Assembly (NCBI RefSeq): GCF_027490375.1
Contig: NZ_JAIXYH010000076.1
Location: 1 to 64,000 of the forward strand
Direction: 5' to 3'
Origin: Flavobacterium sp.
Lineage (GTDB): Bacteria; Bacteroidota; Bacteroidia; Flavobacteriales; Flavobacteriaceae
DNA length: 64,000 nucleotides
Position 1 is the stretch's first letter. Every line of letters starts with the position of its first letter. The position numbers and the translations under genes are program-made. The notes beneath the pieces are model-generated. The model was not told the DNA's origin, made no database searches, and worked only from the letters and a program-made list of their open reading frames with translations. Below, piece by piece: positions 1 through 64,000 of this stretch.

Positions 1-259
1 TGTCGCCTCCTCAACCCACTATTCGCCGGAGCCTGAGCCTGCCCGAGGCAACATTGTGTCCATTGAGAAAAAACATTGCGAAACATTGTGCTCCAACATT
101 AAGCTCCTAACGCCCAAACTCCTCAACCTAATTCCAAACACGCATTTCTTTTCACGGCATCCGAAAAAGCGCCGGCAAGCTCCAACCGGAAATCATTTTC
201 CCAAAAAAGCAAAACGCATGCGTACAAAACTATTCCCCTAAAACTCGTATTTTTACACT

Positions 260-1261
260 ATGAAAATTGTCGTTGGCGGAACGGGTTTTGTAGGAACGCA
301 TTTGCTGTTAGCACTCACTGCTACGCACAACCGGGTTTTGGCAACCTATCGAAACCAGGATAAAAAAGCACGCACCAAAGCACTTTTTGATTACGAAAAT
401 CGGAGTGCTGATTTCGATAAAATCGATTGGCGTTACGCCGATATTACCGATGTTCCGAGTTTAGAATTGGCATTAACAGGCGTTTCCACCCTTTACAACT
501 GTTCCGGATTTGTGAGTTTTGAGCCAAAAGACTATCAAAAGTTGCTGAAAATCAATATTGAAGGAACGGCCAACTTGGTAAACTGTGCCTTGCATTTGGG
601 TATCGAAACATTTATTCATGTGAGCAGTATCGCCGCGCTTGGTGCCATGCCACTGCCCGAATTACCCATTAACGAAGAAGCTGAATGGAATCGAGAGTTA
701 AAAAATAGCGATTACGCCATTTCAAAATACGGTGCCGAAATCGAAGTTTGGCGCGGCGAACAAGAAGGTTTGCGCGTATTAATCGTAAATCCCGGTGTTA
801 TCTTAGGAATTGGTTTCGGAACAAATTCCGGCCGTTTACTAACAAAATTTGCTACGAAAAACACCTACGGATTTCCTCCTGGAACCACCGCTTTTGTGTC
901 GGTTACCGATGTGGTTGCTGCCGTACTAGAACTCGAAGCAAAACAACTGTACGGAAAACGATTTATCCTGAGCGCCGGAAACTATAGTGTGTTCGAAATC
1001 GGCAATAAAATCCGAGCAGCAGCAAAATTGGCTACAGTCAACAAACAGCTTTCTGCCGGCATGCTCTGGACCGCTTCGGTACTCGAATACCTACCTGCTT
1101 TGTTTGGTTTAAAACGCCGACGCTTGAGTTTTGCTATGGTACGTTCGGCCCTGAGCCTCGATCAGTACAGCAACGACAGTGTGCGAGAACAGCTCGACTT
1201 TACCTTCGAAAACATAGACACTACGGTGGCTACTATGACCGAATTTTACAGCAAAAATTAA
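260..1261 (+). CDS. NAD-dependent epimerase/dehydratase (extended SDR) family protein
   Basis: ORF begins MKIVVGGTGFVGTHLL (Rossmann GxxGxxG) with SKYGAE (YxxxK-like) later. Confidence 0.9.
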   Translation: MKIVVGGTGFVGTHLLLALTATHNRVLATYRNQDKKARTKALFDYENRSADFDKIDWRYADITDVPSLELALTGVSTLYNCSGFVSFEPKDYQKLLKINIEGTANLVNCALHLGIETFIHVSSIAALGAMPLPELPINEEAEWNRELKNSDYAISKYGAEIEVWRGEQEGLRVLIVNPGVILGIGFGTNSGRLLTKFATKNTYGFPPGTTAFVSVTDVVAAVLELEAKQLYGKRFILSAGNYSVFEIGNKIRAAAKLATVNKQLSAGMLWTASVLEYLPALFGLKRRRLSFAMVRSALSLDQYSNDSVREQLDFTFENIDTTVATMTEFYSKN

Positions 1262-1638
1262 GATTTTGGTTTCGGAAGCGGCTTTTGGGGCACTTCTTTC
1301 AAGCTTTCTTTCTTTTCTTCCAGTTTAGCTTTTACTTCTTCAAAAATCTTCTTGTACTTTTTGATGTTTTGCGCGTAGTAATAATCGCTGTCTTCGAATT
1401 GCTTTTTTGTAACCTGGTGTTTTTTGAAAACCGATTCCGGCAATAAAATGTTTTCTTCCGCCAATTTTCCGGGCATGCTGTTATCAATGGCCTGATAAAC
1501 CTGCATATCGTAGTAAATTTCTACCATATCCTCTTCGTCGATGAGGTTTTCAGGTTCCGGAACAGAACTCGATTGGCATCCATACAGCCACGTACCCAGC
1601 AATAAAACAATAACGAGTTTTTTCATATTAGCGATCAA
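1258..1638 (-). CDS. DUF4296-like lipoprotein
   Basis: Lipobox-type signal peptide (VLLLGTWLYGC) and Flavobacteria-typical short lipoprotein next to pyrC. Confidence 0.7.
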   Translation of the reverse strand: MIANMKKLVIVLLLGTWLYGCQSSSVPEPENLIDEEDMVEIYYDMQVYQAIDNSMPGKLAEENILLPESVFKKHQVTKKQFEDSDYYYAQNIKKYKKIFEEVKAKLEEKKESLKEVPQKPLPKPKS

Positions 1639-2968
1639 ACAATAAGCGACTACCCAAACCGGCTTCTAAAATCTTGAAGTTTTTGTACACCAGATTTCCG
1701 TTCACAAAAGTATGCGTTATTCGCGATTTAAATGTTTGTCCTTCAAAAGGCGACCAACCGCAGCTGGCCAAAACGTTCTCGCGCTTCACGGTCCACGGTG
1801 AGCCGATATCCACCAAAGCTAAATCGGCCGCATAACCTTCGCGAATAAAACCGCGATTTCTGATTTTGAACAAAATAGCCGGATTATGCGCCATTTTTTC
1901 AACGATTTTTTCAATCGATATTTTTCCTTGATGGTAGGCTTCAAACATCGCTACCACGGCATGCTGTACGAGCGGTCCGCCGGAAGGTGCCGAGGTATAG
2001 AGTTGCGATTTTTCTTCTAATGTATGTGGCGCATGATCGGTGGCAATAACGTCGATGGTATCGTCGAGCAAAGCTTTCCACAGCGCATCGCGATCGGCAG
2101 CCGTTTTCACTGCCGGATTCCATTTAATGAAATTGCCTTTAGTGTCGTAATCTTCTTCCGAAAACCACAAATGATGAATACATACTTCAGCTGTAATTTT
2201 CTTTTCAGCCAAGGGAATTTTATTGGTGAAAAGTTCCATTTCTTTAGCTGTACTTAGGTGGAACACATGCAATCGTGCGCCCGTTTTTTGCGCTAGAGCC
2301 ACAGTTTTTGAAGAAGAGAGGTAACAGGCTTCTTCGCTGCGAATGAGGTGGTGGTATTTTACGGGAATATCGTCGCCGTACATTTCTTTGTACTGTGCGA
2401 GATTTCGTTTTATGGTTCCTTCGTCTTCGCAATGTGTGGCGATGAGTAAAGGAGTTGAAGAAAAGATACGTTCGAGAGCAAAGTCGTCATCAACGAGCAT
2501 ATTTCCTGTGGATGATCCGAGAAATAATTTGAGTCCGGCTACTTTTTCGGAGTCGGTTCGTAAAATTTCTTCGAGGTTGTTGTTGGTTCCGCCGAGCATA
2601 AACGAGTAGTTTGCAATCGACGTTTCGGCGGCACGAGCGTATTTTTGTTCGAGAATTTCGTGCGTAACGGCGTTGGGAACGGTGTTGGGTTGTTCGATAA
2701 ACGTAGTAATTCCGCCGGCAACTGCTGCGCGCGATTCGGTGAATAAATTGCCTTTGTGCGTTAATCCGGGTTCTCTAAAATGAACCTGATCGTCGATGGC
2801 ACCTGGGATGAGGTAGTTTCCTCCCGCATCGATAATTTTTGTGGCGGCGGTTTTTGCAGAGATGGACGTTCCGATTTCCGCGATTAAACCACCTTCGATA
2901 AGCAAATCGCCTTCCAGGATACGTCCTTCGTTTACGATTCTTGCATTCTTGATAAGTGTTGTGTTCAT
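1628..2968 (-). CDS. pyrC: dihydroorotase
   Basis: GAIDDQVHFREPGLTHKG metal-binding motif, DVIATDHAPHT motif. Confidence 0.92.
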   Translation of the reverse strand: MNTTLIKNARIVNEGRILEGDLLIEGGLIAEIGTSISAKTAATKIIDAGGNYLIPGAIDDQVHFREPGLTHKGNLFTESRAAVAGGITTFIEQPNTVPNAVTHEILEQKYARAAETSIANYSFMLGGTNNNLEEILRTDSEKVAGLKLFLGSSTGNMLVDDDFALERIFSSTPLLIATHCEDEGTIKRNLAQYKEMYGDDIPVKYHHLIRSEEACYLSSSKTVALAQKTGARLHVFHLSTAKEMELFTNKIPLAEKKITAEVCIHHLWFSEEDYDTKGNFIKWNPAVKTAADRDALWKALLDDTIDVIATDHAPHTLEEKSQLYTSAPSGGPLVQHAVVAMFEAYHQGKISIEKIVEKMAHNPAILFKIRNRGFIREGYAADLALVDIGSPWTVKRENVLASCGWSPFEGQTFKSRITHTFVNGNLVYKNFKILEAGLGSRLLFDR

Positions 2969-2971
2969 GGT

Positions 2972-3694
2972 TTACAAGCGGTTAAACAAGTGTCTGATTC
3001 TAAGTTTAATGACGCCAAATACGGCTTCTTTTATGATGGAACCACTCATTTTTGATACGCCGTTGGCGCGATCGGTGAAAATGATTGGTACTTCGGTTAT
3101 TTTAAAATTTTTGCAATACGCGCGGTATTTCATTTCGATTTGAAAGGCGTAGCCCACAAATTTGATGCGGTTGAAATCGATTTTCTCGAGCATCGCAGCT
3201 TTGTAACACATAAAGCCCGCGGTGGCGTCTCTGATGGTCATGCCGGTGATGAAACGCACATACATTGAGGCAAAGTAGCTCAGCAATACCCGACTCAACG
3301 GCCAGTTTACGACATTTACGCCGGTGATGTAACGCGAGCCAATTACCACGTCTGAACCTTCGCGTGCTGCTTTATAAAGATACTGCAGATCGTTCGGATT
3401 ATGCGAAAAATCGGCATCCATTTCAAAAATGTACTCGTATTTATGTTGCAGCGCCCATTTAAAACCGTGTACATAGGCTGTGCCGAGTCCGGCTTTTCCC
3501 TGTCGGGATTCTAAAAATAAGTTGTCTGGATATTCTTGTTGCAGCGCACAAACAGCGTTGGCGGTTCCGTCGGGCGAATTATCATCGACAATGAGTACGT
3601 GAAAGGATTCAGGTAGGTTTAAAACAGCCCGAATAATCGGATGGATGTTTTCGATTTCGTTGTATGTCGGTATAATTACGAGAGCCGCCGGCAT
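2972..3694 (-). CDS. polyprenol monophosphomannose synthase-like family 2 glycosyltransferase
   Basis: MPAALVIIPTYNEIENI...VLIVDDNSPDGT...EMDADFSHNP; start placed at internal Met of the 2972..3814 ORF. Confidence 0.9.
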   Translation of the reverse strand: MPAALVIIPTYNEIENIHPIIRAVLNLPESFHVLIVDDNSPDGTANAVCALQQEYPDNLFLESRQGKAGLGTAYVHGFKWALQHKYEYIFEMDADFSHNPNDLQYLYKAAREGSDVVIGSRYITGVNVVNWPLSRVLLSYFASMYVRFITGMTIRDATAGFMCYKAAMLEKIDFNRIKFVGYAFQIEMKYRAYCKNFKITEVPIIFTDRANGVSKMSGSIIKEAVFGVIKLRIRHLFNRL

Positions 3695-3772
3695 TTGATT
3701 CAAGTTACGGGGCAAAAATAAACGATTTGTTCGGGCATAATCATAATAATTTGATAATAAAAGAAGCTTTAA

Positions 3773-4459
3773 ATGATGTACTTTTGCGGCATGATAGCGG
3801 CTGTAGTATTTCAAGAGCGCATTTTAGCTGCAAAAGACTGGGTTACCTTAGTCTTTTTGTTGTGCTTGATTTTAATTACAGTAGTAAAAACCAACTTTTC
3901 GGGTCGATTTTCCGACTTTTTAAAGCTGTTGGTAAACGACAAATACCTAAAAATTTACCGAGATCCGTCGAACTTGATGAACTGGTTTACGATAGCCTTG
4001 TTTGTGGTTCAGTTGTTATCGATCAGTTATTTTATACAACTTTGTTTAAGCTATTTTGGTTTGGCTTCGCGCTACGATTACGTGATGTTTATTCGGTTGT
4101 TTACGTTATTGAGTGTGTTTGTTTTGGGCAAGTTCCTTACGGAGAAAATCATAGGTGCCGCATTTAATATTGATGAAATTGTAGACGGCTTTAACTTGCA
4201 AAAAGTGAGTTACCGAACCTATCTCGGATTGTTATTGCTTCCGGTAAACATCGTTTTGTTCTACTTTGATAATTTCACAAATACAGTCATTTACATTGTT
4301 TTGGGCTTGTTTATCGCAATAAACGTGCTTACGTACTTCAATTCTTTGAAGATTTATCAAAACGTATTGAGCCGAAAAGTGTTTTATTTTATTTTGTATC
4401 TTTGCGCTCTTGAAATAGCGCCCTATTTTTTTATTTATTCTTGGTTTATAAGAAGTTAA
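3773..4459 (+). CDS. DUF4271-like multi-pass membrane protein
   Basis: Hydrophobic multi-TM protein immediately upstream of hemD, typical Flavobacteria arrangement; exact start uncertain. Confidence 0.7.
   Translation: MMYFCGMIAAVVFQERILAAKDWVTLVFLLCLILITVVKTNFSGRFSDFLKLLVNDKYLKIYRDPSNLMNWFTIALFVVQLLSISYFIQLCLSYFGLASRYDYVMFIRLFTLLSVFVLGKFLTEKIIGAAFNIDEIVDGFNLQKVSYRTYLGLLLLPVNIVLFYFDNFTNTVIYIVLGLFIAINVLTYFNSLKIYQNVLSRKVFYFILYLCALEIAPYFFIYSWFIRS
4397..4404 (+). promoter_or_regulatory. candidate Bacteroidetes -7 element (TAnnTTTG) for hemD
   Basis: TATCTTTG about 75 nt upstream of the hemD ATG, inside the end of the preceding ORF. Confidence 0.4.
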
Positions 4460-4478
4460 AATTTACAAATTTTCTAGT

Positions 4479-5228
4479 ATGAAAGTGAAGACAATTTTGG
4501 TCTCTCAGCCTGAGCCTAAGGTAGAAAATTCCCCTTATTTTGAGCTTCAGCAAAAGTTAAAAGTAAAGATTGACTTCAGGCCTTTTATTCATGTTGAAGG
4601 TGTTAGTGCAAAGGATGTTCGTTTGCAGAAAATTGACCTCAACAATTACACAGCAATCATTTTGACGAGTAAGAATTCGGTAGATCACTTTTTCCGTGTT
4701 GCCGAAGAAATGCGATATAAAATCCCAGAAACGCTCAAGTATTTCTGCCAGTCGGAAGCCATTGCGTATTACTTACAGAAGTACGTGGTGTACCGCAAGC
4801 GCAAAATTTATGTGGGTCAGAAGGATTTTGTGGACATGTCGCCGTTAATTAAAAAATACAAAGACGAAAAATTCTTGTTACCTGCATCAGATCAATTAAA
4901 TGCCGATGCTCCGCAGGTTTTAAACAGTTTGAAAGTAGATTGGACACAAGCCACGTTCTACAAAACAGTAATGAGCGATTTGTCGGATTTGGCCGATGTA
5001 TACTACGATGTACTGGCGTTTTTTAGTCCGACGGGAATTAAATCATTGTTTAAGAACTTCCCGGATTTCGAACAAAACAACACGCGCATTGCAGTTTTCG
5101 GATCGACTACCCAAAAAGAAGCCTTGGATCACGGTTTGCGTGTCGACATTATGGCGCCATCGCCGGAAGCTCCTTCGATGACGATGGCTTTGGAAAAGTA
5201 CATTACCAAGGTTAACAAAGAGAAGTAA
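4479..5228 (+). CDS. hemD: uroporphyrinogen-III synthase
   Basis: MKVKTILVSQPEP...AIILTSKNSVDHFF...DVLAFFSPTGIKSL. Confidence 0.9.
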   Translation: MKVKTILVSQPEPKVENSPYFELQQKLKVKIDFRPFIHVEGVSAKDVRLQKIDLNNYTAIILTSKNSVDHFFRVAEEMRYKIPETLKYFCQSEAIAYYLQKYVVYRKRKIYVGQKDFVDMSPLIKKYKDEKFLLPASDQLNADAPQVLNSLKVDWTQATFYKTVMSDLSDLADVYYDVLAFFSPTGIKSLFKNFPDFEQNNTRIAVFGSTTQKEALDHGLRVDIMAPSPEAPSMTMALEKYITKVNKEK

Positions 5229-5235
5229 TACCACG

Positions 5236-5259
5236 CCCGGCCAATCGCCGGGTTTTTTT
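5236..5259 (+). terminator. intrinsic terminator after hemD
   Basis: CCCGGC-CAATC-GCCGGG followed by TTTTTTT. Confidence 0.85.
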
Positions 5260-5278
5260 ATGCTCGGGAACGAACGCC

Positions 5279-5520
5279 GGTAACGTTTTTCGCGTTAGGT
5301 GGCGGCGCGAAAATAAAAACGCCAAAGCGCTATTGAGGCTTGGCGTGTTGTTTTGCTTACACCAATTTTTTTCGAAATGATTTATGGGCTTTGCTTTTAA
5401 ACGGCGACCAGCGGAAGCCCGTTTACTGCCTAGCCGAAAAGCGATTTGGCGTTTTTATTGCAGCAAGCAACCGGCGGCGGCTTCTCGCATATTTCCACTG
5501 AATGAGCCGCCGAAACGCCC
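5279..5520 (-). repeat. GGGC-type structured intergenic element (member E4)
   Basis: Minus strand: GGGCGTTTCGGCGG...CAGTGGAAATATG...GCCGCCGCCGG; stem AATAAAAACGCCAAA (5312-5326)/TTTGGCGTTTTTATT (5445-5459); 3' CACCTAACGCGAAAAACGTTA. Confidence 0.6.
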
Positions 5521-5617
5521 AAATTAAAAAAGTAGGCGTTAGAATTAGATTCGATGAATATTAGTGAAATTCTTAAGCACTAAATTTTATTAAATAATTG
5601 ATTTACAAATATATTAC

Positions 5618-5640
5618 GCGAGGTAATATTGCAATATTAC
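5618..5640 (+). repeat. GAGGTAATATTGCAATATTAC palindromic motif, copy 1
   Basis: GCGAGGTAATATTGCAATATTAC; 18-bp perfect palindrome; recurs at 24183 and 32504. Confidence 0.75.
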
Positions 5641-5692
5641 AAATGGAAAAACACAAAGCCGAATCTACGTATTTGCAAGCAATTTAAAGCGC

Positions 5693-8600
5693 CTAAACCT
5701 TCATCCGTTGTCTCGGTAAATTTATTTCGTGTTCCTGCGGATAGGGTTTTCGGTGCGTGAGGCTCACGTCTTCGCGCATGTTTTGCTGCGTTGTGTACGC
5801 TCGGGAATTGCTTGCCGAAAATCGCGGATCGGGAATAAACGGCATCTTGGCCATTTTTTGAACGGTGATGGTGGGAAAGTGGTAATCGACTTCCACAAAG
5901 CCCAGCAACAAATAGCAGCCGCCGCCTTGAAACGGATATTTTTGTAGGCAATCGGCAAAATGTGCCGTATCGAAAAAAGTACCTTCCACATCGATCCAAG
6001 TTCCGAAATACATCGACCCCAATTTGGTAGGAACGTGTTTTCGAGAAACCAGATACGCCAACATGCGCACCGTTTTTTTGTGGTAGGCGTTCAGATCGCG
6101 CGCCAGCACATCGCCTCTGTACTTGGTTTTCAGTAAGTCAAACGGACTACAAGACACCGGAAAGTTGAGCAGTTCGATCTCGTCGAAGGCGTCTTCAAAA
6201 ACACTGCGCGGCAAGTCCGGAAGTTTAAAAGGCTTGATGGGCTCGGCAAGTAGTTTCCAGTTGCGGTCTTCGGGTTTAAAGTTCACTAAAATCATGCGGG
6301 CGCGGATAAGCAACTCGTTTTTGGAAAGTTTGGTGAAGCGAAACGCCCCAATAAATATGAGAATTTGTAGATTTTCGATGCCGATGGGAATGCGTTCGAT
6401 AAAATTTTCGAGCGATTGAAACGCACCAAACTGCGTGCGATTTTCAACGATATCGGCCGCTACTTTAGCGTGTAAACCTTCCAAATGCATAAAACCCAAG
6501 TACACCACTTTTCCGTAAACAGTGGTTTGAATTTCGCTGTTGTTTACGCACGGATTTTCGATTTGCGCTCCTGCCATTCGGGCTTCGTGCACATAGACCT
6601 CGGTGCGGTAAAAGCCGCCCTGGTTGTTAATTACGGCCACCATAAACTCGATCGGAAAGTAGGCTTTAAGGTACAAACTTTGGTAACTTTCGACCGCATA
6701 CGAAGCCGAGTGTGCCTTGCAAAACGAGTAGCCTGCGAAAGATTCGATTTGTCGGTAAATTTCTTTGCTCAACTCCAACGGATGACCTTGTTTAGCACAG
6801 CATTCAAAAAAATGGTCTTTTACTTTTTGCAATGCTGCCTTCGAACGTCCTTTTCCGCTCATGGCTCGGCGTAGCACATCGCCGTCGGTAGCGGGTAAAC
6901 CGCCGTAGTGTAAGGCAATTTTGATCACGTCTTCTTGGTACACCATAATTCCGTAGGTCTCGCCGAGCTGCTGTTCGAAAACCGGATGAAAATACTCGAA
7001 CTTGTCTGGGAAATTGTGTCGGAAAATATACTCTTTCATCATACCCGATTGGGCGACACCCGGACGAATAATCGACGAGGCTGCAACGAGCGTTTTGTAG
7101 TTGTCGCACTTGAGTCGGCGCAACAAGCCACGCATAGCTGGACTTTCGATGTAAAAGCAACCGATAGTCTGCCCGCGACTCAAAAATTCGTTGGCTTTTG
7201 CTTCGTTTTTCGACAAGCGTGTGTCTCGAATGTCCACGGTAATGCCTTGATTTTTAGCAATTAATTTTACTGAATCGTCTATGTGCCCGATGCCGCGCTG
7301 ACTCAAAATATCGAATTTATCGAAACCCACATCTTCGGCGATATGCATGTCGAACTGTACAATTGGAAAACCTTTGGGAGGCAGTTCCAAAATGCTGTAG
7401 TTGGTGATGGGTTCTTCGGAAATCAAAATACCGCAGGCGTGCATGCTGCGTTGGTTGGGGTATTTTTCGAGTAAGGTTCCGAATTCGTGCACCAGTTGAA
7501 CTACTTGATTTTTATCGTGCACTGTAAGCGGATGCGTAGCCAGGAAATCGAGTTCTTCTTTGGGGAGTCCGTACACTTTTCCCACTTCTCGGATAATCGA
7601 ACGGTATTTGAATTCGACATTGGTTCCGCAAAATGCCACATGATTGGGGCCGTATTTTTCGAAGATGTATTCGAGAATCGTATCGCGTTCTTTCCAAGAC
7701 CAATCGATGTCGAAGTCGGGCGGTGTTTTCCGATTCAAATTCAGGAAACGTTCGAAGTACAAATCGAGTTCAATGGGACAAATATCTGTAATTCCGAGAC
7801 AGTAACTCACGATACTGTTGGCTCCGCTGCCGCGACCAATGTGCAAAAAACCCCGACTGTTGCTGAATTGTACGATGTCCCACGTAATGAGAAAATAGCC
7901 GTTGAAGTTCAGCTCGTCGATTACTTTGAGTTCTTTTTCGACTCGGGCTTGTGCCGCTTCATGCTTGGCGCCGTAGCGTTTTTCCAGACCTTCGTAGGCG
8001 AGCTTTCGAAGCAGTTTCGCATCACTTGCTTTGCTTCCGGTGAAGTTTTGCTTGTTTTTAGGTGTTCTGAATTCGAAGTCGAACCTGCAAGCTTGTAGTA
8101 TTTTATATGTGTTTGCAACGAGTTCGGGATAATCGGCGAAATAGCGTTCTAAACGTGCCGGTTGTACGAGTTGTTCGGAAAAATGTGCATGATCGTTTGG
8201 TTGTAGTTTGGAACGCAAGGTGTTTAAGTCGATGGCTCGAAGAATGCAATGCAGTTCGTATTCTGTTTTATTTCGGAACGTTACGGGTTGCAAGACCACG
8301 GCTCGAGCGCTGAGAAAGGCACGATCGTATTTGTAACACTGTGAAATTTGCGAAGGTTTGAAACCTAGAAATTCGAAATCGCGTAGGGTATCGGGTTGGT
8401 TTTCGAGCGGATAAATCACAAAAACGTTTTTGAAATCGGGCGCTAGATCGGGAATTTCGATATTGTTGAGATTGCAATGCGTTACAAACCGATTGATTTC
8501 GGTAAGTCCGTTAGTATTTTGTGCCAGCGCAATGAATTTAAGTTGGTGATTGGCACGACACTCGACACCAACTACCGCGTGGATTCCGGCTTGATCGCAG

Positions 8601-8749
8601 GCTTTTTTGAAGTCGTAAATACCTGTAATGGTGTTGATGTCGGTTAGTGCTAAAGCCTTAACGCCTTGTTTTACGGCAAGGTTTACCAATTCTTCCAGCG
8701 GAATGGTTCCGTAGCGAAGGCTGTAAAACGAGTGGCAGTTGAGGTACAT
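5693..8749 (-). CDS. DNA polymerase III alpha subunit, short error-prone-type DnaE paralog
   Basis: PHP domain start YLNCHSFYSLRYG, polymerase motif PPDFDIDW, GRGSGANS; 1018 aa; ATG overlaps the dinB stop by 1 nt. Confidence 0.9.
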   Translation of the reverse strand: MYLNCHSFYSLRYGTIPLEELVNLAVKQGVKALALTDINTITGIYDFKKACDQAGIHAVVGVECRANHQLKFIALAQNTNGLTEINRFVTHCNLNNIEIPDLAPDFKNVFVIYPLENQPDTLRDFEFLGFKPSQISQCYKYDRAFLSARAVVLQPVTFRNKTEYELHCILRAIDLNTLRSKLQPNDHAHFSEQLVQPARLERYFADYPELVANTYKILQACRFDFEFRTPKNKQNFTGSKASDAKLLRKLAYEGLEKRYGAKHEAAQARVEKELKVIDELNFNGYFLITWDIVQFSNSRGFLHIGRGSGANSIVSYCLGITDICPIELDLYFERFLNLNRKTPPDFDIDWSWKERDTILEYIFEKYGPNHVAFCGTNVEFKYRSIIREVGKVYGLPKEELDFLATHPLTVHDKNQVVQLVHEFGTLLEKYPNQRSMHACGILISEEPITNYSILELPPKGFPIVQFDMHIAEDVGFDKFDILSQRGIGHIDDSVKLIAKNQGITVDIRDTRLSKNEAKANEFLSRGQTIGCFYIESPAMRGLLRRLKCDNYKTLVAASSIIRPGVAQSGMMKEYIFRHNFPDKFEYFHPVFEQQLGETYGIMVYQEDVIKIALHYGGLPATDGDVLRRAMSGKGRSKAALQKVKDHFFECCAKQGHPLELSKEIYRQIESFAGYSFCKAHSASYAVESYQSLYLKAYFPIEFMVAVINNQGGFYRTEVYVHEARMAGAQIENPCVNNSEIQTTVYGKVVYLGFMHLEGLHAKVAADIVENRTQFGAFQSLENFIERIPIGIENLQILIFIGAFRFTKLSKNELLIRARMILVNFKPEDRNWKLLAEPIKPFKLPDLPRSVFEDAFDEIELLNFPVSCSPFDLLKTKYRGDVLARDLNAYHKKTVRMLAYLVSRKHVPTKLGSMYFGTWIDVEGTFFDTAHFADCLQKYPFQGGGCYLLLGFVEVDYHFPTITVQKMAKMPFIPDPRFSASNSRAYTTQQNMREDVSLTHRKPYPQEHEINLPRQRMKV

Positions 8750-9909
8750 TACAAATTGTCTTTAAGGATGGTTTCGGCGCGACCTACAGCTTTAAATCCG
8801 AATCGGAGTTTGATTTTGTCCATGGCTTGGTAAAGCGCCAACATTTCGAGCGTATCTTCAAAAAGATTGATTTGATAATTGCCGTGCACCAAACCTTTTA
8901 AGTTTACGCCGAGCATACGAACGCGCATGCGCCGTTGGTAATTTTTTTCGAAGAGTTCGTGCGCCGTTTTAATGATTACGTGATCGGCAGCGGTATAAGG
9001 CAACGAAGCTTGCCGGGTTTCGGTATCAAAATTGGCGTATTTGATTTTCACGACCACGCACGAAGTAAGCCACTGCTCGGTACGCAATTGGTGTGCTAAC
9101 TTTTCGCACATCGCGGTAAGCAAAGACCGCATGGCTTTTATATCGATGCTGTCTTGTTCAAATGTGCGTTCGGTGGAAAGCGATTTGCGTTCGCGATAGG
9201 GTTCCACCGGATTGTAATCGATACCGTTGGCTTTCTTCCAAATTTCGATGCCGTTTTTTCCGATGAGTTGCTGCAAGACTTCCACGGGCATTTCTGCCAA
9301 GGTTTTGATGTTTCGAACACCGATTCGCGACAGCAATTGATAGGTAACATCGCCCAACATCGGAATTTTTTGAATGGGAAGCGGATCGAGAAAGTGGCGC
9401 ACATCGGATTGCGGAATTTGGATTTTTCCTTTGGGTTTGGCTTGTCCGGTTCCGATTTTGGAAACGGTTTTGTTTACGGAAAGTGCAAAACTGATGGGCA
9501 AACCGGTTTCGCGAACAATTTTCTGCGCAAGCTCTGTGGTCCATTTGTACGAGCCGTAAAAACGATCCATTCCGGTGATGTCGAGATAGTGTTCGTCGAT
9601 GCTGGCCTTTTCAAAAAGTGGCGCTTCTTCTTCTATAATTTGCGTTACTTCTCGGGAAAGTTTGGAGTACAGTTCCATGTCGCCGCGAATTACTTTCGCA
9701 TCCGGACACAGTTTAAGTGCCATTCGCATGGGCATGGCCGAACGCACACCAAACTTCCGCGCTTCATACGAACAAGAAGCCACCACACCTCGATCGCCAC
9801 CGCCCACAATTAACGGAATATTAGCAAGTTGACTGTTGTTTCGTTTCTCACAAGAGACAAAAAATTCGTCTAAATCCATATGTACAATTGCTCGTTCTAT
9901 CATAACCAT
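8749..9909 (-). CDS. dinB: DNA polymerase IV (Y-family)
   Basis: IVHMDLDEFFVSCEKR, SIDEHYLDITG, Y-family motifs. Confidence 0.93.
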   Translation of the reverse strand: MVMIERAIVHMDLDEFFVSCEKRNNSQLANIPLIVGGGDRGVVASCSYEARKFGVRSAMPMRMALKLCPDAKVIRGDMELYSKLSREVTQIIEEEAPLFEKASIDEHYLDITGMDRFYGSYKWTTELAQKIVRETGLPISFALSVNKTVSKIGTGQAKPKGKIQIPQSDVRHFLDPLPIQKIPMLGDVTYQLLSRIGVRNIKTLAEMPVEVLQQLIGKNGIEIWKKANGIDYNPVEPYRERKSLSTERTFEQDSIDIKAMRSLLTAMCEKLAHQLRTEQWLTSCVVVKIKYANFDTETRQASLPYTAADHVIIKTAHELFEKNYQRRMRVRMLGVNLKGLVHGNYQINLFEDTLEMLALYQAMDKIKLRFGFKAVGRAETILKDNL

Positions 9910-9943
9910 TCTTTTTTGTACCGAACAAAATTAATACGATTTG

Positions 9944-9970
9944 TAGCAAACTTTTGTATATTTGTTGCTA
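9944..9970. promoter_or_regulatory. candidate operator/promoter region between dinB and the S24 regulator
   Basis: Inverted repeat TAGCAA-N15-TTGCTA overlapping a TATATTTG -7-like box (+); minus-strand TAATTTTG box lies adjacent. Confidence 0.4.
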
Positions 9971-9987
9971 TAAATTATCTCAATTTT

Positions 9988-10749
9988 ATGACCCTTTTCG
10001 GAGACAACATTCGCCACTTACGCATCAAGAAAAACTTGTCGCAAGACAAGGTTGCGCAAGCACTGTTCATTACACGCGGCAGATACGCTAAATATGAAGA
10101 AGGAAAAGCAGAACCGCCTTACGATGTGCTTAGGCGTATTGCCGCTTTGTACAACATTAGCATTGATTTGCTGCTGGCGCTCGACGTGAAGAAGGTGGAC
10201 ATTGAGTCGTTGATTAAGCTCGACGACAATAAAATTGTTTTGCCCATTACGGTCGATTCGTTCGGAAGAAACAGCATCGAGTTGGTGTCGCATCGGGCAC
10301 GAGCGGGCTATTTGAGTGGCTACAGCGATCCGGAATACATTGAGAGTTTACCGCAAATTTCGATTCCGTTTTTGGGTCCTGGGAAATATCGGGCGTTCCC
10401 GATTTCGGGAGATTCGATGCCGCCGCACAACGACAATACGTATGTAATTGGGCGCTATATCGATAATTTGGGCGAAATCAGAAAAGGGAAAACGTACATT
10501 GTGGTTACCGCTAACGAAGGGATTACCTACAAACGCTTAGCCGACAAGGAAGACGACAGCATTACCGTGGCTTCAGATAACGTTATTTACGCGCCGTATA
10601 AAATCAAGCTTTCCGAAATTATTCAAATTTGGGAGTTTGGTTGCAGCATCACGACCAAAGAAGCCATTCCCGACGATCTTTCGAACGTGAATTTAAAAGA
10701 AGTGTTGCTCGATTTACGAAAAGATATCAAGCAATTGAAGAAGAGCTAA
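9988..10749 (+). CDS. XRE-family HTH / S24 peptidase (LexA-like) transcriptional regulator
   Basis: N-terminal HTH (NIRHLRIKKNLSQDKVAQAL), S24 Ser motif FPISGDSM and Lys motif ITYKRL; Ala-Gly in SHRARAGYL. Confidence 0.9.
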   Translation: MTLFGDNIRHLRIKKNLSQDKVAQALFITRGRYAKYEEGKAEPPYDVLRRIAALYNISIDLLLALDVKKVDIESLIKLDDNKIVLPITVDSFGRNSIELVSHRARAGYLSGYSDPEYIESLPQISIPFLGPGKYRAFPISGDSMPPHNDNTYVIGRYIDNLGEIRKGKTYIVVTANEGITYKRLADKEDDSITVASDNVIYAPYKIKLSEIIQIWEFGCSITTKEAIPDDLSNVNLKEVLLDLRKDIKQLKKS

Positions 10750-11263
10750 ATGTTGTTCCTGGGCAAACAACTTGTGCTTAAAAACCTGTGTCAGCTAATT
10801 TATTACACGTTTAAAAATCAATTGTTTGCCGAAAGTTTAGTGCTAGCAGGTATTCAATGAAAGCTCCATTTTTATCTAAATAACCTGAGTTCAACATAAA
10901 AACCTTTTTTAGCTCGCTTCACGTGAACTTTTTAGCTTCATTGAGAGAAATTCTCCTTTCTACTTTTTCAAAAGCTAACCATTTAAATAGTCGGTTCCTT
11001 TGTTGTATTTTTTTAGAAACCTCGGTATCCAAAAGAAAAACACGCCTGTTATACCATTTGAACGATTTCTAACTTCGGTTTTTATATCGACCTCGCGTTG
11101 AATAGCATATTTCTCCGTTTACTTTCTTTTCCAAAACAGCTGCTACCCTACCCCTTATTCCGTTTTTGGACAGATAAAAATACTTGCTAAAAAAATCTCA
11201 AAAAAGCTGTAACATTTTCTGCGGCGCAGCGTCTATTCCACATCATCAATCAAATCAATCCTT

Positions 11264-13717
11264 ATGAAATCACTCGTACTAGGGCTATTTTTGCTCGTTT
11301 CAGCCAGTGTGTTTTCACAGAAAACGCCGGTTAAAATTACGGTTAACACACCGCTTTCTAACCTCTCTTGTGAAAAAGACGAAGAACTTCGAACCGTAAC
11401 GCTCGCGCGAGCCGACGGTTCTTCGCCCATTATCTTTAACGTACTCGGCTGTAAAATCGAACGCGAACTAAATCTGGAACCGGGCAACTACGTAATCGAC
11501 GTTACCGCACTCGACAGCCCCATTCAGTCGCAAAAATTTACAGTCAAACCCGGCGAAACTACCATCACTTTGCCCGAATTAAAACTCGAAACAAAAACGC
11601 AGCAACTCGCCGAAGTTACCATCACCGCCAAACAAAAGAAGTTCATTAAAATCGATCCCGATAAAACAACCGTCAACGTAAAAGACAACGGCATGCTCAA
11701 TTCCGGTAATGCCATGGACGCGGTTCGACGTATTCCCGGTGTGGTGAAATCGCCCGGCGGCGGACTCACACTTAACGGACGCGGCGTTCAAATTTACATC
11801 GACGGAGCGCCAAGCACCTTAACAGGCCAGGATTTAGAAAACTACCTTAACAGTTTGCCAGCGGGCGCTATCGAAAAAATCGAACTTATTTATAACCCGG
11901 GCGCTGCATTCGACGCAAATGCCAGCGGATCTATCATCAATATCGTTACCGCTTCACGCAAAATGAAAGGTGTTAACGCAAGCTTTAACATCAATTACAA
12001 TTTCAACGAGTACCAAAAACCAAGCCCGCAAATCCTACTTAACGGAAAAGTTAAAGACGTAAGCTGGCAAACCATGTTCGGTGTAAACTACATCGAAAGC
12101 GAAAACCAAAATAACAGCACACAAACCTTTACTACTTTAACGCCACCGGTTACGCTCGATCAGAAAAACTTTACACAAACGACCAACCGAAACCTGTATT
12201 GGAGAACCGGTCTGAATTACCGCATAAACGATAAATCAAACTTGCTGTTCAATTACAACATGTCGACCTCTAAAGACGACAACAACACAACCAATACAGC
12301 TACAGGCAACGGAATCGACTTCCTAAACAACGGCTTTACTAAGGAAAAAACCAATTTCCACGAAGCCAGTACACAGTACAAACTCAAACTCGACACCATC
12401 GGAAGTACCGTCGATGTTATCGCCTACGGAAATTACTTCGGAAGAACACCCATGAACAAGTCGGTTTCTCAAGAAGACGGCGCACGTACCTTTAACAACA
12501 GCGACCTCAACTTCGATCTGTACAACTACTATCTTAAGTACGATTTCAACCTCCCAATTACCAAACTAAAACTCAATTTCGCAACCGGAGGTAAATTCAA
12601 TCACTTAAAGGTAACAAACTTCGGTCGCTACAATTTTGAAAGCACCAACGAAGACATCTTTGATAACGGAACTTTCACCGATGCGATCGATTTCGACTAC
12701 CTCGAAACCAACCTCGCTTTCTATGCCCAAGTCACCAAAAGCATCAAGAAATTCTCGTTTACAGCAGGTATTCGTTTCGAAGATTTTAACGTAACCCGCA
12801 ATGCATCAACCGTTGCCAACGAAATTAAATTTACCAACACCAACTTGTTTCCGAGTATTTCCCTAAACTACCGCTTCAACGATCAGCTAAATCTAAACTC
12901 GTCGTACAACCGAAAAGTGAATCAGCCCGGATACACCAACATCGATCCAAACAACAACTCGCTTTTTAACCGCTACAACGCCAGCGAAGGAAACTTGCTG
13001 CTCGCACCCGTATTCTTCGACAACTTCAGCGCTACATTCTCGGCTTTCAACTACATTCAGTTGGGTGTAAACTACAGCGTTTCTAAAGATGCCAATCAGT
13101 TTGTAATCGCTGCCGAACCCGGCGAACTCGTTGCCAACAGAACGTTCGTGCAAATCGATCGCTTTAAAACATTCTCGTCGTACATCAATTTCCCTATTCC
13201 ACTCGATTACATCTTTAAAGGTAAAAACGAGTTCAATACCCGAATGGCAAATCCGGATAAAATGAACTACATCTACGCCAATATCGCGTATCAAAAAACT
13301 ACAACCGACGGATTTTCAACAGGTTTTAAAAACGACGGAGTATTTACGTACGGCGGTCAAGCGCAAATTCAATTGCCGTATGATATCGTTTCAACGCTTA
13401 ATTATTTCTATGTTCCAACAGGAATTTGGGAAATTTATAAGGTTACAGAACCAATTCAACAGTTCGATATTTCACTCAACCGCGATTTTATGAACAAAAG
13501 GTTAAAATTAGGCGTGCATTGTTTCGATTTGTTCAACATCAATAAAACAACAGCCCTAATTCCCGGTGAAAATATTCGCTCAACTTTCTACGAAAAGCGC
13601 GATTCACGAGTGTTCCGCGTTTCGCTAACCTATAATTTCGGTAACCTTAAATTGCAAAAAGACAACACCGACATCAACACCGATAAAATAAATTCAGGCG
13701 GTGGTTTGTTAAAATAA
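11264..13717 (+). CDS. TonB-dependent receptor / outer membrane beta-barrel family protein
   Basis: Signal peptide, plug-like segment (NAMDAVRRIPGV...LNGRGVQIYIDG), beta-barrel with terminal aromatic-rich strand. Confidence 0.85.
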   Translation: MKSLVLGLFLLVSASVFSQKTPVKITVNTPLSNLSCEKDEELRTVTLARADGSSPIIFNVLGCKIERELNLEPGNYVIDVTALDSPIQSQKFTVKPGETTITLPELKLETKTQQLAEVTITAKQKKFIKIDPDKTTVNVKDNGMLNSGNAMDAVRRIPGVVKSPGGGLTLNGRGVQIYIDGAPSTLTGQDLENYLNSLPAGAIEKIELIYNPGAAFDANASGSIINIVTASRKMKGVNASFNINYNFNEYQKPSPQILLNGKVKDVSWQTMFGVNYIESENQNNSTQTFTTLTPPVTLDQKNFTQTTNRNLYWRTGLNYRINDKSNLLFNYNMSTSKDDNNTTNTATGNGIDFLNNGFTKEKTNFHEASTQYKLKLDTIGSTVDVIAYGNYFGRTPMNKSVSQEDGARTFNNSDLNFDLYNYYLKYDFNLPITKLKLNFATGGKFNHLKVTNFGRYNFESTNEDIFDNGTFTDAIDFDYLETNLAFYAQVTKSIKKFSFTAGIRFEDFNVTRNASTVANEIKFTNTNLFPSISLNYRFNDQLNLNSSYNRKVNQPGYTNIDPNNNSLFNRYNASEGNLLLAPVFFDNFSATFSAFNYIQLGVNYSVSKDANQFVIAAEPGELVANRTFVQIDRFKTFSSYINFPIPLDYIFKGKNEFNTRMANPDKMNYIYANIAYQKTTTDGFSTGFKNDGVFTYGGQAQIQLPYDIVSTLNYFYVPTGIWEIYKVTEPIQQFDISLNRDFMNKRLKLGVHCFDLFNINKTTALIPGENIRSTFYEKRDSRVFRVSLTYNFGNLKLQKDNTDINTDKINSGGGLLK

Positions 13718-13732
13718 TTTACAGATTTTTTA

Positions 13733-13878
13733 GGGCAGCAATTCCCGCTTTTCATTGCAAGTCAAGTTGTTTGGGCAGCTTCGGTTAAGGCAGTAAAGTA
13801 GCTTCCTTTGGTCGCTCTTTTCCGCCAAACCGCAGTCTGCCCAAACTGCCTTGCCTTTCCATTGCAATCGGGGCTGCA
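13733..13878 (+). repeat. GGGC-type structured intergenic element (member E7, diverged)
   Basis: GGGCAGCAATTCCCGCTTTTCATTGCAA... stem GTTTGGGCAG/CTGCCCAAAC ...TTTCCATTGCAATCGGGGC; starts 15 bp after the TBDR stop. Confidence 0.45.
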
Positions 13879-14095
13879 AACCTGAGTTCGATTTAAAAAT
13901 TGCGGTCAGAAAACAGATAAATGGTTGAATACAAGGCAGATTTTTATTGGGATACTGTAGTATCGCAAAAAAATCTAACGAAGTAGGCAGCCGTTTATCT
14001 GTTTAGCGTGGATGTTGTTTCTTTCCATTGCTATATGATTTTACAATTCGTTGATTTCAAGCGATCTGACAAAAATTTTTAATCGAACTCAGGTT
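13879..14095. mobile_element. 217-bp MITE-like element, copy 1
   Basis: Bounded by AACCTGAGTTCGATTTAAAAATT / AATTTTTAATCGAACTCAGGTT; same length and mostly the same sequence as 58401..58617; no ORF. Confidence 0.8.
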
Positions 14096-14160
14096 GTAAT
14101 GAATGTGCAAAAAAATTTGGCGCGCTATTTGTATTTCGTGCATCATCAATCTCATCAATC

Positions 14161-15264
14161 ATGTTAAAACGATTTTTTATTCTGTGTTCCGGTGCCGACC
14201 GTCAGCTGCTCGATAAATGCAGCGAAGGCGAACAAACCAAATACGTGGGAATTGGCGCCACCGTTTTCTTTACCGCAGTAATGGCGTTTCTTGCCGCTAC
14301 TTACGCACTATTCACGGTGTTCGATAGCATCTATCCAGCCGTAATCTTTGGTTTGGTTTGGGCTTCGCTCATTTTTAATCTCGACCGCTACATTGTTTCT
14401 ACACTCAAAAAACGTGACAGCTTTACCAACGAAATTCTACAAGCCGTTCCACGACTCGTGCTGGCGTTAATCATCGCAGTCGTAATTTCAAAACCACTCG
14501 AAATTAAAATCTTCGAAAAAGAAATCGACGCGGTTTTACTATCCGAACAAAATAAACTCGCACTTCAAAACAAAAAAGAAGTACAAACGTATTTTGCGGC
14601 AAATCTGAATGATAACAAAGCCGAAACCGACAGCCTGAAAGCGCAACTTGCCGCCAAAGAAAAAGAGGTAAACGATTTGTACAGCACCTACATCGCCGAA
14701 GCCGAAGGAACCAAAGGCACACTTAAAATCGGGAAAGGTCCGGTGTTTAAAGAGAAAATCGCCAAACACAATACGGCTAAATCCGAACTCGATTCGTTGC
14801 GAAAAATTACAGCAGCAAAACTCGCAACACTAAACGAGAATAAACAAAAACTCGAAACCGAACAAGAAGAGAAAATCGCACAAGGAAAACCGATCATTAA
14901 CAAGTACGACGGACTCATGGCGCGCATCCGTGCTTTAAACGATTTGCCAACCATGCCGTCGCTGTTTATCATGCTTCTTTTCTTGTGTGTAGAAACCGCA
15001 CCGATTTTAGCAAAACTACTCGCACCAAAAGGAACCTACGATTATCTGTTGGAAGAAAGCGAACTCGCCGTTAAATCGCGCGTGGAAGAACAAATTCGCG
15101 AATTAAAACTACTCGAAAAAACCTACGAGCAAATCCAAAACGAATCGTTTGCCGCACTAAAAACCGACGAACAATTGGCTTCCGAAAGCAAAAAAACAGG
15201 AAAAGAAATTCTGTCTGGAAAAATTCAGGCATTTGGAAAAAAATATGCGCAAACGCCTGTATAA
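14161..15264 (+). CDS. DUF4407 domain-containing membrane protein
   Basis: N-terminal TM segments, LIFNLDRYIVSTLKK, coiled-coil middle, C-terminal TM. Confidence 0.8.
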   Translation: MLKRFFILCSGADRQLLDKCSEGEQTKYVGIGATVFFTAVMAFLAATYALFTVFDSIYPAVIFGLVWASLIFNLDRYIVSTLKKRDSFTNEILQAVPRLVLALIIAVVISKPLEIKIFEKEIDAVLLSEQNKLALQNKKEVQTYFAANLNDNKAETDSLKAQLAAKEKEVNDLYSTYIAEAEGTKGTLKIGKGPVFKEKIAKHNTAKSELDSLRKITAAKLATLNENKQKLETEQEEKIAQGKPIINKYDGLMARIRALNDLPTMPSLFIMLLFLCVETAPILAKLLAPKGTYDYLLEESELAVKSRVEEQIRELKLLEKTYEQIQNESFAALKTDEQLASESKKTGKEILSGKIQAFGKKYAQTPV

Positions 15265-15331
15265 GATTTGTTAAATGATGTGTTCTGAAGAAAATCGGGA
15301 TTTAATTTTGCAGCACTAAAAACAAACAACA

Positions 15332-16081
15332 TTGTCACGTGTTAATCGAATTTCAAGTATTTTCTTTTTCACTTTCCTTTTTTCTTTAAGCTCTTTTTCG
15401 CTGTACGCACAACAAAATTTATTCAACATTCCGTCTGGTGATATTACACCCGAAGGAAAGATTTTCTATCAATATCAGCTAAACGTTTATCAACACAAAC
15501 TCGAAAGCAAAGGACACTTTGTGTATGGTTTAGGCAAAGGTTGGGATGCCGGTGTTAATTTGGTAGGTAAAGGCGCGTACTTTACCGAAGATTGGCGTTT
15601 GAGTTACAACAGCGATGCCAACAGCGGCTCCGTGTACCCAAATTTGCTGGCTTCGTTGCAAAAACAAATTAAATTAACCGACAAATTATACCTCAATGCA
15701 GGCACGCAAATTGGTTGGAACCTGAGTAATAAACTCAACAACAAAAACCTGAATTTTTTTAGTTACGGTTTGCTAAGTCACAAAATTGGCGAAGGTTCAA
15801 AAGTTGCAGTTGGTTTGTATCACGGCAATCGGATGTTTTTGGGCAATGGCAACGATACAGGCGTTTTGGTTGGCTACGAGTTTAAACTATCTAAACGCTT
15901 TTATCTTATGAGCGATTGGATTTCGGGATCGAACAATGAAGGTGCGGCTGTTATCGGAGGCATGTACAACATCTCTAAACGCGTTCAAATATGTAGCGGC
16001 TGGTTGCTGCCAAATTCGCAAAACCCAAAACCACAAGGTGTTGTACTAGAAATCAATATTTTGGGTTGGAACTTGTGGTAA
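15332..16081 (+). CDS. hypothetical exported protein, predicted beta-rich/outer-membrane-like
   Basis: Signal peptide directly from a TTG start (TTGTCACGTGTTAATCG); TAATTTTG -7-like box at 15303. Confidence 0.6.
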   Translation: MSRVNRISSIFFFTFLFSLSSFSLYAQQNLFNIPSGDITPEGKIFYQYQLNVYQHKLESKGHFVYGLGKGWDAGVNLVGKGAYFTEDWRLSYNSDANSGSVYPNLLASLQKQIKLTDKLYLNAGTQIGWNLSNKLNNKNLNFFSYGLLSHKIGEGSKVAVGLYHGNRMFLGNGNDTGVLVGYEFKLSKRFYLMSDWISGSNNEGAAVIGGMYNISKRVQICSGWLLPNSQNPKPQGVVLEINILGWNLW

Positions 16082-16087
16082 GCACAA

Positions 16088-16450
16088 TCACGATTGTAAC
16101 TGCTCTCGAACAGCCTTTGGCAATTTGGCTACAATTAAATCGTACGAGTGGTTAATCATTTGTACAATTTCTTTGTCGCTCACATCCTGATTAACTGCTA
16201 CTGTATTCCAATGCGTTTTATTCATGTGATAACCCGGCATCACAGCTTGGTACCGTTCGCGTAATTCAACGGCCAACTCCGGATCGCATTTTAAATTGAT
16301 TGTGGGTTGCCCGCCTTCCCAGCTTCCTAAACCTGTGGCTGCAAACATCTTATCGGCTACTTTTAAAACCAAAGTATCTTCATCAAACGGAAAATGTTCC
16401 GACGTTCCGGGTTTCGACAAGCAAAAATTTACAAAATCTTCGATATTCAT
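16088..16450 (-). CDS. MmcQ/YjbR family DNA-binding protein
   Basis: MNIEDFVNFCLSKPGTSEHFPFDEDTLVLKVADKMFA. Confidence 0.9.
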   Translation of the reverse strand: MNIEDFVNFCLSKPGTSEHFPFDEDTLVLKVADKMFAATGLGSWEGGQPTINLKCDPELAVELRERYQAVMPGYHMNKTHWNTVAVNQDVSDKEIVQMINHSYDLIVAKLPKAVREQLQS

Positions 16451-17211
16451 AGTGCAACTAATTCATATAAAACGGGTTTACTCGGCGAAGCGTCGTTTTC
16501 TAACGAACAGATTTGCAAATTCAAAAAATACATACCATCGGCTACGGTATTAGGTACAAACACGAGTTCGGTTATTGTGGCATCAAATCGGGCATCGGCG
16601 TTTACTTGTTGCACATTGGTCACCTGCCAAAAAGTTTTGTGTCCGCGTAAGGCGCCGCCGTCTTGTTCCCGATCCACGCTCGGCAAATCGAGTAGTAAAT
16701 GTTTCACGCCGTTTTCAACCAAAAGTGCCACCGCATCGGCATGCAAATACGGCGGATTAGTATTCGAGTACTTTCGCTGCAATTTCGAATCGTCGTTAGG
16801 TAAGGTTCGAACAACCAAAGCTTCTTGCCAATTGTTGTTTACCGCAGCAGCAATTTGTTCTCGCGTAATAACCAAATCTTCGTCTATTAAATCGGGCATA
16901 ACCGAAATAAGCGTACAGAAAAAATGAAACGTCTTTAAATAATCGTTTATGCTGTAGTGCTCCGCCGTTATGTGCCCCAAACATTCGGTATGCGTTCCGT
17001 GGGCATGCGGATTGATATGCAAATCGTAAAAATTGGTACTCGATTTTCCGCTGCGTACACTGCCGATAAAATCGCCCATAACTACAGGTTCGAATCGCGG
17101 CGCACCCTGATACCAAGCTACCGGATTTTCTGGCGTAGCCGCTAACGGCATCGAAATATCGATAGGTTTATTCAAATCTATTTCGTACTGCTGTTGTATC
17201 GTTACTTTCAT
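16447..17211 (-). CDS. cyclase family protein (kynurenine formamidase-like)
   Basis: INPHAHGTHTECLGHI and LLLDLPSVDREQDGGALRGHKTFW motifs. Confidence 0.85.
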   Translation of the reverse strand: MKVTIQQQYEIDLNKPIDISMPLAATPENPVAWYQGAPRFEPVVMGDFIGSVRSGKSSTNFYDLHINPHAHGTHTECLGHITAEHYSINDYLKTFHFFCTLISVMPDLIDEDLVITREQIAAAVNNNWQEALVVRTLPNDDSKLQRKYSNTNPPYLHADAVALLVENGVKHLLLDLPSVDREQDGGALRGHKTFWQVTNVQQVNADARFDATITELVFVPNTVADGMYFLNLQICSLENDASPSKPVLYELVAL

Positions 17212-18380
17212 GCGTTTTCGTTTAAAATTCCGTCGCTGGCGTCTAAAAAGAAATCGGCGGCTATGCCATCGGCAAAAAAAAGTCCTTTTTCGCTGATTTT
17301 CAAATGCGTATCGCTCAGTTCAAGCTGATTTACAGCCAAATACTTTTTCGCCTGCTTTAACAAAACGGCCTTTGCTTCCAAACCAAAATCCGTTTCATAT
17401 TCCGAAAGCGAAATACCCTTTTCTAATCGCAATTGCGTCATTACAAATTCGTTATGCCGATCGTAAGTCGACAGCTTTTCCGAAGTCGAAGGTAAATTTT
17501 CTGATTCCAGCGCCTTCACATACAACACATTATTCGAAATATTCCACAGGCGTGTGTTTCCCAAATAACTGTGCGCCGAGGGCCCGATGCCTAAATACGG
17601 TTTTCCCGACCAGTACGAACTGTTGTGGCGCGAGTGAAAATTCGGTTTTCCAAAGTTCGAAATTTCGTAATGGTCGTAACCGGCTTCTCGCAGTGTATTT
17701 CGCACCAATAAAAACTGTTGTTCCAATGCTGTTTCGTCGGGCGCCGGAATTTCTCCTTTGGCAATGAGTTTTTCCAAAGCGGTTTTGTGCTCCACGGTTA
17801 AGGCGTAAGCCGAGATATGCGGAATCGAATAGTCAATAAAATACTGCAAGGCGCGTGCTAAATCGGCACTTTTCGAACCGGGAATGCCGTAAATCAAATC
17901 CACCGAAATATTGTTGAAAAAATCGGTGCTGTTTTTCAAAGCATCGAATGCCATATTTGCATCGTGCGCCCGATTCATCAGTTTTAAATCGGCGTCTTGA
18001 AAGCTCTGTATTCCCAAACTGAGTCGGTTAAAACCCAATTGTGTCAAGTCGTTGCAGTACGTACGTCCGCTGCATCCCACCAAATCATCGGGATTGCACT
18101 CGAGCGTAATTTCTGCGTCAGCATGCAAGCGATAGTTTTTTCGAATGCTTTCGAGAATGCGGTCTAATTCCGAAACGGGTAAAATCGATGGTGTTCCACC
18201 ACCAAAGTAAACGGTATCTACGGTTTCGCTAACAGCCAAAAACGAGTCGCGACGCAGTTCTAATTCTTTTACCAAAGCACTAACCAATGCCGTTTGGTGT
18301 TTCAAACTGGTCGAAAAATGGAAGTTGCAATAGTGGCACGCTTGCTTGCAAAACGGTATGTGAATGTAAATGCCTGGCAT
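17208..18380 (-). CDS. hemW: radical SAM heme chaperone HemW
   Basis: MPGIYIHIPFCKQACHYCNFHFS (CxxxCxxC), TVYFGGGTPSIL; start refined to 18380, overlapping the ruvC stop by 1 nt. Confidence 0.92.
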   Translation of the reverse strand: MPGIYIHIPFCKQACHYCNFHFSTSLKHQTALVSALVKELELRRDSFLAVSETVDTVYFGGGTPSILPVSELDRILESIRKNYRLHADAEITLECNPDDLVGCSGRTYCNDLTQLGFNRLSLGIQSFQDADLKLMNRAHDANMAFDALKNSTDFFNNISVDLIYGIPGSKSADLARALQYFIDYSIPHISAYALTVEHKTALEKLIAKGEIPAPDETALEQQFLLVRNTLREAGYDHYEISNFGKPNFHSRHNSSYWSGKPYLGIGPSAHSYLGNTRLWNISNNVLYVKALESENLPSTSEKLSTYDRHNEFVMTQLRLEKGISLSEYETDFGLEAKAVLLKQAKKYLAVNQLELSDTHLKISEKGLFFADGIAADFFLDASDGILNENA

Positions 18381-18925
18381 CAAGAAATCCTCCCCGAATT
18401 CTGTTTCACAAAAGCGTCCCAACCGCTGTAACTGGTTCCGCCTGTTACTTTCCCTGAATTGAAATGATGGCAAACGGCTGCGGCTAATCCGTCGGTGCTG
18501 TCCAGATTTTTGGGTAATTCTTTCAGACCAAGCAATTGCTGCAACATTTTGGCTACCTGTTCTTTACTGGCATTTCCGTTTCCTGTAATTGCCATTTTTA
18601 TTTTCTTCGGTTCGTATTCTATGATCGGAATTCCGCGCGATAAACCTGCTGCCATCGCTACACCTTGCGCACGTCCTAATTTCAGCATCGATTGTACATT
18701 TTTACCGAAAAACGGCGCTTCAATCGCAATTTCATCCGGATTGTAAGTGTCGATCAATTCAACCGTTCGTTCAAAAATAAGTTTCAACTTTTTGTAGTGA
18801 TCGTCGTATTTCGACAACACCAATTCATTAAGCTGAATAAACTTCATGTTCTTGCGCTCAATGGCAATTACACCAAAACCCATAATGGTTGTTCCGGGAT
18901 CGATTCCTAAAATGATTTTCTCCAT
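18380..18925 (-). CDS. ruvC: crossover junction endodeoxyribonuclease RuvC
   Basis: MEKIILGIDPGTTIMGFG; start refined to 18925. Confidence 0.93.
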   Translation of the reverse strand: MEKIILGIDPGTTIMGFGVIAIERKNMKFIQLNELVLSKYDDHYKKLKLIFERTVELIDTYNPDEIAIEAPFFGKNVQSMLKLGRAQGVAMAAGLSRGIPIIEYEPKKIKMAITGNGNASKEQVAKMLQQLLGLKELPKNLDSTDGLAAAVCHHFNSGKVTGGTSYSGWDAFVKQNSGRIS

Positions 18926-18978
18926 TTCTAAAGGCGCGTTTCTTTGAAGGCTATGGCACAATTGCGTTTCTTTGTAGC

Positions 18979-19902
18979 ATGAGTGCACCGACAAACAAAA
19001 CTAAGCAATTACTCACCGTAAGCCTTAAAATTGCTGTAGTTTCTTTGGCAATCGGTTTTACGATTTACAAACTGCAAAACAACAACTTTTCCGAAATTCA
19101 GGAATTCGCGTTAGATTATTTTGCAAAACTGAGTCCGTTTCTTGTCGTTTTTTTGGTGTACCTCTCTTTTCAGAACCGCTTTTTGGAAATTGTGAAATGG
19201 CAAAATTTGGGCGCAACTGTAAAACCACTGTCCATACATAAATCGGCCGAAGAAGTTTTCGCAGCCTTTACTTTAGGGAGTTTTACACCAAACGGTTTGG
19301 GCGAATACGCGGGAAAAGCCTTGTTTTATCCAAAGCAAGTACGATTAAAAATTGTTGCACTCAATTTGGTTTGTAACGGCGTGCAAATGTTTTACAGCGT
19401 ACTTTTTGGCTTGCTGGCGTTTGCATTTCTCGGTTTAGTAAGCTTTTTGCAATTGGCAGGAATTCTTGTTGCAGCTGCGGCACTGCTTTTTATACTGCAA
19501 AAAGTGAGTCGGCGTTTTCAATCAAAAGTGCACGATTTTTTCAAAGCAGGCTTTTCGGTTTCTTCGCGGGTGCATCAGCGAAATTTCTTTTATGGATTGT
19601 TGCGGTACGCCACGTTTACCTCGCAATATGTGCTTTTTTTGCACGTCGGAAATCCGCAAACCAGCGTGATCGCTCTTTATGCAGCTGTTGCCGCAACGTA
19701 TTTATTAGCATCGTCGTTGCCTGCTTTTCAATTATTCGATTTTGCAGTGAAAACAGGTGTTGCTTTGCTGTTTTTTAGTGAATTGGGAATCGATCCGCAA
19801 CTAATATTACTCATCACGTTGCTTATGTGGTTGCTCAATGTGGTGGTTCCTTTACTGATCGGAACTTTTTACGTACTTCGCTTTAAACCTCTCGACACAT
19901 GA
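18979..19902 (+). CDS. lysylphosphatidylglycerol synthase TM-like integral membrane protein
   Basis: Multi-TM, FTLGSFTPNGLGEYAGKALF motif. Confidence 0.7.
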   Translation: MSAPTNKTKQLLTVSLKIAVVSLAIGFTIYKLQNNNFSEIQEFALDYFAKLSPFLVVFLVYLSFQNRFLEIVKWQNLGATVKPLSIHKSAEEVFAAFTLGSFTPNGLGEYAGKALFYPKQVRLKIVALNLVCNGVQMFYSVLFGLLAFAFLGLVSFLQLAGILVAAAALLFILQKVSRRFQSKVHDFFKAGFSVSSRVHQRNFFYGLLRYATFTSQYVLFLHVGNPQTSVIALYAAVAATYLLASSLPAFQLFDFAVKTGVALLFFSELGIDPQLILLITLLMWLLNVVVPLLIGTFYVLRFKPLDT

Positions 19903-20975
19903 TTGCCGCAATTCTGATTAGTTATGTTGCCGTTATGTTTGTTTTTCTGCGAAAGCGGACAAAAAAGCACGAACAAACAAATCCAGAGCAAGCGCTTCCG
20001 CTGAGTGTTTTAATTCCGTTTCGAGGTTCGGTTTCTGAACTGAGCAGTTTGTTAAACGACCTCAACAACCAAGATTATCCATTAGAGAACGTGGAGGTTT
20101 TGATTGTAAACGACAGTGAGCAGCCGCTACATTTAGCAACCGAGTCATTTCGTTTTTCTTTGCAAATAATCGATTCGCTTGCGCGGAAGGGTAAGAAAGC
20201 AGCCATCGATTTGGGAGTTTCGACAGCCAAAAACGAACATATTTTGTCTCTGGATGCCGATGTTCGTTTAAAAGCCACGCACCTAAGCGGATTTTCACAG
20301 GCGTTTGCTACCGAAAATGATTTAGTCGTTGGCGTGCTTCATTTCAACGAACTGCCCAAAAATTTTTCGAACTATTTTGAATATTACGAGTATTACGGCA
20401 TGCAGGCCGTTACGCAAGCGTCGGTTTTGTTCGGAAACAGTTTGCTGTGTAGCGGCGCGAATCTCGGATTTACAAAAGCAACGTACGTAAAAACTCGTGC
20501 CATACGAACCGATTTCGAACTGGAAAGTGGCGACGATATGTTTCTGCTTCAAGCGGCAAAGAAATCGAAGTTTAAAATAGGCTTGGCGTCGGGGCGTAGC
20601 AGCTCGGCTTTGTTGAACTATCAAACCAATTTACAGGCGGTTTTGGCGCAGCGCATTCGGTGGGGTGCAAAATCGGTGGTGTATAAAGATGTAAGCGTGC
20701 TTGCTTTTACGCTTCTCGTTGCCGCTGCGGTTTGGGCACAAGTTTGGGTGCTTAGCGCGCTGCTTTTCGGCAAAAAAATGCATGTAGAGCTGGTTTTGAT
20801 TTTAGCGAAAATTGCAATAGATTTTCTGTTGGTATGTAAACATGCATCGGTTATAGGGCAACGTCCGAGCTTACGAGTTGATGTGGTGTTGGCGTATCCG
20901 TTCATAACGGCTTACCTCAGTTTACGTGCGCTAGTTGGAAAAACAACTTGGAAAAATCGATCGATAAGTAGATAG
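19899..20975 (+). CDS. family 2 glycosyltransferase
   Basis: LSVLIPFRG...ILSLDADVRLK...QRIRWGAKS; overlaps the upstream membrane-protein gene by 4 nt. Confidence 0.85.
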   Translation: MIAAILISYVAVMFVFLRKRTKKHEQTNPEQALPLSVLIPFRGSVSELSSLLNDLNNQDYPLENVEVLIVNDSEQPLHLATESFRFSLQIIDSLARKGKKAAIDLGVSTAKNEHILSLDADVRLKATHLSGFSQAFATENDLVVGVLHFNELPKNFSNYFEYYEYYGMQAVTQASVLFGNSLLCSGANLGFTKATYVKTRAIRTDFELESGDDMFLLQAAKKSKFKIGLASGRSSSALLNYQTNLQAVLAQRIRWGAKSVVYKDVSVLAFTLLVAAAVWAQVWVLSALLFGKKMHVELVLILAKIAIDFLLVCKHASVIGQRPSLRVDVVLAYPFITAYLSLRALVGKTTWKNRSISR

Positions 20976-20982
20976 ACTATTT

Positions 20983-21450
20983 TTAATTCCCGTTAATTTT
21001 TACAGGAACAACAAACGACGATGTAACCGGAACGCCTCGTTTTAGTGCGGGTGTGATCGGTGGGAAATCCACCAAACGCGCTTGCAATACCGAATCGATT
21101 ACGGCTTGTTGCATTTCGGGAATGCTATCGCGGTGCGCTACTTCAAATTTTAATTCGGCTTTGTTGGTGATGGTAATTTTTAGTTTGAGTGTATCCGAAT
21201 TTGAAGCCGAGAGTTGCAGCGTATCGGCACTTAATTTTTGCTGAATGAGTGTGGTAATGAAATCGAAAAAGCATTGCTGCCGCTCGAATTTTTCGGTGAG
21301 TGCTTCACAATCGGCAACGTTTGGATATTCGTCGACTTGACGCCAATTTACCTGTTTTAATTCTTGTTCCAATAATTCGGTTTCCGACGGAACTTTTTTT
21401 GGCCAATCGGTGCAACCAAGGAACAGGAAACTTACGAGTACGAGAAGCAT
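20983..21450 (-). CDS. hypothetical lipoprotein (TonB C-terminal-like)
   Basis: MLLVLVSFLFLGC lipobox after start refinement. Confidence 0.55.
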   Translation of the reverse strand: MLLVLVSFLFLGCTDWPKKVPSETELLEQELKQVNWRQVDEYPNVADCEALTEKFERQQCFFDFITTLIQQKLSADTLQLSASNSDTLKLKITITNKAELKFEVAHRDSIPEMQQAVIDSVLQARLVDFPPITPALKRGVPVTSSFVVPVKINGN

Positions 21451-21458
21451 CGACTTTT

Positions 21459-21818
21459 TCACGGCTTTGTTTTTCGAGAGTTCACATAATCTTGGTACGA
21501 TTTGGCCAGCCATTCTTGTTTCGATTTTTCGGCAGTTTCGCGTTCCGATTTGTACAATTTGCCCAAACGTTCGGAGTATGCCGCAATTTTACAAGTAAAG
21601 GTATAGTATTCCTCTTTGGTTAGCAGCGGATCTTTTCCGGTACGTTCAACAAAACTAAAAAACAGTTCATCGAAATCTTTGTGTGTGTACGCCAGCACTT
21701 CTTTCTTGAACTTTTGATACAAACGTTCTTTAATAGCCGCATCTTCGTCGGTTGCTTGCGAAAAGCACAAAGTTGTCATCAACAACAAAAATAGCAGTGC
21801 GAACTTATTCCATTTCAT
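21459..21818 (-). CDS. hypothetical exported protein
   Basis: MKWNKFALLFLLLMTTLCFSQ signal peptide; start refined. Confidence 0.6.
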   Translation of the reverse strand: MKWNKFALLFLLLMTTLCFSQATDEDAAIKERLYQKFKKEVLAYTHKDFDELFFSFVERTGKDPLLTKEEYYTFTCKIAAYSERLGKLYKSERETAEKSKQEWLAKSYQDYVNSRKTKP

Positions 21819-21867
21819 AGTAACTTCGTTTAACTTCGGTGGTTTCAAAAGTACAAATTTAACAGTG

Positions 21868-22374
21868 ATGGATATTTTTTTGGTTATCGCGGGTTTTGTC
21901 TGTTGTTTGGCGGGAATTGTCGGCAGTGTTTTGCCGGCTTTACCGGGCGTAAGTGTTAGTTGGATTGGTTTGTTGTTGCTGCATTTTACGAGTAAATCGC
22001 CCGACAATTATTATTTGCTCACAACAACGTTGGTGCTTACGCTACTCATTTCGTTTTTGGATTACTACTTGCCGAGTCGCGGAACGAAAGCGGCTGGCGG
22101 AAGTCGTTATGCGGTTTACGGAACCAACGTCGGTTTGCTGGTAGGAATTCTCTTTCCGATTCCGCTGGGATTTCTAATCGGTCCGTTTTTAGGCGCTTTT
22201 CTTGGCGAATTTATCTTTGCCAAAGCACCGATTTCAATAGCTTTTAAAGCAGCTTTTGGCAGTTTTATCGCATTGATGGGTTCTATGGTAATGAAAGTAT
22301 TGTGTTCGATTTTATTTCTGGTGATTTTCGTTTGGAAGTTCTACCAATACGAGTTAATACGTTTGTTTCTTTAG
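21868..22374 (+). CDS. DUF456 family membrane protein
   Basis: LPALPGVSVSWIGLLLLHF, GGSRYAVYGTNVGLLVGILFPIPLGFLIGPFLGAFLGE. Confidence 0.85.
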   Translation: MDIFLVIAGFVCCLAGIVGSVLPALPGVSVSWIGLLLLHFTSKSPDNYYLLTTTLVLTLLISFLDYYLPSRGTKAAGGSRYAVYGTNVGLLVGILFPIPLGFLIGPFLGAFLGEFIFAKAPISIAFKAAFGSFIALMGSMVMKVLCSILFLVIFVWKFYQYELIRLFL

Positions 22375-22485
22375 GTACTAAAATCAAAAAAGCCCTCCAA
22401 ATTAATGGAAAGCTTTTCATTGGTCTAACTACTAAACCTTCCGCCTCTCAGCGGAAAACAACACAACTATCTTTGATATCTTGGG

Positions 22486-22517
22486 CAAAAAAGCCTTTCT
22501 TGACTGAAAGGCTTCTT
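22486..22517 (-). terminator. intrinsic terminator downstream of tRNA-Asp
   Basis: Minus strand AAGCCTTTC-N6-GAAAGGCTTTTTTG. Confidence 0.75.
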
Positions 22518-22526
22518 TACTTTTTG

Positions 22527-22600
22527 CGGTCTGGACGGGACTCGAACCCGCGACCTCCGCCGTGACAGGGCGGCATTCTAACCAACTGAACTACCAAACC
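22527..22600 (-). tRNA. tRNA-Asp (anticodon GTC)
   Basis: Reverse complement GGTTTGGTAGTTCAGTTGGTTAGAATGCCGCCCTGTCACGGCGGAGGTCGCGGGTTCGAGTCCCGTCCAGACCG folds as a cloverleaf, anticodon loop CTGTCAC. Confidence 0.96.
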
Positions 22601-22671
22601 ATCGCATAATTGCGGTTGCAAATATACAAGCTTGTTCGTAATTCGCAAGCGTTTTTCGAAAAAAACTCGAA

Positions 22672-23598
22672 TTAACCGAACTTTTGTTTTTCCACTAAAT
22701 ACGTGGTTAAAATTTGCTCGAAGCTATCTGCAACATTTACAGGAACATATCTGATTTTATTTTGCGCAGCCGAGCTTGCCAATTCTTTAAACTTTTTTTC
22801 GACTTTGGTCTTATATTCGGTTCGAAACTGCTCTGCAAACAGATTTATCTCGTCGCCAGATTCCAAATCAATGAATTTTCTAGGCGTGGTATCGAAGTCA
22901 AAATCTATTTCCGTTTGCTTATCGAACACATGAAAAACGATTACGCGGTGTTTATTGTGGCGCAAATGTTGCAAAGCGGTAATCAATTTTTCGTCGGTTG
23001 AGAGTTGAAACAAATCCGTGAATAAGACAACCATCGAACGGCGGTGTAATTTCTCGGCAATTTCGTGTAAGATTTTGGCTGTATTGGTTTGTTTGCGTTC
23101 GGTTGCTGAGGCGAGCGTTTCTTCGAGGATGTTCAAAATCATGCGATGGTGGCGATCGCTGCCTTTTTCCGGCGCGTAATAATCGTATTGATCCGAAAAC
23201 AAACTCAAACCAACGGCATCGCGCTGGCGTTTGAGCAGATTCATTAAAACTGCGGTCGCCAAAATCGCAAAACCAGCTTTTGATTGGTAAAACGGCTGAT
23301 CGTCGCGCAATTTTGGATAATGCATCGACGAGGAGTTGTCGATGATAAAATGGCAGCGCAAGTTGGTTTCCTCTTCGTAGCGTTTGGTGTAGAGTCGGTC
23401 GGTTTTGGCAAAGAGTTTCCAATCGATATGTCGAGTCGATTCGCCTTTGTTGTACAATTTATGTTCGGCAAATTCGGACGAGAAACCGTGAAACGGACTT
23501 TTATGCATGCCGTTGATAAAGCCTTCTACAATCTGATTGGCGAGCAATTCCAGATGTTGAAACGCGGCTATTTTTTCAAAATTTTGCTCTATTTTCAT
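22672..23598 (-). CDS. DUF58 domain-containing protein (vWA-like)
   Basis: GESTRHIDWKLFAKTDRLYTKRYEEETNLRCHFIIDNSSSM. Confidence 0.92.
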   Translation of the reverse strand: MKIEQNFEKIAAFQHLELLANQIVEGFINGMHKSPFHGFSSEFAEHKLYNKGESTRHIDWKLFAKTDRLYTKRYEEETNLRCHFIIDNSSSMHYPKLRDDQPFYQSKAGFAILATAVLMNLLKRQRDAVGLSLFSDQYDYYAPEKGSDRHHRMILNILEETLASATERKQTNTAKILHEIAEKLHRRSMVVLFTDLFQLSTDEKLITALQHLRHNKHRVIVFHVFDKQTEIDFDFDTTPRKFIDLESGDEINLFAEQFRTEYKTKVEKKFKELASSAAQNKIRYVPVNVADSFEQILTTYLVEKQKFG

Positions 23599-23621
23599 AG
23601 CTGCAAGTTACTGTTTTAAGC

Positions 23622-23649
23622 AAAAAAATCCCGCACAGGCGGGATTTTT
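23622..23649 (-). terminator. intrinsic terminator downstream of trxA
   Basis: AAAAAAATCCCGC-ACAG-GCGGGATTTTT. Confidence 0.8.
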
Positions 23650-23670
23650 GTTTGTATACAACTGTATGAA

Positions 23671-23988
23671 TTACAAATGTGCGTCGAGCGACTCGGCGTA
23701 GGTTTGTTTTGGAGCAACACCTACTTGCTTATTCACTACTTCGCCGTTTTTGAACGTTAATACAGTAGGAATATTTCTGATTCCGTATTTTGCTGCGAAC
23801 TCTTGGTTGGCGTCAACATCAACTTTGCCTACTACAGCTTTTCCAGCGTACTCGGTTGCTAATTCTTCGATTACCGGACCTACCATACGGCATGGCCCGC
23901 ACCATGCTGCCCAGAAATCAACCAAAACAGGCTTATCTGATTTTAATACAATCTCTTCAAAAGTCGCGTCTGTAATTGCTATTGCCAT
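23671..23988 (-). CDS. trxA: thioredoxin
   Basis: VDFWAAWCGPCRMVGPVIEEL. Confidence 0.96.
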   Translation of the reverse strand: MAIAITDATFEEIVLKSDKPVLVDFWAAWCGPCRMVGPVIEELATEYAGKAVVGKVDVDANQEFAAKYGIRNIPTVLTFKNGEVVNKQVGVAPKQTYAESLDAHL

Positions 23989-24182
23989 AATTATATATTT
24001 TCTGTACAAAAGTACAAGGATTCAACGAAATGGATTCAAAATTTATATCGCTTTTAGCTATTTCGGTATGCCGATTACCAATCTTAGGCGATAAAAGCGT
24101 GGGCTTGTTGCTCCGAATTGTTGGTGTTTAGTGACTCGATTTTTGGAGAAATTGGGTGTGCCGGCTGTGCGAAAAATTGCCC

Positions 24183-24204
24183 GTAATATTGCAATATTAC
24201 CTCG
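24183..24204 (-). repeat. GAGGTAATATTGCAATATTAC palindromic motif, copy 2
   Basis: GTAATATTGCAATATTACCTCG. Confidence 0.75.
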
Positions 24205-24279
24205 GGTTAAAATATTGAAAACAAGATAATTAATTGATTTAAAAAAAGATCCAAATTCCTTTCTTTACCCATTTGAAAA

Positions 24280-24479
24280 CATAACGTTTTTTCTGGAAAC
24301 GATTGCTGCGGTAAGGACAGCAGCGGATAGCTTTTGCACGGAATTTTTACAAGTGACGGCAGCGGCAATGCGATAGCACGTGCAAGCGCCTGACACTTGA
24401 AAAATTCCGTGCAAAACTTGCAGCGCATGGCCTGACGGCGGTGATGTACTTCCACCGAACGCGTACCGCCGGACCGCCC
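24280..24479 (-). repeat. GGGC-type structured intergenic element (member E1)
   Basis: Minus strand GGGCGGTCCGGCGG...CGGTGGAAGTACATCACCGCCGTCAGGCCATGCGCT...CCGCTGCTGTCCTTACCGC; stem TTTTGCACGGAATTTTT-A-CAAGTG (24332-24355)/CACTTG-AAAAATTCCGTGCAAAA (24394-24416). Confidence 0.75.
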
Positions 24480-24513
24480 AAAAAACCAATAAAAGTATTG
24501 CTAATGCGCGCTT

Positions 24514-27500
24514 TTACGACAATTTAAAGTTGATTTGCGAACGCTCTAAAACATCGAGTAGCTCGTTAGTAAGGGCAATTTTATGACGTCGGCAACCCAG
24601 GTTAATTTTGGTGTTTTCGACCGTTTCGGCGATTTCGGGTTTAACATAAACGGGCGTTTCGGGCGCTTCTTCCAAGCCATCGGATTCGATGGTATCATCT
24701 ACAAAAACCTCGGGAGCAGCTGCTGTTACGACCGTTTCCGGTTCCATAATCTCGGCAATTTCGAAATGTATGGTTTTATCTCCGCGATTGTCGCGTACCA
24801 ACTGTACGATAAAATCGATTAGCTCGTCGGTGAGTTGATTTACGTTTAGTTTAAACGTGATGCTGCTGCAAATTTCGCTGATGACATTTGCCAAAAGCGA
24901 AAAATTAAGGAAGGTAACTCGAGGTTCGCCTCGCGTGTTTGTTTCTTTACGCAGGTAGCCTTCGACAATTTTGACCTTAAAGAAAACGAATTGCCCCGGA
25001 GTGAGAAAGTGTCTGAATTTCAGATACTCTTCGCCAAAAATCCTAAAATTGTAAGACGTTTCGTAGCATTCTAAATTAAACATCCCAAAACCGCGTCCTT
25101 TGCCGTCGGTTCGGTGTTCTGCGGAGGCGATAATTCCGCCGAAACTCAGCGTTTTACCGATATGCGGCGTGAGTTCGTCGAGTATGCCGGCTTCGGTTTT
25201 GCAAAACGATTTTATGACTTGCTTGTAATCGTCGAGCGGATGCCCGGATATGTAAATGCCAACAACTTCCTTTTCTTTGGAGAGCTTTTCTAACGTATTC
25301 CATTCTTCGCAAAAGGGCAAGGTTGGTTCGGGAAGTTGAATTTCGGCTGCATCGCCAAACAAGCTCACTTGAGCTGCGTTTTCGTTGTCTTGGTGGCGCG
25401 AACCGTAGCGTAAGGCTTTCTCGATAACGGTGGAATTTTCGTTTTTATCAATCGTGAAATACTGAGCACGGTGCGTTCCATCGAACGAATCGAATCCGCC
25501 AGCCAGCGCCAAGCTTTCGAAGGCTTTTTTGTTAGCCGAACGCAAATCGATTCGTTTGGCGAGATCGAACACCGACTTGTATCTTCCGTCTTTTCTTTCG
25601 GCGACAATTGTATCTACGGCATTTCGACCCAAACCTTTAATGGCTCCCATACCAAAACGAATAGCTTGATTGGCGTTTACGGTAAATTTATAGAACGATT
25701 CGTTGACATCTGGACCCAAAACACGCAATCCCATGCGGCGGCATTCTTCCATAAAAAACGACACTTGTTTGATATCGTTCATGTTGTTAGAAAGTACGGC
25801 AGCCATGTATTCGGCTGGATAATTGGCTTTGAGGTACGCGGTTTGGTAGGCAATCCAGGCGTAGCAGGTAGAGTGCGATTTATTAAAAGCGTATTGTGCA
25901 AAAGCCTCCCAATCTTTCCAGATTTTTTCGAGTGCTTCTTGTGGATAGCCGTTTTTTACTGCACCTTCAATGAAATCGGTTTTCATTTTCGCCAGCGTAT
26001 CAATTTGCTTTTTACCCATTGCTTTACGCAGAACGTCGGCTTGACCTTTGGTGAAGTTGGCCAATTTTTGGGAAAGAAGCATTACCTGCTCTTGATAAAC
26101 GGTAATTCCGTAGGTGTCTTTTAGCAATTCTTCGCAGGCATCGATATCGTACACGATGGGTTCTTTTCCGTTTTTTCGATTGATAAAAGACGGTATATAC
26201 GCCAAGGGTCCGGGGCGATACAAGGCGTTCATGGCAATCAAATCTTCAAAGACCGTAGGCTTGAGATTTTTCATGTGCTTTTGCATACCGGGCGATTCGT
26301 ACTGGAAAATACCTACAGTTTCGCCGCGTTGAAAAAGCTCGTAAGTTTTCACATCGTCTATCGGAAAGGCATCGGGGTCGAGATCAATTCCGGTGCGGTA
26401 CTTCACTAATTTTACCGTGTCTTTAATCAGGGTTAGGGTCTTCAAACCCAAGAAGTCCATTTTCAGCAAACCTGCACTTTCCACAACCGAGTTATCGAAT
26501 TGCGTGACGTACATGTCTTCTTCCTTGGCTGTAATTATCGGAACGAAGTTGGTGATATCGTCGGGCGTAATAATTACTCCACAGGCGTGAATTCCGGTAT
26601 TTCGGAGCGTTCCTTCGAGTTTACGCGCTTGGTTTAAGGTTCCGGCGACGGGATCGTTATTTCCTGAAATCTGGCGTAAAGCTTTTACTTTTTCGAAATC
26701 TTCGGCACGTAGATCAGCTTTTAGCTTTCCTTCATCGGCGTTGAAGATTTTCTCCAGATTTAGGTTTGAAGGAATCATTTTCGCCAGACGGTCGGCTTCA
26801 AAAAGTGGTAAATCGAGTACGCGAGCGGTATCACGAATCGCCGATTTCGCTGCCATAGTACCGTAAGTTACAATTTGTGCAACCTGTTTCTTTCCGTATT
26901 TATTGATTACGTATTCAATTACTTTGCCTCGACCTTCATCGTCGAAGTCGATATCAATATCGGGCATCGACACACGCTCCGGATTCAGGAAACGCTCAAA
27001 AAGGAGGTTGTATTTCAGCGGATCGATATTGGTAATTTTAAGGCAATACGCAACAACCGACCCAGCTGCGGAACCACGACCGGGACCAACTGCTACGCCC
27101 ATTTTTCGGGCTTCGGCAATGAAATCTTGAACGATGAGAAAGTATCCTGGGTAACCGCTGTTGGCGATTGTTTGCAATTCAAAATCGATACGTTCACGGA
27201 CTTCATCGGTAATTTCGGTATACCGTTCATTGGCGCCTTCGTAGGTAAGATGCCTCAAGTAGGCGTTTTCTCCGCGTTTTCCGCCGTCGGCTAGATCTTC
27301 GGAAACTTGAAACGATTCGGGGATATCGAATTTTGGAAGTAAAACTTCGCGCGCTAATTGGTAGGATTCGACTTTATCTAAGACGTCTTGAATGTTGAGA
27401 ATGGCTTCGGGAACGTCGCGAAACAGTGCTTTCATTTCGTCTGCCGATTTCAAGTAATACTCTTGATTTTCGAGTCCGTAGCGCGAGCCGCGTTCGTTGC

Positions 27501-29010
27501 CAATTGGCGTACTTTTCTTTTCGCCGTCGCGCACACAAAGCAAAATATCTTGTGCGGCAGCATCTTCTTTATTGACGTAAAAAGTATTGTTGGTTGCAAC
27601 GATTTTTATCTGGTGCTGTTTTGCGAATTGAATGATTTGTTCGTTCACTTCGTCTTCTGCCGGATGGCCGTGTCGACAAATTTCGAGGTAAAAATCGTCG
27701 GCGTAAAGCTGTTTCCAAGCGAGCACTGCTTCTTCGGCCTGGCGTTGTCCGACGGAACGCAATTTTGCAGCAATTTCGCCGGTCATTCCGCCGGAAAGTA
27801 CTATTAAATCCTGGCCGTATCGGTTGAGTAATTCGCGATCGATTCGAGGCACGTAGTAGTAACCCTCGGCGTGTGCGATTGAAGAAAGCTTAGCCAAATT
27901 ATGGTAACCGCGTTTACTTTTTGCGAGGAATACCATTTGGTAACCGTTGTCTTTCACCGATTTATTGAGGTGGTTGTCGCACACATAGAATTCGCAGCCA
28001 ACGATTGCTTTCAGCGGACGTTCTGTGGCTACGGCTCCCAACTCTTCGGCTTGTTGATTGCGGGCTTTCACTCCTTTGTTGTGATTTTCTACTTCTTGAA
28101 TGAGGCGAAACGACCCCATAAGATTCGAATAATCGGTTAGTGCAATTGCAGGCATTTTGAGCTGAATAGCTGCTTTTACGAGCGCCGAAACACTGGAAGT
28201 TGATTGCAGGATGCTAAACTGACTGTGATTGTGTAGATGCGCAAACTCGGCTGCTAAAAATTCATTGGATACTTCGGCAGTTGTATGATCTACAACTTGT
28301 TTATCGGTTGCTTTTAGCTTTTTGGATTCGGTTTTGAAGTTTACGTGTTGTAGACCCAGTAGTTTTATACCTTCTGCGTTAAGTGCTTTAAACTCCTGAA
28401 GTTCGGTTTCAGAAATTTGCAAGGCATCGGGTGTAAAAAGATCTATAAATACGAGCTGGAAGAAGCAACGTGCGGTGGCTTCAACGTCGGCAGTTGCGTT
28501 ATGTGCTTCCGCAAAACTATCTGCGAAAAGGTAGTTATAGAGTTCGGATAGTGTCGGGAATTTGTATTTGGATCGACCTCCGGGAAGTTTAAGTAATTCG
28601 GCTGTTTTTTCGGTACAGGTATCTAGAACGGGTTTGGATTCGAGTACATTGGTTCGATTGGCGCGCACAAATTCGGCGCCCATGATATTGAGGTCGAACT
28701 TTAGGTTGTGCCCAACGAGAAAGTTAGCTTGTGCAACAGCTTCTTCGAAGGCATCGAGTACGTTGTTGAGAGGCTTACCGTCGCGTTGTGCAAGCGCTGT
28801 TGATATACCGTGAACGCGTTCGACATCGTATGGGATGTTGAATCCGTCGGGAGTGATCAGGAAGTCGCCTCGCGAGATTAGACTTCCATTACTTTCGTGT
28901 AGTTGCCAAGCGAGTTGAACGCAGCGTGGCCAGTTTTCAACGTCGGTGATTGGCGCGTCAAAATTTTTAGGAAGTCCGGTAGTCTCGGTGTCAAAAATGA
29001 GGTACTTCAT
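24514..29010 (-). CDS. dnaE: DNA polymerase III alpha subunit with N-terminal DnaQ-like 3'-5' exonuclease
   Basis: N-terminus FDTETTG...VGHNLKFDLN...AHNATADVEAT; PHP AHLHNHSQFSIL; MPDIDIDFDDEGR; GRGSAAGS. Confidence 0.95.
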   Translation of the reverse strand: MKYLIFDTETTGLPKNFDAPITDVENWPRCVQLAWQLHESNGSLISRGDFLITPDGFNIPYDVERVHGISTALAQRDGKPLNNVLDAFEEAVAQANFLVGHNLKFDLNIMGAEFVRANRTNVLESKPVLDTCTEKTAELLKLPGGRSKYKFPTLSELYNYLFADSFAEAHNATADVEATARCFFQLVFIDLFTPDALQISETELQEFKALNAEGIKLLGLQHVNFKTESKKLKATDKQVVDHTTAEVSNEFLAAEFAHLHNHSQFSILQSTSSVSALVKAAIQLKMPAIALTDYSNLMGSFRLIQEVENHNKGVKARNQQAEELGAVATERPLKAIVGCEFYVCDNHLNKSVKDNGYQMVFLAKSKRGYHNLAKLSSIAHAEGYYYVPRIDRELLNRYGQDLIVLSGGMTGEIAAKLRSVGQRQAEEAVLAWKQLYADDFYLEICRHGHPAEDEVNEQIIQFAKQHQIKIVATNNTFYVNKEDAAAQDILLCVRDGEKKSTPIGNERGSRYGLENQEYYLKSADEMKALFRDVPEAILNIQDVLDKVESYQLAREVLLPKFDIPESFQVSEDLADGGKRGENAYLRHLTYEGANERYTEITDEVRERIDFELQTIANSGYPGYFLIVQDFIAEARKMGVAVGPGRGSAAGSVVAYCLKITNIDPLKYNLLFERFLNPERVSMPDIDIDFDDEGRGKVIEYVINKYGKKQVAQIVTYGTMAAKSAIRDTARVLDLPLFEADRLAKMIPSNLNLEKIFNADEGKLKADLRAEDFEKVKALRQISGNNDPVAGTLNQARKLEGTLRNTGIHACGVIITPDDITNFVPIITAKEEDMYVTQFDNSVVESAGLLKMDFLGLKTLTLIKDTVKLVKYRTGIDLDPDAFPIDDVKTYELFQRGETVGIFQYESPGMQKHMKNLKPTVFEDLIAMNALYRPGPLAYIPSFINRKNGKEPIVYDIDACEELLKDTYGITVYQEQVMLLSQKLANFTKGQADVLRKAMGKKQIDTLAKMKTDFIEGAVKNGYPQEALEKIWKDWEAFAQYAFNKSHSTCYAWIAYQTAYLKANYPAEYMAAVLSNNMNDIKQVSFFMEECRRMGLRVLGPDVNESFYKFTVNANQAIRFGMGAIKGLGRNAVDTIVAERKDGRYKSVFDLAKRIDLRSANKKAFESLALAGGFDSFDGTHRAQYFTIDKNENSTVIEKALRYGSRHQDNENAAQVSLFGDAAEIQLPEPTLPFCEEWNTLEKLSKEKEVVGIYISGHPLDDYKQVIKSFCKTEAGILDELTPHIGKTLSFGGIIASAEHRTDGKGRGFGMFNLECYETSYNFRIFGEEYLKFRHFLTPGQFVFFKVKIVEGYLRKETNTRGEPRVTFLNFSLLANVISEICSSITFKLNVNQLTDELIDFIVQLVRDNRGDKTIHFEIAEIMEPETVVTAAAPEVFVDDTIESDGLEEAPETPVYVKPEIAETVENTKINLGCRRHKIALTNELLDVLERSQINFKLS

Positions 29011-29123
29011 TGAAATTTAGCAAATAAGGCTGTAAGGTGACAAAAAATCTCGAACATCAAAAATACGGAAGAGTTTGTGTTGTGATTGTTAAAGAAGACT
29101 AGCGTGAGCGAAAAGTTGTAAAC

Positions 29124-29155
29124 AAAAAAAACCGCTTGATTGCTCAAACGGTTTT
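29124..29155 (-). terminator. intrinsic terminator downstream of the RRM gene
   Basis: Minus strand AAAACCGTTTGAGCAATCAAGCGGTTTTTTTT. Confidence 0.75.
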
Positions 29156-29175
29156 AGATAACTTCTGAAGTAAGT

Positions 29176-29541
29176 TTAGTAACCTCTATCGTTTCTGTTA
29201 CCTCCGCCACGGTTAAACCCGCCTCGATCGTTTCCGTAACCGCCACCTGAGCGACCTCCACCAGTTCTGTTACGATCAAAAGAGCGACGTTCTCCTTCCG
29301 GACGTGGTTCTGATTTGTTCACAACAATAGTGCGTCCCGATACATTTGCACCGTTTAATTCGTTAATGGCATTTTGTGCTTCGTCGTCATTAGGCATTTC
29401 GACAAAACCAAATCCTTTACTTCTACCGGTCATTTTATCGGAAATGATTTTTACCGAATCTACTGCCCCGTAAGCTTCAAAGGATGCTCTTAAATCTGCT
29501 TCCTCTATACTCCACGGAAGACTACCAACAAAAATGTTCAT
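29176..29541 (-). CDS. RRM-domain RNA-binding protein with Gly/Arg-rich tail
   Basis: MNIFVGSLPWSIEEADLR (RNP2), KGFGFVEM (RNP1), GGGRSGGGYGNDRGG tail. Confidence 0.95.
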   Translation of the reverse strand: MNIFVGSLPWSIEEADLRASFEAYGAVDSVKIISDKMTGRSKGFGFVEMPNDDEAQNAINELNGANVSGRTIVVNKSEPRPEGERRSFDRNRTGGGRSGGGYGNDRGGFNRGGGNRNDRGY

Positions 29542-29627
29542 AAGAAAAAAATATTAATTCGAGGTAAATGTAGTCTATATATTCTCGGAAAACATCAAAC
29601 AACTGTTATTTATTTGCAAATAAAAAA

Positions 29628-29648
29628 AGCGCTTGTAAAAAGCGCTTC
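29628..29648 (-). terminator. intrinsic terminator
   Basis: AAGCGCTT-GTAAA-AAGCGCTT; T-run on the minus strand. Confidence 0.65.
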
Positions 29649-29669
29649 GTAGTTTGAGTTCGTTTATGG

Positions 29670-30224
29670 TTAGAAAACAGCTATGTTGTAAAAGTTTCCT
29701 TCTTGAAAATTCACGTTATCAGCAGCCAAAGTGCTCTCTCCTTGATACTTGGCGTTAAATTTGAAAGTTCCCGATATTACCCTTCTCTCTGGGTCCCACT
29801 TTGTTACTACAATCTGTAGGTTTCCTGGATCTTCGCGATCGGTATTGAAACCTAGACCAGTTACATATTCTAGCTCAGTTCCACCATCGGTGAAAGTATA
29901 GCTTGCGCTGATATCGTCGTCTAAGGTAGGTTCAGTAGGGTTGTATCCGTACGTATACGTTTGCGCGTTAGCCGCATTGATCGCGACTGATAAGTCAAGA
30001 GGAAAAGAAATTGTTGTTACTTCTAGTCCGTTATACGATGTGATTGTCAACTTTCCTGTATTCGGAACCGCAGGATCTGTAGGTGTATGATCGCCTGATG
30101 TCACATCGCCTCTCCAAACACGATTGTCTTTGCGGGCTTGAAAACCTGGATCATTAAAAACTACTTCGTTCTCGCAAGCAATTGCCACTAATGCGAAAAC
30201 CAATATTGAAAAAATTTTCTTCAT
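29670..30224 (-). CDS. DUF6252-like lipoprotein
   Basis: MKKIFSILVFALVAIACENE lipobox; Flavobacteria-type beta-rich lipoprotein. Confidence 0.6.
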   Translation of the reverse strand: MKKIFSILVFALVAIACENEVVFNDPGFQARKDNRVWRGDVTSGDHTPTDPAVPNTGKLTITSYNGLEVTTISFPLDLSVAINAANAQTYTYGYNPTEPTLDDDISASYTFTDGGTELEYVTGLGFNTDREDPGNLQIVVTKWDPERRVISGTFKFNAKYQGESTLAADNVNFQEGNFYNIAVF

Positions 30225-30393
30225 TTGAGTTAATCGGTTAATATGACTTTGAGAAGTCGGTTACAAAAATAGTTTTTAAAACGAAATAGCAATCATATCC
30301 GCTCATAAAATCAAAAAATTACGCCAGAAATAGAATTTTTATAACAAACAACAAATTTGAAAGACCCACTTACGGTATTTCGGAAATTTATAG

Positions 30394-30401
30394 TACTTTT
30401 G
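30394..30401 (+). promoter_or_regulatory. candidate -7 box (TACTTTTG) for rpsP operon
   Basis: Matches TAnnTTTG, about 50 nt upstream of rpsP. Confidence 0.4.
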
Positions 30402-30451
30402 CAGCCTTAATTAACAGAGGTCGAGTACCTCGCAATTTAATCAATAAGATT

Positions 30452-31024
30452 ATGGCTGTAAAAATCAGACTACAGAGACACGGAAAGAAAGGTAAACCAT
30501 TTTATTGGGTAGTTGCTGCCGATGCACGTTCTAAGCGTGACGGTCGTTACCTAGAGAAATTGGGAACTTACAATCCGAACACCAACCCTGCAACAATCGA
30601 CCTAAACATCGATCATGCTGTGCAGTGGTTACACAATGGTGCACAACCAACCGACACTGCGCGTGCTATTCTTTCTTATAAAGGAGTGCTTTTAAAGCAC
30701 CACTTAGATGGCGGCGTTAGAAAAGGAGCTTTAACTCAAGAGCAAGCTGATGCGAAATTCGCTGCTTGGTTGGAAGAAAAAGTTGGAAAAGTTGACGCTA
30801 AGAAAGACAACCTATCAAAAGCAAAAGCAGATGCGAAAGCTAAAGCACTTGCTGCTGAAAAAGCTGTAAACGAAAAACGTGCAAATGCTGCTGCTGAAGC
30901 TGAAGCTGCTGCAAAAGCTGAGGCTGAAGCTGCTGAAAACGCTGCTGCTGCTGAAGAAGTTGCCACTGAAGCTGCCGCTGAAGAGCCTGCTGCTGACGAA
31001 GCTACTGAAGAAACTCAGGCTTAA
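30452..31024 (+). CDS. rpsP: 30S ribosomal protein S16 with Ala/Glu-rich C-terminal extension
   Basis: MAVKIRLQRHGKKGKPFYWVVAADARSKRDGRYLEKLGTYNP. Confidence 0.97.
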   Translation: MAVKIRLQRHGKKGKPFYWVVAADARSKRDGRYLEKLGTYNPNTNPATIDLNIDHAVQWLHNGAQPTDTARAILSYKGVLLKHHLDGGVRKGALTQEQADAKFAAWLEEKVGKVDAKKDNLSKAKADAKAKALAAEKAVNEKRANAAAEAEAAAKAEAEAAENAAAAEEVATEAAAEEPAADEATEETQA

Positions 31025-31036
31025 TTTTTTCTGCGA

Positions 31037-31561
31037 ATGCGAAAAGCTGATTGTTTCCACTTAGGCAAAATCGCGAAAAAATTTAGCTTTAAAGGCGAGC
31101 TCTTACTGTATCTCGATACCGACGAACCTCACCTTTACCAAAATTTGGAATCAGTTTTTGTTGAATGCAACAACGAACTGATTCCTTTTTTTATGGAAAG
31201 TGCTTCCTTACATAAAAACGACTTTCTACGCGTGAAATTCGAAGATGTAAACTCCGAAGCCGAAGCCGACGAACTCATCGGAAATGCACTTTACCTCCCA
31301 CTCTCTTTCCTTCCAAAACTCAGCGGAAACAAATTTTACTTCCACGAAGTAATCGGATTCACCATCGTCGATCAAAAAGAAGGTCGCGTGGGCGTAATTC
31401 AATCGGTGAACGACAGCACAGCACAACCACTGTTCGAAGTGCTCGATGGCGAAACAGAAATGCTTATTCCGATGATCGATCAGTTTTTAGTTAAAGTAGA
31501 TCGCGCCAAGAAAGAAATTGTCATGAACTTGCCGGAAGGCTTAGTCGATATGTACCGCTAA
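31037..31561 (+). CDS. rimM: ribosome maturation factor RimM
   Basis: HLGKIAKKFSFKGEL, position after rpsP. Confidence 0.92.
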   Translation: MRKADCFHLGKIAKKFSFKGELLLYLDTDEPHLYQNLESVFVECNNELIPFFMESASLHKNDFLRVKFEDVNSEAEADELIGNALYLPLSFLPKLSGNKFYFHEVIGFTIVDQKEGRVGVIQSVNDSTAQPLFEVLDGETEMLIPMIDQFLVKVDRAKKEIVMNLPEGLVDMYR

Positions 31562-31564
31562 TAC

Positions 31565-32275
31565 ATGCCTGTTTTTTCATTCAAAAAATTTGATATTCAG
31601 CAAGATAAAGCCGCGATGAAAGTGGGCACAGACGCTGTAATTCTCGGAGCATTTTCCGATATTTCCAACCAACCGCAAACTATTTTGGATGTTGGTGCCG
31701 GCACCGGAATTCTGGCTCTTATGCTCGCACAACGCTGCGGCGCCGAAATTATTGACGCCATTGAAATCGACGACGCGGCCTATTTGGAATGCGTCGATAA
31801 CTTTGAAAACAGTCCGTGGGGCTACCGCCTATTTTGCTATCACGGCGACTTTGCGGAGCTCGTTGAAGATTCGGAGTATGGTTACGACTTAATAATTTCG
31901 AATCCGCCGTTTTATCTCAACCAGCACTTCGCAGAAAACGAAAGTAGGACAACGGCTCGATTTGCCGACAAATTACAACCCGAATTCTTTTTTTCTTGCG
32001 CGGCCGACTTGCTTACCGAAACAGGAACCGTACAAATTATCGTTCCGGAGGTCGATCATCCGGTTTGGGTAAACGCCGCAAAAAAGGCAGAATTGCAACT
32101 ACGACACCGCATGATTATTTACCCAATGCCCGGAAAAGCAGCTAAACGAACGGTCTTGCAGTTCGGATTTGACGCGGTAGCAGTAACCGAATCGGAACTA
32201 ACCGTCGAGGAAAGTCGCGGGAACTATACGGCACAATACCGCGAAGCAACGAAAGATTTCCATCCTAAATTTTAA
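31565..32275 (+). CDS. trmN6: tRNA1(Val) (adenine(37)-N6)-methyltransferase
   Basis: FDIQQDKAAMKVGTDAVILGAF, LDVGAGTGILALMLAQR, IISNPPFY. Confidence 0.88.
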   Translation: MPVFSFKKFDIQQDKAAMKVGTDAVILGAFSDISNQPQTILDVGAGTGILALMLAQRCGAEIIDAIEIDDAAYLECVDNFENSPWGYRLFCYHGDFAELVEDSEYGYDLIISNPPFYLNQHFAENESRTTARFADKLQPEFFFSCAADLLTETGTVQIIVPEVDHPVWVNAAKKAELQLRHRMIIYPMPGKAAKRTVLQFGFDAVAVTESELTVEESRGNYTAQYREATKDFHPKF

Positions 32276-32293
32276 CGACACTGCTTGACATGT

Positions 32294-32427
32294 GGGCGGT
32301 CCGGCGGCAAACTTACCGTGGAAATACATAGCCGCCGTCAGGCCATACGCTATATCTTTTGCCTACGTACCTCCGGCAAAAGGATGCCGCTGCTGTCCTT
32401 ACCGCGAAAGCCGTTATCAAACGTTAG
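32294..32427 (+). repeat. GGGC-type structured intergenic element (member E2)
   Basis: GGGCGGTCCGGCGG...CCGTGGAAATACATAGCCGCCGTCAGGCCATACGCTATAT; stem CTTTTGCC/GGCAAAAG (32356-32363/32375-32382); CCGCTGCTGTCCTTACCGCGAAAGCCGTTA...AACGTTAG. Confidence 0.75.
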
Positions 32428-32503
32428 TGTTTTTGACGAATTATTTCAGGAAATTTTTTTACTTTTTTAATTAGTTAAAAATATGATTATCATTGATTTA
32501 ATA

Positions 32504-32525
32504 CGAGGTAATATTGCATTATTAC
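32504..32525 (+). repeat. GAGGTAATATTGCAATATTAC palindromic motif, copy 3 (one mismatch)
   Basis: CGAGGTAATATTGCATTATTAC. Confidence 0.7.
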
Positions 32526-32671
32526 GAATGGATTTTTGCAAATCCGTTTAGTCCTTTTTCGGCTCTATAATTTTTCAACCAAAATAGATTTTGATTGCAA
32601 TCAAGAATAAACGTCGATTGATCTCAGCACTTTCAATCTTAAATCTTCTATCTTAATACTTAATACTCCCA

Positions 32672-32880
32672 TCTTAATACTTTTCCCGTGTGAGCGGGCG
32701 CAACGGCATCCTTTTAGGCGTACTCGAATTTCCACTAAATAATGGCCTAAAAGATACAGTGGAGCACGCGACGGCGCTAAGGCACGTCCAAATTCGATTA
32801 ACATGCGTTGGTGTGTTTGTTAATTGGAAAAGCTTGCACGGGCACTTTGTGGGTTTGTTACGTTGAGCGCCGGCACACCC
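32672..32880 (-). repeat. GGGC-type structured intergenic element (member E3)
   Basis: Minus strand GGGTGTGCCGGCGC...GTATCTTTTAGGC-loop-GCCTAAAAGGATGCCGTTGCGCCCGCT; stem 32711-32719/32745-32753. Confidence 0.55.
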
Positions 32881-32891
32881 AAATAAAAAAA

Positions 32892-33800
32892 TCAGATCAA
32901 CTTTTCTAGATTTCGCTTTAAACCCGCATAACCGGGTCGTTCGAGCGGCGACTTGCGGAAAATTTCCGAAAATGTATCTTCAGTAAGTTCTAGCCACTCT
33001 TTTTTAGACATTTCCAAAATCTTTGCGTTGGGCAAAAACAGGGGTTCGTTGTGTGGTTTACTGAACTTATTCCAAGGGCAAACGTCTTGGCAAACATCGC
33101 AACCAAATGCCCAATTGTCTAGATTTACTTCGTCGGAAATGGGAAGATGCGACTTTAATTCAATTGTAAAATACGAAATACACTTACTGCCATCAACCAC
33201 GTAAGGTGCCACGATAGCTTGGGTAGGGCAGGCGTCGATGCAAGCTGTGCAAGTACCACAATGGTCGGTTACAGGCGTGTCTGGTGGCAATTCGAGATCT
33301 ACAATCAGTTCCGCGATAAAATAAAACGAGCCGACACTTTTGGTAATTAAATTACTGTTTTTGCCGATCCATCCTAAGCCCGATTTTGCCGCCCAGGCTT
33401 TGTCGAGCACCGGCGCCGAATCGACGAACGCGCGTCCGTTTATCTCACCGATTTCCGCGCGCATAAAACGCAAGAGCTCTTTAAGCTTGTCTTTTATCAC
33501 GAAATGATAATCGGTTCCGTAGGCGTATTTAGAGACCTTGAACGAGTCTGAAACCTGTGTTTTCTCGGGAAAATAATTGAGTAACAGTGAAATTACCGTT
33601 TTCGCGCCTGGAACAAGCAAACGCGGGTCGAGGCGCATATCGAAATGATTATTCATATACGACATTTCGCCTTGGTACTTATTTTTGAGCCACGATTCGA
33701 GGCGAGGTGCTTCGGTTTCCAGAAATTCGGCACGCGAAAAACCGCAGGACAAAAATCCAAGCTCTGCGGCTTTTGTTTTAATTAGTGCGCTGTAATCCAT
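32892..33800 (-). CDS. queG: tRNA epoxyqueuosine(34) reductase
   Basis: [18 protein letters not shown] and [11 protein letters not shown] 4Fe-4S motifs. Confidence 0.94.
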
Positions 33801-33821
33801 GAAAACCGACTTTAAAACGAG

Positions 33822-34844
33822 TTAAAAAAGGCTGCCCTGCGCGTTTGGACGCGATTTTCCTAGATGCTGGAATGCTTTGTCGGTTACTTCTCGTCCGCGT
33901 GGTGTACGCATAATAAAACCTTCTTGAATAAGAAACGGCTCATATACTTCCTCGATAGTTTCGGCGCTTTCACTCACTGCTGTTGCCAGCGTAGACAGTC
34001 CGACAGGACCACCTTTGTACTTATCGATGATGGTCGATAGAATTTTATTGTCCATTTCGTCAAGACCGAACGCATCTACATGCAAAGCTTTTAATGCATA
34101 GCGTGCAATTTCGATATCGATGGTGCCGTTTCCTTTAATTTGTGCAAAATCGCGAACACGACGTAAAAGTGCGTTTGCAATACGTGGAGTTCCACGACTT
34201 CGGCCAGCGATTTCGATCGCAGCATCGGTTGTAATGGGCGTTTTAATAATGCCAGCACTTCGTTCGATGATCGTACTGAGCAACTCTTTATTGTAATACT
34301 GTAATCGACTTTGAATCCCGAAACGAGCACGCATAGGCGCAGTGAGTAATCCCGAACGTGTGGTGGCACCGACAAGCGTAAATGGGTTAAGATTGATTTG
34401 AACGGATCTGGCATTAGGACCCGATTCGATCATGATATCAATCTTGAAATCTTCCATGGCAGAATACAAATACTCTTCCACCACTGGACTTAAGCGATGG
34501 ATTTCGTCGATAAAAAGCACGTCGCGTTCTTCGAGGTTTGTTAGTAAACCTGCTAGATCACCGGGTTTATCAAGTACCGGACCTGAAGTGATTTTTATAC
34601 CCACACCAAGTTCGTTGGCTAGGATATTAGCCAAAGTCGTTTTCCCTAATCCAGGCGGACCGTGAAAGAGGGCATGATCGAGCGCTTCGCCTCGCAAATT
34701 TGCGGCTTTAACGAATACTTTCAGGTTTTCGAGCACTTGATCTTGACCCGCGAAATCATCGAAACTAAGCGGACGCAGTTTCTTCTCGAGGTCGAGTTCT
34801 TCGGGCGAGAAATGATTATCGGTTGGGTCTAAATTTTGATTCAT
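33822..34844 (-). CDS. ruvB: Holliday junction branch migration helicase RuvB
   Basis: [55 protein letters not shown]. Confidence 0.97.
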
Positions 34845-34861
34845 AAACTATTAGCAAACTA

Positions 34862-35146
34862 TTAGTGAAGTTTTGGTGCAATAATATCTTGAAAATCGTT
34901 TGTCTTTTTAAGGTAGGCAACTATAAACGGACAAAGAGGCACGATTTTGAATTCGAGCCGACGAATGAGCTCTAATGTTTCGACGACTAGTTTAGTACCT
35001 ACACCTCGGCCGGCAATCTGTCGGGGAACGCAGGTGTGTGTAAGCAGCAATACTGCGCCGGGCTTTTCGACATATTCGATGAAAGCCGTTTCACCATCGA
35101 TCGACGTTTCGAAACGCGAAGCTTCCTTATTTTGTATTACTTGCAT
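34862..35146 (-). CDS. GNAT N-acetyltransferase (YjdJ-like)
   Basis: Short GNAT with AGRGVGTKLV motif, CPFIVAYLKK. Confidence 0.85.
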   Translation of the reverse strand: MQVIQNKEASRFETSIDGETAFIEYVEKPGAVLLLTHTCVPRQIAGRGVGTKLVVETLELIRRLEFKIVPLCPFIVAYLKKTNDFQDIIAPKLH

Positions 35147-35363
35147 TCTCGTCGGTATTCATGTAATAGGATAATGCTCCTGAAGGGCACCGTTTCACTT
35201 GGTTAACTATATCAGCTGTGCTTGCGTTTTCGGGTTGGATCCAAGGTTTATCCTTAGGCTTGAAAACAGCTGGAAGTTCTTTAGCGCAAAACGCCGCATG
35301 TATGCACAATTTCGGTTGCCATACTATAGTGACTTCACCGTTGGTATATTTCTTTTGTTCCAT
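35127..35363 (-). CDS. (4Fe-4S) mono-cluster protein YjdI-like
   Basis: CIHAAFCAKELPAVF...VKRCPSGALSY; overlaps the GNAT gene by 20 nt. Confidence 0.85.
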   Translation of the reverse strand: MEQKKYTNGEVTIVWQPKLCIHAAFCAKELPAVFKPKDKPWIQPENASTADIVNQVKRCPSGALSYYMNTDENASNTK

Positions 35364-35388
35364 AGCTAAAATGAAATAAATATACAGA

Positions 35389-35416
35389 AAAAAGGCCTTT
35401 CAAATGAAAGGCCTTT
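35389..35416 (-). terminator. intrinsic terminator of act-cox operon
   Basis: AAAGGCCTTTC-AAAT-GAAAGGCCTTT with T-run on the minus strand. Confidence 0.8.
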
Positions 35417-35419
35417 GTA

Positions 35420-37225
35420 TTAGTGATTCAGAACTTGTTCACCTGGTTTCATCGGAACGTTCTGTGGTACGAAATCATCGTCGTGTCCAGGCTTACTGTA
35501 ATCGTAAGGCCATCTGTGTACTTCAGGAATTTCTCCTGGCCAGTTTCCGTGCATATGCTCCACTGGTGCTGTCCACTCGAGTGTGTTAGATCTCCATGGG
35601 TTTTGTTCTGTTTTCTTACCATAGAACATGGAATGGAAGAAGTTATACAAGAACACCAACTGGAAAGCGCCACCTACTAAAGCAAAAACCGTAATAAGTA
35701 CGTTTACGTTTTGTAGGTCATCAAATAATGGGAAGTTTGTGTTGGTATAGTAACGACGTGGTAAACCAGCCATACCAATAAAGTGCATCGGGAAGAAAAC
35801 TCCGTAAGCACAAACCGCAGTTACCCAGAAGTGAATGTAACCTAAGTTTTTATTCATCATACGCCCGTACATTCTTGGGAACCAGTGGTACACACCCGCG
35901 AATAAACCGTAAAGTGCTGAGATACCCATTACTAAGTGGAAGTGCGCCACAACGAAATACGTATCGTGAACGTTAATGTCGAGCGTGCTATCACCAAGGA
36001 TGATACCTGTTAAACCACCTGTAATAAATGTTGAAACCAATCCGATTGAGAACAACATCGCAGGGTTCAGCTGTAGATTTCCTTTCCACAAAGTAGTAAT
36101 GTAATTAAACGCTTTTACTGCCGAAGGAATCGCAATCAAAAGAGTTGTGAAGGTAAATACCGATCCTAAGAATGGGTTCATACCTGAAATAAACATGTGG
36201 TGCCCCCATACGATAGTTGAAAGGAACGCAATTGCTAAAATCGAAGCAATCATAGCACGGTAACCAAAAATTGGTTTACGTGAATTTGTTGCAATAATTT
36301 CAGAAGTGATACCTAAAGCTGGTAATAATACGATGTATACCTCAGGGTGTCCGAGGAACCAGAAAAGGTGCTCGAACAATACTGGTGAACCACCTTGGTA
36401 GTGCAGTACTTCTCCAGCAATATAAATATCTGATAAGAAGAAAGACGTTCCAAAACTTCTGTCCATAATCAACAATAAAGCAGCAGATAAAAGAACAGGG
36501 AACGAGATAATACCGATAACAGCTGTGATAAAGAAGGCCCATATGGTAAGCGGCAAGCGTGTCATCGACATACCTTTAGTTCTCAGGTTGATTACAGTTA
36601 CAACGTAGTTTAATGAACCCATCAAAGACGAGGCGATGAAAATTGCCATCGAAACTAACCATAACGTCATACCTGTTCCTGAACCCGGAATTGCTTGTGG
36701 TACTGCAGAAAGCGGTGGGTAAATTGTCCAACCGGCAGAAGCTGGCCCTGATTCAACAAATAAGCTCGACACCATGATTACACTTGATAAGAAGAATAAC
36801 CAGTATGAAATCATATTCATAAAACCGGACGCCATATCTCGTGCTCCACATTGCAGTGGAATAAGTAAGTTACTAAACGTACCACTTAAACCAGCGGTAA
36901 GAACAAAGAATACCATAATGGTACCGTGAATGGTAACTAAAGCCAGATAGATGTCATTTCGCATAACACCGTTTGGTGCGAAATCATCACCTAAAAAGAA
37001 ACTAAAAACTTTAAAAGATTGCTCAGGCCATGCTAACTGCATTCTGAACAATAAAGACATTCCAATACCTATTACACCCATAATGATACCAGTAATCAGG
37101 TACTGTTTGGCGATCATTTTGTGGTCAATACTAAAGATGTATTTTGTAATAAAAGTATCCTTGTGGTGGTGCTCATGGTCGTGAGCGTGATCCAATGCGT
37201 GGTCGTGTGCGTGCGCTGCTGACAT
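35420..37225 (-). CDS. coxA: cytochrome c oxidase subunit I
   Basis: WFLGHPEVYIVLLP, HDTYFVVAHFHLVMG; His-rich N-terminus. Confidence 0.96.
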   Translation of the reverse strand: MSAAHAHDHALDHAHDHEHHHKDTFITKYIFSIDHKMIAKQYLITGIIMGVIGIGMSLLFRMQLAWPEQSFKVFSFFLGDDFAPNGVMRNDIYLALVTIHGTIMVFFVLTAGLSGTFSNLLIPLQCGARDMASGFMNMISYWLFFLSSVIMVSSLFVESGPASAGWTIYPPLSAVPQAIPGSGTGMTLWLVSMAIFIASSLMGSLNYVVTVINLRTKGMSMTRLPLTIWAFFITAVIGIISFPVLLSAALLLIMDRSFGTSFFLSDIYIAGEVLHYQGGSPVLFEHLFWFLGHPEVYIVLLPALGITSEIIATNSRKPIFGYRAMIASILAIAFLSTIVWGHHMFISGMNPFLGSVFTFTTLLIAIPSAVKAFNYITTLWKGNLQLNPAMLFSIGLVSTFITGGLTGIILGDSTLDINVHDTYFVVAHFHLVMGISALYGLFAGVYHWFPRMYGRMMNKNLGYIHFWVTAVCAYGVFFPMHFIGMAGLPRRYYTNTNFPLFDDLQNVNVLITVFALVGGAFQLVFLYNFFHSMFYGKKTEQNPWRSNTLEWTAPVEHMHGNWPGEIPEVHRWPYDYSKPGHDDDFVPQNVPMKPGEQVLNH

Positions 37226-37242
37226 AATATTATACTTTTAAA

Positions 37243-38418
37243 TTATTTTCTTAAAACTTGAGCCATTGTTTTTGGAGCATCGGCTGGAGCCGCAGCTGGT
37301 TCTGTTGCAGGGGCAGCACCTTCAGCAGGAGCTTCCTCGGCAGCTTTTGCTTCTTTCACAGCTTGCGCTAAAGTAGGTTTAGCATCAAGCCATTGTTTGA
37401 AGTCGGCCGGCGTGTCTACAACAAGTTTAATTTGCATGTTATAATGCGAAGCACCACAAATCTTGTTACACAAAAGCAAGTAATCAAAGATGTAAGGATC
37501 AAGAGGCGCCTTACCTTCAGCCTTTAATTCATTACTTTTTTGGATTCGGATTTTATTGATGTTGGCAACTTTCTCAATCATTTTTGGATCATTGCGCATT
37601 TCGTCCGTAGTTAGCGTTGGAGTGAAGGCGAATTGCGTAACCATTCCTGGAACACAGTTCATCTGCGCTCTAAAGTGTGGCATATACGCTGAGTGCAATA
37701 CATCCTGACTTCTAAACTTGAACAAAATTTTCTTACCTTTTGGAACATGGAATTCGCCCGTTACCGTTTTATCATCTTGGGCATTAGGATCCGACATATC
37801 AACACCCATGCTATTTATACCTTCGATATAACGAACGTTTGCTTTTCCAAGCTCGTTATCATTTCCAGCATAACGAACTTCCCAACCAAATTGCTTTGCA
37901 TATACTTCAACAATCATAACGTCATCTTCTTCATCAACGAACATGATATTGTTCCAAGCGTAAAGTCCGTATAAAATAAGACCGGCCAAAACAATCGCAG
38001 GAATAACAGACCAAATGAATTCTAGGCGATCGTTATCTGCAAAATAAAGAGCTACATTGCCTTTTTTGCCTCTGTACTTAAAAGCAAAATAGTGAAGCAA
38101 CACTTGAGTCACTGCTTGAACGATAAAGATAACCACCCAAGTTATATTCATCAACTGGTCGATGTCTTTACCGTGCTCTGAAGCTGGGTTAGAAAGGACT
38201 AAGTGACCCCATTTCAATAAACCGTAAATTGTAAAGATATAGATGAACGCCAAGAAACCGAACATGAGGTAACCTTGGATATTGTTGTCTTTGTCATTTG
38301 CGATTTGAGAATCGTCGTAACCACCTTTCCTGGCCTGTGTTAACTGAAATATCTTTGTCAGTTGCCAAACAGCAATCCCCAACAAGGCTACGACAATAAT
38401 TACCAACAAACTTTGCAT
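37243..38418 (-). CDS. coxB: cytochrome c oxidase subunit II
   Basis: DVLHSAYMPHFRAQMNCVPGM and CNKICGASHYNM Cu-A-type motifs. Confidence 0.94.
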   Translation of the reverse strand: MQSLLVIIVVALLGIAVWQLTKIFQLTQARKGGYDDSQIANDKDNNIQGYLMFGFLAFIYIFTIYGLLKWGHLVLSNPASEHGKDIDQLMNITWVVIFIVQAVTQVLLHYFAFKYRGKKGNVALYFADNDRLEFIWSVIPAIVLAGLILYGLYAWNNIMFVDEEDDVMIVEVYAKQFGWEVRYAGNDNELGKANVRYIEGINSMGVDMSDPNAQDDKTVTGEFHVPKGKKILFKFRSQDVLHSAYMPHFRAQMNCVPGMVTQFAFTPTLTTDEMRNDPKMIEKVANINKIRIQKSNELKAEGKAPLDPYIFDYLLLCNKICGASHYNMQIKLVVDTPADFKQWLDAKPTLAQAVKEAKAAEEAPAEGAAPATEPAAAPADAPKTMAQVLRK

Positions 38419-38436
38419 CTGTTTAAATCTTTAAAA

Positions 38437-40002
38437 TTAATAATGAAAATGCTTACTTTCTTCAATAAATGGATTGCGCTTCACGAGTAAATCTGCTTTT
38501 CCAAGCGCTGTAAATACAACCAAAAGGAACAGACCTACAAAGAACATGAGTGCGCCAATCTCAGGAATTCCGATGAACCACTGGTCTCCAACTGCCGATG
38601 GCATTATCATGTTAAAGAAGTCAACGTAGTGACCTAACAAGATTACGATACCTGCCATTACGATAACCCATTTGATGCGTTTGAAATCGGTATTGATTAG
38701 AATCAATAATGGGAAAAGGAAATTCATTACGAGCATTCCGAAGAATGGTAGGTTGTAATCTTCGATTCGTTGAACGAAGTAGGTAACTTCTTCTGGAATG
38801 TTTGCATACCAAATCAACATGAACTGCGAGAACCATAGGTACGTCCAAAATACGCTGATACCAAACATAAATTTCGCTAAATCATGAACGTGGCTGCTAT
38901 TCACGAATTTCAACTCACCAACTGATTGTAGGTAAAGTGTAACTAATGCAATTGTAGTAATTCCACTTACGAAGAAACTAGCGAACACATACCAGCCAAA
39001 AAGTGTACTGAACCAGTGGGGATCGAATGACATAATCCAATCCCAAGCCATAATAGACTCGCTCACGATAAAAAACACTAAGAACCCAGCCGAAAGTTTA
39101 AAATTCTTTTTGTAGAAACTGTCATCAGAAGCAGCATCTTGTGCTAAACAATTCTTTCTAGACAGATAGCGATAGAGATTCCATCCGATCAAGAAAATAG
39201 CCGCGCGAATCAACCAGAATGTCGGATTCAAATATCCTGACTTGGCTTGGATCAATTTGTCATTCTTTACAACTTCTTCATCCATCCATACAAATAAATG
39301 GTTGAAGTGCATAGCAGATAAAACCAATATAACAAAGAAAATAATAGAACCTACTGGTAAATATGCGGTGATTCCTTGCATAACGCGAAACAGCACTGGA
39401 GACCATCCTGCTTGCGCTACTTGTTGAATTGCGTAAAATACAAGGACACCTAATGAGATCAACATCACAAAAATACACGCAACATACAACGCTGCCCATG
39501 GCTTGTTTTTCAATTGGTGGAATTGATGCTCTAAATGTGCTTGGTGAGCTGCGTGATCTTCATGTGCGGCATGAATGTCTTTTTTTGCTGCATTTTCATG
39601 GGCTACTGGAGCAACCGGAGCTACTGCGGTATCTTTTGCTACAATGCTTTCAGAAGACTTCACGTCAGCTGCAGCAACTACTGCAGTATCGACAGATTTT
39701 TTAATAGTATCTTCTTTGTGTGCTACATTTTCGTGTGCAACACCTTCATGTTTAGCTTCCTCAGTATGAGCGGCATCTTTGTGAGCTACCTCTTTTGATG
39801 CTGCGTGAGCATCCCCATGACCTGCAGTATGTGCAGCACCGTGAGCTTCGCCATGACCGCCATGCTCGCTATTTTTTGCAATAATTTCTTGAGCTTGTTC
39901 AATAGTCTTTGGAGCTTGCATAAAGCCCACTGCAATACCTATTCCTCCGAGTATGATCAGGAGAATTGCTGTTATTCTAAGATTGCGTGATATAGTGTAC
40001 AT
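38437..40002 (-). CDS. actF: Alternative Complex III subunit ActF (quinol:cytochrome c oxidoreductase), His/Ala-rich insertion
   Basis: Multi-TM ActF-type protein in act operon order; long His/Ala-rich segment near the N-terminus. Confidence 0.88.
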   Translation of the reverse strand: MYTISRNLRITAILLIILGGIGIAVGFMQAPKTIEQAQEIIAKNSEHGGHGEAHGAAHTAGHGDAHAASKEVAHKDAAHTEEAKHEGVAHENVAHKEDTIKKSVDTAVVAAADVKSSESIVAKDTAVAPVAPVAHENAAKKDIHAAHEDHAAHQAHLEHQFHQLKNKPWAALYVACIFVMLISLGVLVFYAIQQVAQAGWSPVLFRVMQGITAYLPVGSIIFFVILVLSAMHFNHLFVWMDEEVVKNDKLIQAKSGYLNPTFWLIRAAIFLIGWNLYRYLSRKNCLAQDAASDDSFYKKNFKLSAGFLVFFIVSESIMAWDWIMSFDPHWFSTLFGWYVFASFFVSGITTIALVTLYLQSVGELKFVNSSHVHDLAKFMFGISVFWTYLWFSQFMLIWYANIPEEVTYFVQRIEDYNLPFFGMLVMNFLFPLLILINTDFKRIKWVIVMAGIVILLGHYVDFFNMIMPSAVGDQWFIGIPEIGALMFFVGLFLLVVFTALGKADLLVKRNPFIEESKHFHY

Positions 40003-40028
40003 AATCCGTAGTTCAGTAAATTAAGATA

Positions 40029-40574
40029 TTACAGTTCGCTTTTTAATTTCATAACATAGGCAGCCACCATCCAACGCTCTTTAGCATCTAGTTGGTTCGC
40101 GTATGATCCCATTGAATTCAAACCAAACGTCTGAACATGGAAAACACTACCTACAGTGATAACTCTATCTTTATAGCTCGGAATACCCAAAAGCTTTTCT
40201 CTTTTTACAAGGTTTCCTTGTCCGTTTCCTTTTTCGCCGTGACAAATGGCACAATACACGTTGTAAAGTTCCTCAGCTTTTTTCATATCCACCTGCGTAG
40301 AATCTAGAGGTGAAGTCACAACTAATTTAGATGCATCGTAACCTGCAGTCGTATTTGGCAAATCGTAAATTTCTGCACCTCTTTTCAAGGTACCGTTTGG
40401 TGGAAGCTGCGCTTCTTGACCATTTTTAAAAGCACTAGACTCAGAATAAGTTTCGTAGCCAACAGACTCGTACATGTTAGGAAAGTACTGGTAGTTCGGA
40501 CTCTTCTTATCATGACAAGAGGTCAACAAAACAACCAAAGCAAAAATGGAACTAATCTTTAATATATGTTTCAT
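40029..40574 (-). CDS. actE: ActE monoheme cytochrome c lipoprotein
   Basis: CAICHGEKGNGQG, lipobox LLTSC. Confidence 0.9.
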   Translation of the reverse strand: MKHILKISSIFALVVLLTSCHDKKSPNYQYFPNMYESVGYETYSESSAFKNGQEAQLPPNGTLKRGAEIYDLPNTTAGYDASKLVVTSPLDSTQVDMKKAEELYNVYCAICHGEKGNGQGNLVKREKLLGIPSYKDRVITVGSVFHVQTFGLNSMGSYANQLDAKERWMVAAYVMKLKSEL

Positions 40575-40581
40575 GGCTGAA

Positions 40582-41106
40582 TTAGTGCTTTTCTATAACT
40601 TTAACTTCGACAGCTCCAGTAGATTTAAAGAAACTCACGGCTTCTTCTTCTGAACCTTTTAGTTCAACTTCCATAAGGAAATGATCATCGGTAGTTCTAA
40701 CATCTGGATTTTCAGCTTCCTTAAAAGGCCACAATTTACTTCTCATGTAAAATGTTATTACCATTAAGTGCGCAGCGAAAAATACGGTCATCTCAAACAT
40801 AACAGGCACAAAAGCCGGCATATTTTCGATATAACTAAAACTTGGCTTGCCTCCTATGTCCTGTGGCCAATCAACAATCATGATATTTCTCATCATCCAA
40901 GTTGCGAAACTGATCCCACAAACACCGTAAAGGAAAGCGCAGATCGCTAACCGAGTTGGAGCCAATCCCATTGCTTTGTCTAGTCCGTGAACAGGGAAAG
41001 GTGTGTAAACTTCTTCTATATGATGATGCGCCGCACGGGTTGCTTTTACTGCATCCATTAAGACATCGTCGTCGTTATAAATGGCGTGAATAACTTTATT
41101 AGTCAT
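40582..41106 (-). CDS. actD: ActD (DUF3341)
   Basis: HHIEEVYTPFPVHGLDKAMG. Confidence 0.92.
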   Translation of the reverse strand: MTNKVIHAIYNDDDVLMDAVKATRAAHHHIEEVYTPFPVHGLDKAMGLAPTRLAICAFLYGVCGISFATWMMRNIMIVDWPQDIGGKPSFSYIENMPAFVPVMFEMTVFFAAHLMVITFYMRSKLWPFKEAENPDVRTTDDHFLMEVELKGSEEEAVSFFKSTGAVEVKVIEKH

Positions 41107-42502
41107 GGTGTACGTCTTTATTTGCTTCTCTTCTCTTTTTGTAATATTCTCCAGATGACTTCAAAATTGTCTTAACTTCTGCTTGAGCGATAACTGGGAA
41201 AGCACGAGCATACAATAAAAACAACACAAAGAAAAATCCAATTGTACCTATGAAGATTCCAATATCTACAAAAGTCGGAGAGAACATTGTCCAAGCTGAT
41301 GGTAAATAATCTCTGTGTAGCGAAGTAACGATAATTACGAAACGCTCGAACCACATACCGATGTTTACTACAATCGAAATAACGAATGAGAACATGATGC
41401 TCGTTCTTAATTTCTTAAACCACATGAACTGCGGTGAAAACACATTACAAGTCATCATCGACCAGTATGCCCACCAGTAAGGTCCAGTTGCACGATTTAA
41501 AAACGCATATTGCTCAAATTCTACACCTGAATACCAAGCAATAAATAACTCAGTGATGTAAGCAACACCTACAATCGAACCAGTAATCATGATGATAATG
41601 TTCATCAATTCGATATGCTGTATGGTAATGTATGCTTCAAGATTAGATACCTTTCTCATGATGATAAGAAGCGTATTAACCATCGCAAAACCTGAGAATA
41701 CTGCACCAGCAACGAAATACGGTGGGAAAATCGTAGTATGCCATCCTGGAATTACCGAGGTAGCAAAGTCAAATGATACGATTGTGTGTACGGAAAGTAC
41801 AAGTGGAGTAGCTAAACCTGCAAGTACCAAAGACACTTCTTCAAAACGTTGCCAGTCTTTAGCTCTACCTGACCAACCAAATGACAGTATTGAGTAGATT
41901 CTTTTATTGAATGGCGTTACAGCGCGGTCGCGAATCATAGCAAAGTCAGGAAGTAAACCTGTCCACCAGAAAACTAATGAAACGGAGAGATATGTTGAAA
42001 TCGCGAATACGTCCCAAAGAAGCGGCGAATTAAAGTTAACCCATAACGAACCAAATTGGTTTGGAATTGGAAGTACCCAGTATGCTAACCAAGGACGACC
42101 CATGTGAATGATTGGGAACAAACCAGCTTGAACAACTGAGAAGATAGTCATCGCTTCTGCAGATCGGTTGATTGCCATTCTCCATTTCTGACGGAATAAA
42201 AGAAGTACAGCCGAGATAAGTGTTCCTGCATGACCAATACCAACCCACCAAACGAAGTTGGTGATGTCCCAAGCCCAACCAATTGTTTTGTTCAATCCCC
42301 AGGTTCCAATACCTGTAGAAATGGTATAAGTTATACAACCAACTCCCCACAGAAAAGCAGTGAGTGCAATAAGAAAGACAGTCCACCATTGCTTGTTTGC
42401 TTTACCTTCAACAGGCGCAGCAACATCAACAGTCACGTCGTGATAAGATTTATCACCAATTACTAAAGGTTTTCTGATGGGTGCTTCGTAGTGAGACGAC
42501 AT
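41099..42502 (-). CDS. actC: ActC (NrfD-type membrane subunit)
   Basis: NrfD-type multi-TM, WVGIGHAGTLISAVLLLFRQ. Confidence 0.93.
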   Translation of the reverse strand: MSSHYEAPIRKPLVIGDKSYHDVTVDVAAPVEGKANKQWWTVFLIALTAFLWGVGCITYTISTGIGTWGLNKTIGWAWDITNFVWWVGIGHAGTLISAVLLLFRQKWRMAINRSAEAMTIFSVVQAGLFPIIHMGRPWLAYWVLPIPNQFGSLWVNFNSPLLWDVFAISTYLSVSLVFWWTGLLPDFAMIRDRAVTPFNKRIYSILSFGWSGRAKDWQRFEEVSLVLAGLATPLVLSVHTIVSFDFATSVIPGWHTTIFPPYFVAGAVFSGFAMVNTLLIIMRKVSNLEAYITIQHIELMNIIIMITGSIVGVAYITELFIAWYSGVEFEQYAFLNRATGPYWWAYWSMMTCNVFSPQFMWFKKLRTSIMFSFVISIVVNIGMWFERFVIIVTSLHRDYLPSAWTMFSPTFVDIGIFIGTIGFFFVLFLLYARAFPVIAQAEVKTILKSSGEYYKKRREANKDVHHD

Positions 42503-42532
42503 ATTTCCTTTATGATATTACTTAATAGTCAA

Positions 42533-45500
42533 TTAAACGTTTCTAACCTTAACATGATACATCACGTTTGGTTTTGTCCCGACGTGCTCTAACAAATGAT
42601 ACATGCGCTCATCTTTCAACAATGAAGCAACTTCGCTGTCTTTGTTATTTACATCTCCAAACTTCATAGCACCGGAAGAACATGCTGCCGAACAAGCGGT
42701 TTCAAATTCGTCTGCACGAACTTCTCTGCCTGAACGTTTAGCTTCTAAGATAGTAGCTTGAGTCATTTGGATACACATCGAACATTTTTCCATAACTCCA
42801 CGTGAACGAACATTAACGTCTGGATTTAGAACCATTTTTCCTAAATCATCGTTCATGTGGAAATCAAACTCGTCGTTGTTATTATACAAGAACCAGTTGA
42901 ATCTTCTTACTTTATATGGACAGTTGTTGGCGCAATAACGCGTTCCCACACAACGGTTGTAAGCCATGTGGTTTTGTCCTTGACGGCTATGCGATGTTGC
43001 GGCAACCGGACAAACAGTTTCACAAGGCGCATGATTACAGTGCTGACACATTACAGGTTGGAAAGCTACCTGTGGATTCTCCGAAGCAGATTCTAATTCT
43101 AAGAAACCACCTAAGGATCCTTTATCTCCTGTTAATCCGTCAAACCCTTCTTTCTTTTCGTTATCACCCTCGAAAGTCGTTTCACTTGAGTAGTATCTGT
43201 CGATACGCAGCCAATGCATATCGCGGCTCCTTCTCACTTCCGACTTTCCAACAACAGGAACATTATTCTCAGCATGACATGCGATAACGCAAGCGCCACA
43301 ACCTGTACATGCATTTAAGTCGATTGATAAGTTGAAGTGATGCCCAGTAGAACGATCGAAAGAATCCCACAAATCAACTTCAACAGCTTTGACTGGACTG
43401 TGATCTAGAGAAACCATCGGAGCAACGTTCCATTTAGAAGCGTCTTCTGTTCTGAAGATTTCAAGTGTAGTTTCCTTTACAATATCGCCACGACCCATCA
43501 AGGTTTTATGTAACTGAACGCAAGCAAATTCGTGCTCACCGTCAGCTTTAGATATACTTACAGGTACTGTAGATTTAAAATTTTGGTACAACACAAATGC
43601 GTTGCTACCCACTTGCATCTCCTCTTTTAATCCTTCTTTCTTACCATAACCGAAAGAAAGACCAATTGTACCTGGAGCTTGACCTGGCTGAATGATTACT
43701 GGAACTTTCTCCAATTTCGCAGATCCTACAGTTAAGTTAACATAGGAACCGTTCAAACCTCCGTTTGCAACATTTAAATTCACCAAACCTAACTTATCAG
43801 CGTCGGCTTTTGAAACAGTTACGTAGTTATCCCAAGACACTCTAGTAATTGGATCTGGGAACTCTTGTAACCACGGGTTATTGGCATGTTGACCATCGCC
43901 CATCCCTACTTTAGAATATAAATTCAATTCGTAAGGACCTTCGCTTTTCGCAGCAGATAAAACAGTAACAGCATCTCCAACAGCAACACCTGTTGACTGA
44001 CCTATTGCATACGTTCCGTTTACACCATCGTGTAGAACTTTACCCCAGCTTAATCCACCAGAAACTACCGGGAAATTAGCTTTAAGATAATCGTAATATG
44101 AAAGATTTTTGCGACCTGTTAAAGCCAATAAAACATCTTCAAACTGTTTGTTAGCAGAAAAAAGTGGACGAATAGTAGGCTGTGCTAAAGCATAGCTTCC
44201 CTTCAACAATGAGTAATCACCCCAAGATTCTAGGTAGTGGTTTGAACCAATGACAATTGAAGAAGCAACAGCAGTTTCATCAGAACGTAAACCTATGAAT
44301 ACTGAAGTTGGAACTTTCTTCATTGCAGCTTCGAAGCCGTATGATTTTGGTAAAGAATAAACCGGGTTTACGTGTGATGTAATCAATACACCCACATTTC
44401 CAGCATTCATTTCTTGTAATACTTGTGCTATTGCAGCATTTGAGCCTTGGCGAACTAATCTAGTTCCCGCAGTAGTGTAAGCTTCAGAAGTAAGCGCAGC
44501 ATTTATAGCTAATGCTAATAATTGTGCATTTTTATCGTCGATTCCACACAATAAAACACCTTTGGAACCAGCTGCTTTTAATTGTTGAGCTGCTTTTGAC
44601 ACAGCGTCTTTGTGTTTTGCATCAACGTTACCACTCACTCCTGTTCCAGTAACTACACCGTAAACAGTTAAAAGTGCTTGAATTTGCTGGTAATTTGACA
44701 TTGGTACACGCTTGTCGGCAGATGCGCCAGATAAAGTCATGTTCGCTTCAAACTGGAAATGCTTTGACATTTTTCCATTTTTCGGAACACGTTTCGATGT
44801 GTATCCTTTTTCGTAACCTCCACCTTGCCAATCGCCAAGGAAATCGGCACCAATTCCCACAACTACATCTGCTTTCGACAAATCGTAATCAACCAAACCT
44901 CTTGTTCCGAAGGCTTGCTGATAGGCGTCTAGAGCTGCCGAAGAAGAAACAGCATCGTACATTACGTGTTTTGCTGTTGGGTTTGCAGCGATAAATTCTG
45001 CAATTAGTTTAAAAGTTGTCGGACTAGCGATTGTCGGAGTCAACAAAACAACCTGTTTTCCAGCGGTCTTTGCATCAGCTAAGGCTTTCGAAATGGCATT
45101 ACTAACCGTATCGAAATCGGCAGTTTTACCTTTGATCGTAGGTTGTTTGATTCTGTAATTATCGTAAAGACCTAAAATCGAAGCATGAACACGTGCATTT
45201 GCCGAGAAAGTAGCACCTGCCGTTTTATTGTTTTCGATTTTAATTGGTCGGCCTTCTCTCGTTTTCACCAAAACGTTGGCAAAATCGTAACCATCGAAAA
45301 CAGTTGTAGCGTAATAATCTGCTACACCTGGAATCACTGATTCTGGTTGCACAACATAAGGAATCGATTTGTGAACCGGACCTTCGCAAGCTGCCAATGT
45401 TGCCGCTGCAGTAGAGAAACCTACGAACTTTAGAAAATCTCGTCTAGAGGTTCCGGTAGCATTTAGTTTATCTGCATTTCCTAAAAACGAATCTGTTGGA

Positions 45501-45598
45501 ATTTCTTCTACAAACTCATTGCTTCTCAATGCGTCAACAATAGAACTATTTTCATTTAGCTCTTCAACACTTTTCCAGTATTTTTTATTTGATGACAT
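42533..45598 (-). CDS. actB: ActB, TAT-variant-translocated molybdopterin oxidoreductase/Fe-S protein
   Basis: TSRRDFLKF TAT motif; CTGCGACVIACHAENNVP, CQHCNHAPCETVCPV, CVGTRYCANNCPYKVRRFNW ferredoxin motifs. Confidence 0.95.
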   Translation of the reverse strand: MSSNKKYWKSVEELNENSSIVDALRSNEFVEEIPTDSFLGNADKLNATGTSRRDFLKFVGFSTAAATLAACEGPVHKSIPYVVQPESVIPGVADYYATTVFDGYDFANVLVKTREGRPIKIENNKTAGATFSANARVHASILGLYDNYRIKQPTIKGKTADFDTVSNAISKALADAKTAGKQVVLLTPTIASPTTFKLIAEFIAANPTAKHVMYDAVSSSAALDAYQQAFGTRGLVDYDLSKADVVVGIGADFLGDWQGGGYEKGYTSKRVPKNGKMSKHFQFEANMTLSGASADKRVPMSNYQQIQALLTVYGVVTGTGVSGNVDAKHKDAVSKAAQQLKAAGSKGVLLCGIDDKNAQLLALAINAALTSEAYTTAGTRLVRQGSNAAIAQVLQEMNAGNVGVLITSHVNPVYSLPKSYGFEAAMKKVPTSVFIGLRSDETAVASSIVIGSNHYLESWGDYSLLKGSYALAQPTIRPLFSANKQFEDVLLALTGRKNLSYYDYLKANFPVVSGGLSWGKVLHDGVNGTYAIGQSTGVAVGDAVTVLSAAKSEGPYELNLYSKVGMGDGQHANNPWLQEFPDPITRVSWDNYVTVSKADADKLGLVNLNVANGGLNGSYVNLTVGSAKLEKVPVIIQPGQAPGTIGLSFGYGKKEGLKEEMQVGSNAFVLYQNFKSTVPVSISKADGEHEFACVQLHKTLMGRGDIVKETTLEIFRTEDASKWNVAPMVSLDHSPVKAVEVDLWDSFDRSTGHHFNLSIDLNACTGCGACVIACHAENNVPVVGKSEVRRSRDMHWLRIDRYYSSETTFEGDNEKKEGFDGLTGDKGSLGGFLELESASENPQVAFQPVMCQHCNHAPCETVCPVAATSHSRQGQNHMAYNRCVGTRYCANNCPYKVRRFNWFLYNNNDEFDFHMNDDLGKMVLNPDVNVRSRGVMEKCSMCIQMTQATILEAKRSGREVRADEFETACSAACSSGAMKFGDVNNKDSEVASLLKDERMYHLLEHVGTKPNVMYHVKVRNV

Positions 45599-45648
45599 TC
45601 TTTTCGATGTTAGGCTAGAAACTTTATTATTTTACTCTGTGTATAGGA

Positions 45649-47001
45649 CTAGTAGTGACACTTACCGCACTCTAATCCACCCATTTGTGCAGCAGTTAAT
45701 TTTGCTACTCCGTACTTTTTAGACAACTCTTTGTGTATTTTGTCGTAATACGCGTTTCCTTCCGTTTTTACTTCTGTTTCGCGGTGGCAATTAATACACC
45801 ATCCCATTGTAAGCGGAGCAAACTGTTTTTGTATTTCGTACGTTTCAACTGGACCGTGACATTTCTGACATTCGATGCCCGCTACGGTTACGTGTTGAGA
45901 GTGATTGAAGTATGCGAAGTCGGGAAGATTATGGATACGTACCCACTTAACTGGTTTCGTTTTTCCAGTATATTTCTGATTGGTTTTATCCCAACCTACT
46001 GCATCATATAATTTTTGAATTTCAGCAGTGTAGAACTCTTTTGAATATTCTGTATATGTTGAGTCTTTATCACCAACGAATTCAGCGATGTTTTTGTGAC
46101 AGTTCATACACACATTTAGTGACGGTATACCCGCATGTTTCGAAACTCGAGCCGATGAGTGACAGTATTTACAATCGATACCGTTGTCACCAGCATGAAT
46201 TTTGTGAGAGTAGTGTATTGGTTGAATGGGCGCATAATCTTGATCAACACCTATTTGCATAAAATACCCATAAACGAAGTAAGCACTCGACAGCAACAAG
46301 AAAATAGCTGTAACTAATACCAAGAACTGATTTTGAGCATACGCTTTCCAAATTGGCGTACCCGCTTCTTTTGGCTCAGGAAGTGTTCCGTTTTTCTTAG
46401 CAATCTGCGTAAGTACCGAATTAACTTTAACGAGCATGAAAATCAATATCGCTAAAACTAAAATGAGCGCTCCTAGTATGATTGCATTTGTGCTTCCATC
46501 TTCCGCCGCAGGACCGCCAGGAACTGCACCAGCAACAGTTGTAGTTGGAGCTTCAATTGGCTGGGAAGTATACGCCAAGATGTTATCAATATCGGCATTT
46601 GTTAACTGCGGGAAAGCAGTCATTACCGATTTGTTGTATTCGTTAAAGATTTTTACAGCGTATGCATCGCCAGATTTAATTACCTCAGAACTGTTTTTGA
46701 TCCACTTGTAAAGAAATTCTTTGTCAAGACGCTCAGCCACACCGCGAAGTGCAGGTCCAGTCATCTTGGCATCTAATTTGTGACAAGCAGCACAATTGGC
46801 GTTAAATAAAGCCTTGCCTGCAACAGGATCACCAGCACCAGCAGGAGCAGCAGCTGCAGCGGGAGCAGCAGCGGCCGGCGCAGCAGCAGGAGCAGCTGCC
46901 GCAGGAGCCTGAGCCTGTGTCGCAAATTGCGCCACGACCAATAGTAATAAAGTAAATAATGATGTTTTTGAAATCAGAGGACTAATACCCGGTAGTTTCA
47001 T
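45649..47001 (-). CDS. actA: ActA multiheme cytochrome c with N-terminal Ala/Pro linker and cytochrome c domain
   Basis: Six CxxCH motifs (CAACH, CKYCH, CMNCH, CQKCH, CINCH, CGKCH). Confidence 0.92.
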   Translation of the reverse strand: MKLPGISPLISKTSLFTLLLLVVAQFATQAQAPAAAAPAAAPAAAAPAAAAAPAGAGDPVAGKALFNANCAACHKLDAKMTGPALRGVAERLDKEFLYKWIKNSSEVIKSGDAYAVKIFNEYNKSVMTAFPQLTNADIDNILAYTSQPIEAPTTTVAGAVPGGPAAEDGSTNAIILGALILVLAILIFMLVKVNSVLTQIAKKNGTLPEPKEAGTPIWKAYAQNQFLVLVTAIFLLLSSAYFVYGYFMQIGVDQDYAPIQPIHYSHKIHAGDNGIDCKYCHSSARVSKHAGIPSLNVCMNCHKNIAEFVGDKDSTYTEYSKEFYTAEIQKLYDAVGWDKTNQKYTGKTKPVKWVRIHNLPDFAYFNHSQHVTVAGIECQKCHGPVETYEIQKQFAPLTMGWCINCHRETEVKTEGNAYYDKIHKELSKKYGVAKLTAAQMGGLECGKCHY

Positions 47002-47204
47002 ATCAGAGTTGATTATCGTCTTTTGCGTATAATTATTGAGAATTCACCAAAACACAGCGCTCCCTCAAAAATTTGAGCAAAAATACGACGAAACACCAAT
47101 TTGAAAAACCTTAAAATTATGATAATTTATAATTTATAACGACTCTAAATAACGACTATTTTCAAGTTAAATTTAATTTTTACATTTGTTTAAACTCATT
47201 ATCG

Positions 47205-47579
47205 ATGCAAGTAAAGACGTTTCAGATTACACTCATCGCGCTAACATTCGCATGCTGTTTTAGTTACGGACAAAATCAAAGTTCTTCCACCGAAGAGAGT
47301 GTGAACAAAATTCTAAAAGAGAGACAGAAAATAGCTAGTGTTATTAACTTTTCTGACACCTATCGCATTCAAATTTATACGGGCACAAGCGAGGAATTGA
47401 AGAAAAAAATGTCGGAATTTAAGAAGCAATTCCCCGATTTAGATGCCGTAGTGTCGTTCAGCGCACCTTTATATAAACTTTGGGTTGGGAATTTTCGAAC
47501 ACGCATAGAAGCAGAACGACAACTTCTCGCACTTAAAAAGAGCTACAAACAAGCTTTGGTTATTAAACCTAAAAAGTAG
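47205..47579 (+). CDS. SPOR domain-containing protein
   Basis: YRIQIYTGTSEELKKKMSEFKKQFP...YKLWVGNFRTRIEAERQLLALKK. Confidence 0.85.
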   Translation: MQVKTFQITLIALTFACCFSYGQNQSSSTEESVNKILKERQKIASVINFSDTYRIQIYTGTSEELKKKMSEFKKQFPDLDAVVSFSAPLYKLWVGNFRTRIEAERQLLALKKSYKQALVIKPKK

Positions 47580-47588
47580 CACATTGCC

Positions 47589-48587
47589 TTAAAGCGACTT
47601 CCGCACTATTAGTCGGCTTGGATTCTCAATTTTGACCTGCTCTTGGTCCCATACCATCTCTGCCAAACGTTTTCCCATGGCAGCAAAATCGGTGGAAATA
47701 GTGGTAACTCCATTGGCAACTACCCGCTTTAAAGCCGTGTCGTTATAAGAAATCAGCCCGACATCCTCTCCTATTTGGAAGCCTTTCTCCAAACAGCTTT
47801 CAATGATAAACACCAAATCTTCGTCGTTAGGCACCACGTAAACGCAGCGTACTTCTAAACGAAACTGCGTTATGTCTGTCACTATTTCATAAGAAAAGTC
47901 GTTTTCTTCACAAAAACGCTTAAATCCCCGCACCATACCAATCGGTTCTTTATAACTAGTGAAAATCAATTTTATTTTCTGATATTTCATAAGTGCTCCT
48001 TTTGCTTCCGATAGAGAATTATACATGGCAGCTGAAAAATTTTGATAGATCGACGGATAGCCTTCTAACGAATCGCGAATCTGATCCAAGATAAAAACGT
48101 CGGAGACTGGCAGCGTCGCTATTACATCTTCAATATCCGTTAAATTCGAGGGCATCAAGATATACTTCGCATAATTTCCCTTCGCATCGCGAATTAACTT
48201 CCGAAACATATTTGCATTGAAATGATGAAAAAAGAAATCTATTTGAGCCTTTTCTCCTAAAGAAGAAATAAATGCTTGAAAAAGCTGCTCCTTAAACGCA
48301 TTGAGTTCATCAAACAAAAGAAAATAACGGAGTCCTTGCTGGAAATCAACTGTCTTCACAAAATAGCCTTTACCCATTATGGCATAGATAATTCCGCGCC
48401 GCTTCAGTTCATCGAACGCTTGAAATACTGTATCGCGCGAAATTCTATTCTCCAAACAAACCTTATTTACCGAAGGCAAACGATCGTCTTTAAACAAGCG
48501 CTTACTTAAAATCGCCATTTCTACCTGAGAAACAATCTGTTTATACGCCGGCACGACCGACTCCTTATCTACTTGTATGATCCGCAT
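47589..48587 (-). CDS. GntR-family regulator with LacI/periplasmic-binding-like effector domain
   Basis: N-terminal wHTH YKQIVSQVEMAILSKRLFKDDRLPSVNKV; C-terminal sugar-binding-like domain; divergent to galactose genes. Confidence 0.88.
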   Translation of the reverse strand: MRIIQVDKESVVPAYKQIVSQVEMAILSKRLFKDDRLPSVNKVCLENRISRDTVFQAFDELKRRGIIYAIMGKGYFVKTVDFQQGLRYFLLFDELNAFKEQLFQAFISSLGEKAQIDFFFHHFNANMFRKLIRDAKGNYAKYILMPSNLTDIEDVIATLPVSDVFILDQIRDSLEGYPSIYQNFSAAMYNSLSEAKGALMKYQKIKLIFTSYKEPIGMVRGFKRFCEENDFSYEIVTDITQFRLEVRCVYVVPNDEDLVFIIESCLEKGFQIGEDVGLISYNDTALKRVVANGVTTISTDFAAMGKRLAEMVWDQEQVKIENPSRLIVRKSL

Positions 48588-48593
48588 AATTCA

Positions 48594-48626
48594 AAAACCG
48601 GTAGCGTTTTTATGCAAAACCGGTAG
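48594..48626. promoter_or_regulatory. candidate GntR operator: direct repeat AAAACCGGTAG spaced 22 bp
   Basis: AAAACCGGTAG at 48594-48604 and 48616-48626 in the divergent gap. Confidence 0.5.
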
Positions 48627-48656
48627 GTACTGGTCTGCAATTTAGCAAAATGTGTC

Positions 48657-48664
48657 TATTTTTG
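48657..48664 (+). promoter_or_regulatory. candidate -7 box (TATTTTTG) for the galactose operon
   Basis: TAnnTTTG match just upstream of galM. Confidence 0.4.
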
Positions 48665-48686
48665 AAAATAGTTGAAAAAAACAGCC

Positions 48687-49736
48687 ATGAAAAATTACAT
48701 TTCGCAATTTAAATCCGAAATAATTACCAGCTCATTTGGTTTGCTTGCCGACGGTCGCGAAGTATTCAAACACAAAATATCGAATGCAAACGGCTACGAA
48801 TTAAATGTTTCGAGTTATGGCGCAGCAATTACAAACCTGTTAATTCCTATTTCAGATTCGGAAAAAATAGATGTTGTTTTGGGTTTTGATTCGGCTGCCG
48901 ATTATGAAAATTCATTTTCGTTACCCAATGCACCTTATTTAGGAGCTGCCGTTGGTTTATATGCCGGAAGAATCGATCAGGCCTCTTTCGAACTCAATGG
49001 GAAAATCGTTCAGCTCGATCAAAATCACGGACCGCACCAGCTTCATGGCGGTTTTAAGAATCTGAGCAACCAAATTTGGAATTTTGACTCAGAAAAAAGC
49101 AACGAACAGCAATTAGTCTTTAATATAGTTACAAAACTCAACAGTGCTAATTACAACGCCGAGGTAAGCGTTACTGTTTCTTATGTCTTAACCGATGATA
49201 ATGCCGTAAAAGTTCGATTTACTGCAACACCAGATCAACCAACAGCTATAAACCTCACACAGCACAGTTATTTCAATTTAGATGGCGATGGACGGTCGGT
49301 TTTATCTCAAAAACTAAAAGTATTTTCGGAATCATATCTCGAAACGAAACCCGACGGTATTCCTACAGGAAAGATTGTGCCAACAATAAATACCGCCTTA
49401 AATTTCACTGAGGTTCAAAATTGTCCGCGTTCGATCGACAATACATTTACGCTCGCTCAACCTCTAGCAGCAGTGCTGTACAGTCCGTCTACAAAAATTA
49501 AGCTGACCGTATTTACCAATCAACCCGCAGTACATATATATGTAGGAGGAAATTGCTTTAATACCCTTGCTGGGAAGAACTTTGCCAACTATGGTGAAAC
49601 TTCGGGTATTTGTTTTGAAACACAAAACTATCCCGACGCGCCCAACCAAAAACATTTTCCGAACTCAATAATTCAAGCACACGAAACCTATTTCCACGAA
49701 AGTATCTTCCAATTTAAAACAAATAAAACCGAATAG
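48687..49736 (+). CDS. galM: aldose 1-epimerase (galactose mutarotase)
   Basis: VVLGFDSAADYE, YLGAAVGLYAGRI, NLTQHSYFNLDG; start uncertain (TTG at 48672 also possible). Confidence 0.93.
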   Translation: MKNYISQFKSEIITSSFGLLADGREVFKHKISNANGYELNVSSYGAAITNLLIPISDSEKIDVVLGFDSAADYENSFSLPNAPYLGAAVGLYAGRIDQASFELNGKIVQLDQNHGPHQLHGGFKNLSNQIWNFDSEKSNEQQLVFNIVTKLNSANYNAEVSVTVSYVLTDDNAVKVRFTATPDQPTAINLTQHSYFNLDGDGRSVLSQKLKVFSESYLETKPDGIPTGKIVPTINTALNFTEVQNCPRSIDNTFTLAQPLAAVLYSPSTKIKLTVFTNQPAVHIYVGGNCFNTLAGKNFANYGETSGICFETQNYPDAPNQKHFPNSIIQAHETYFHESIFQFKTNKTE

Positions 49737-49739
49737 AAT

Positions 49740-50816
49740 ATGAAAAAGATTGCCATTTTTTGTTTAGCAGCGCTGTTTGCAGCGTGCTCATCCGAGAACA
49801 ATTCGAACACCACGCCACCTGATGTGGTTACCGACGAATTCATTCGCGGAGCCGACATGTCGTTTTTACCATTGATCGAAAGCGAAGGAACGATTTTCAA
49901 AAACAACAACGTACCCGAAGATCCGATTATTACCTTAAAAAACGCGGGCTGTAACTACATTAGAATTCGTATTTGGAATAATCCTGAAACCTCGAGCAGC
50001 AGTTTTCAAGAAGTAAAAACGTTTGCAGACCGCGTACATCAAGCTGGTTTAAAAGTTTGGTTAACCGTGCACTATTCCGACACTTGGGCTGATCCCGGAC
50101 ATCAAACCAAACCACAAGCGTGGCAAAACATGAATCTCGAAGCACTGAAAACGGCCGTTGCCAGTTACACGACCGAGATTATGACGCAAATTAAACCCGA
50201 CCTTATTCAAATTGGAAACGAAACCAACGACGGAATGCTTTGGCCGGAAGGTCGCTTATCGACAAACGAAGCAAATTTTAAAGCGCTAGCATCGGCGGGT
50301 ATCGAAGCGGTTCGTGCGCAATCAACACAAACTAAAATTATGCTGCACTTCGCTGGTATGAACGGTTCCGATTGGTTTTTTGAAAAAGTTAAAGATCTTG
50401 ATTACGATTACATCGGACTCTCCTACTACCCTATTTGGCACGGAAAAAGTTTAAGCGACTTAATGCAAACCATGAACACGCTGGGAGGTTTATACAACAA
50501 GAAAGTTGTCATTGCTGAGACCGCCTACCCATTCACCCTCGGATTTAACGATTTCACCAATAACATTATGGGACTAACAAGTCAGTTGATTCCCGCATTT
50601 GCTGCAACCGAGTCTGGACAAAGCGGCTTTATGTCGACTATCTACAACACTGTAAATCAATCATCTCACGGGATTGGCTTTTGTTATTGGGGTGCAGAAT
50701 GGGTTGCGTTTCGCGGAAATACTGCAAGCAATGGTTCATCTTGGGAAAACCAAGCGCTTTGGGATTTTAACAACAATGCACTGCCAGTAATGACTCAATT
50801 TAGAGACCGTAATTAA
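49740..50816 (+). CDS. arabinogalactan endo-beta-1,4-galactanase (GH53), lipoprotein
   Basis: Lipobox LFAACSS; LIQIGNETNDGMLWPEG and VVIAETAYP catalytic Glu motifs. Confidence 0.92.
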   Translation: MKKIAIFCLAALFAACSSENNSNTTPPDVVTDEFIRGADMSFLPLIESEGTIFKNNNVPEDPIITLKNAGCNYIRIRIWNNPETSSSSFQEVKTFADRVHQAGLKVWLTVHYSDTWADPGHQTKPQAWQNMNLEALKTAVASYTTEIMTQIKPDLIQIGNETNDGMLWPEGRLSTNEANFKALASAGIEAVRAQSTQTKIMLHFAGMNGSDWFFEKVKDLDYDYIGLSYYPIWHGKSLSDLMQTMNTLGGLYNKKVVIAETAYPFTLGFNDFTNNIMGLTSQLIPAFAATESGQSGFMSTIYNTVNQSSHGIGFCYWGAEWVAFRGNTASNGSSWENQALWDFNNNALPVMTQFRDRN

Positions 50817-50821
50817 TAGCT

Positions 50822-51835
50822 ATGAAAAAGAAATATTGGTTGCCGGTACTATTGCTTTTGAGCTACTTTTCTAGTTCAGCACAAACGAACAATGAATTTG
50901 CAAAAGGAGCAGACGTGAGCTGGCTTCCGCAGATGGAAGCGACCGGATTTGTATTTAGAGATGCCAAAGGAAATCCAGCAGATTGTCTTCAAATACTGAA
51001 AGATCTCGGTATGAATACGGTTCGACTCCGCGTATTTGTGAATCCAAACGACAATCCGCAAAGCGGACATTGCAGCAAAGAAGAAACTGTCGCATTGGCT
51101 TTGCGCGCAAGCAAATTGGGTTTTAGAATTATGATCGACTTTCATTACAGCGATTCGTGGGCAGATCCTGCAAAGCAATTCAAACCAAAGGCATGGGAGA
51201 AATTAGCGTTCCCTAAACTAAAAATGGCCGTGTACAATCACACTTACGACGTCTTATCCGCTATCAAGAAAGCAGGTGTCACTACCGAATGGGTTCAAAT
51301 AGGAAACGAAATTCCAGGAGGCATGCTTTGGCCAGACGGTTGTACGCACAACTGGCCACAATTGGCGCAACTTTTAAACGAAGGCTATCGAGCTGCAAAA
51401 GCTGTCGACGCTAACATGGGCGTTATTGTTCATGTCGATGAAGGAAACAACATCGATAAGTTCAACGCTTTTTTCGATCAGGCTACCAAACACGGAGTGC
51501 AATACGACATCATCGGGCTTTCATACTATCCGTTTTGGATTAAGAAAGATTACACAGAAACGATAACAGACTTAGAAACCAACATGATCAACCTCAGCAA
51601 AAAGTACAATAAGAAGGTTTTTATTGTTGAAGTTGGTGGCGAAGTTTCTCAAGTTGAAAACACCTACAAATTACTCGAAGCCACAATTAAAGCCACACAA
51701 AACGTTCCGAATAACAACGGCTTAGGTGTTCTTTATTGGGAGCCGCAAGGTGCCGAAAGTTGGAGCAAATACAAACTATGCGCTTGGCAAAACGACGGCC
51801 GACCCTCACCGGCACTAAACGCATTCAAAAACTAA
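50822..51835 (+). CDS. arabinogalactan endo-beta-1,4-galactanase (GH53), secreted
   Basis: Sec signal; VQIGNEIPGGMLWPDG and VFIVEVGGEV motifs. Confidence 0.92.
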   Translation: MKKKYWLPVLLLLSYFSSSAQTNNEFAKGADVSWLPQMEATGFVFRDAKGNPADCLQILKDLGMNTVRLRVFVNPNDNPQSGHCSKEETVALALRASKLGFRIMIDFHYSDSWADPAKQFKPKAWEKLAFPKLKMAVYNHTYDVLSAIKKAGVTTEWVQIGNEIPGGMLWPDGCTHNWPQLAQLLNEGYRAAKAVDANMGVIVHVDEGNNIDKFNAFFDQATKHGVQYDIIGLSYYPFWIKKDYTETITDLETNMINLSKKYNKKVFIVEVGGEVSQVENTYKLLEATIKATQNVPNNNGLGVLYWEPQGAESWSKYKLCAWQNDGRPSPALNAFKN

Positions 51836-51839
51836 ACTT

Positions 51840-54245
51840 ATGTCGAAACTTAGCTCGATAGTACTCCTTTTTACAGTACTTACTTGGACCGGATTTTCAC
51901 AAAAACGAACATCTTTAGACGACGACTGGCGGTTTCATTTCGGACACGCTGCCCATGCAGAAAAAGACTTCAATTACAGCATAGCCACAATTTTCTCGAA
52001 ATCAGGTGGCGCAGCAAAAACAGCTATTGATCCGAAGTTTGTTGATACAACATGGACCAAGGTGCAGCTACCGCACGATTGGGCTGTGAAACTCCCTTTC
52101 GTGTATTCCGACAACTTCGATGTGGTTTCTCACGGCTTTAAACCCGTTGGCGGATTGTATCCCGAAACCAGTATTGGCTGGTATCGCAAACGATTCCAAG
52201 TAAGTAGCAATTCCAAAAACAATCGGTTTGAAATACAATTCGATGGTGTTTTCAGAAATGCATCGGTTTGGCTAAACGGCTTTTACTTAGGAACAAACCA
52301 AAGTGGATACCTCGGCTTTTCGTACGATGTTACCGATTATCTTAAATACGGAGAAGACAATATACTCGTAGTTCGCGTTGACGCTACACAATACGAAGGT
52401 TGGTTCTATGAAGGCGCCGGCATTTACAGACACGTATGGCTACATGAAACGAATAAACTGCACATTCCACAGCATACTGTATTTGTAACTGCTACGCCAT
52501 CCGGCAGAAAAGCAAACGTCTCCGTGGCACTCGAGGTAGAAAACAAAAATCTAACTTCCGATAATTGCTCTGTGTACACTTATATTACCGACCGCAACGG
52601 TAAAGAGTTAACGCGTTCTTCTAAAAAGAACTTACAGATTGGTACGCACCGAAAAATTGAGACAAAATTCGATTTGAAACTAAACAACTGTACACTTTGG
52701 GATTTGGAAAATCCGTACCTCTATCGTGCAGTTGTTGTTGTCGAAAAAAATGGTCAGAAAATTCACCAAGAGAAAGTAAAATTTGGGGTACGCAGTTTTG
52801 AATTCGACGTAAAAAAAGGCTTTTCGCTGAACGGAAATAGATTCAAGATTAAAGGTACAAACAACCATCAAGATCATGCAGGTGTTGGTGCCGCTATGCC
52901 CGACGATTTACAGTACTACCGCATTCGCTTACTAAAAGAAATGGGAAGCAATGCCTATCGCGCTAGCCACAACGCACCAACTCCCGAACTTTTAGAAGCC
53001 TGCGACAGTTTGGGCATGCTCGTTGTGGACGAACAACGTTTACTAAATAGCAGTCCGGAATACTTAAACCAATTTGAGCGTTTGATTAAGCGCGACCGCA
53101 ATCATCCGTCGGTTATTCTTTGGTCGATTGGCAATGAAGAAGGTTGGATTCAGAAAACAGAAACTGGAAAGAAAATCGCACAAACCTTATTAACACAACA
53201 AAAAATCTTCGATCCAACGCGAACTTCTACCTATGCTGCCGATATGCCGAATGAGTTTAACGGAATAAACGAAGTAATTCCGATCCGAGGATTCAACTAC
53301 CGCCAAAATGCCGTAGCCGATTACCACCGCGATCATCCGAACCAACCGCTTATCGGAACTGAAATGGGAAGCACGGTAACAACTCGTGGAATTTACGAAG
53401 TAGATAAACAACGCGCCTATGTTCCCGATCAAGACATCACAGCTCCTTGGTGGGCAAGCAGAGCCGAAGAATGGTGGGTGCTTGCCGCAGAAAACGATTT
53501 CTGGTTGGGCGGTTTTATCTGGACCGGTTTCGACTACCGAGGCGAACCTACACCCTACCAATGGCCAAACGTTAACTCGCATTTTGGCGTTATGGATGTT
53601 TGCGGATTCCCAAAAAACATTTATTACTATTACAAGAGCTGGTGGACCGATGAAGATGTACTTCATATCTCTCCGCACTGGAACTGGCCTGATAAAGTAG
53701 GTCAGGAAATCGATGTTTGGGTGAATTCGAACGCCGATGAAGTAGAACTTTTCCTCAACAACAAATCGCTTGGCAAACAAATTATGCCTCGAAACCGACA
53801 CTTGAAATGGAAAGTGCCCTACCAAGCCGGAACACTGGAAGCAGTTGCGCTCAAAAAAGGTAAAACCATTCGTGCGCAAGTAAAAACAACCGACACTCCG
53901 TTTGCCATCAAACTCACGCCAAGTATTGAAAAAATGCGCGCCAACGGTACCGACCTCGCCATCATCAATGTATCGATCGTCGACAAAAACGGATTGGAAG
54001 TTCCGGTTGCCGATAACGTAATTAAATTCCGCGTAAGCGAAAATGCCAAAATATTGGGTGTGGGTAATGGCGACCCAAGCAGCCACGAACCCGACCAATG
54101 CGCTCCTGGAACTTGGCAACGCAGCGCTTTTAACGGCAAATGTCAACTGATTGTACAAGCGGGAAAAACGGCTGGAGATATAACCATCGAAGCATACTCG
54201 AATACGTTACAAACAACAAAAATTACCCTAAAACAACTACCCTAA
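51840..54245 (+). CDS. beta-galactosidase (GH2)
   Basis: LPHDWAVKLPF, WSIGNEEGW, LIGTEMGS; jelly-roll N-domain. Confidence 0.93.
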   Translation: MSKLSSIVLLFTVLTWTGFSQKRTSLDDDWRFHFGHAAHAEKDFNYSIATIFSKSGGAAKTAIDPKFVDTTWTKVQLPHDWAVKLPFVYSDNFDVVSHGFKPVGGLYPETSIGWYRKRFQVSSNSKNNRFEIQFDGVFRNASVWLNGFYLGTNQSGYLGFSYDVTDYLKYGEDNILVVRVDATQYEGWFYEGAGIYRHVWLHETNKLHIPQHTVFVTATPSGRKANVSVALEVENKNLTSDNCSVYTYITDRNGKELTRSSKKNLQIGTHRKIETKFDLKLNNCTLWDLENPYLYRAVVVVEKNGQKIHQEKVKFGVRSFEFDVKKGFSLNGNRFKIKGTNNHQDHAGVGAAMPDDLQYYRIRLLKEMGSNAYRASHNAPTPELLEACDSLGMLVVDEQRLLNSSPEYLNQFERLIKRDRNHPSVILWSIGNEEGWIQKTETGKKIAQTLLTQQKIFDPTRTSTYAADMPNEFNGINEVIPIRGFNYRQNAVADYHRDHPNQPLIGTEMGSTVTTRGIYEVDKQRAYVPDQDITAPWWASRAEEWWVLAAENDFWLGGFIWTGFDYRGEPTPYQWPNVNSHFGVMDVCGFPKNIYYYYKSWWTDEDVLHISPHWNWPDKVGQEIDVWVNSNADEVELFLNNKSLGKQIMPRNRHLKWKVPYQAGTLEAVALKKGKTIRAQVKTTDTPFAIKLTPSIEKMRANGTDLAIINVSIVDKNGLEVPVADNVIKFRVSENAKILGVGNGDPSSHEPDQCAPGTWQRSAFNGKCQLIVQAGKTAGDITIEAYSNTLQTTKITLKQLP

Positions 54246-54257
54246 GTGCTCTTATCG

Positions 54258-55433
54258 ATGAAGAAAAAACTCATCCGAAATACGGTTTCACAATTTAAAA
54301 TCCAATTTCATCAAGAACCCGACGCCGTATTCCTTTCTCCGGGACGCATCAACATAATCGGCGAACATATCGATTACAACAACGGCTTTGTTTTGCCAGC
54401 TGCTATCAATAAATACGTTTGCTTCGCTGTAAAGAAATCGGCTGGAACGACGATACGGCTTTTTGCTGCCGATTTAAACGACTACTACGAATTTGAAAGT
54501 AATACAAAACTCCAACCCATAGACAAAACGTGGGTAAACTACCTGATTGGTGTCATTCAAGAATTAAAAAATCGCGAATTGCACTTCTCTGGCTTTGATG
54601 TGGTTTTGAGCAGCAGTATTCCCATGGGATCGGGCCTGTCGTCGTCGGCTGCTGTATCTTGTGGAATGGCGTTTGCCCTAAACGAATTATTCGACATGGG
54701 GTTAACTCGCGAAACGCTTGCGCGGATGGGACAAAAAGCCGAGCACGAATTTGCAGGTGTGAATTGCGGAATCATGGATCAGTTTGCCTCTGTTTTCGGA
54801 AAGAAAAATCAGGTTATCAAACTCGATTGCGATGATCTTTCCTACCAATACTACAACGCCGAACTCGACGAAAACTGCTTGCTGCTGATCGACAGCTGTG
54901 TGAAACATACGCATTTAACCTCGGGCTATAACGACCGCCGACAAGAAGTTGAAAGCAGTTTTGCGATTATTCAAAAGCACTTTCCCGACGTTCAGAATTT
55001 TAGAGATTGCACTTCAGAACATTTAGCCGTTGTTGCCGAAGAATTAGGCGCCGTTCGGTTAAAAAGATGTGCCTTTGTAATTGCCGAAATTGCTCGCGTG
55101 GGCAGAGCCGCCGACGCATTAAACGAAAAAGACTTCAAAACACTTGGAAGTTTAATGTCGGAAACGCATCGTGGATTATCGAACGACTACGAAGTAAGTT
55201 GCCCGGAACTCGACTTCCTAGTTGCCGAAGCGCAAAAAAATACTGCGGTTTTCGGAGCACGCATGATGGGCGGTGGATTCGGTGGCTGCAGCATCAACCT
55301 AATTAAGAAAGCGGCTGTTCCCGATTTTATCAATCAGCTGAAAACTGCCTACAGCCGAGAATTTGGAATTGAACTCAAATACTACCCCGTAAAAATTTCA
55401 AAAGGGACTGCGAAAATTAAGAAAACATGGTAG
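54258..55433 (+). CDS. galK: galactokinase
   Basis: SPGRINIIGEHIDYNNGFVLPAAI, PMGSGLSSSAA, MMGGGFGGC. Confidence 0.96.
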   Translation: MKKKLIRNTVSQFKIQFHQEPDAVFLSPGRINIIGEHIDYNNGFVLPAAINKYVCFAVKKSAGTTIRLFAADLNDYYEFESNTKLQPIDKTWVNYLIGVIQELKNRELHFSGFDVVLSSSIPMGSGLSSSAAVSCGMAFALNELFDMGLTRETLARMGQKAEHEFAGVNCGIMDQFASVFGKKNQVIKLDCDDLSYQYYNAELDENCLLLIDSCVKHTHLTSGYNDRRQEVESSFAIIQKHFPDVQNFRDCTSEHLAVVAEELGAVRLKRCAFVIAEIARVGRAADALNEKDFKTLGSLMSETHRGLSNDYEVSCPELDFLVAEAQKNTAVFGARMMGGGFGGCSINLIKKAAVPDFINQLKTAYSREFGIELKYYPVKISKGTAKIKKTW

Positions 55434-56476
55434 CATTCGACAAACTGCAACACCCACACCGACGATACAATCCGTTGCTCGACGAATGGATTCTGGTTTC
55501 TCCACACCGAGCCGGACGCCCCTGGCAAGGACAAACCGAGACACAAACACAAAGCGAACGCAAACCGTACGATCCAGACTGTTACCTCTGCGCTGGAAAC
55601 ACCCGTGCAAATGGAAAACAAAATCCGATGTACGACAATTGTTATGTGTTTGAAAACGACTTTCCCGCATTGCTAAACGAAAACGTAGAACCAACAAAAT
55701 CTACACAATTCTTTAAATCGATTCCCGAACGCGGCGTAAATCGCGTTGTGTGCTTTTCTCCGAACCACGCGCTAACTTTAGCAGAAATGACCGTTACCGA
55801 TATTTCGGAAATCAGTAAAACTTGGCAGCTGCAATATCTGGAATTAGGCAGCTTACCGTACATCAACTACGTGCAAATTTTCGAAAACAAAGGAAGTATC
55901 ATGGGCTGCAGCAATCCGCATCCACACGGACAAATCTGGGCACAACAGTCTATTCCTTCTTTAATAAAGCGCACACAAAACCAACTTAAAGAATACTTCG
56001 CCGAAAACGGAACGAACTTACTTTCAGATTATCTTAAAGAAGAATTAAAAGCCGGTGAGCGCGTATTATTTGAAAACAATTCTTTCGTAGTAGTCGTTCC
56101 GTACTGGGCAACTTGGCCGTACGAAACACTGTTGCTTTCCAAGAAAAATCACAAATCCATTGCCGAATTTTCAGAATTCGATCATCTGGCTTTCGCGGAA
56201 GCGCTCAAATTTGTAACCGTAAAATACGACAACTTATTTCAAACTTCGTTTCCTTACTCGGCAGGTATTCACCAGGCTCCAACCGACGGCGAAACGCACG
56301 AAGAATGGTTGTTTCACATGCACTTTTATCCGCCTTTGTTGCGAAATGCACACGTCAAAAAATTTATGGTAGGCTACGAAATGCTTGCTGAAGCTCAACG
56401 CGACATCACGCCCGAGCAAAGTGCCAAGATTCTAAAATCGCTTTCCAACCAACACTACAAAGACCAAAAACCATGA
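55427..56476 (+). CDS. galT: galactose-1-phosphate uridylyltransferase
   Basis: [36 protein letters not shown]. Confidence 0.97.
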
Positions 56477-58143
56477 ACACGCTCTCGTTTCAAGATTATG
56501 CCGTTTTTATCCTCTATTTTTTCATCATAGTAGGCTACGGATTGTACATCTACAAAAAGAAAAAACAGAAAACGGCCGATAGCAAAGACTACTTTCTCGC
56601 CGAAGGATCGCTTACGTGGTGGGCCATTGGCGCTTCGCTAATTGCCAGCAACATCAGCGCCGAGCAATTTATTGGAATGAGCGGCTCGGGTTTTAAAATG
56701 GGATTGGCCATTGCCACCTACGAGTGGATGTCGGCTCTTACCCTCATTATCGTTGCTGTATTCTTTATTCCTGTGTATCTTAAAAACAAGATTTACACCA
56801 TGCCGCAGTACCTAAACCAACGCTACAATGCAAACGTAGCCATGATCATGTCTATTTTTTGGCTACTTCTATACGTTTTGGTAAACCTAACGTCGATTTT
56901 ATATCTGGGTGCATTAGCTATTAACGCAATTTCAGGTTTAGACCTTAATCTATGTATGTTCTTTCTGGCGTTTTTTGCGATAATGATTACCCTCGGCGGC
57001 ATGAAAGTAATTGGATACACCGATGTAATTCAGGTATTTTTCCTGATTCTGGGCGGACTCATCACTACTTACCTCGCACTCGATTTAGTGGCAACGCATT
57101 TAGGTGGCGAAGGTATTGTGAGCGGTTTCCAACTCATGCAAAAAGCTGCTCCCAATCACTTTCACATGATTTTCGAGAAAACCAACCCAAACTACATCGA
57201 TTTGCCGGGCTTATCGGTTTTAATTGGCGGTATGCTTATCATAAACCTCAACTATTGGGGTTGCAACCAATACATCACGCAACGTGCGCTCGGCGCCGAT
57301 ATGAAAACAGCCCGCAACGGTATTTTATTTGCTGCCTTCCTGAAGTTGCTGATGCCGCTTATCGTGGTTATACCCGGAATTGCGGCTTATGTGCTCTACC
57401 AAAATGGCTACTTTGGTACCGAGTTTTTGCAAGACGGTAGCGTAAATCCAGACAAAGCCTATCCAACGCTGCTGAATTTATTGCCCAGCGGCTTAAAAGG
57501 TTTGTCGTTTGCCGCATTAACTGCCGCTATTGTGGCTTCGCTTGCCGGGAAAGCCAACAGCATTGCCACGATTTTTACGCTCGATGTCTACAAAAAGAGT
57601 GTTAACAAAGATGCCGACGAAGCCAAATTGGTAGCCGTTGGAAAACGTACCGTAATTGTTGCCATGATTATTGCGGTAATTGTTGCGCCCTTGTTAGGAA
57701 TCGACAAAAAAGGCGGATTTCAGTACATTCAGGAATACACCGGATTTGTGAGTCCCGGGATTTTTGCGATGTTTTTCCTTGGCTTCTTCTGGAAAAAAAC
57801 AACAGCCAATGCCGCATTGTTTGCTACTATCGGCGGATTTATCTTATCGGTATTGTTTAAGTTCTTACCAGGCGTGGTTTCGTTAGAATTCCTGTATCCG
57901 TATGGTTTTGCCGTTCCGAATGCGTCGGGTGTGTACGAGATTCCGTTTGTTGATCGTATGGGATTTGTATTCCTGATTTGCATTTTCGGCATGTGGATAA
58001 TTAGTTTGTACGAAACCCGCAAAGGTGTTGAAACTAAAGGTCTGGATATCGAACCCGGTATGTTTAAAACCTCGACGGCCTTCAACGTTTGGACGCTCAT
58101 GATCTTGGGAATACTCGCCGCACTTTACGCCATTTTTTGGTAG
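56473..58143 (+). CDS. sodium:sugar symporter (SSS family)
   Basis: SKDYFLAEGSLTWWAIGASLIASNISAEQFIGMSGSG. Confidence 0.94.
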   Translation: MNTLSFQDYAVFILYFFIIVGYGLYIYKKKKQKTADSKDYFLAEGSLTWWAIGASLIASNISAEQFIGMSGSGFKMGLAIATYEWMSALTLIIVAVFFIPVYLKNKIYTMPQYLNQRYNANVAMIMSIFWLLLYVLVNLTSILYLGALAINAISGLDLNLCMFFLAFFAIMITLGGMKVIGYTDVIQVFFLILGGLITTYLALDLVATHLGGEGIVSGFQLMQKAAPNHFHMIFEKTNPNYIDLPGLSVLIGGMLIINLNYWGCNQYITQRALGADMKTARNGILFAAFLKLLMPLIVVIPGIAAYVLYQNGYFGTEFLQDGSVNPDKAYPTLLNLLPSGLKGLSFAALTAAIVASLAGKANSIATIFTLDVYKKSVNKDADEAKLVAVGKRTVIVAMIIAVIVAPLLGIDKKGGFQYIQEYTGFVSPGIFAMFFLGFFWKKTTANAALFATIGGFILSVLFKFLPGVVSLEFLYPYGFAVPNASGVYEIPFVDRMGFVFLICIFGMWIISLYETRKGVETKGLDIEPGMFKTSTAFNVWTLMILGILAALYAIFW

Positions 58144-58207
58144 ATTTATATGGGCACATCCTGCCGCTCATTTAGTGGAAAATTGCGCATGCGGCAGGTC
58201 GGGCTGT

Positions 58208-58368
58208 ATACCAATTAGATTTATAAAAAAGTCCAATAAAAAAATGTTTTTAAGCCATAACTGCTTTAAAAAAATCTTCCGTAGCGCTGCTATGCAACAT
58301 TTTTTTGCATTGTTCTGACTTAAAAACAACCTTTTTTCTTAAGCCTATTTTATAAATCTAATTGGTAT
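58208..58368. mobile_element. 161-bp MITE-like unit with 21-bp perfect terminal inverted repeats
   Basis: ATACCAATTAGATTTATAAAA ... TTTTATAAATCTAATTGGTAT; internal TGTTTTTAAG/CTTAAAAACA. Confidence 0.75.
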
Positions 58369-58400
58369 TCACTTCAAGGCGCAGCGTACTCCAGCGTTTC

Positions 58401-58617
58401 AACCTGAGTTCGATTTAAAAATTGCGGTCAGAAAACAGATAAAAGGTTGAATACAAGGCAGATTTTTATTGGGATACTGTAGTATCACAAAAAAATCTAA
58501 CGAAGTAGGCAGCCGTTTATCTGTTTAGCGTGAAAACAGTTCCTTTTTATTGCTATTTAGTTTCACAATTTTTTGATTTAAAGCGATCTGACAAAGATTT
58601 TTAATCAAACTCAGGTT
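58401..58617. mobile_element. 217-bp MITE-like element, copy 2
   Basis: AACCTGAGTTCGATTTAAAAATT ... TTTTTAATCAAACTCAGGTT; matches 13879..14095. Confidence 0.8.
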
Positions 58618-58728
58618 ATTAGCTAAGTTTTGTTGCGGCTTCTGTTAGTCGCCGCACCAAAACAAGCTTCAATGGCTGTTTCTCGCTGCGGCTTTTCGTT
58701 GCAATCCCTTGTGCGTGAATGTATAAAT

Positions 58729-58771
58729 CAGCCAACTCTCCCAGAGTTTTAAACTCTGGGAGAGTTGGCTG
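58729..58771. terminator. 21-bp perfect hairpin with 1-nt spacer (bidirectional terminator-like/palindromic repeat)
   Basis: CAGCCAACTCTCCCAGAGTTT-T-AAACTCTGGGAGAGTTGGCTG. Confidence 0.6.
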
Positions 58772-58880
58772 TAAATTATTTTCACTTTATTACGAAATAA
58801 CAAATGGCTAACAAACTAAAATAGCACGTAGATAATTATAATGATTAAGATTACGTCTTGTATAAAAGATTTTTTAAAGC

Positions 58881-59140
58881 ACTTGCGTTTACTTGAGCAC
58901 GTTCCCCGCGGCCGCGATTGCAGTGGAAATACGTGCGTAGCAGCTGCGTGTGAAGGCTATTTGATTGAAGCGACCAACGGAAGCTGCAAGCAAATATTGC
59001 CGTAACCGCAACTTGCGTTTACTTGAGCACATTCCCCGCGGCCGCGATTACAGTGGAAATACGGGCGTAGCAGCTGCGTGTGAAGGCTATTTGATTGAAG
59101 CGACCAACGGAAGCTACAAGCAAATATTGCCGTAACCGCA
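58881..59140. repeat. 130-bp tandem duplication (2 copies, 4 substitutions)
   Basis: 58881-59010 and 59011-59140, each ACTTGCGTTTACTTGAGCAC...GCCGTAACCGCA. Confidence 0.95.
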
Positions 59141-59241
59141 ACTGCAAGCGCGGATTGCAACGTAAAGCGCGAAATGCCGCCCAAATAAAAACTATTCTGC
59201 CTTTTGATATCGGTGAAGAGTTACTCTGCAAATGCAATTCT

Positions 59242-60093
59242 CTAGCTTCTTTCGCAGTTCAACAAACGCGCCACCGAAAAATACAATTCTGGCAGCTGTG
59301 TTTTCAACTGTTCAGGCGATTCGAAAAAGTGCTCTACCAAAACCGCCAAAAACTCAAACTCGTTGGTTTTTGCATAATCGCGAAACAAAGCTGTTTCTTC
59401 AATCTTTTGCCTGTAGTCGTCTTGGGTTAGTAAAACCAATATGTTGTTGAAGTGTTTTCTAAACAAACGCGCGTTAGCATGCTGAAAGCGCATCGAATCG
59501 AAATGCAAAACGTGGGTAAACTCGTGTATGCCCAAATTCAAATTGTCGTTTTCAATTTCATGGCCATCTCGAAAATCTTCCCACGAAAACACCACCGATT
59601 TCGTGGCTGGGTTAAACTCGCCTTTGTGATAATCGTCGGAAACCGATGATGGGTACACGCTGGGATAAACCACAATACGTTCGAAGGATTTCGACAAAAA
59701 GTCGCGAAACCCAAATGTTAGCATCACATACGTCCCCGAAATCGTTAACGCCATTTCTTTGGTAATGCTGATATCGCGGCCGTGGATGCGGTACTGCTCT
59801 AAAAAGATAACCACCCGATGATTAAAAAACAATTGCTGCCGTTGGGTAAGTTGGTTATAAAACGGAATCGTATTTTGCAAAACTGCGCTGTCGGCTAAAG
59901 AGAGTTTCCGCAAACGCAACGCAAACCGCGATACCGGAATGCGATCGAAAAAATAACTGTGGAGCGAATCGTAAACTTCTCTAACGAAGTTATAAAACAG
60001 GAATAGAATCCATATGCCGAGAATAACGACAATTCCCATGATAAAATATTCCCCAACTGCTTCGTTTTTTTCCAACTGCTTCGTTTCTGGCAT
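59242..60093 (-). CDS. mtfA: zinc-dependent peptidase, MtfA family
   Basis: LGIHEFTHVLHFDSM zinc-binding motif; start may be 60039 instead. Confidence 0.85.
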   Translation of the reverse strand: MPETKQLEKNEAVGEYFIMGIVVILGIWILFLFYNFVREVYDSLHSYFFDRIPVSRFALRLRKLSLADSAVLQNTIPFYNQLTQRQQLFFNHRVVIFLEQYRIHGRDISITKEMALTISGTYVMLTFGFRDFLSKSFERIVVYPSVYPSSVSDDYHKGEFNPATKSVVFSWEDFRDGHEIENDNLNLGIHEFTHVLHFDSMRFQHANARLFRKHFNNILVLLTQDDYRQKIEETALFRDYAKTNEFEFLAVLVEHFFESPEQLKTQLPELYFSVARLLNCERS

Positions 60094-60100
60094 AAAAAAA

Positions 60101-60118
60101 GCTGCCCTAAGGCAGCTA
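60101..60118 (-). terminator. intrinsic terminator of infB
   Basis: Minus strand AGCTGCC-TTAG-GGCAGCT-TTTTTT, ending directly at the mtfA ATG. Confidence 0.8.
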
Positions 60119-60140
60119 ATATATCAAAATATACGTTTGA

Positions 60141-62927
60141 TTACTTCAACTTCTTACGTACGGCAACTTCTTGGAAGGATTCGATAATATCGTTTTGTTC
60201 GATATCGTTGAAACCTTTGATTTGAATACCGCAATCGTAACCTTTACTTACCTCTTTCACGTCGTCTTTGAAGCGTTTCAGGGCAATTAAATCTCCGGTA
60301 TGAACTACTACGCCGTCGCGAATAATACGCACTTTGTTGTTTCGGAAAATTTTTCCATCGGTAACCATACATCCAGCAATCGTTCCGACTTTTGAAATCT
60401 TGAACAATTCGCGGATTTCTGCTGTACCGGTAATTTCTTCTTTCATTTCCGGCGACAACATACCTTCCATCGCGTCGCGCAGATCATCGATTGCGTCGTA
60501 AATGATTGAGTAGTTACGGATATCGATTTCTTCTTTATCTGCTAAAGCACGTGCAGCACCTGCCGGACGTACGTTAAATCCGATAATAATGGCATCCGAT
60601 GCCGAAGCTAACATCACATCCGATTCGGTGATGGCACCAACTCCTTTGTGAATGATATTGATTTGAATTTCTTCAGTCGATAATTTCGAGAACGAATCGG
60701 AAAGTGCTTCCACAGAACCGTCCACGTCACCTTTAAGGATGATGTTCAATTCTTTAAACTGACCTAAAGCAATACGTCTTCCGATTTCTGCAAGGGTAAT
60801 GTGACGCTGAGTACGCACCGACTGCTCGCGCATCAATTGTGTACGTTTTGCAGCGATTGCTTTTGCCTCGCGTTCGTCTTCAAATACAGCAAATTTATCG
60901 CCCGCGGTTGGTGCACCGTCGAGTCCGAGAATAGATACTGGAGTCGAAGGTCCTGCAACGGTAACTACGTGTCCGCGTTCGTCGTGCATAGCTTTTACTT
61001 TACCGTGGTGTTTACCTGCGAGGATATAATCGCCTACGCGAAGTGTTCCGGTTTGCACCAAGATAGTTGATACATACCCTTTTCCTTTATCTAAGAACGC
61101 TTCCACAACAGTTCCTTGTGCGGTTCTAGCTGGGTTTGCTTTTAATTCTAAGATTTCAGCCTCAAGCAGTACTTTCTCTAAAAGTTCGTGAACTCCAGTT
61201 CCTACTTTAGCTGAAATATCTTGCGATTGGATTTTTCCACCCCAATCTTCAACCAATAAATTCATTCCGGCTAAACGCTCTTTAATTTTCTCTGGATTTG
61301 CGTTTGGCTTATCGATTTTGTTGATGGCGAAAATAATTGGTACACCAGCTGCTTGTGCATGCGAAATGGCTTCTTTGGTTTGTGGCATGATGTCGTCGTC
61401 GGCAGCAACCACAATAATAGCGATATCGGTAACCTGCGCTCCACGTGCACGCATCGCGGTAAACGCTTCGTGACCTGGTGTATCTAGGAATGCGATTTTC
61501 TGACCGTTTTCGAGTGTTACGCCGTAAGCACCAATGTGCTGGGTAATTCCACCCGATTCACCGGCAATAACGTTCTCTTTACGAATGTAATCAAGCAAGG
61601 ATGTTTTACCGTGGTCAACGTGACCCATAACGGTTACAATCGGCGCACGAGTTACTAAATCTTCCGGACGATCTTCAACAACTTCTAGTGTTTCTTCGAT
61701 GTCGGTAGTGATGAATTGTACTTCAAAGCCAAACTCATCGGCAACGATGGTTAGCGTTTCCGCATCCAAACGTTGGTTCATGGTAACCATGATTCCGAGC
61801 GACATACAAGTACCTATTACTTTTGTGATCGGCACGTCCATCATTGTCGCAATCTCACCTACAGTAACGAACTCAGTAACTTTTAGAATTTTGCTACCTT
61901 CTTCGATAGCTCTTTGCTCATCGTCTGATTTTTGTCGGTGGCTATCGCGCTTATCTCTTCTATACTTCGCTGCTTTGGATTTGTTTCCTTTTCCTTGCAG
62001 TTTTTCTAGCGTTTCGCGAATCTGGTTTTTAACTTCTTCTTCGGTAGGCTCAACTTTCGGTGTGATAGCCGGACGCTGTCCTTTAACAAAACCAGGACGT
62101 TGACCCGGTTTATTTTGTGCGCTATTTGGAACGATACGTTGCCCGCTTCCCATTCCGGGCTTAGCGCCTGGAGCTGGTGTTATGCGTTTACGTTTGCCTT
62201 TGTTCGGATCGTTCGACGCATCTGGTTTGGTATCTTCTTTTTTCTTTTTCGGTTTATTGAACTGAGAAAGATCGATTGTTTTTCCGGTGAAAGTAGTACC
62301 GCTAAGCTGCACATATTGCGTTTGAAAAGTCTCTTCAGCCGGAGCTGCAGGCGTTTCTGGAGTAGGCGTTACCACTTCTGGTGCTGCCGCAACTGGTTCA
62401 GGGGCAACAGGCTTAGGCGCTTCAACTTTTGGTTCTTCCTTAACAGGTTGTGGTGCCTCAACCTTTGGCGTTTCCACAGGTTTTGGCGCAGGTGCAACCG
62501 GTGCTGCTGGCGCAGGTGCAGGTGCAGCGGCGGCGGCAGGTTTAGGTTCTGGCTTTTTCGGATTTAAGTCGATGGTACCAACTTGTTTAATGGTTGGCGC
62601 ATTGGCTTTTGCCTTAATAACCTCTTGCTGCTGACGCAGTTTTGCTTCATCAGCTTTGCGCTTTTCCTCAATTTCGCGTTCGCGCTCTAAACGAAGGAGT
62701 TCTTTCTCCTTGCGTTTTTCTTCGCTTACTTCTTTTGAGGCTTCCTTGTTGGCTAAATCGCCGGCAAACTGTTTGTGCAAAATCTCGAATTCAGTATTCG
62801 AAATCTTGGCATTCGGATTTGCATCGATGGCAATTCCCTTTTCTTTCAAGAATTCAACAGCTCTATCTAGCGAGATATTGAATTCGCGTAAAACTTTATT
62901 TATTCTTATTACTCTTTCCTCAGACAT
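60141..62927 (-). CDS. infB: translation initiation factor IF-2
   Basis: [47 protein letters not shown]. Confidence 0.98.
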
Positions 62928-62968
62928 AAATTTATTTAAAGGTGTCCGTTGTGTTGTTGTTGTAGTTG

Positions 62969-64000
62969 TTAGTTGCTAAATTCTTCTCTCAGAATTTTAA
63001 ATACTTCGCGGATTGTTTCTTCTTCAAGATCCGTTCTGCGAACCAAGTCGTTAATGTCGTGTTTAAGTACGCTTCTTGCCGTATCAAGACCAATTTTTGC
63101 GAATTCGTCGATGATCCAGCCATCGATTTCATCTGAAAACTCTGTCAATTCTACGTCGTCTTCCTCGTCGGCAGCAACGCCTTCGCGAATTACATCAAGT
63201 TCGTAACCTGTAAGTAATCCCGCCAGTTTAATGTTGTGCCCGCCGCGTCCGATTGCCTTCGATACTTCATCTAACTTCAAGAAAACCTCGGCACGCTTGC
63301 TGTTTTCATCGATTTTAATCGACGAAACTTTTGCAGGCGAAAGGGCACGAGTAATATACAACTGCGTATTGGTTGTGTAGTTAATCACGTCGATGTTTTC
63401 GTTTCCTAATTCGCGAACGATACCGTGAATTCGAGAACCTTTCATACCTACGCAAGCGCCTACAGGATCGATTCGATCGTCGTAAGAATCCACAGCTACT
63501 TTTGCTTTTTCGCCCGGAATTCGCACTACATTTTTCACCATGATTAAACCGTCGAAAACTTCTGGTATTTCTTGTTCGAACAATTTCTCCAAGAATTTTT
63601 CAGAGGTACGCGACATGATAATTTGTGGCTTGTTGCCTTTCAATTCCACGCTTTCGATGATTCCACGTACGTTATCTCCTTTGCGGAAGAAATCGTTTGG
63701 AATTTGTTTTTCTTTTGGAAGTACGATTTCGTTTCCGTCGTCGTCAACTAAGATAACTACACGCGGACGAACGTGGTGTACTTCGGCAGTATAGATTTCA
63801 CCGACAAGATCTTTAAATTGCTTGTAAAGATTGGTGTTGTCGTGTTCGTGAATTTTTGAAATCAGGTTTTGGCGTAAAGCGAGAATAGCTCGTCTTCCGA
63901 GGTCGATTAGCTTCACTTCTTCGGAAACTTCTTCACCGATTTCGAAATCGGGCTCAATTTTACGCGCTTCAGTAAGGGTAATTTCTTCGTTTTCAAGATC
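62969..64000 (-). CDS. nusA: transcription termination/antitermination protein NusA (5' end outside window)
   Basis: [50 protein letters not shown]; reading frame stays open to the window end. Confidence 0.95.

Follow-up and report, generated by a model that had tools for sequence, protein, structure and literature searches.

A 64,000-nucleotide stretch of a Flavobacterium genome (the window) contains two elements, E1 and E2, in which similar sequence surrounds central hairpins that are unrelated to each other. What kind of element is this, and is its pairing selected or a by-product of the way in which such sequences arise? The hairpins are readily found. In E1, TTTTGCACGGAATTTTT (24332-24348) pairs with AAAAATTCCGTGCAAAA (24400-24416), followed by one bulged A and an inner stem of CAAGTG (24350-24355) with CACTTG (24394-24399) around a 38-nt loop; in E2, CTTTTGCC (32356-32363) pairs with GGCAAAAG (32375-32382), with 11 nt between the arms. 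The common flanks hold up as well, with one complementary stretch of 70 nt (80%) and another of 30 nt (87%).

E1 and E2 are copies of the Flavo-1 repeat

A scan of the window with all of Rfam assigned E2 to RF01705 (Flavo-1) with 45.5 bits, above the gathering score of 42. E1 scored 33.8 bits, below this cut-off for the sole reason that its hairpin tip is very long. At gathering, tRNA and Flavo-1 were the only families matched in the window, and none of the Rfam ribozymes or riboswitches, known three-way-junction ones included, matched around E1-E2 even at E up to 10. This genome has 78 Flavo-1 matches, 54 of them over the cut-off, and for a protein neighbouring the elements the closest named relatives are at ~71-73%, nearly all in Flavobacterium or Flavobacterium metagenome-assembled genomes. 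Flavo-1 was put forward as an RNA motif (PMC2864571) and is curated by Rfam as an sRNA. In the transcriptome of F. psychrophilum, Flavo-1 matches lie sense or antisense without preference and many are untranscribed; some 5' transcribed regions coincide with matches (PMC9723704). The repeat is already known, but the three-armed fold reported here is previously undescribed: we found no earlier account of such an architecture in the open-access literature on Flavobacterium intergenic repeats.

A covariance model of the full element (R1) located the copies and relatives of Table 1. Among them is E3, the third full copy; it lies 257 bp away from E2, is oppositely oriented and had been missed in the initial annotation.

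Table 1. Copies, component parts and relatives of the element in the window
Feature	Position	Strand	Evidence and remarks
E1, complete three-way-junction element with enlarged P1	24295..24480	+	model R1, 84.2 bits, E 3.4e-22
E1 P0, 5' strand GCGGT	24308..24312	+	pairs with ACCGC 24473-24477; P0 covaries over 38 copies
E1 P0, 3' strand ACCGC	24473..24477	+	followed by CCA and an A-tract
E1 P1, Flavo-1 core hairpin	24314..24433	+	AGG/CCT base, purine 3x3 internal loops, long apical stem
E1 P1 apical stem, 17+6 bp (the hairpin first annotated)	24332..24416	+	sequence; insert also in orthologues of two sister species
E1 loop, apparent nested second core GTGACGGCAGCGGCAATGC..CGCCTGACAC	24353..24397	+	match of 5' half to core arm
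E1 P2 hairpin CGGCGG..CCGCCG, TTCCACCG in loop	24436..24471	+	fold and covariation
E2, complete three-way-junction element	32293..32418	-	R1, 106 bits, E 2.4e-28; P0 GCGGT/ACCGC, P2 CGGCGG/CCGCCG
E3, complete element	32675..32881	+	R1, 88.9 bits, E 1.7e-23; P0 GTGTG/CACAC, long P2
Diverged relative, overlapping a tandem 130-bp repeat	59025..59183	+	R1, 29.0 bits, E 1.4e-6
Remnant: P2-like hairpin GGCGGC..GCCGCC and AACGCCCA tail	5436..5521	+	R1, 19.8 bits, E 5.6e-4

Other repeats were noticed in the window. At 58150-58400 (minus strand), a diverged Flavo-1-like element (GCGGCAGG..CCTGCCGC hairpin, GTCGGGCTGTA) is discernible by eye, with no R1 match there; it is interrupted by a MITE-like insert of ~165 bp with the terminal inverted repeat CCAATTAGATTTATAAAA (58205-58371). 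A 217-bp dispersed repeat with terminal inverted repeats AACCTGAGTTCGATTTAAAAATT occurs at 13879-14095 and 58401-58617 (91% identical), and on other contigs as well.

The element is a three-way junction

On its purine-rich strand, the element has the formula P0-A-P1-GA-P2-G-P0-CCCA, that of a three-way junction. Laid out over 56 copies from this genome, it reads from 5' to 3': GGTAACGATTTTC (in about half of the copies), five nucleotides of P0, A, the base triplet of P1, P1 and the complement of the triplet, GA, the P2 hairpin, G, the complement of P0 and CCAAA. P1 corresponds to the Flavo-1 hairpin and contains two 3x3 internal loops rich in purines; the taxonomic home of element and motif is identical. 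Rfam, by contrast, models a 76-nt hairpin with unpaired flanks; the junction and two helices are missing from it, namely the 5-bp closing stem P0 and P2, a second hairpin whose sequence is almost free. The stretches described initially as conserved flanks are indeed conserved, but they are not plain flanks, since GGGCGGTCCGGCGG..CCGCCGTC comprises hairpin P2 and the closing stem P0. Copies differ in size through hairpins added or replaced at the P1 tip and at P2, and the contrast between the inserts of E1 and E2 is explained by the fact that both places accept almost any hairpin.

The least biased evidence comes from P0, because it lies outside the Rfam model and was not used in picking copies. 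Over 38 copies with 15 different stems, among them GCGTT/AACGC, GGGTG/CACCC, GCGGT/ACCGC, GCAGT/ACTGC, GTGTG/CACAC, GCGCG/CGCGC, GGGTA/TACCC and GCAAT/ATTGC, 96.8% of positions are paired, and two-sided changes are seen at four of the five positions. In the sister species, 93.7% of P0 positions are paired (38 copies). For P2, 43 unselected copies have 34 to 37 paired members per position compared with 18 to 32 in shuffles, and 2 to 17 two-sided changes per position. Covariation in P1, whose copies were found with a structure-scoring model that inflates its pairing, involves the triplet at the base together with the next two pairs, and also the GC step that separates the internal loops; one position uses A-T, T-A, G-C and C-G.

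For 29 complete copies (alignment A1, in which P2 is represented by copies chosen for at least five of six P2 pairs), 97.1% of cells are paired against 76.2% when shuffled. Two-sided cells number 135 against 41, pairs with a two-sided change 19 of 24 against 12.0, and the covariation score is 0.534 against 0.162. When the partner strand is slid by one to three columns, pairing falls to 34-50%. Given the same alignment, RNAalifold returned the same three-way junction unprompted, with compensatory change in 22 of 27 pairs, three apical P1 pairs included. The initial annotation had named missing covariation among genomic copies as the outcome that would count against it; copies from this genome do covary, most strongly in P0, the P1 base and P2, the parts taken for flanks. 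Pairing is kept while sequence changes across the family, but E1 and E2 are not themselves the evidence, because two copies cannot show covariation and the E1 stem consists of P1 with an apparent nested copy.

Beyond the helices, P1 has an invariant G.A at two positions (55 of 56 copies), and one A.G changes as a unit, either flipping to G.A or turning into G-C; together, these patterns imply that the shape of one strand is constrained. Comparison of the copies shows that one strand forms a three-way junction. A pseudoknot between a TTTCCAC loop motif and a GTGGAAA arm was considered and rejected; it is perfect in some copies only and absent from the subfamily of E2.

The 38-nt loop of E1 is not single-stranded as first described, but folds. 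In its 5' half, 14 of 15 positions match the core arm of another copy (GTGACGGCAGCGGCA / GTGACCGCAGCGGCA), a value equalled by 0 of 300 shuffles; the match of the 3' half to the core is not significant. The large insert of E1 thus looks like P1 whose loop harbours a nested second core. Folding of E1 is far more stable than that of its shuffles (z -4.6 as RNA, z -5.9 as DNA). E2 folded alone does no better than its shuffles (z -0.4), single-sequence folding being uninformative here, so that its structure rests on comparison and not on energy.

Copies are conserved in place

Two sister species, G147 and G393 (~96% and ~93% identical in the E1 region), allow copies to be followed at orthologous sites. 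E1 is orthologous in all three species and its insert is common to all. Strict keeping of its 17-bp stem, however, does not hold, since the 3' arm changes from GTGC to GGGT in G147 and G393, which produces one G-T wobble and one A-G mismatch, neither of them compensated.

Over 22 orthologous copies, nearly all from one species pair, stems changed at 10 of 975 positions, or at 4 of 927 when one doubtful low-identity pair is left out; without that pair, P0 shows 0 changes in 210. Intergenic flanks changed at 328 of 4587 positions (276 of 4404 without the doubtful pair), P1 tips at 48 of 744 (47 of 722), P2 loops at 57 of 549 (50 of 524) and coding flanks at 288 of 5770, whereas the junction and internal-loop bases changed at 8 of 430. 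Divergence therefore amounts to 0.4-1.0% in stems, 6-10% in loops and 6-7% in intergenic flanks; stems are ~15-fold more conserved than flanks and evolve more slowly than coding DNA. Discovery of the copies in one of the two species can bias stem conservation up to two-fold, but not tenfold or more. The slowness of the stems implies that each copy is under selection where it stands.

Not a single pair-keeping two-sided change was seen between these orthologues. This bears on the idea that the pairing is a by-product of palindrome correction, in which template switching during replication copies one arm onto the other with no selection. Such a process could account for stems that vary with their pairing kept and for the rarity of G-U intermediates. 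It predicts, however, that two-sided changes should be common and that stems should evolve as fast as loops, when in fact they evolve 10 to 20 times more slowly, and it leaves the invariant G.A mismatches unexplained; we regard it as very improbable. The missing two-sided changes argue instead for purifying selection, with the covariation built up over longer times. Where the initial annotation offered structure either selected or mechanistically generated, the first is favoured and the second disfavoured, because the stems of orthologues change far less than their surroundings. By this measure of substitution, purifying selection on stems and junction is shown to hold the orthologous copies, and conservation in place, with stems slower than coding DNA, makes passive junk unlikely.

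The right flank of E1 differs among G000, G147 and G393, partly through other dispersed repeats; in G147 and G393 (L092, L093) these are ~100-220 bp long and are found at many loci. The idea that E1 marks a rearrangement breakpoint was set aside, as clear breaks on both sides numbered only 2, compared with 19 syntenic sites.

Spread across genomes and the question of mobility

In this genome, R1 gave 115 matches over the 1.19 Mb covered, which make up an over-sampled third of it. Copy number, taken from 35% of the genome and from match lists, is a lower bound and comes to about a hundred or more per genome. Of 61 Flavobacterium genomes, 57 had R1 matches; across the order Flavobacteriales, matches came from 15 of 62 genera and 40 of 148 genomes. 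Flavo-1 copies number in the tens in most Flavobacterium genomes and are missing from a few, so Flavobacterium as a genus can do without the element. In relatives from other species, P0 is retained and the P2 hairpins are quite different. In a Flavobacterium weaverense copy (L375, 4606-4767, minus strand), P2 is a 27-bp perfect hairpin with a terminator-like stem and A- and T-runs.

Because near-identical copies occupy unrelated loci, spread by copying must have occurred. The element might accordingly be a mobile repeat of the REP or MITE type that is not autonomous and relies on a single-strand (HUH-type) or other transposase acting in trans, in which case the fold would be the transposase substrate and the copies would have no host role. 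This account would suit the ~100 or more copies, the subfamilies whose near-identical members sit at unrelated loci, the sharp and conserved ends (GGTAACG..CCCAAA) without target-site duplication, the copy numbers from 0 to tens or more among Flavobacterium species and the lack of G-U pairs. A passive copy would not be expected to show ~15-fold conservation of stems over flanks at orthologous sites. Moreover, the ~20 fully alignable sites are all occupied in the sister species, a sample biased to occupied sites, and no clean empty site was found between G000, G147 and G393 in stretches chosen around elements. Among 100 copies, no repeated 5-7 nt k-mer exceeded permutation at any offset pair, and the element ends have in common at most a short T-tract and GG.

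A source of mobility was sought in RAYT/Y1 transposases. The 20 loci scanned yielded only 3 Flavo-1 matches in ~120 kb, about background density, and this link was rejected; RAYTs of the genus carry different hairpins, and some copy-rich species have no Y1 match at all. The consensus ends and stems lack the tag of REP hairpins, a GTAG or CGTC tetranucleotide at the base of a hairpin of 20-40 nt. Carriage by phages or plasmids was likewise rejected, as BLAST of phage and plasmid records gave no match; 2.9 million viral contigs gave 9 pattern matches. Taken together, a mobile repeat without host role is unlikely, though less so than palindrome correction, and constraint in place implies that the copies now matter where they are located.

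The only two Y1_Tnp matches of this genome (L089, 6130-6567, minus strand, and L090) have degenerate-looking motifs, one without an obvious HUH motif and the other seemingly without the catalytic tyrosine. Group-5-like RAYT genes (YIHNNP motif) of Flavobacterium (L072, L080, L077, L084) are flanked by hairpins such as CCCGATAGCGCGGATTTGCAATCCGTGCCCACAAA and GCTAGCGCGAGC..GCTCGTGC. Group-5 RAYT hairpins (..ATAGCGCGG..CCGTGCCCACAAA) are distinct from Flavo-1; short strings in common with the 3' part of some copies are a lead only.

Folded DNA or folded RNA

Placement relative to genes, from simple ORF calls, was available for 90 copies with both neighbours called: tandem genes flank 40 of them, convergent genes 32 and divergent genes 18, compared with a background of 59%, 21% and 20% of intergenic length, respectively. 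Convergent intervals are thus enriched, with a median of 16.5 nt from the copy to the nearest stop, while divergent intervals hold their background share and are not depleted. Between tandem genes, 18 copies are sense and 22 antisense, so that gene direction is ignored. These counts would place ~44% of copies off any mRNA in the folding orientation. In P0 and P1, 15 of the 1073 standard pairs are G-U (1.4%), compared with 38 of 432 (8.8%) in tRNAs of the same genomes; an RNA selected on one strand should tolerate G-U, and its scarcity speaks against RNA. Neither strand has the layout of a terminator, a G+C-rich stem with a T-run; the element finishes in CCCAAA at its 3' end and is T-rich at its 5' end. 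Replication-strand bias was not detected for 58 copies in the closed genome G010 (p 0.69), which leaves a lagging-strand single-stranded form unsupported.

The element could nevertheless act in RNA, with read-through transcripts from either side carrying the three-way junction, for example stabilising 3' ends bidirectionally or marking a site of pausing or processing; it could also be an sRNA, the type given by Rfam. Curation as an sRNA and the proposal as an RNA motif (PMC2864571) point this way, as do the convergent enrichment close to stops, the RNA fold of E1 and the coincidence of some F. psychrophilum 5' transcribed regions with matches (PMC9723704). Yet orientation to genes is random, divergent intervals are not depleted, G-U pairs are nearly absent, both strands lack a terminator U-run, and the published matches are indifferent to transcription (PMC9723704). 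We consider an RNA element rather unlikely, if still the strongest competitor; the transcript assumed in the initial annotation is unsupported, as is the sRNA type in Rfam, against which context and literature argue.

Orientation-free placement, rare G-U, the missing terminator and the F. psychrophilum data instead favour a role at the level of DNA. E1 and E2 belong to an intergenic element that is dispersed in the genome and has the Flavo-1 motif at its core, and for this element we prefer a host-maintained DNA structural site to an sRNA, with confidence that falls just short of even. Two observations could be turned against a DNA site: G-U avoidance could reflect the use of both strands as RNA, and convergent enrichment fits a 3'-UTR role too.

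Discussion

It is by inference that we take the folded molecule to be DNA, propose a protein as its reader and assign a role to the element. Selection would act on folded DNA, either an extruded cruciform or a strand exposed in replication or in supercoiled intergenic DNA. A putative cellular protein would recognise its shape and G.A loops, as for REP/BIME hairpins or folded attC sites, and the P1 tip and P2 would serve as stuffing that stabilises the fold. The likely role would be that of a chromosomal DNA-structure or protein-docking site, formerly spread by copying.

Several known systems are similar in part. Integron attC sites also have conserved ends and a variable terminal hairpin, and are read by shape as a folded single strand; the present element differs in being dispersed as single copies with a three-way junction, with no cassettes and no integrase seen. 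Like the element, BOX and ERIC elements are intergenic repeats of modular structure, ~100-200 bp long, whose stems covary, although we know of no sequence relation and the phylum is different. REP/BIME and RAYT-associated hairpins (PMC3733652, PMC6006769) resemble the element in several ways: their intergenic hairpins number about a hundred or more, the target is not duplicated, intervals between convergent genes are enriched for copies, and one strand has conserved mismatches. In contrast to the 20-40 nt REP hairpin, the element is a three-way junction of 120-200 nt that has neither a conserved GTAG tag nor a CGTC-tagged hairpin, is unlinked to RAYT genes and is conserved in place.

In its boldest form, the DNA reading holds that a listed 'small RNA' family is a DNA-structure site, and that each Flavobacteriales chromosome bears at least about a hundred three-way-junction cruciforms, each selected in place and read by a protein, with exchangeable hairpin modules; this may be so, but on balance we doubt it. 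Flavo-1 is among the more abundant listed bacterial sRNA families and is without known function. The missing helices provide a sharper model, and strand-specific tests can now separate action as RNA from action as DNA. If the element acts as DNA, the family has been assigned to the wrong kind of molecule, and a large environmental clade that includes fish pathogens would possess an uncharacterised protein that reads DNA structure.
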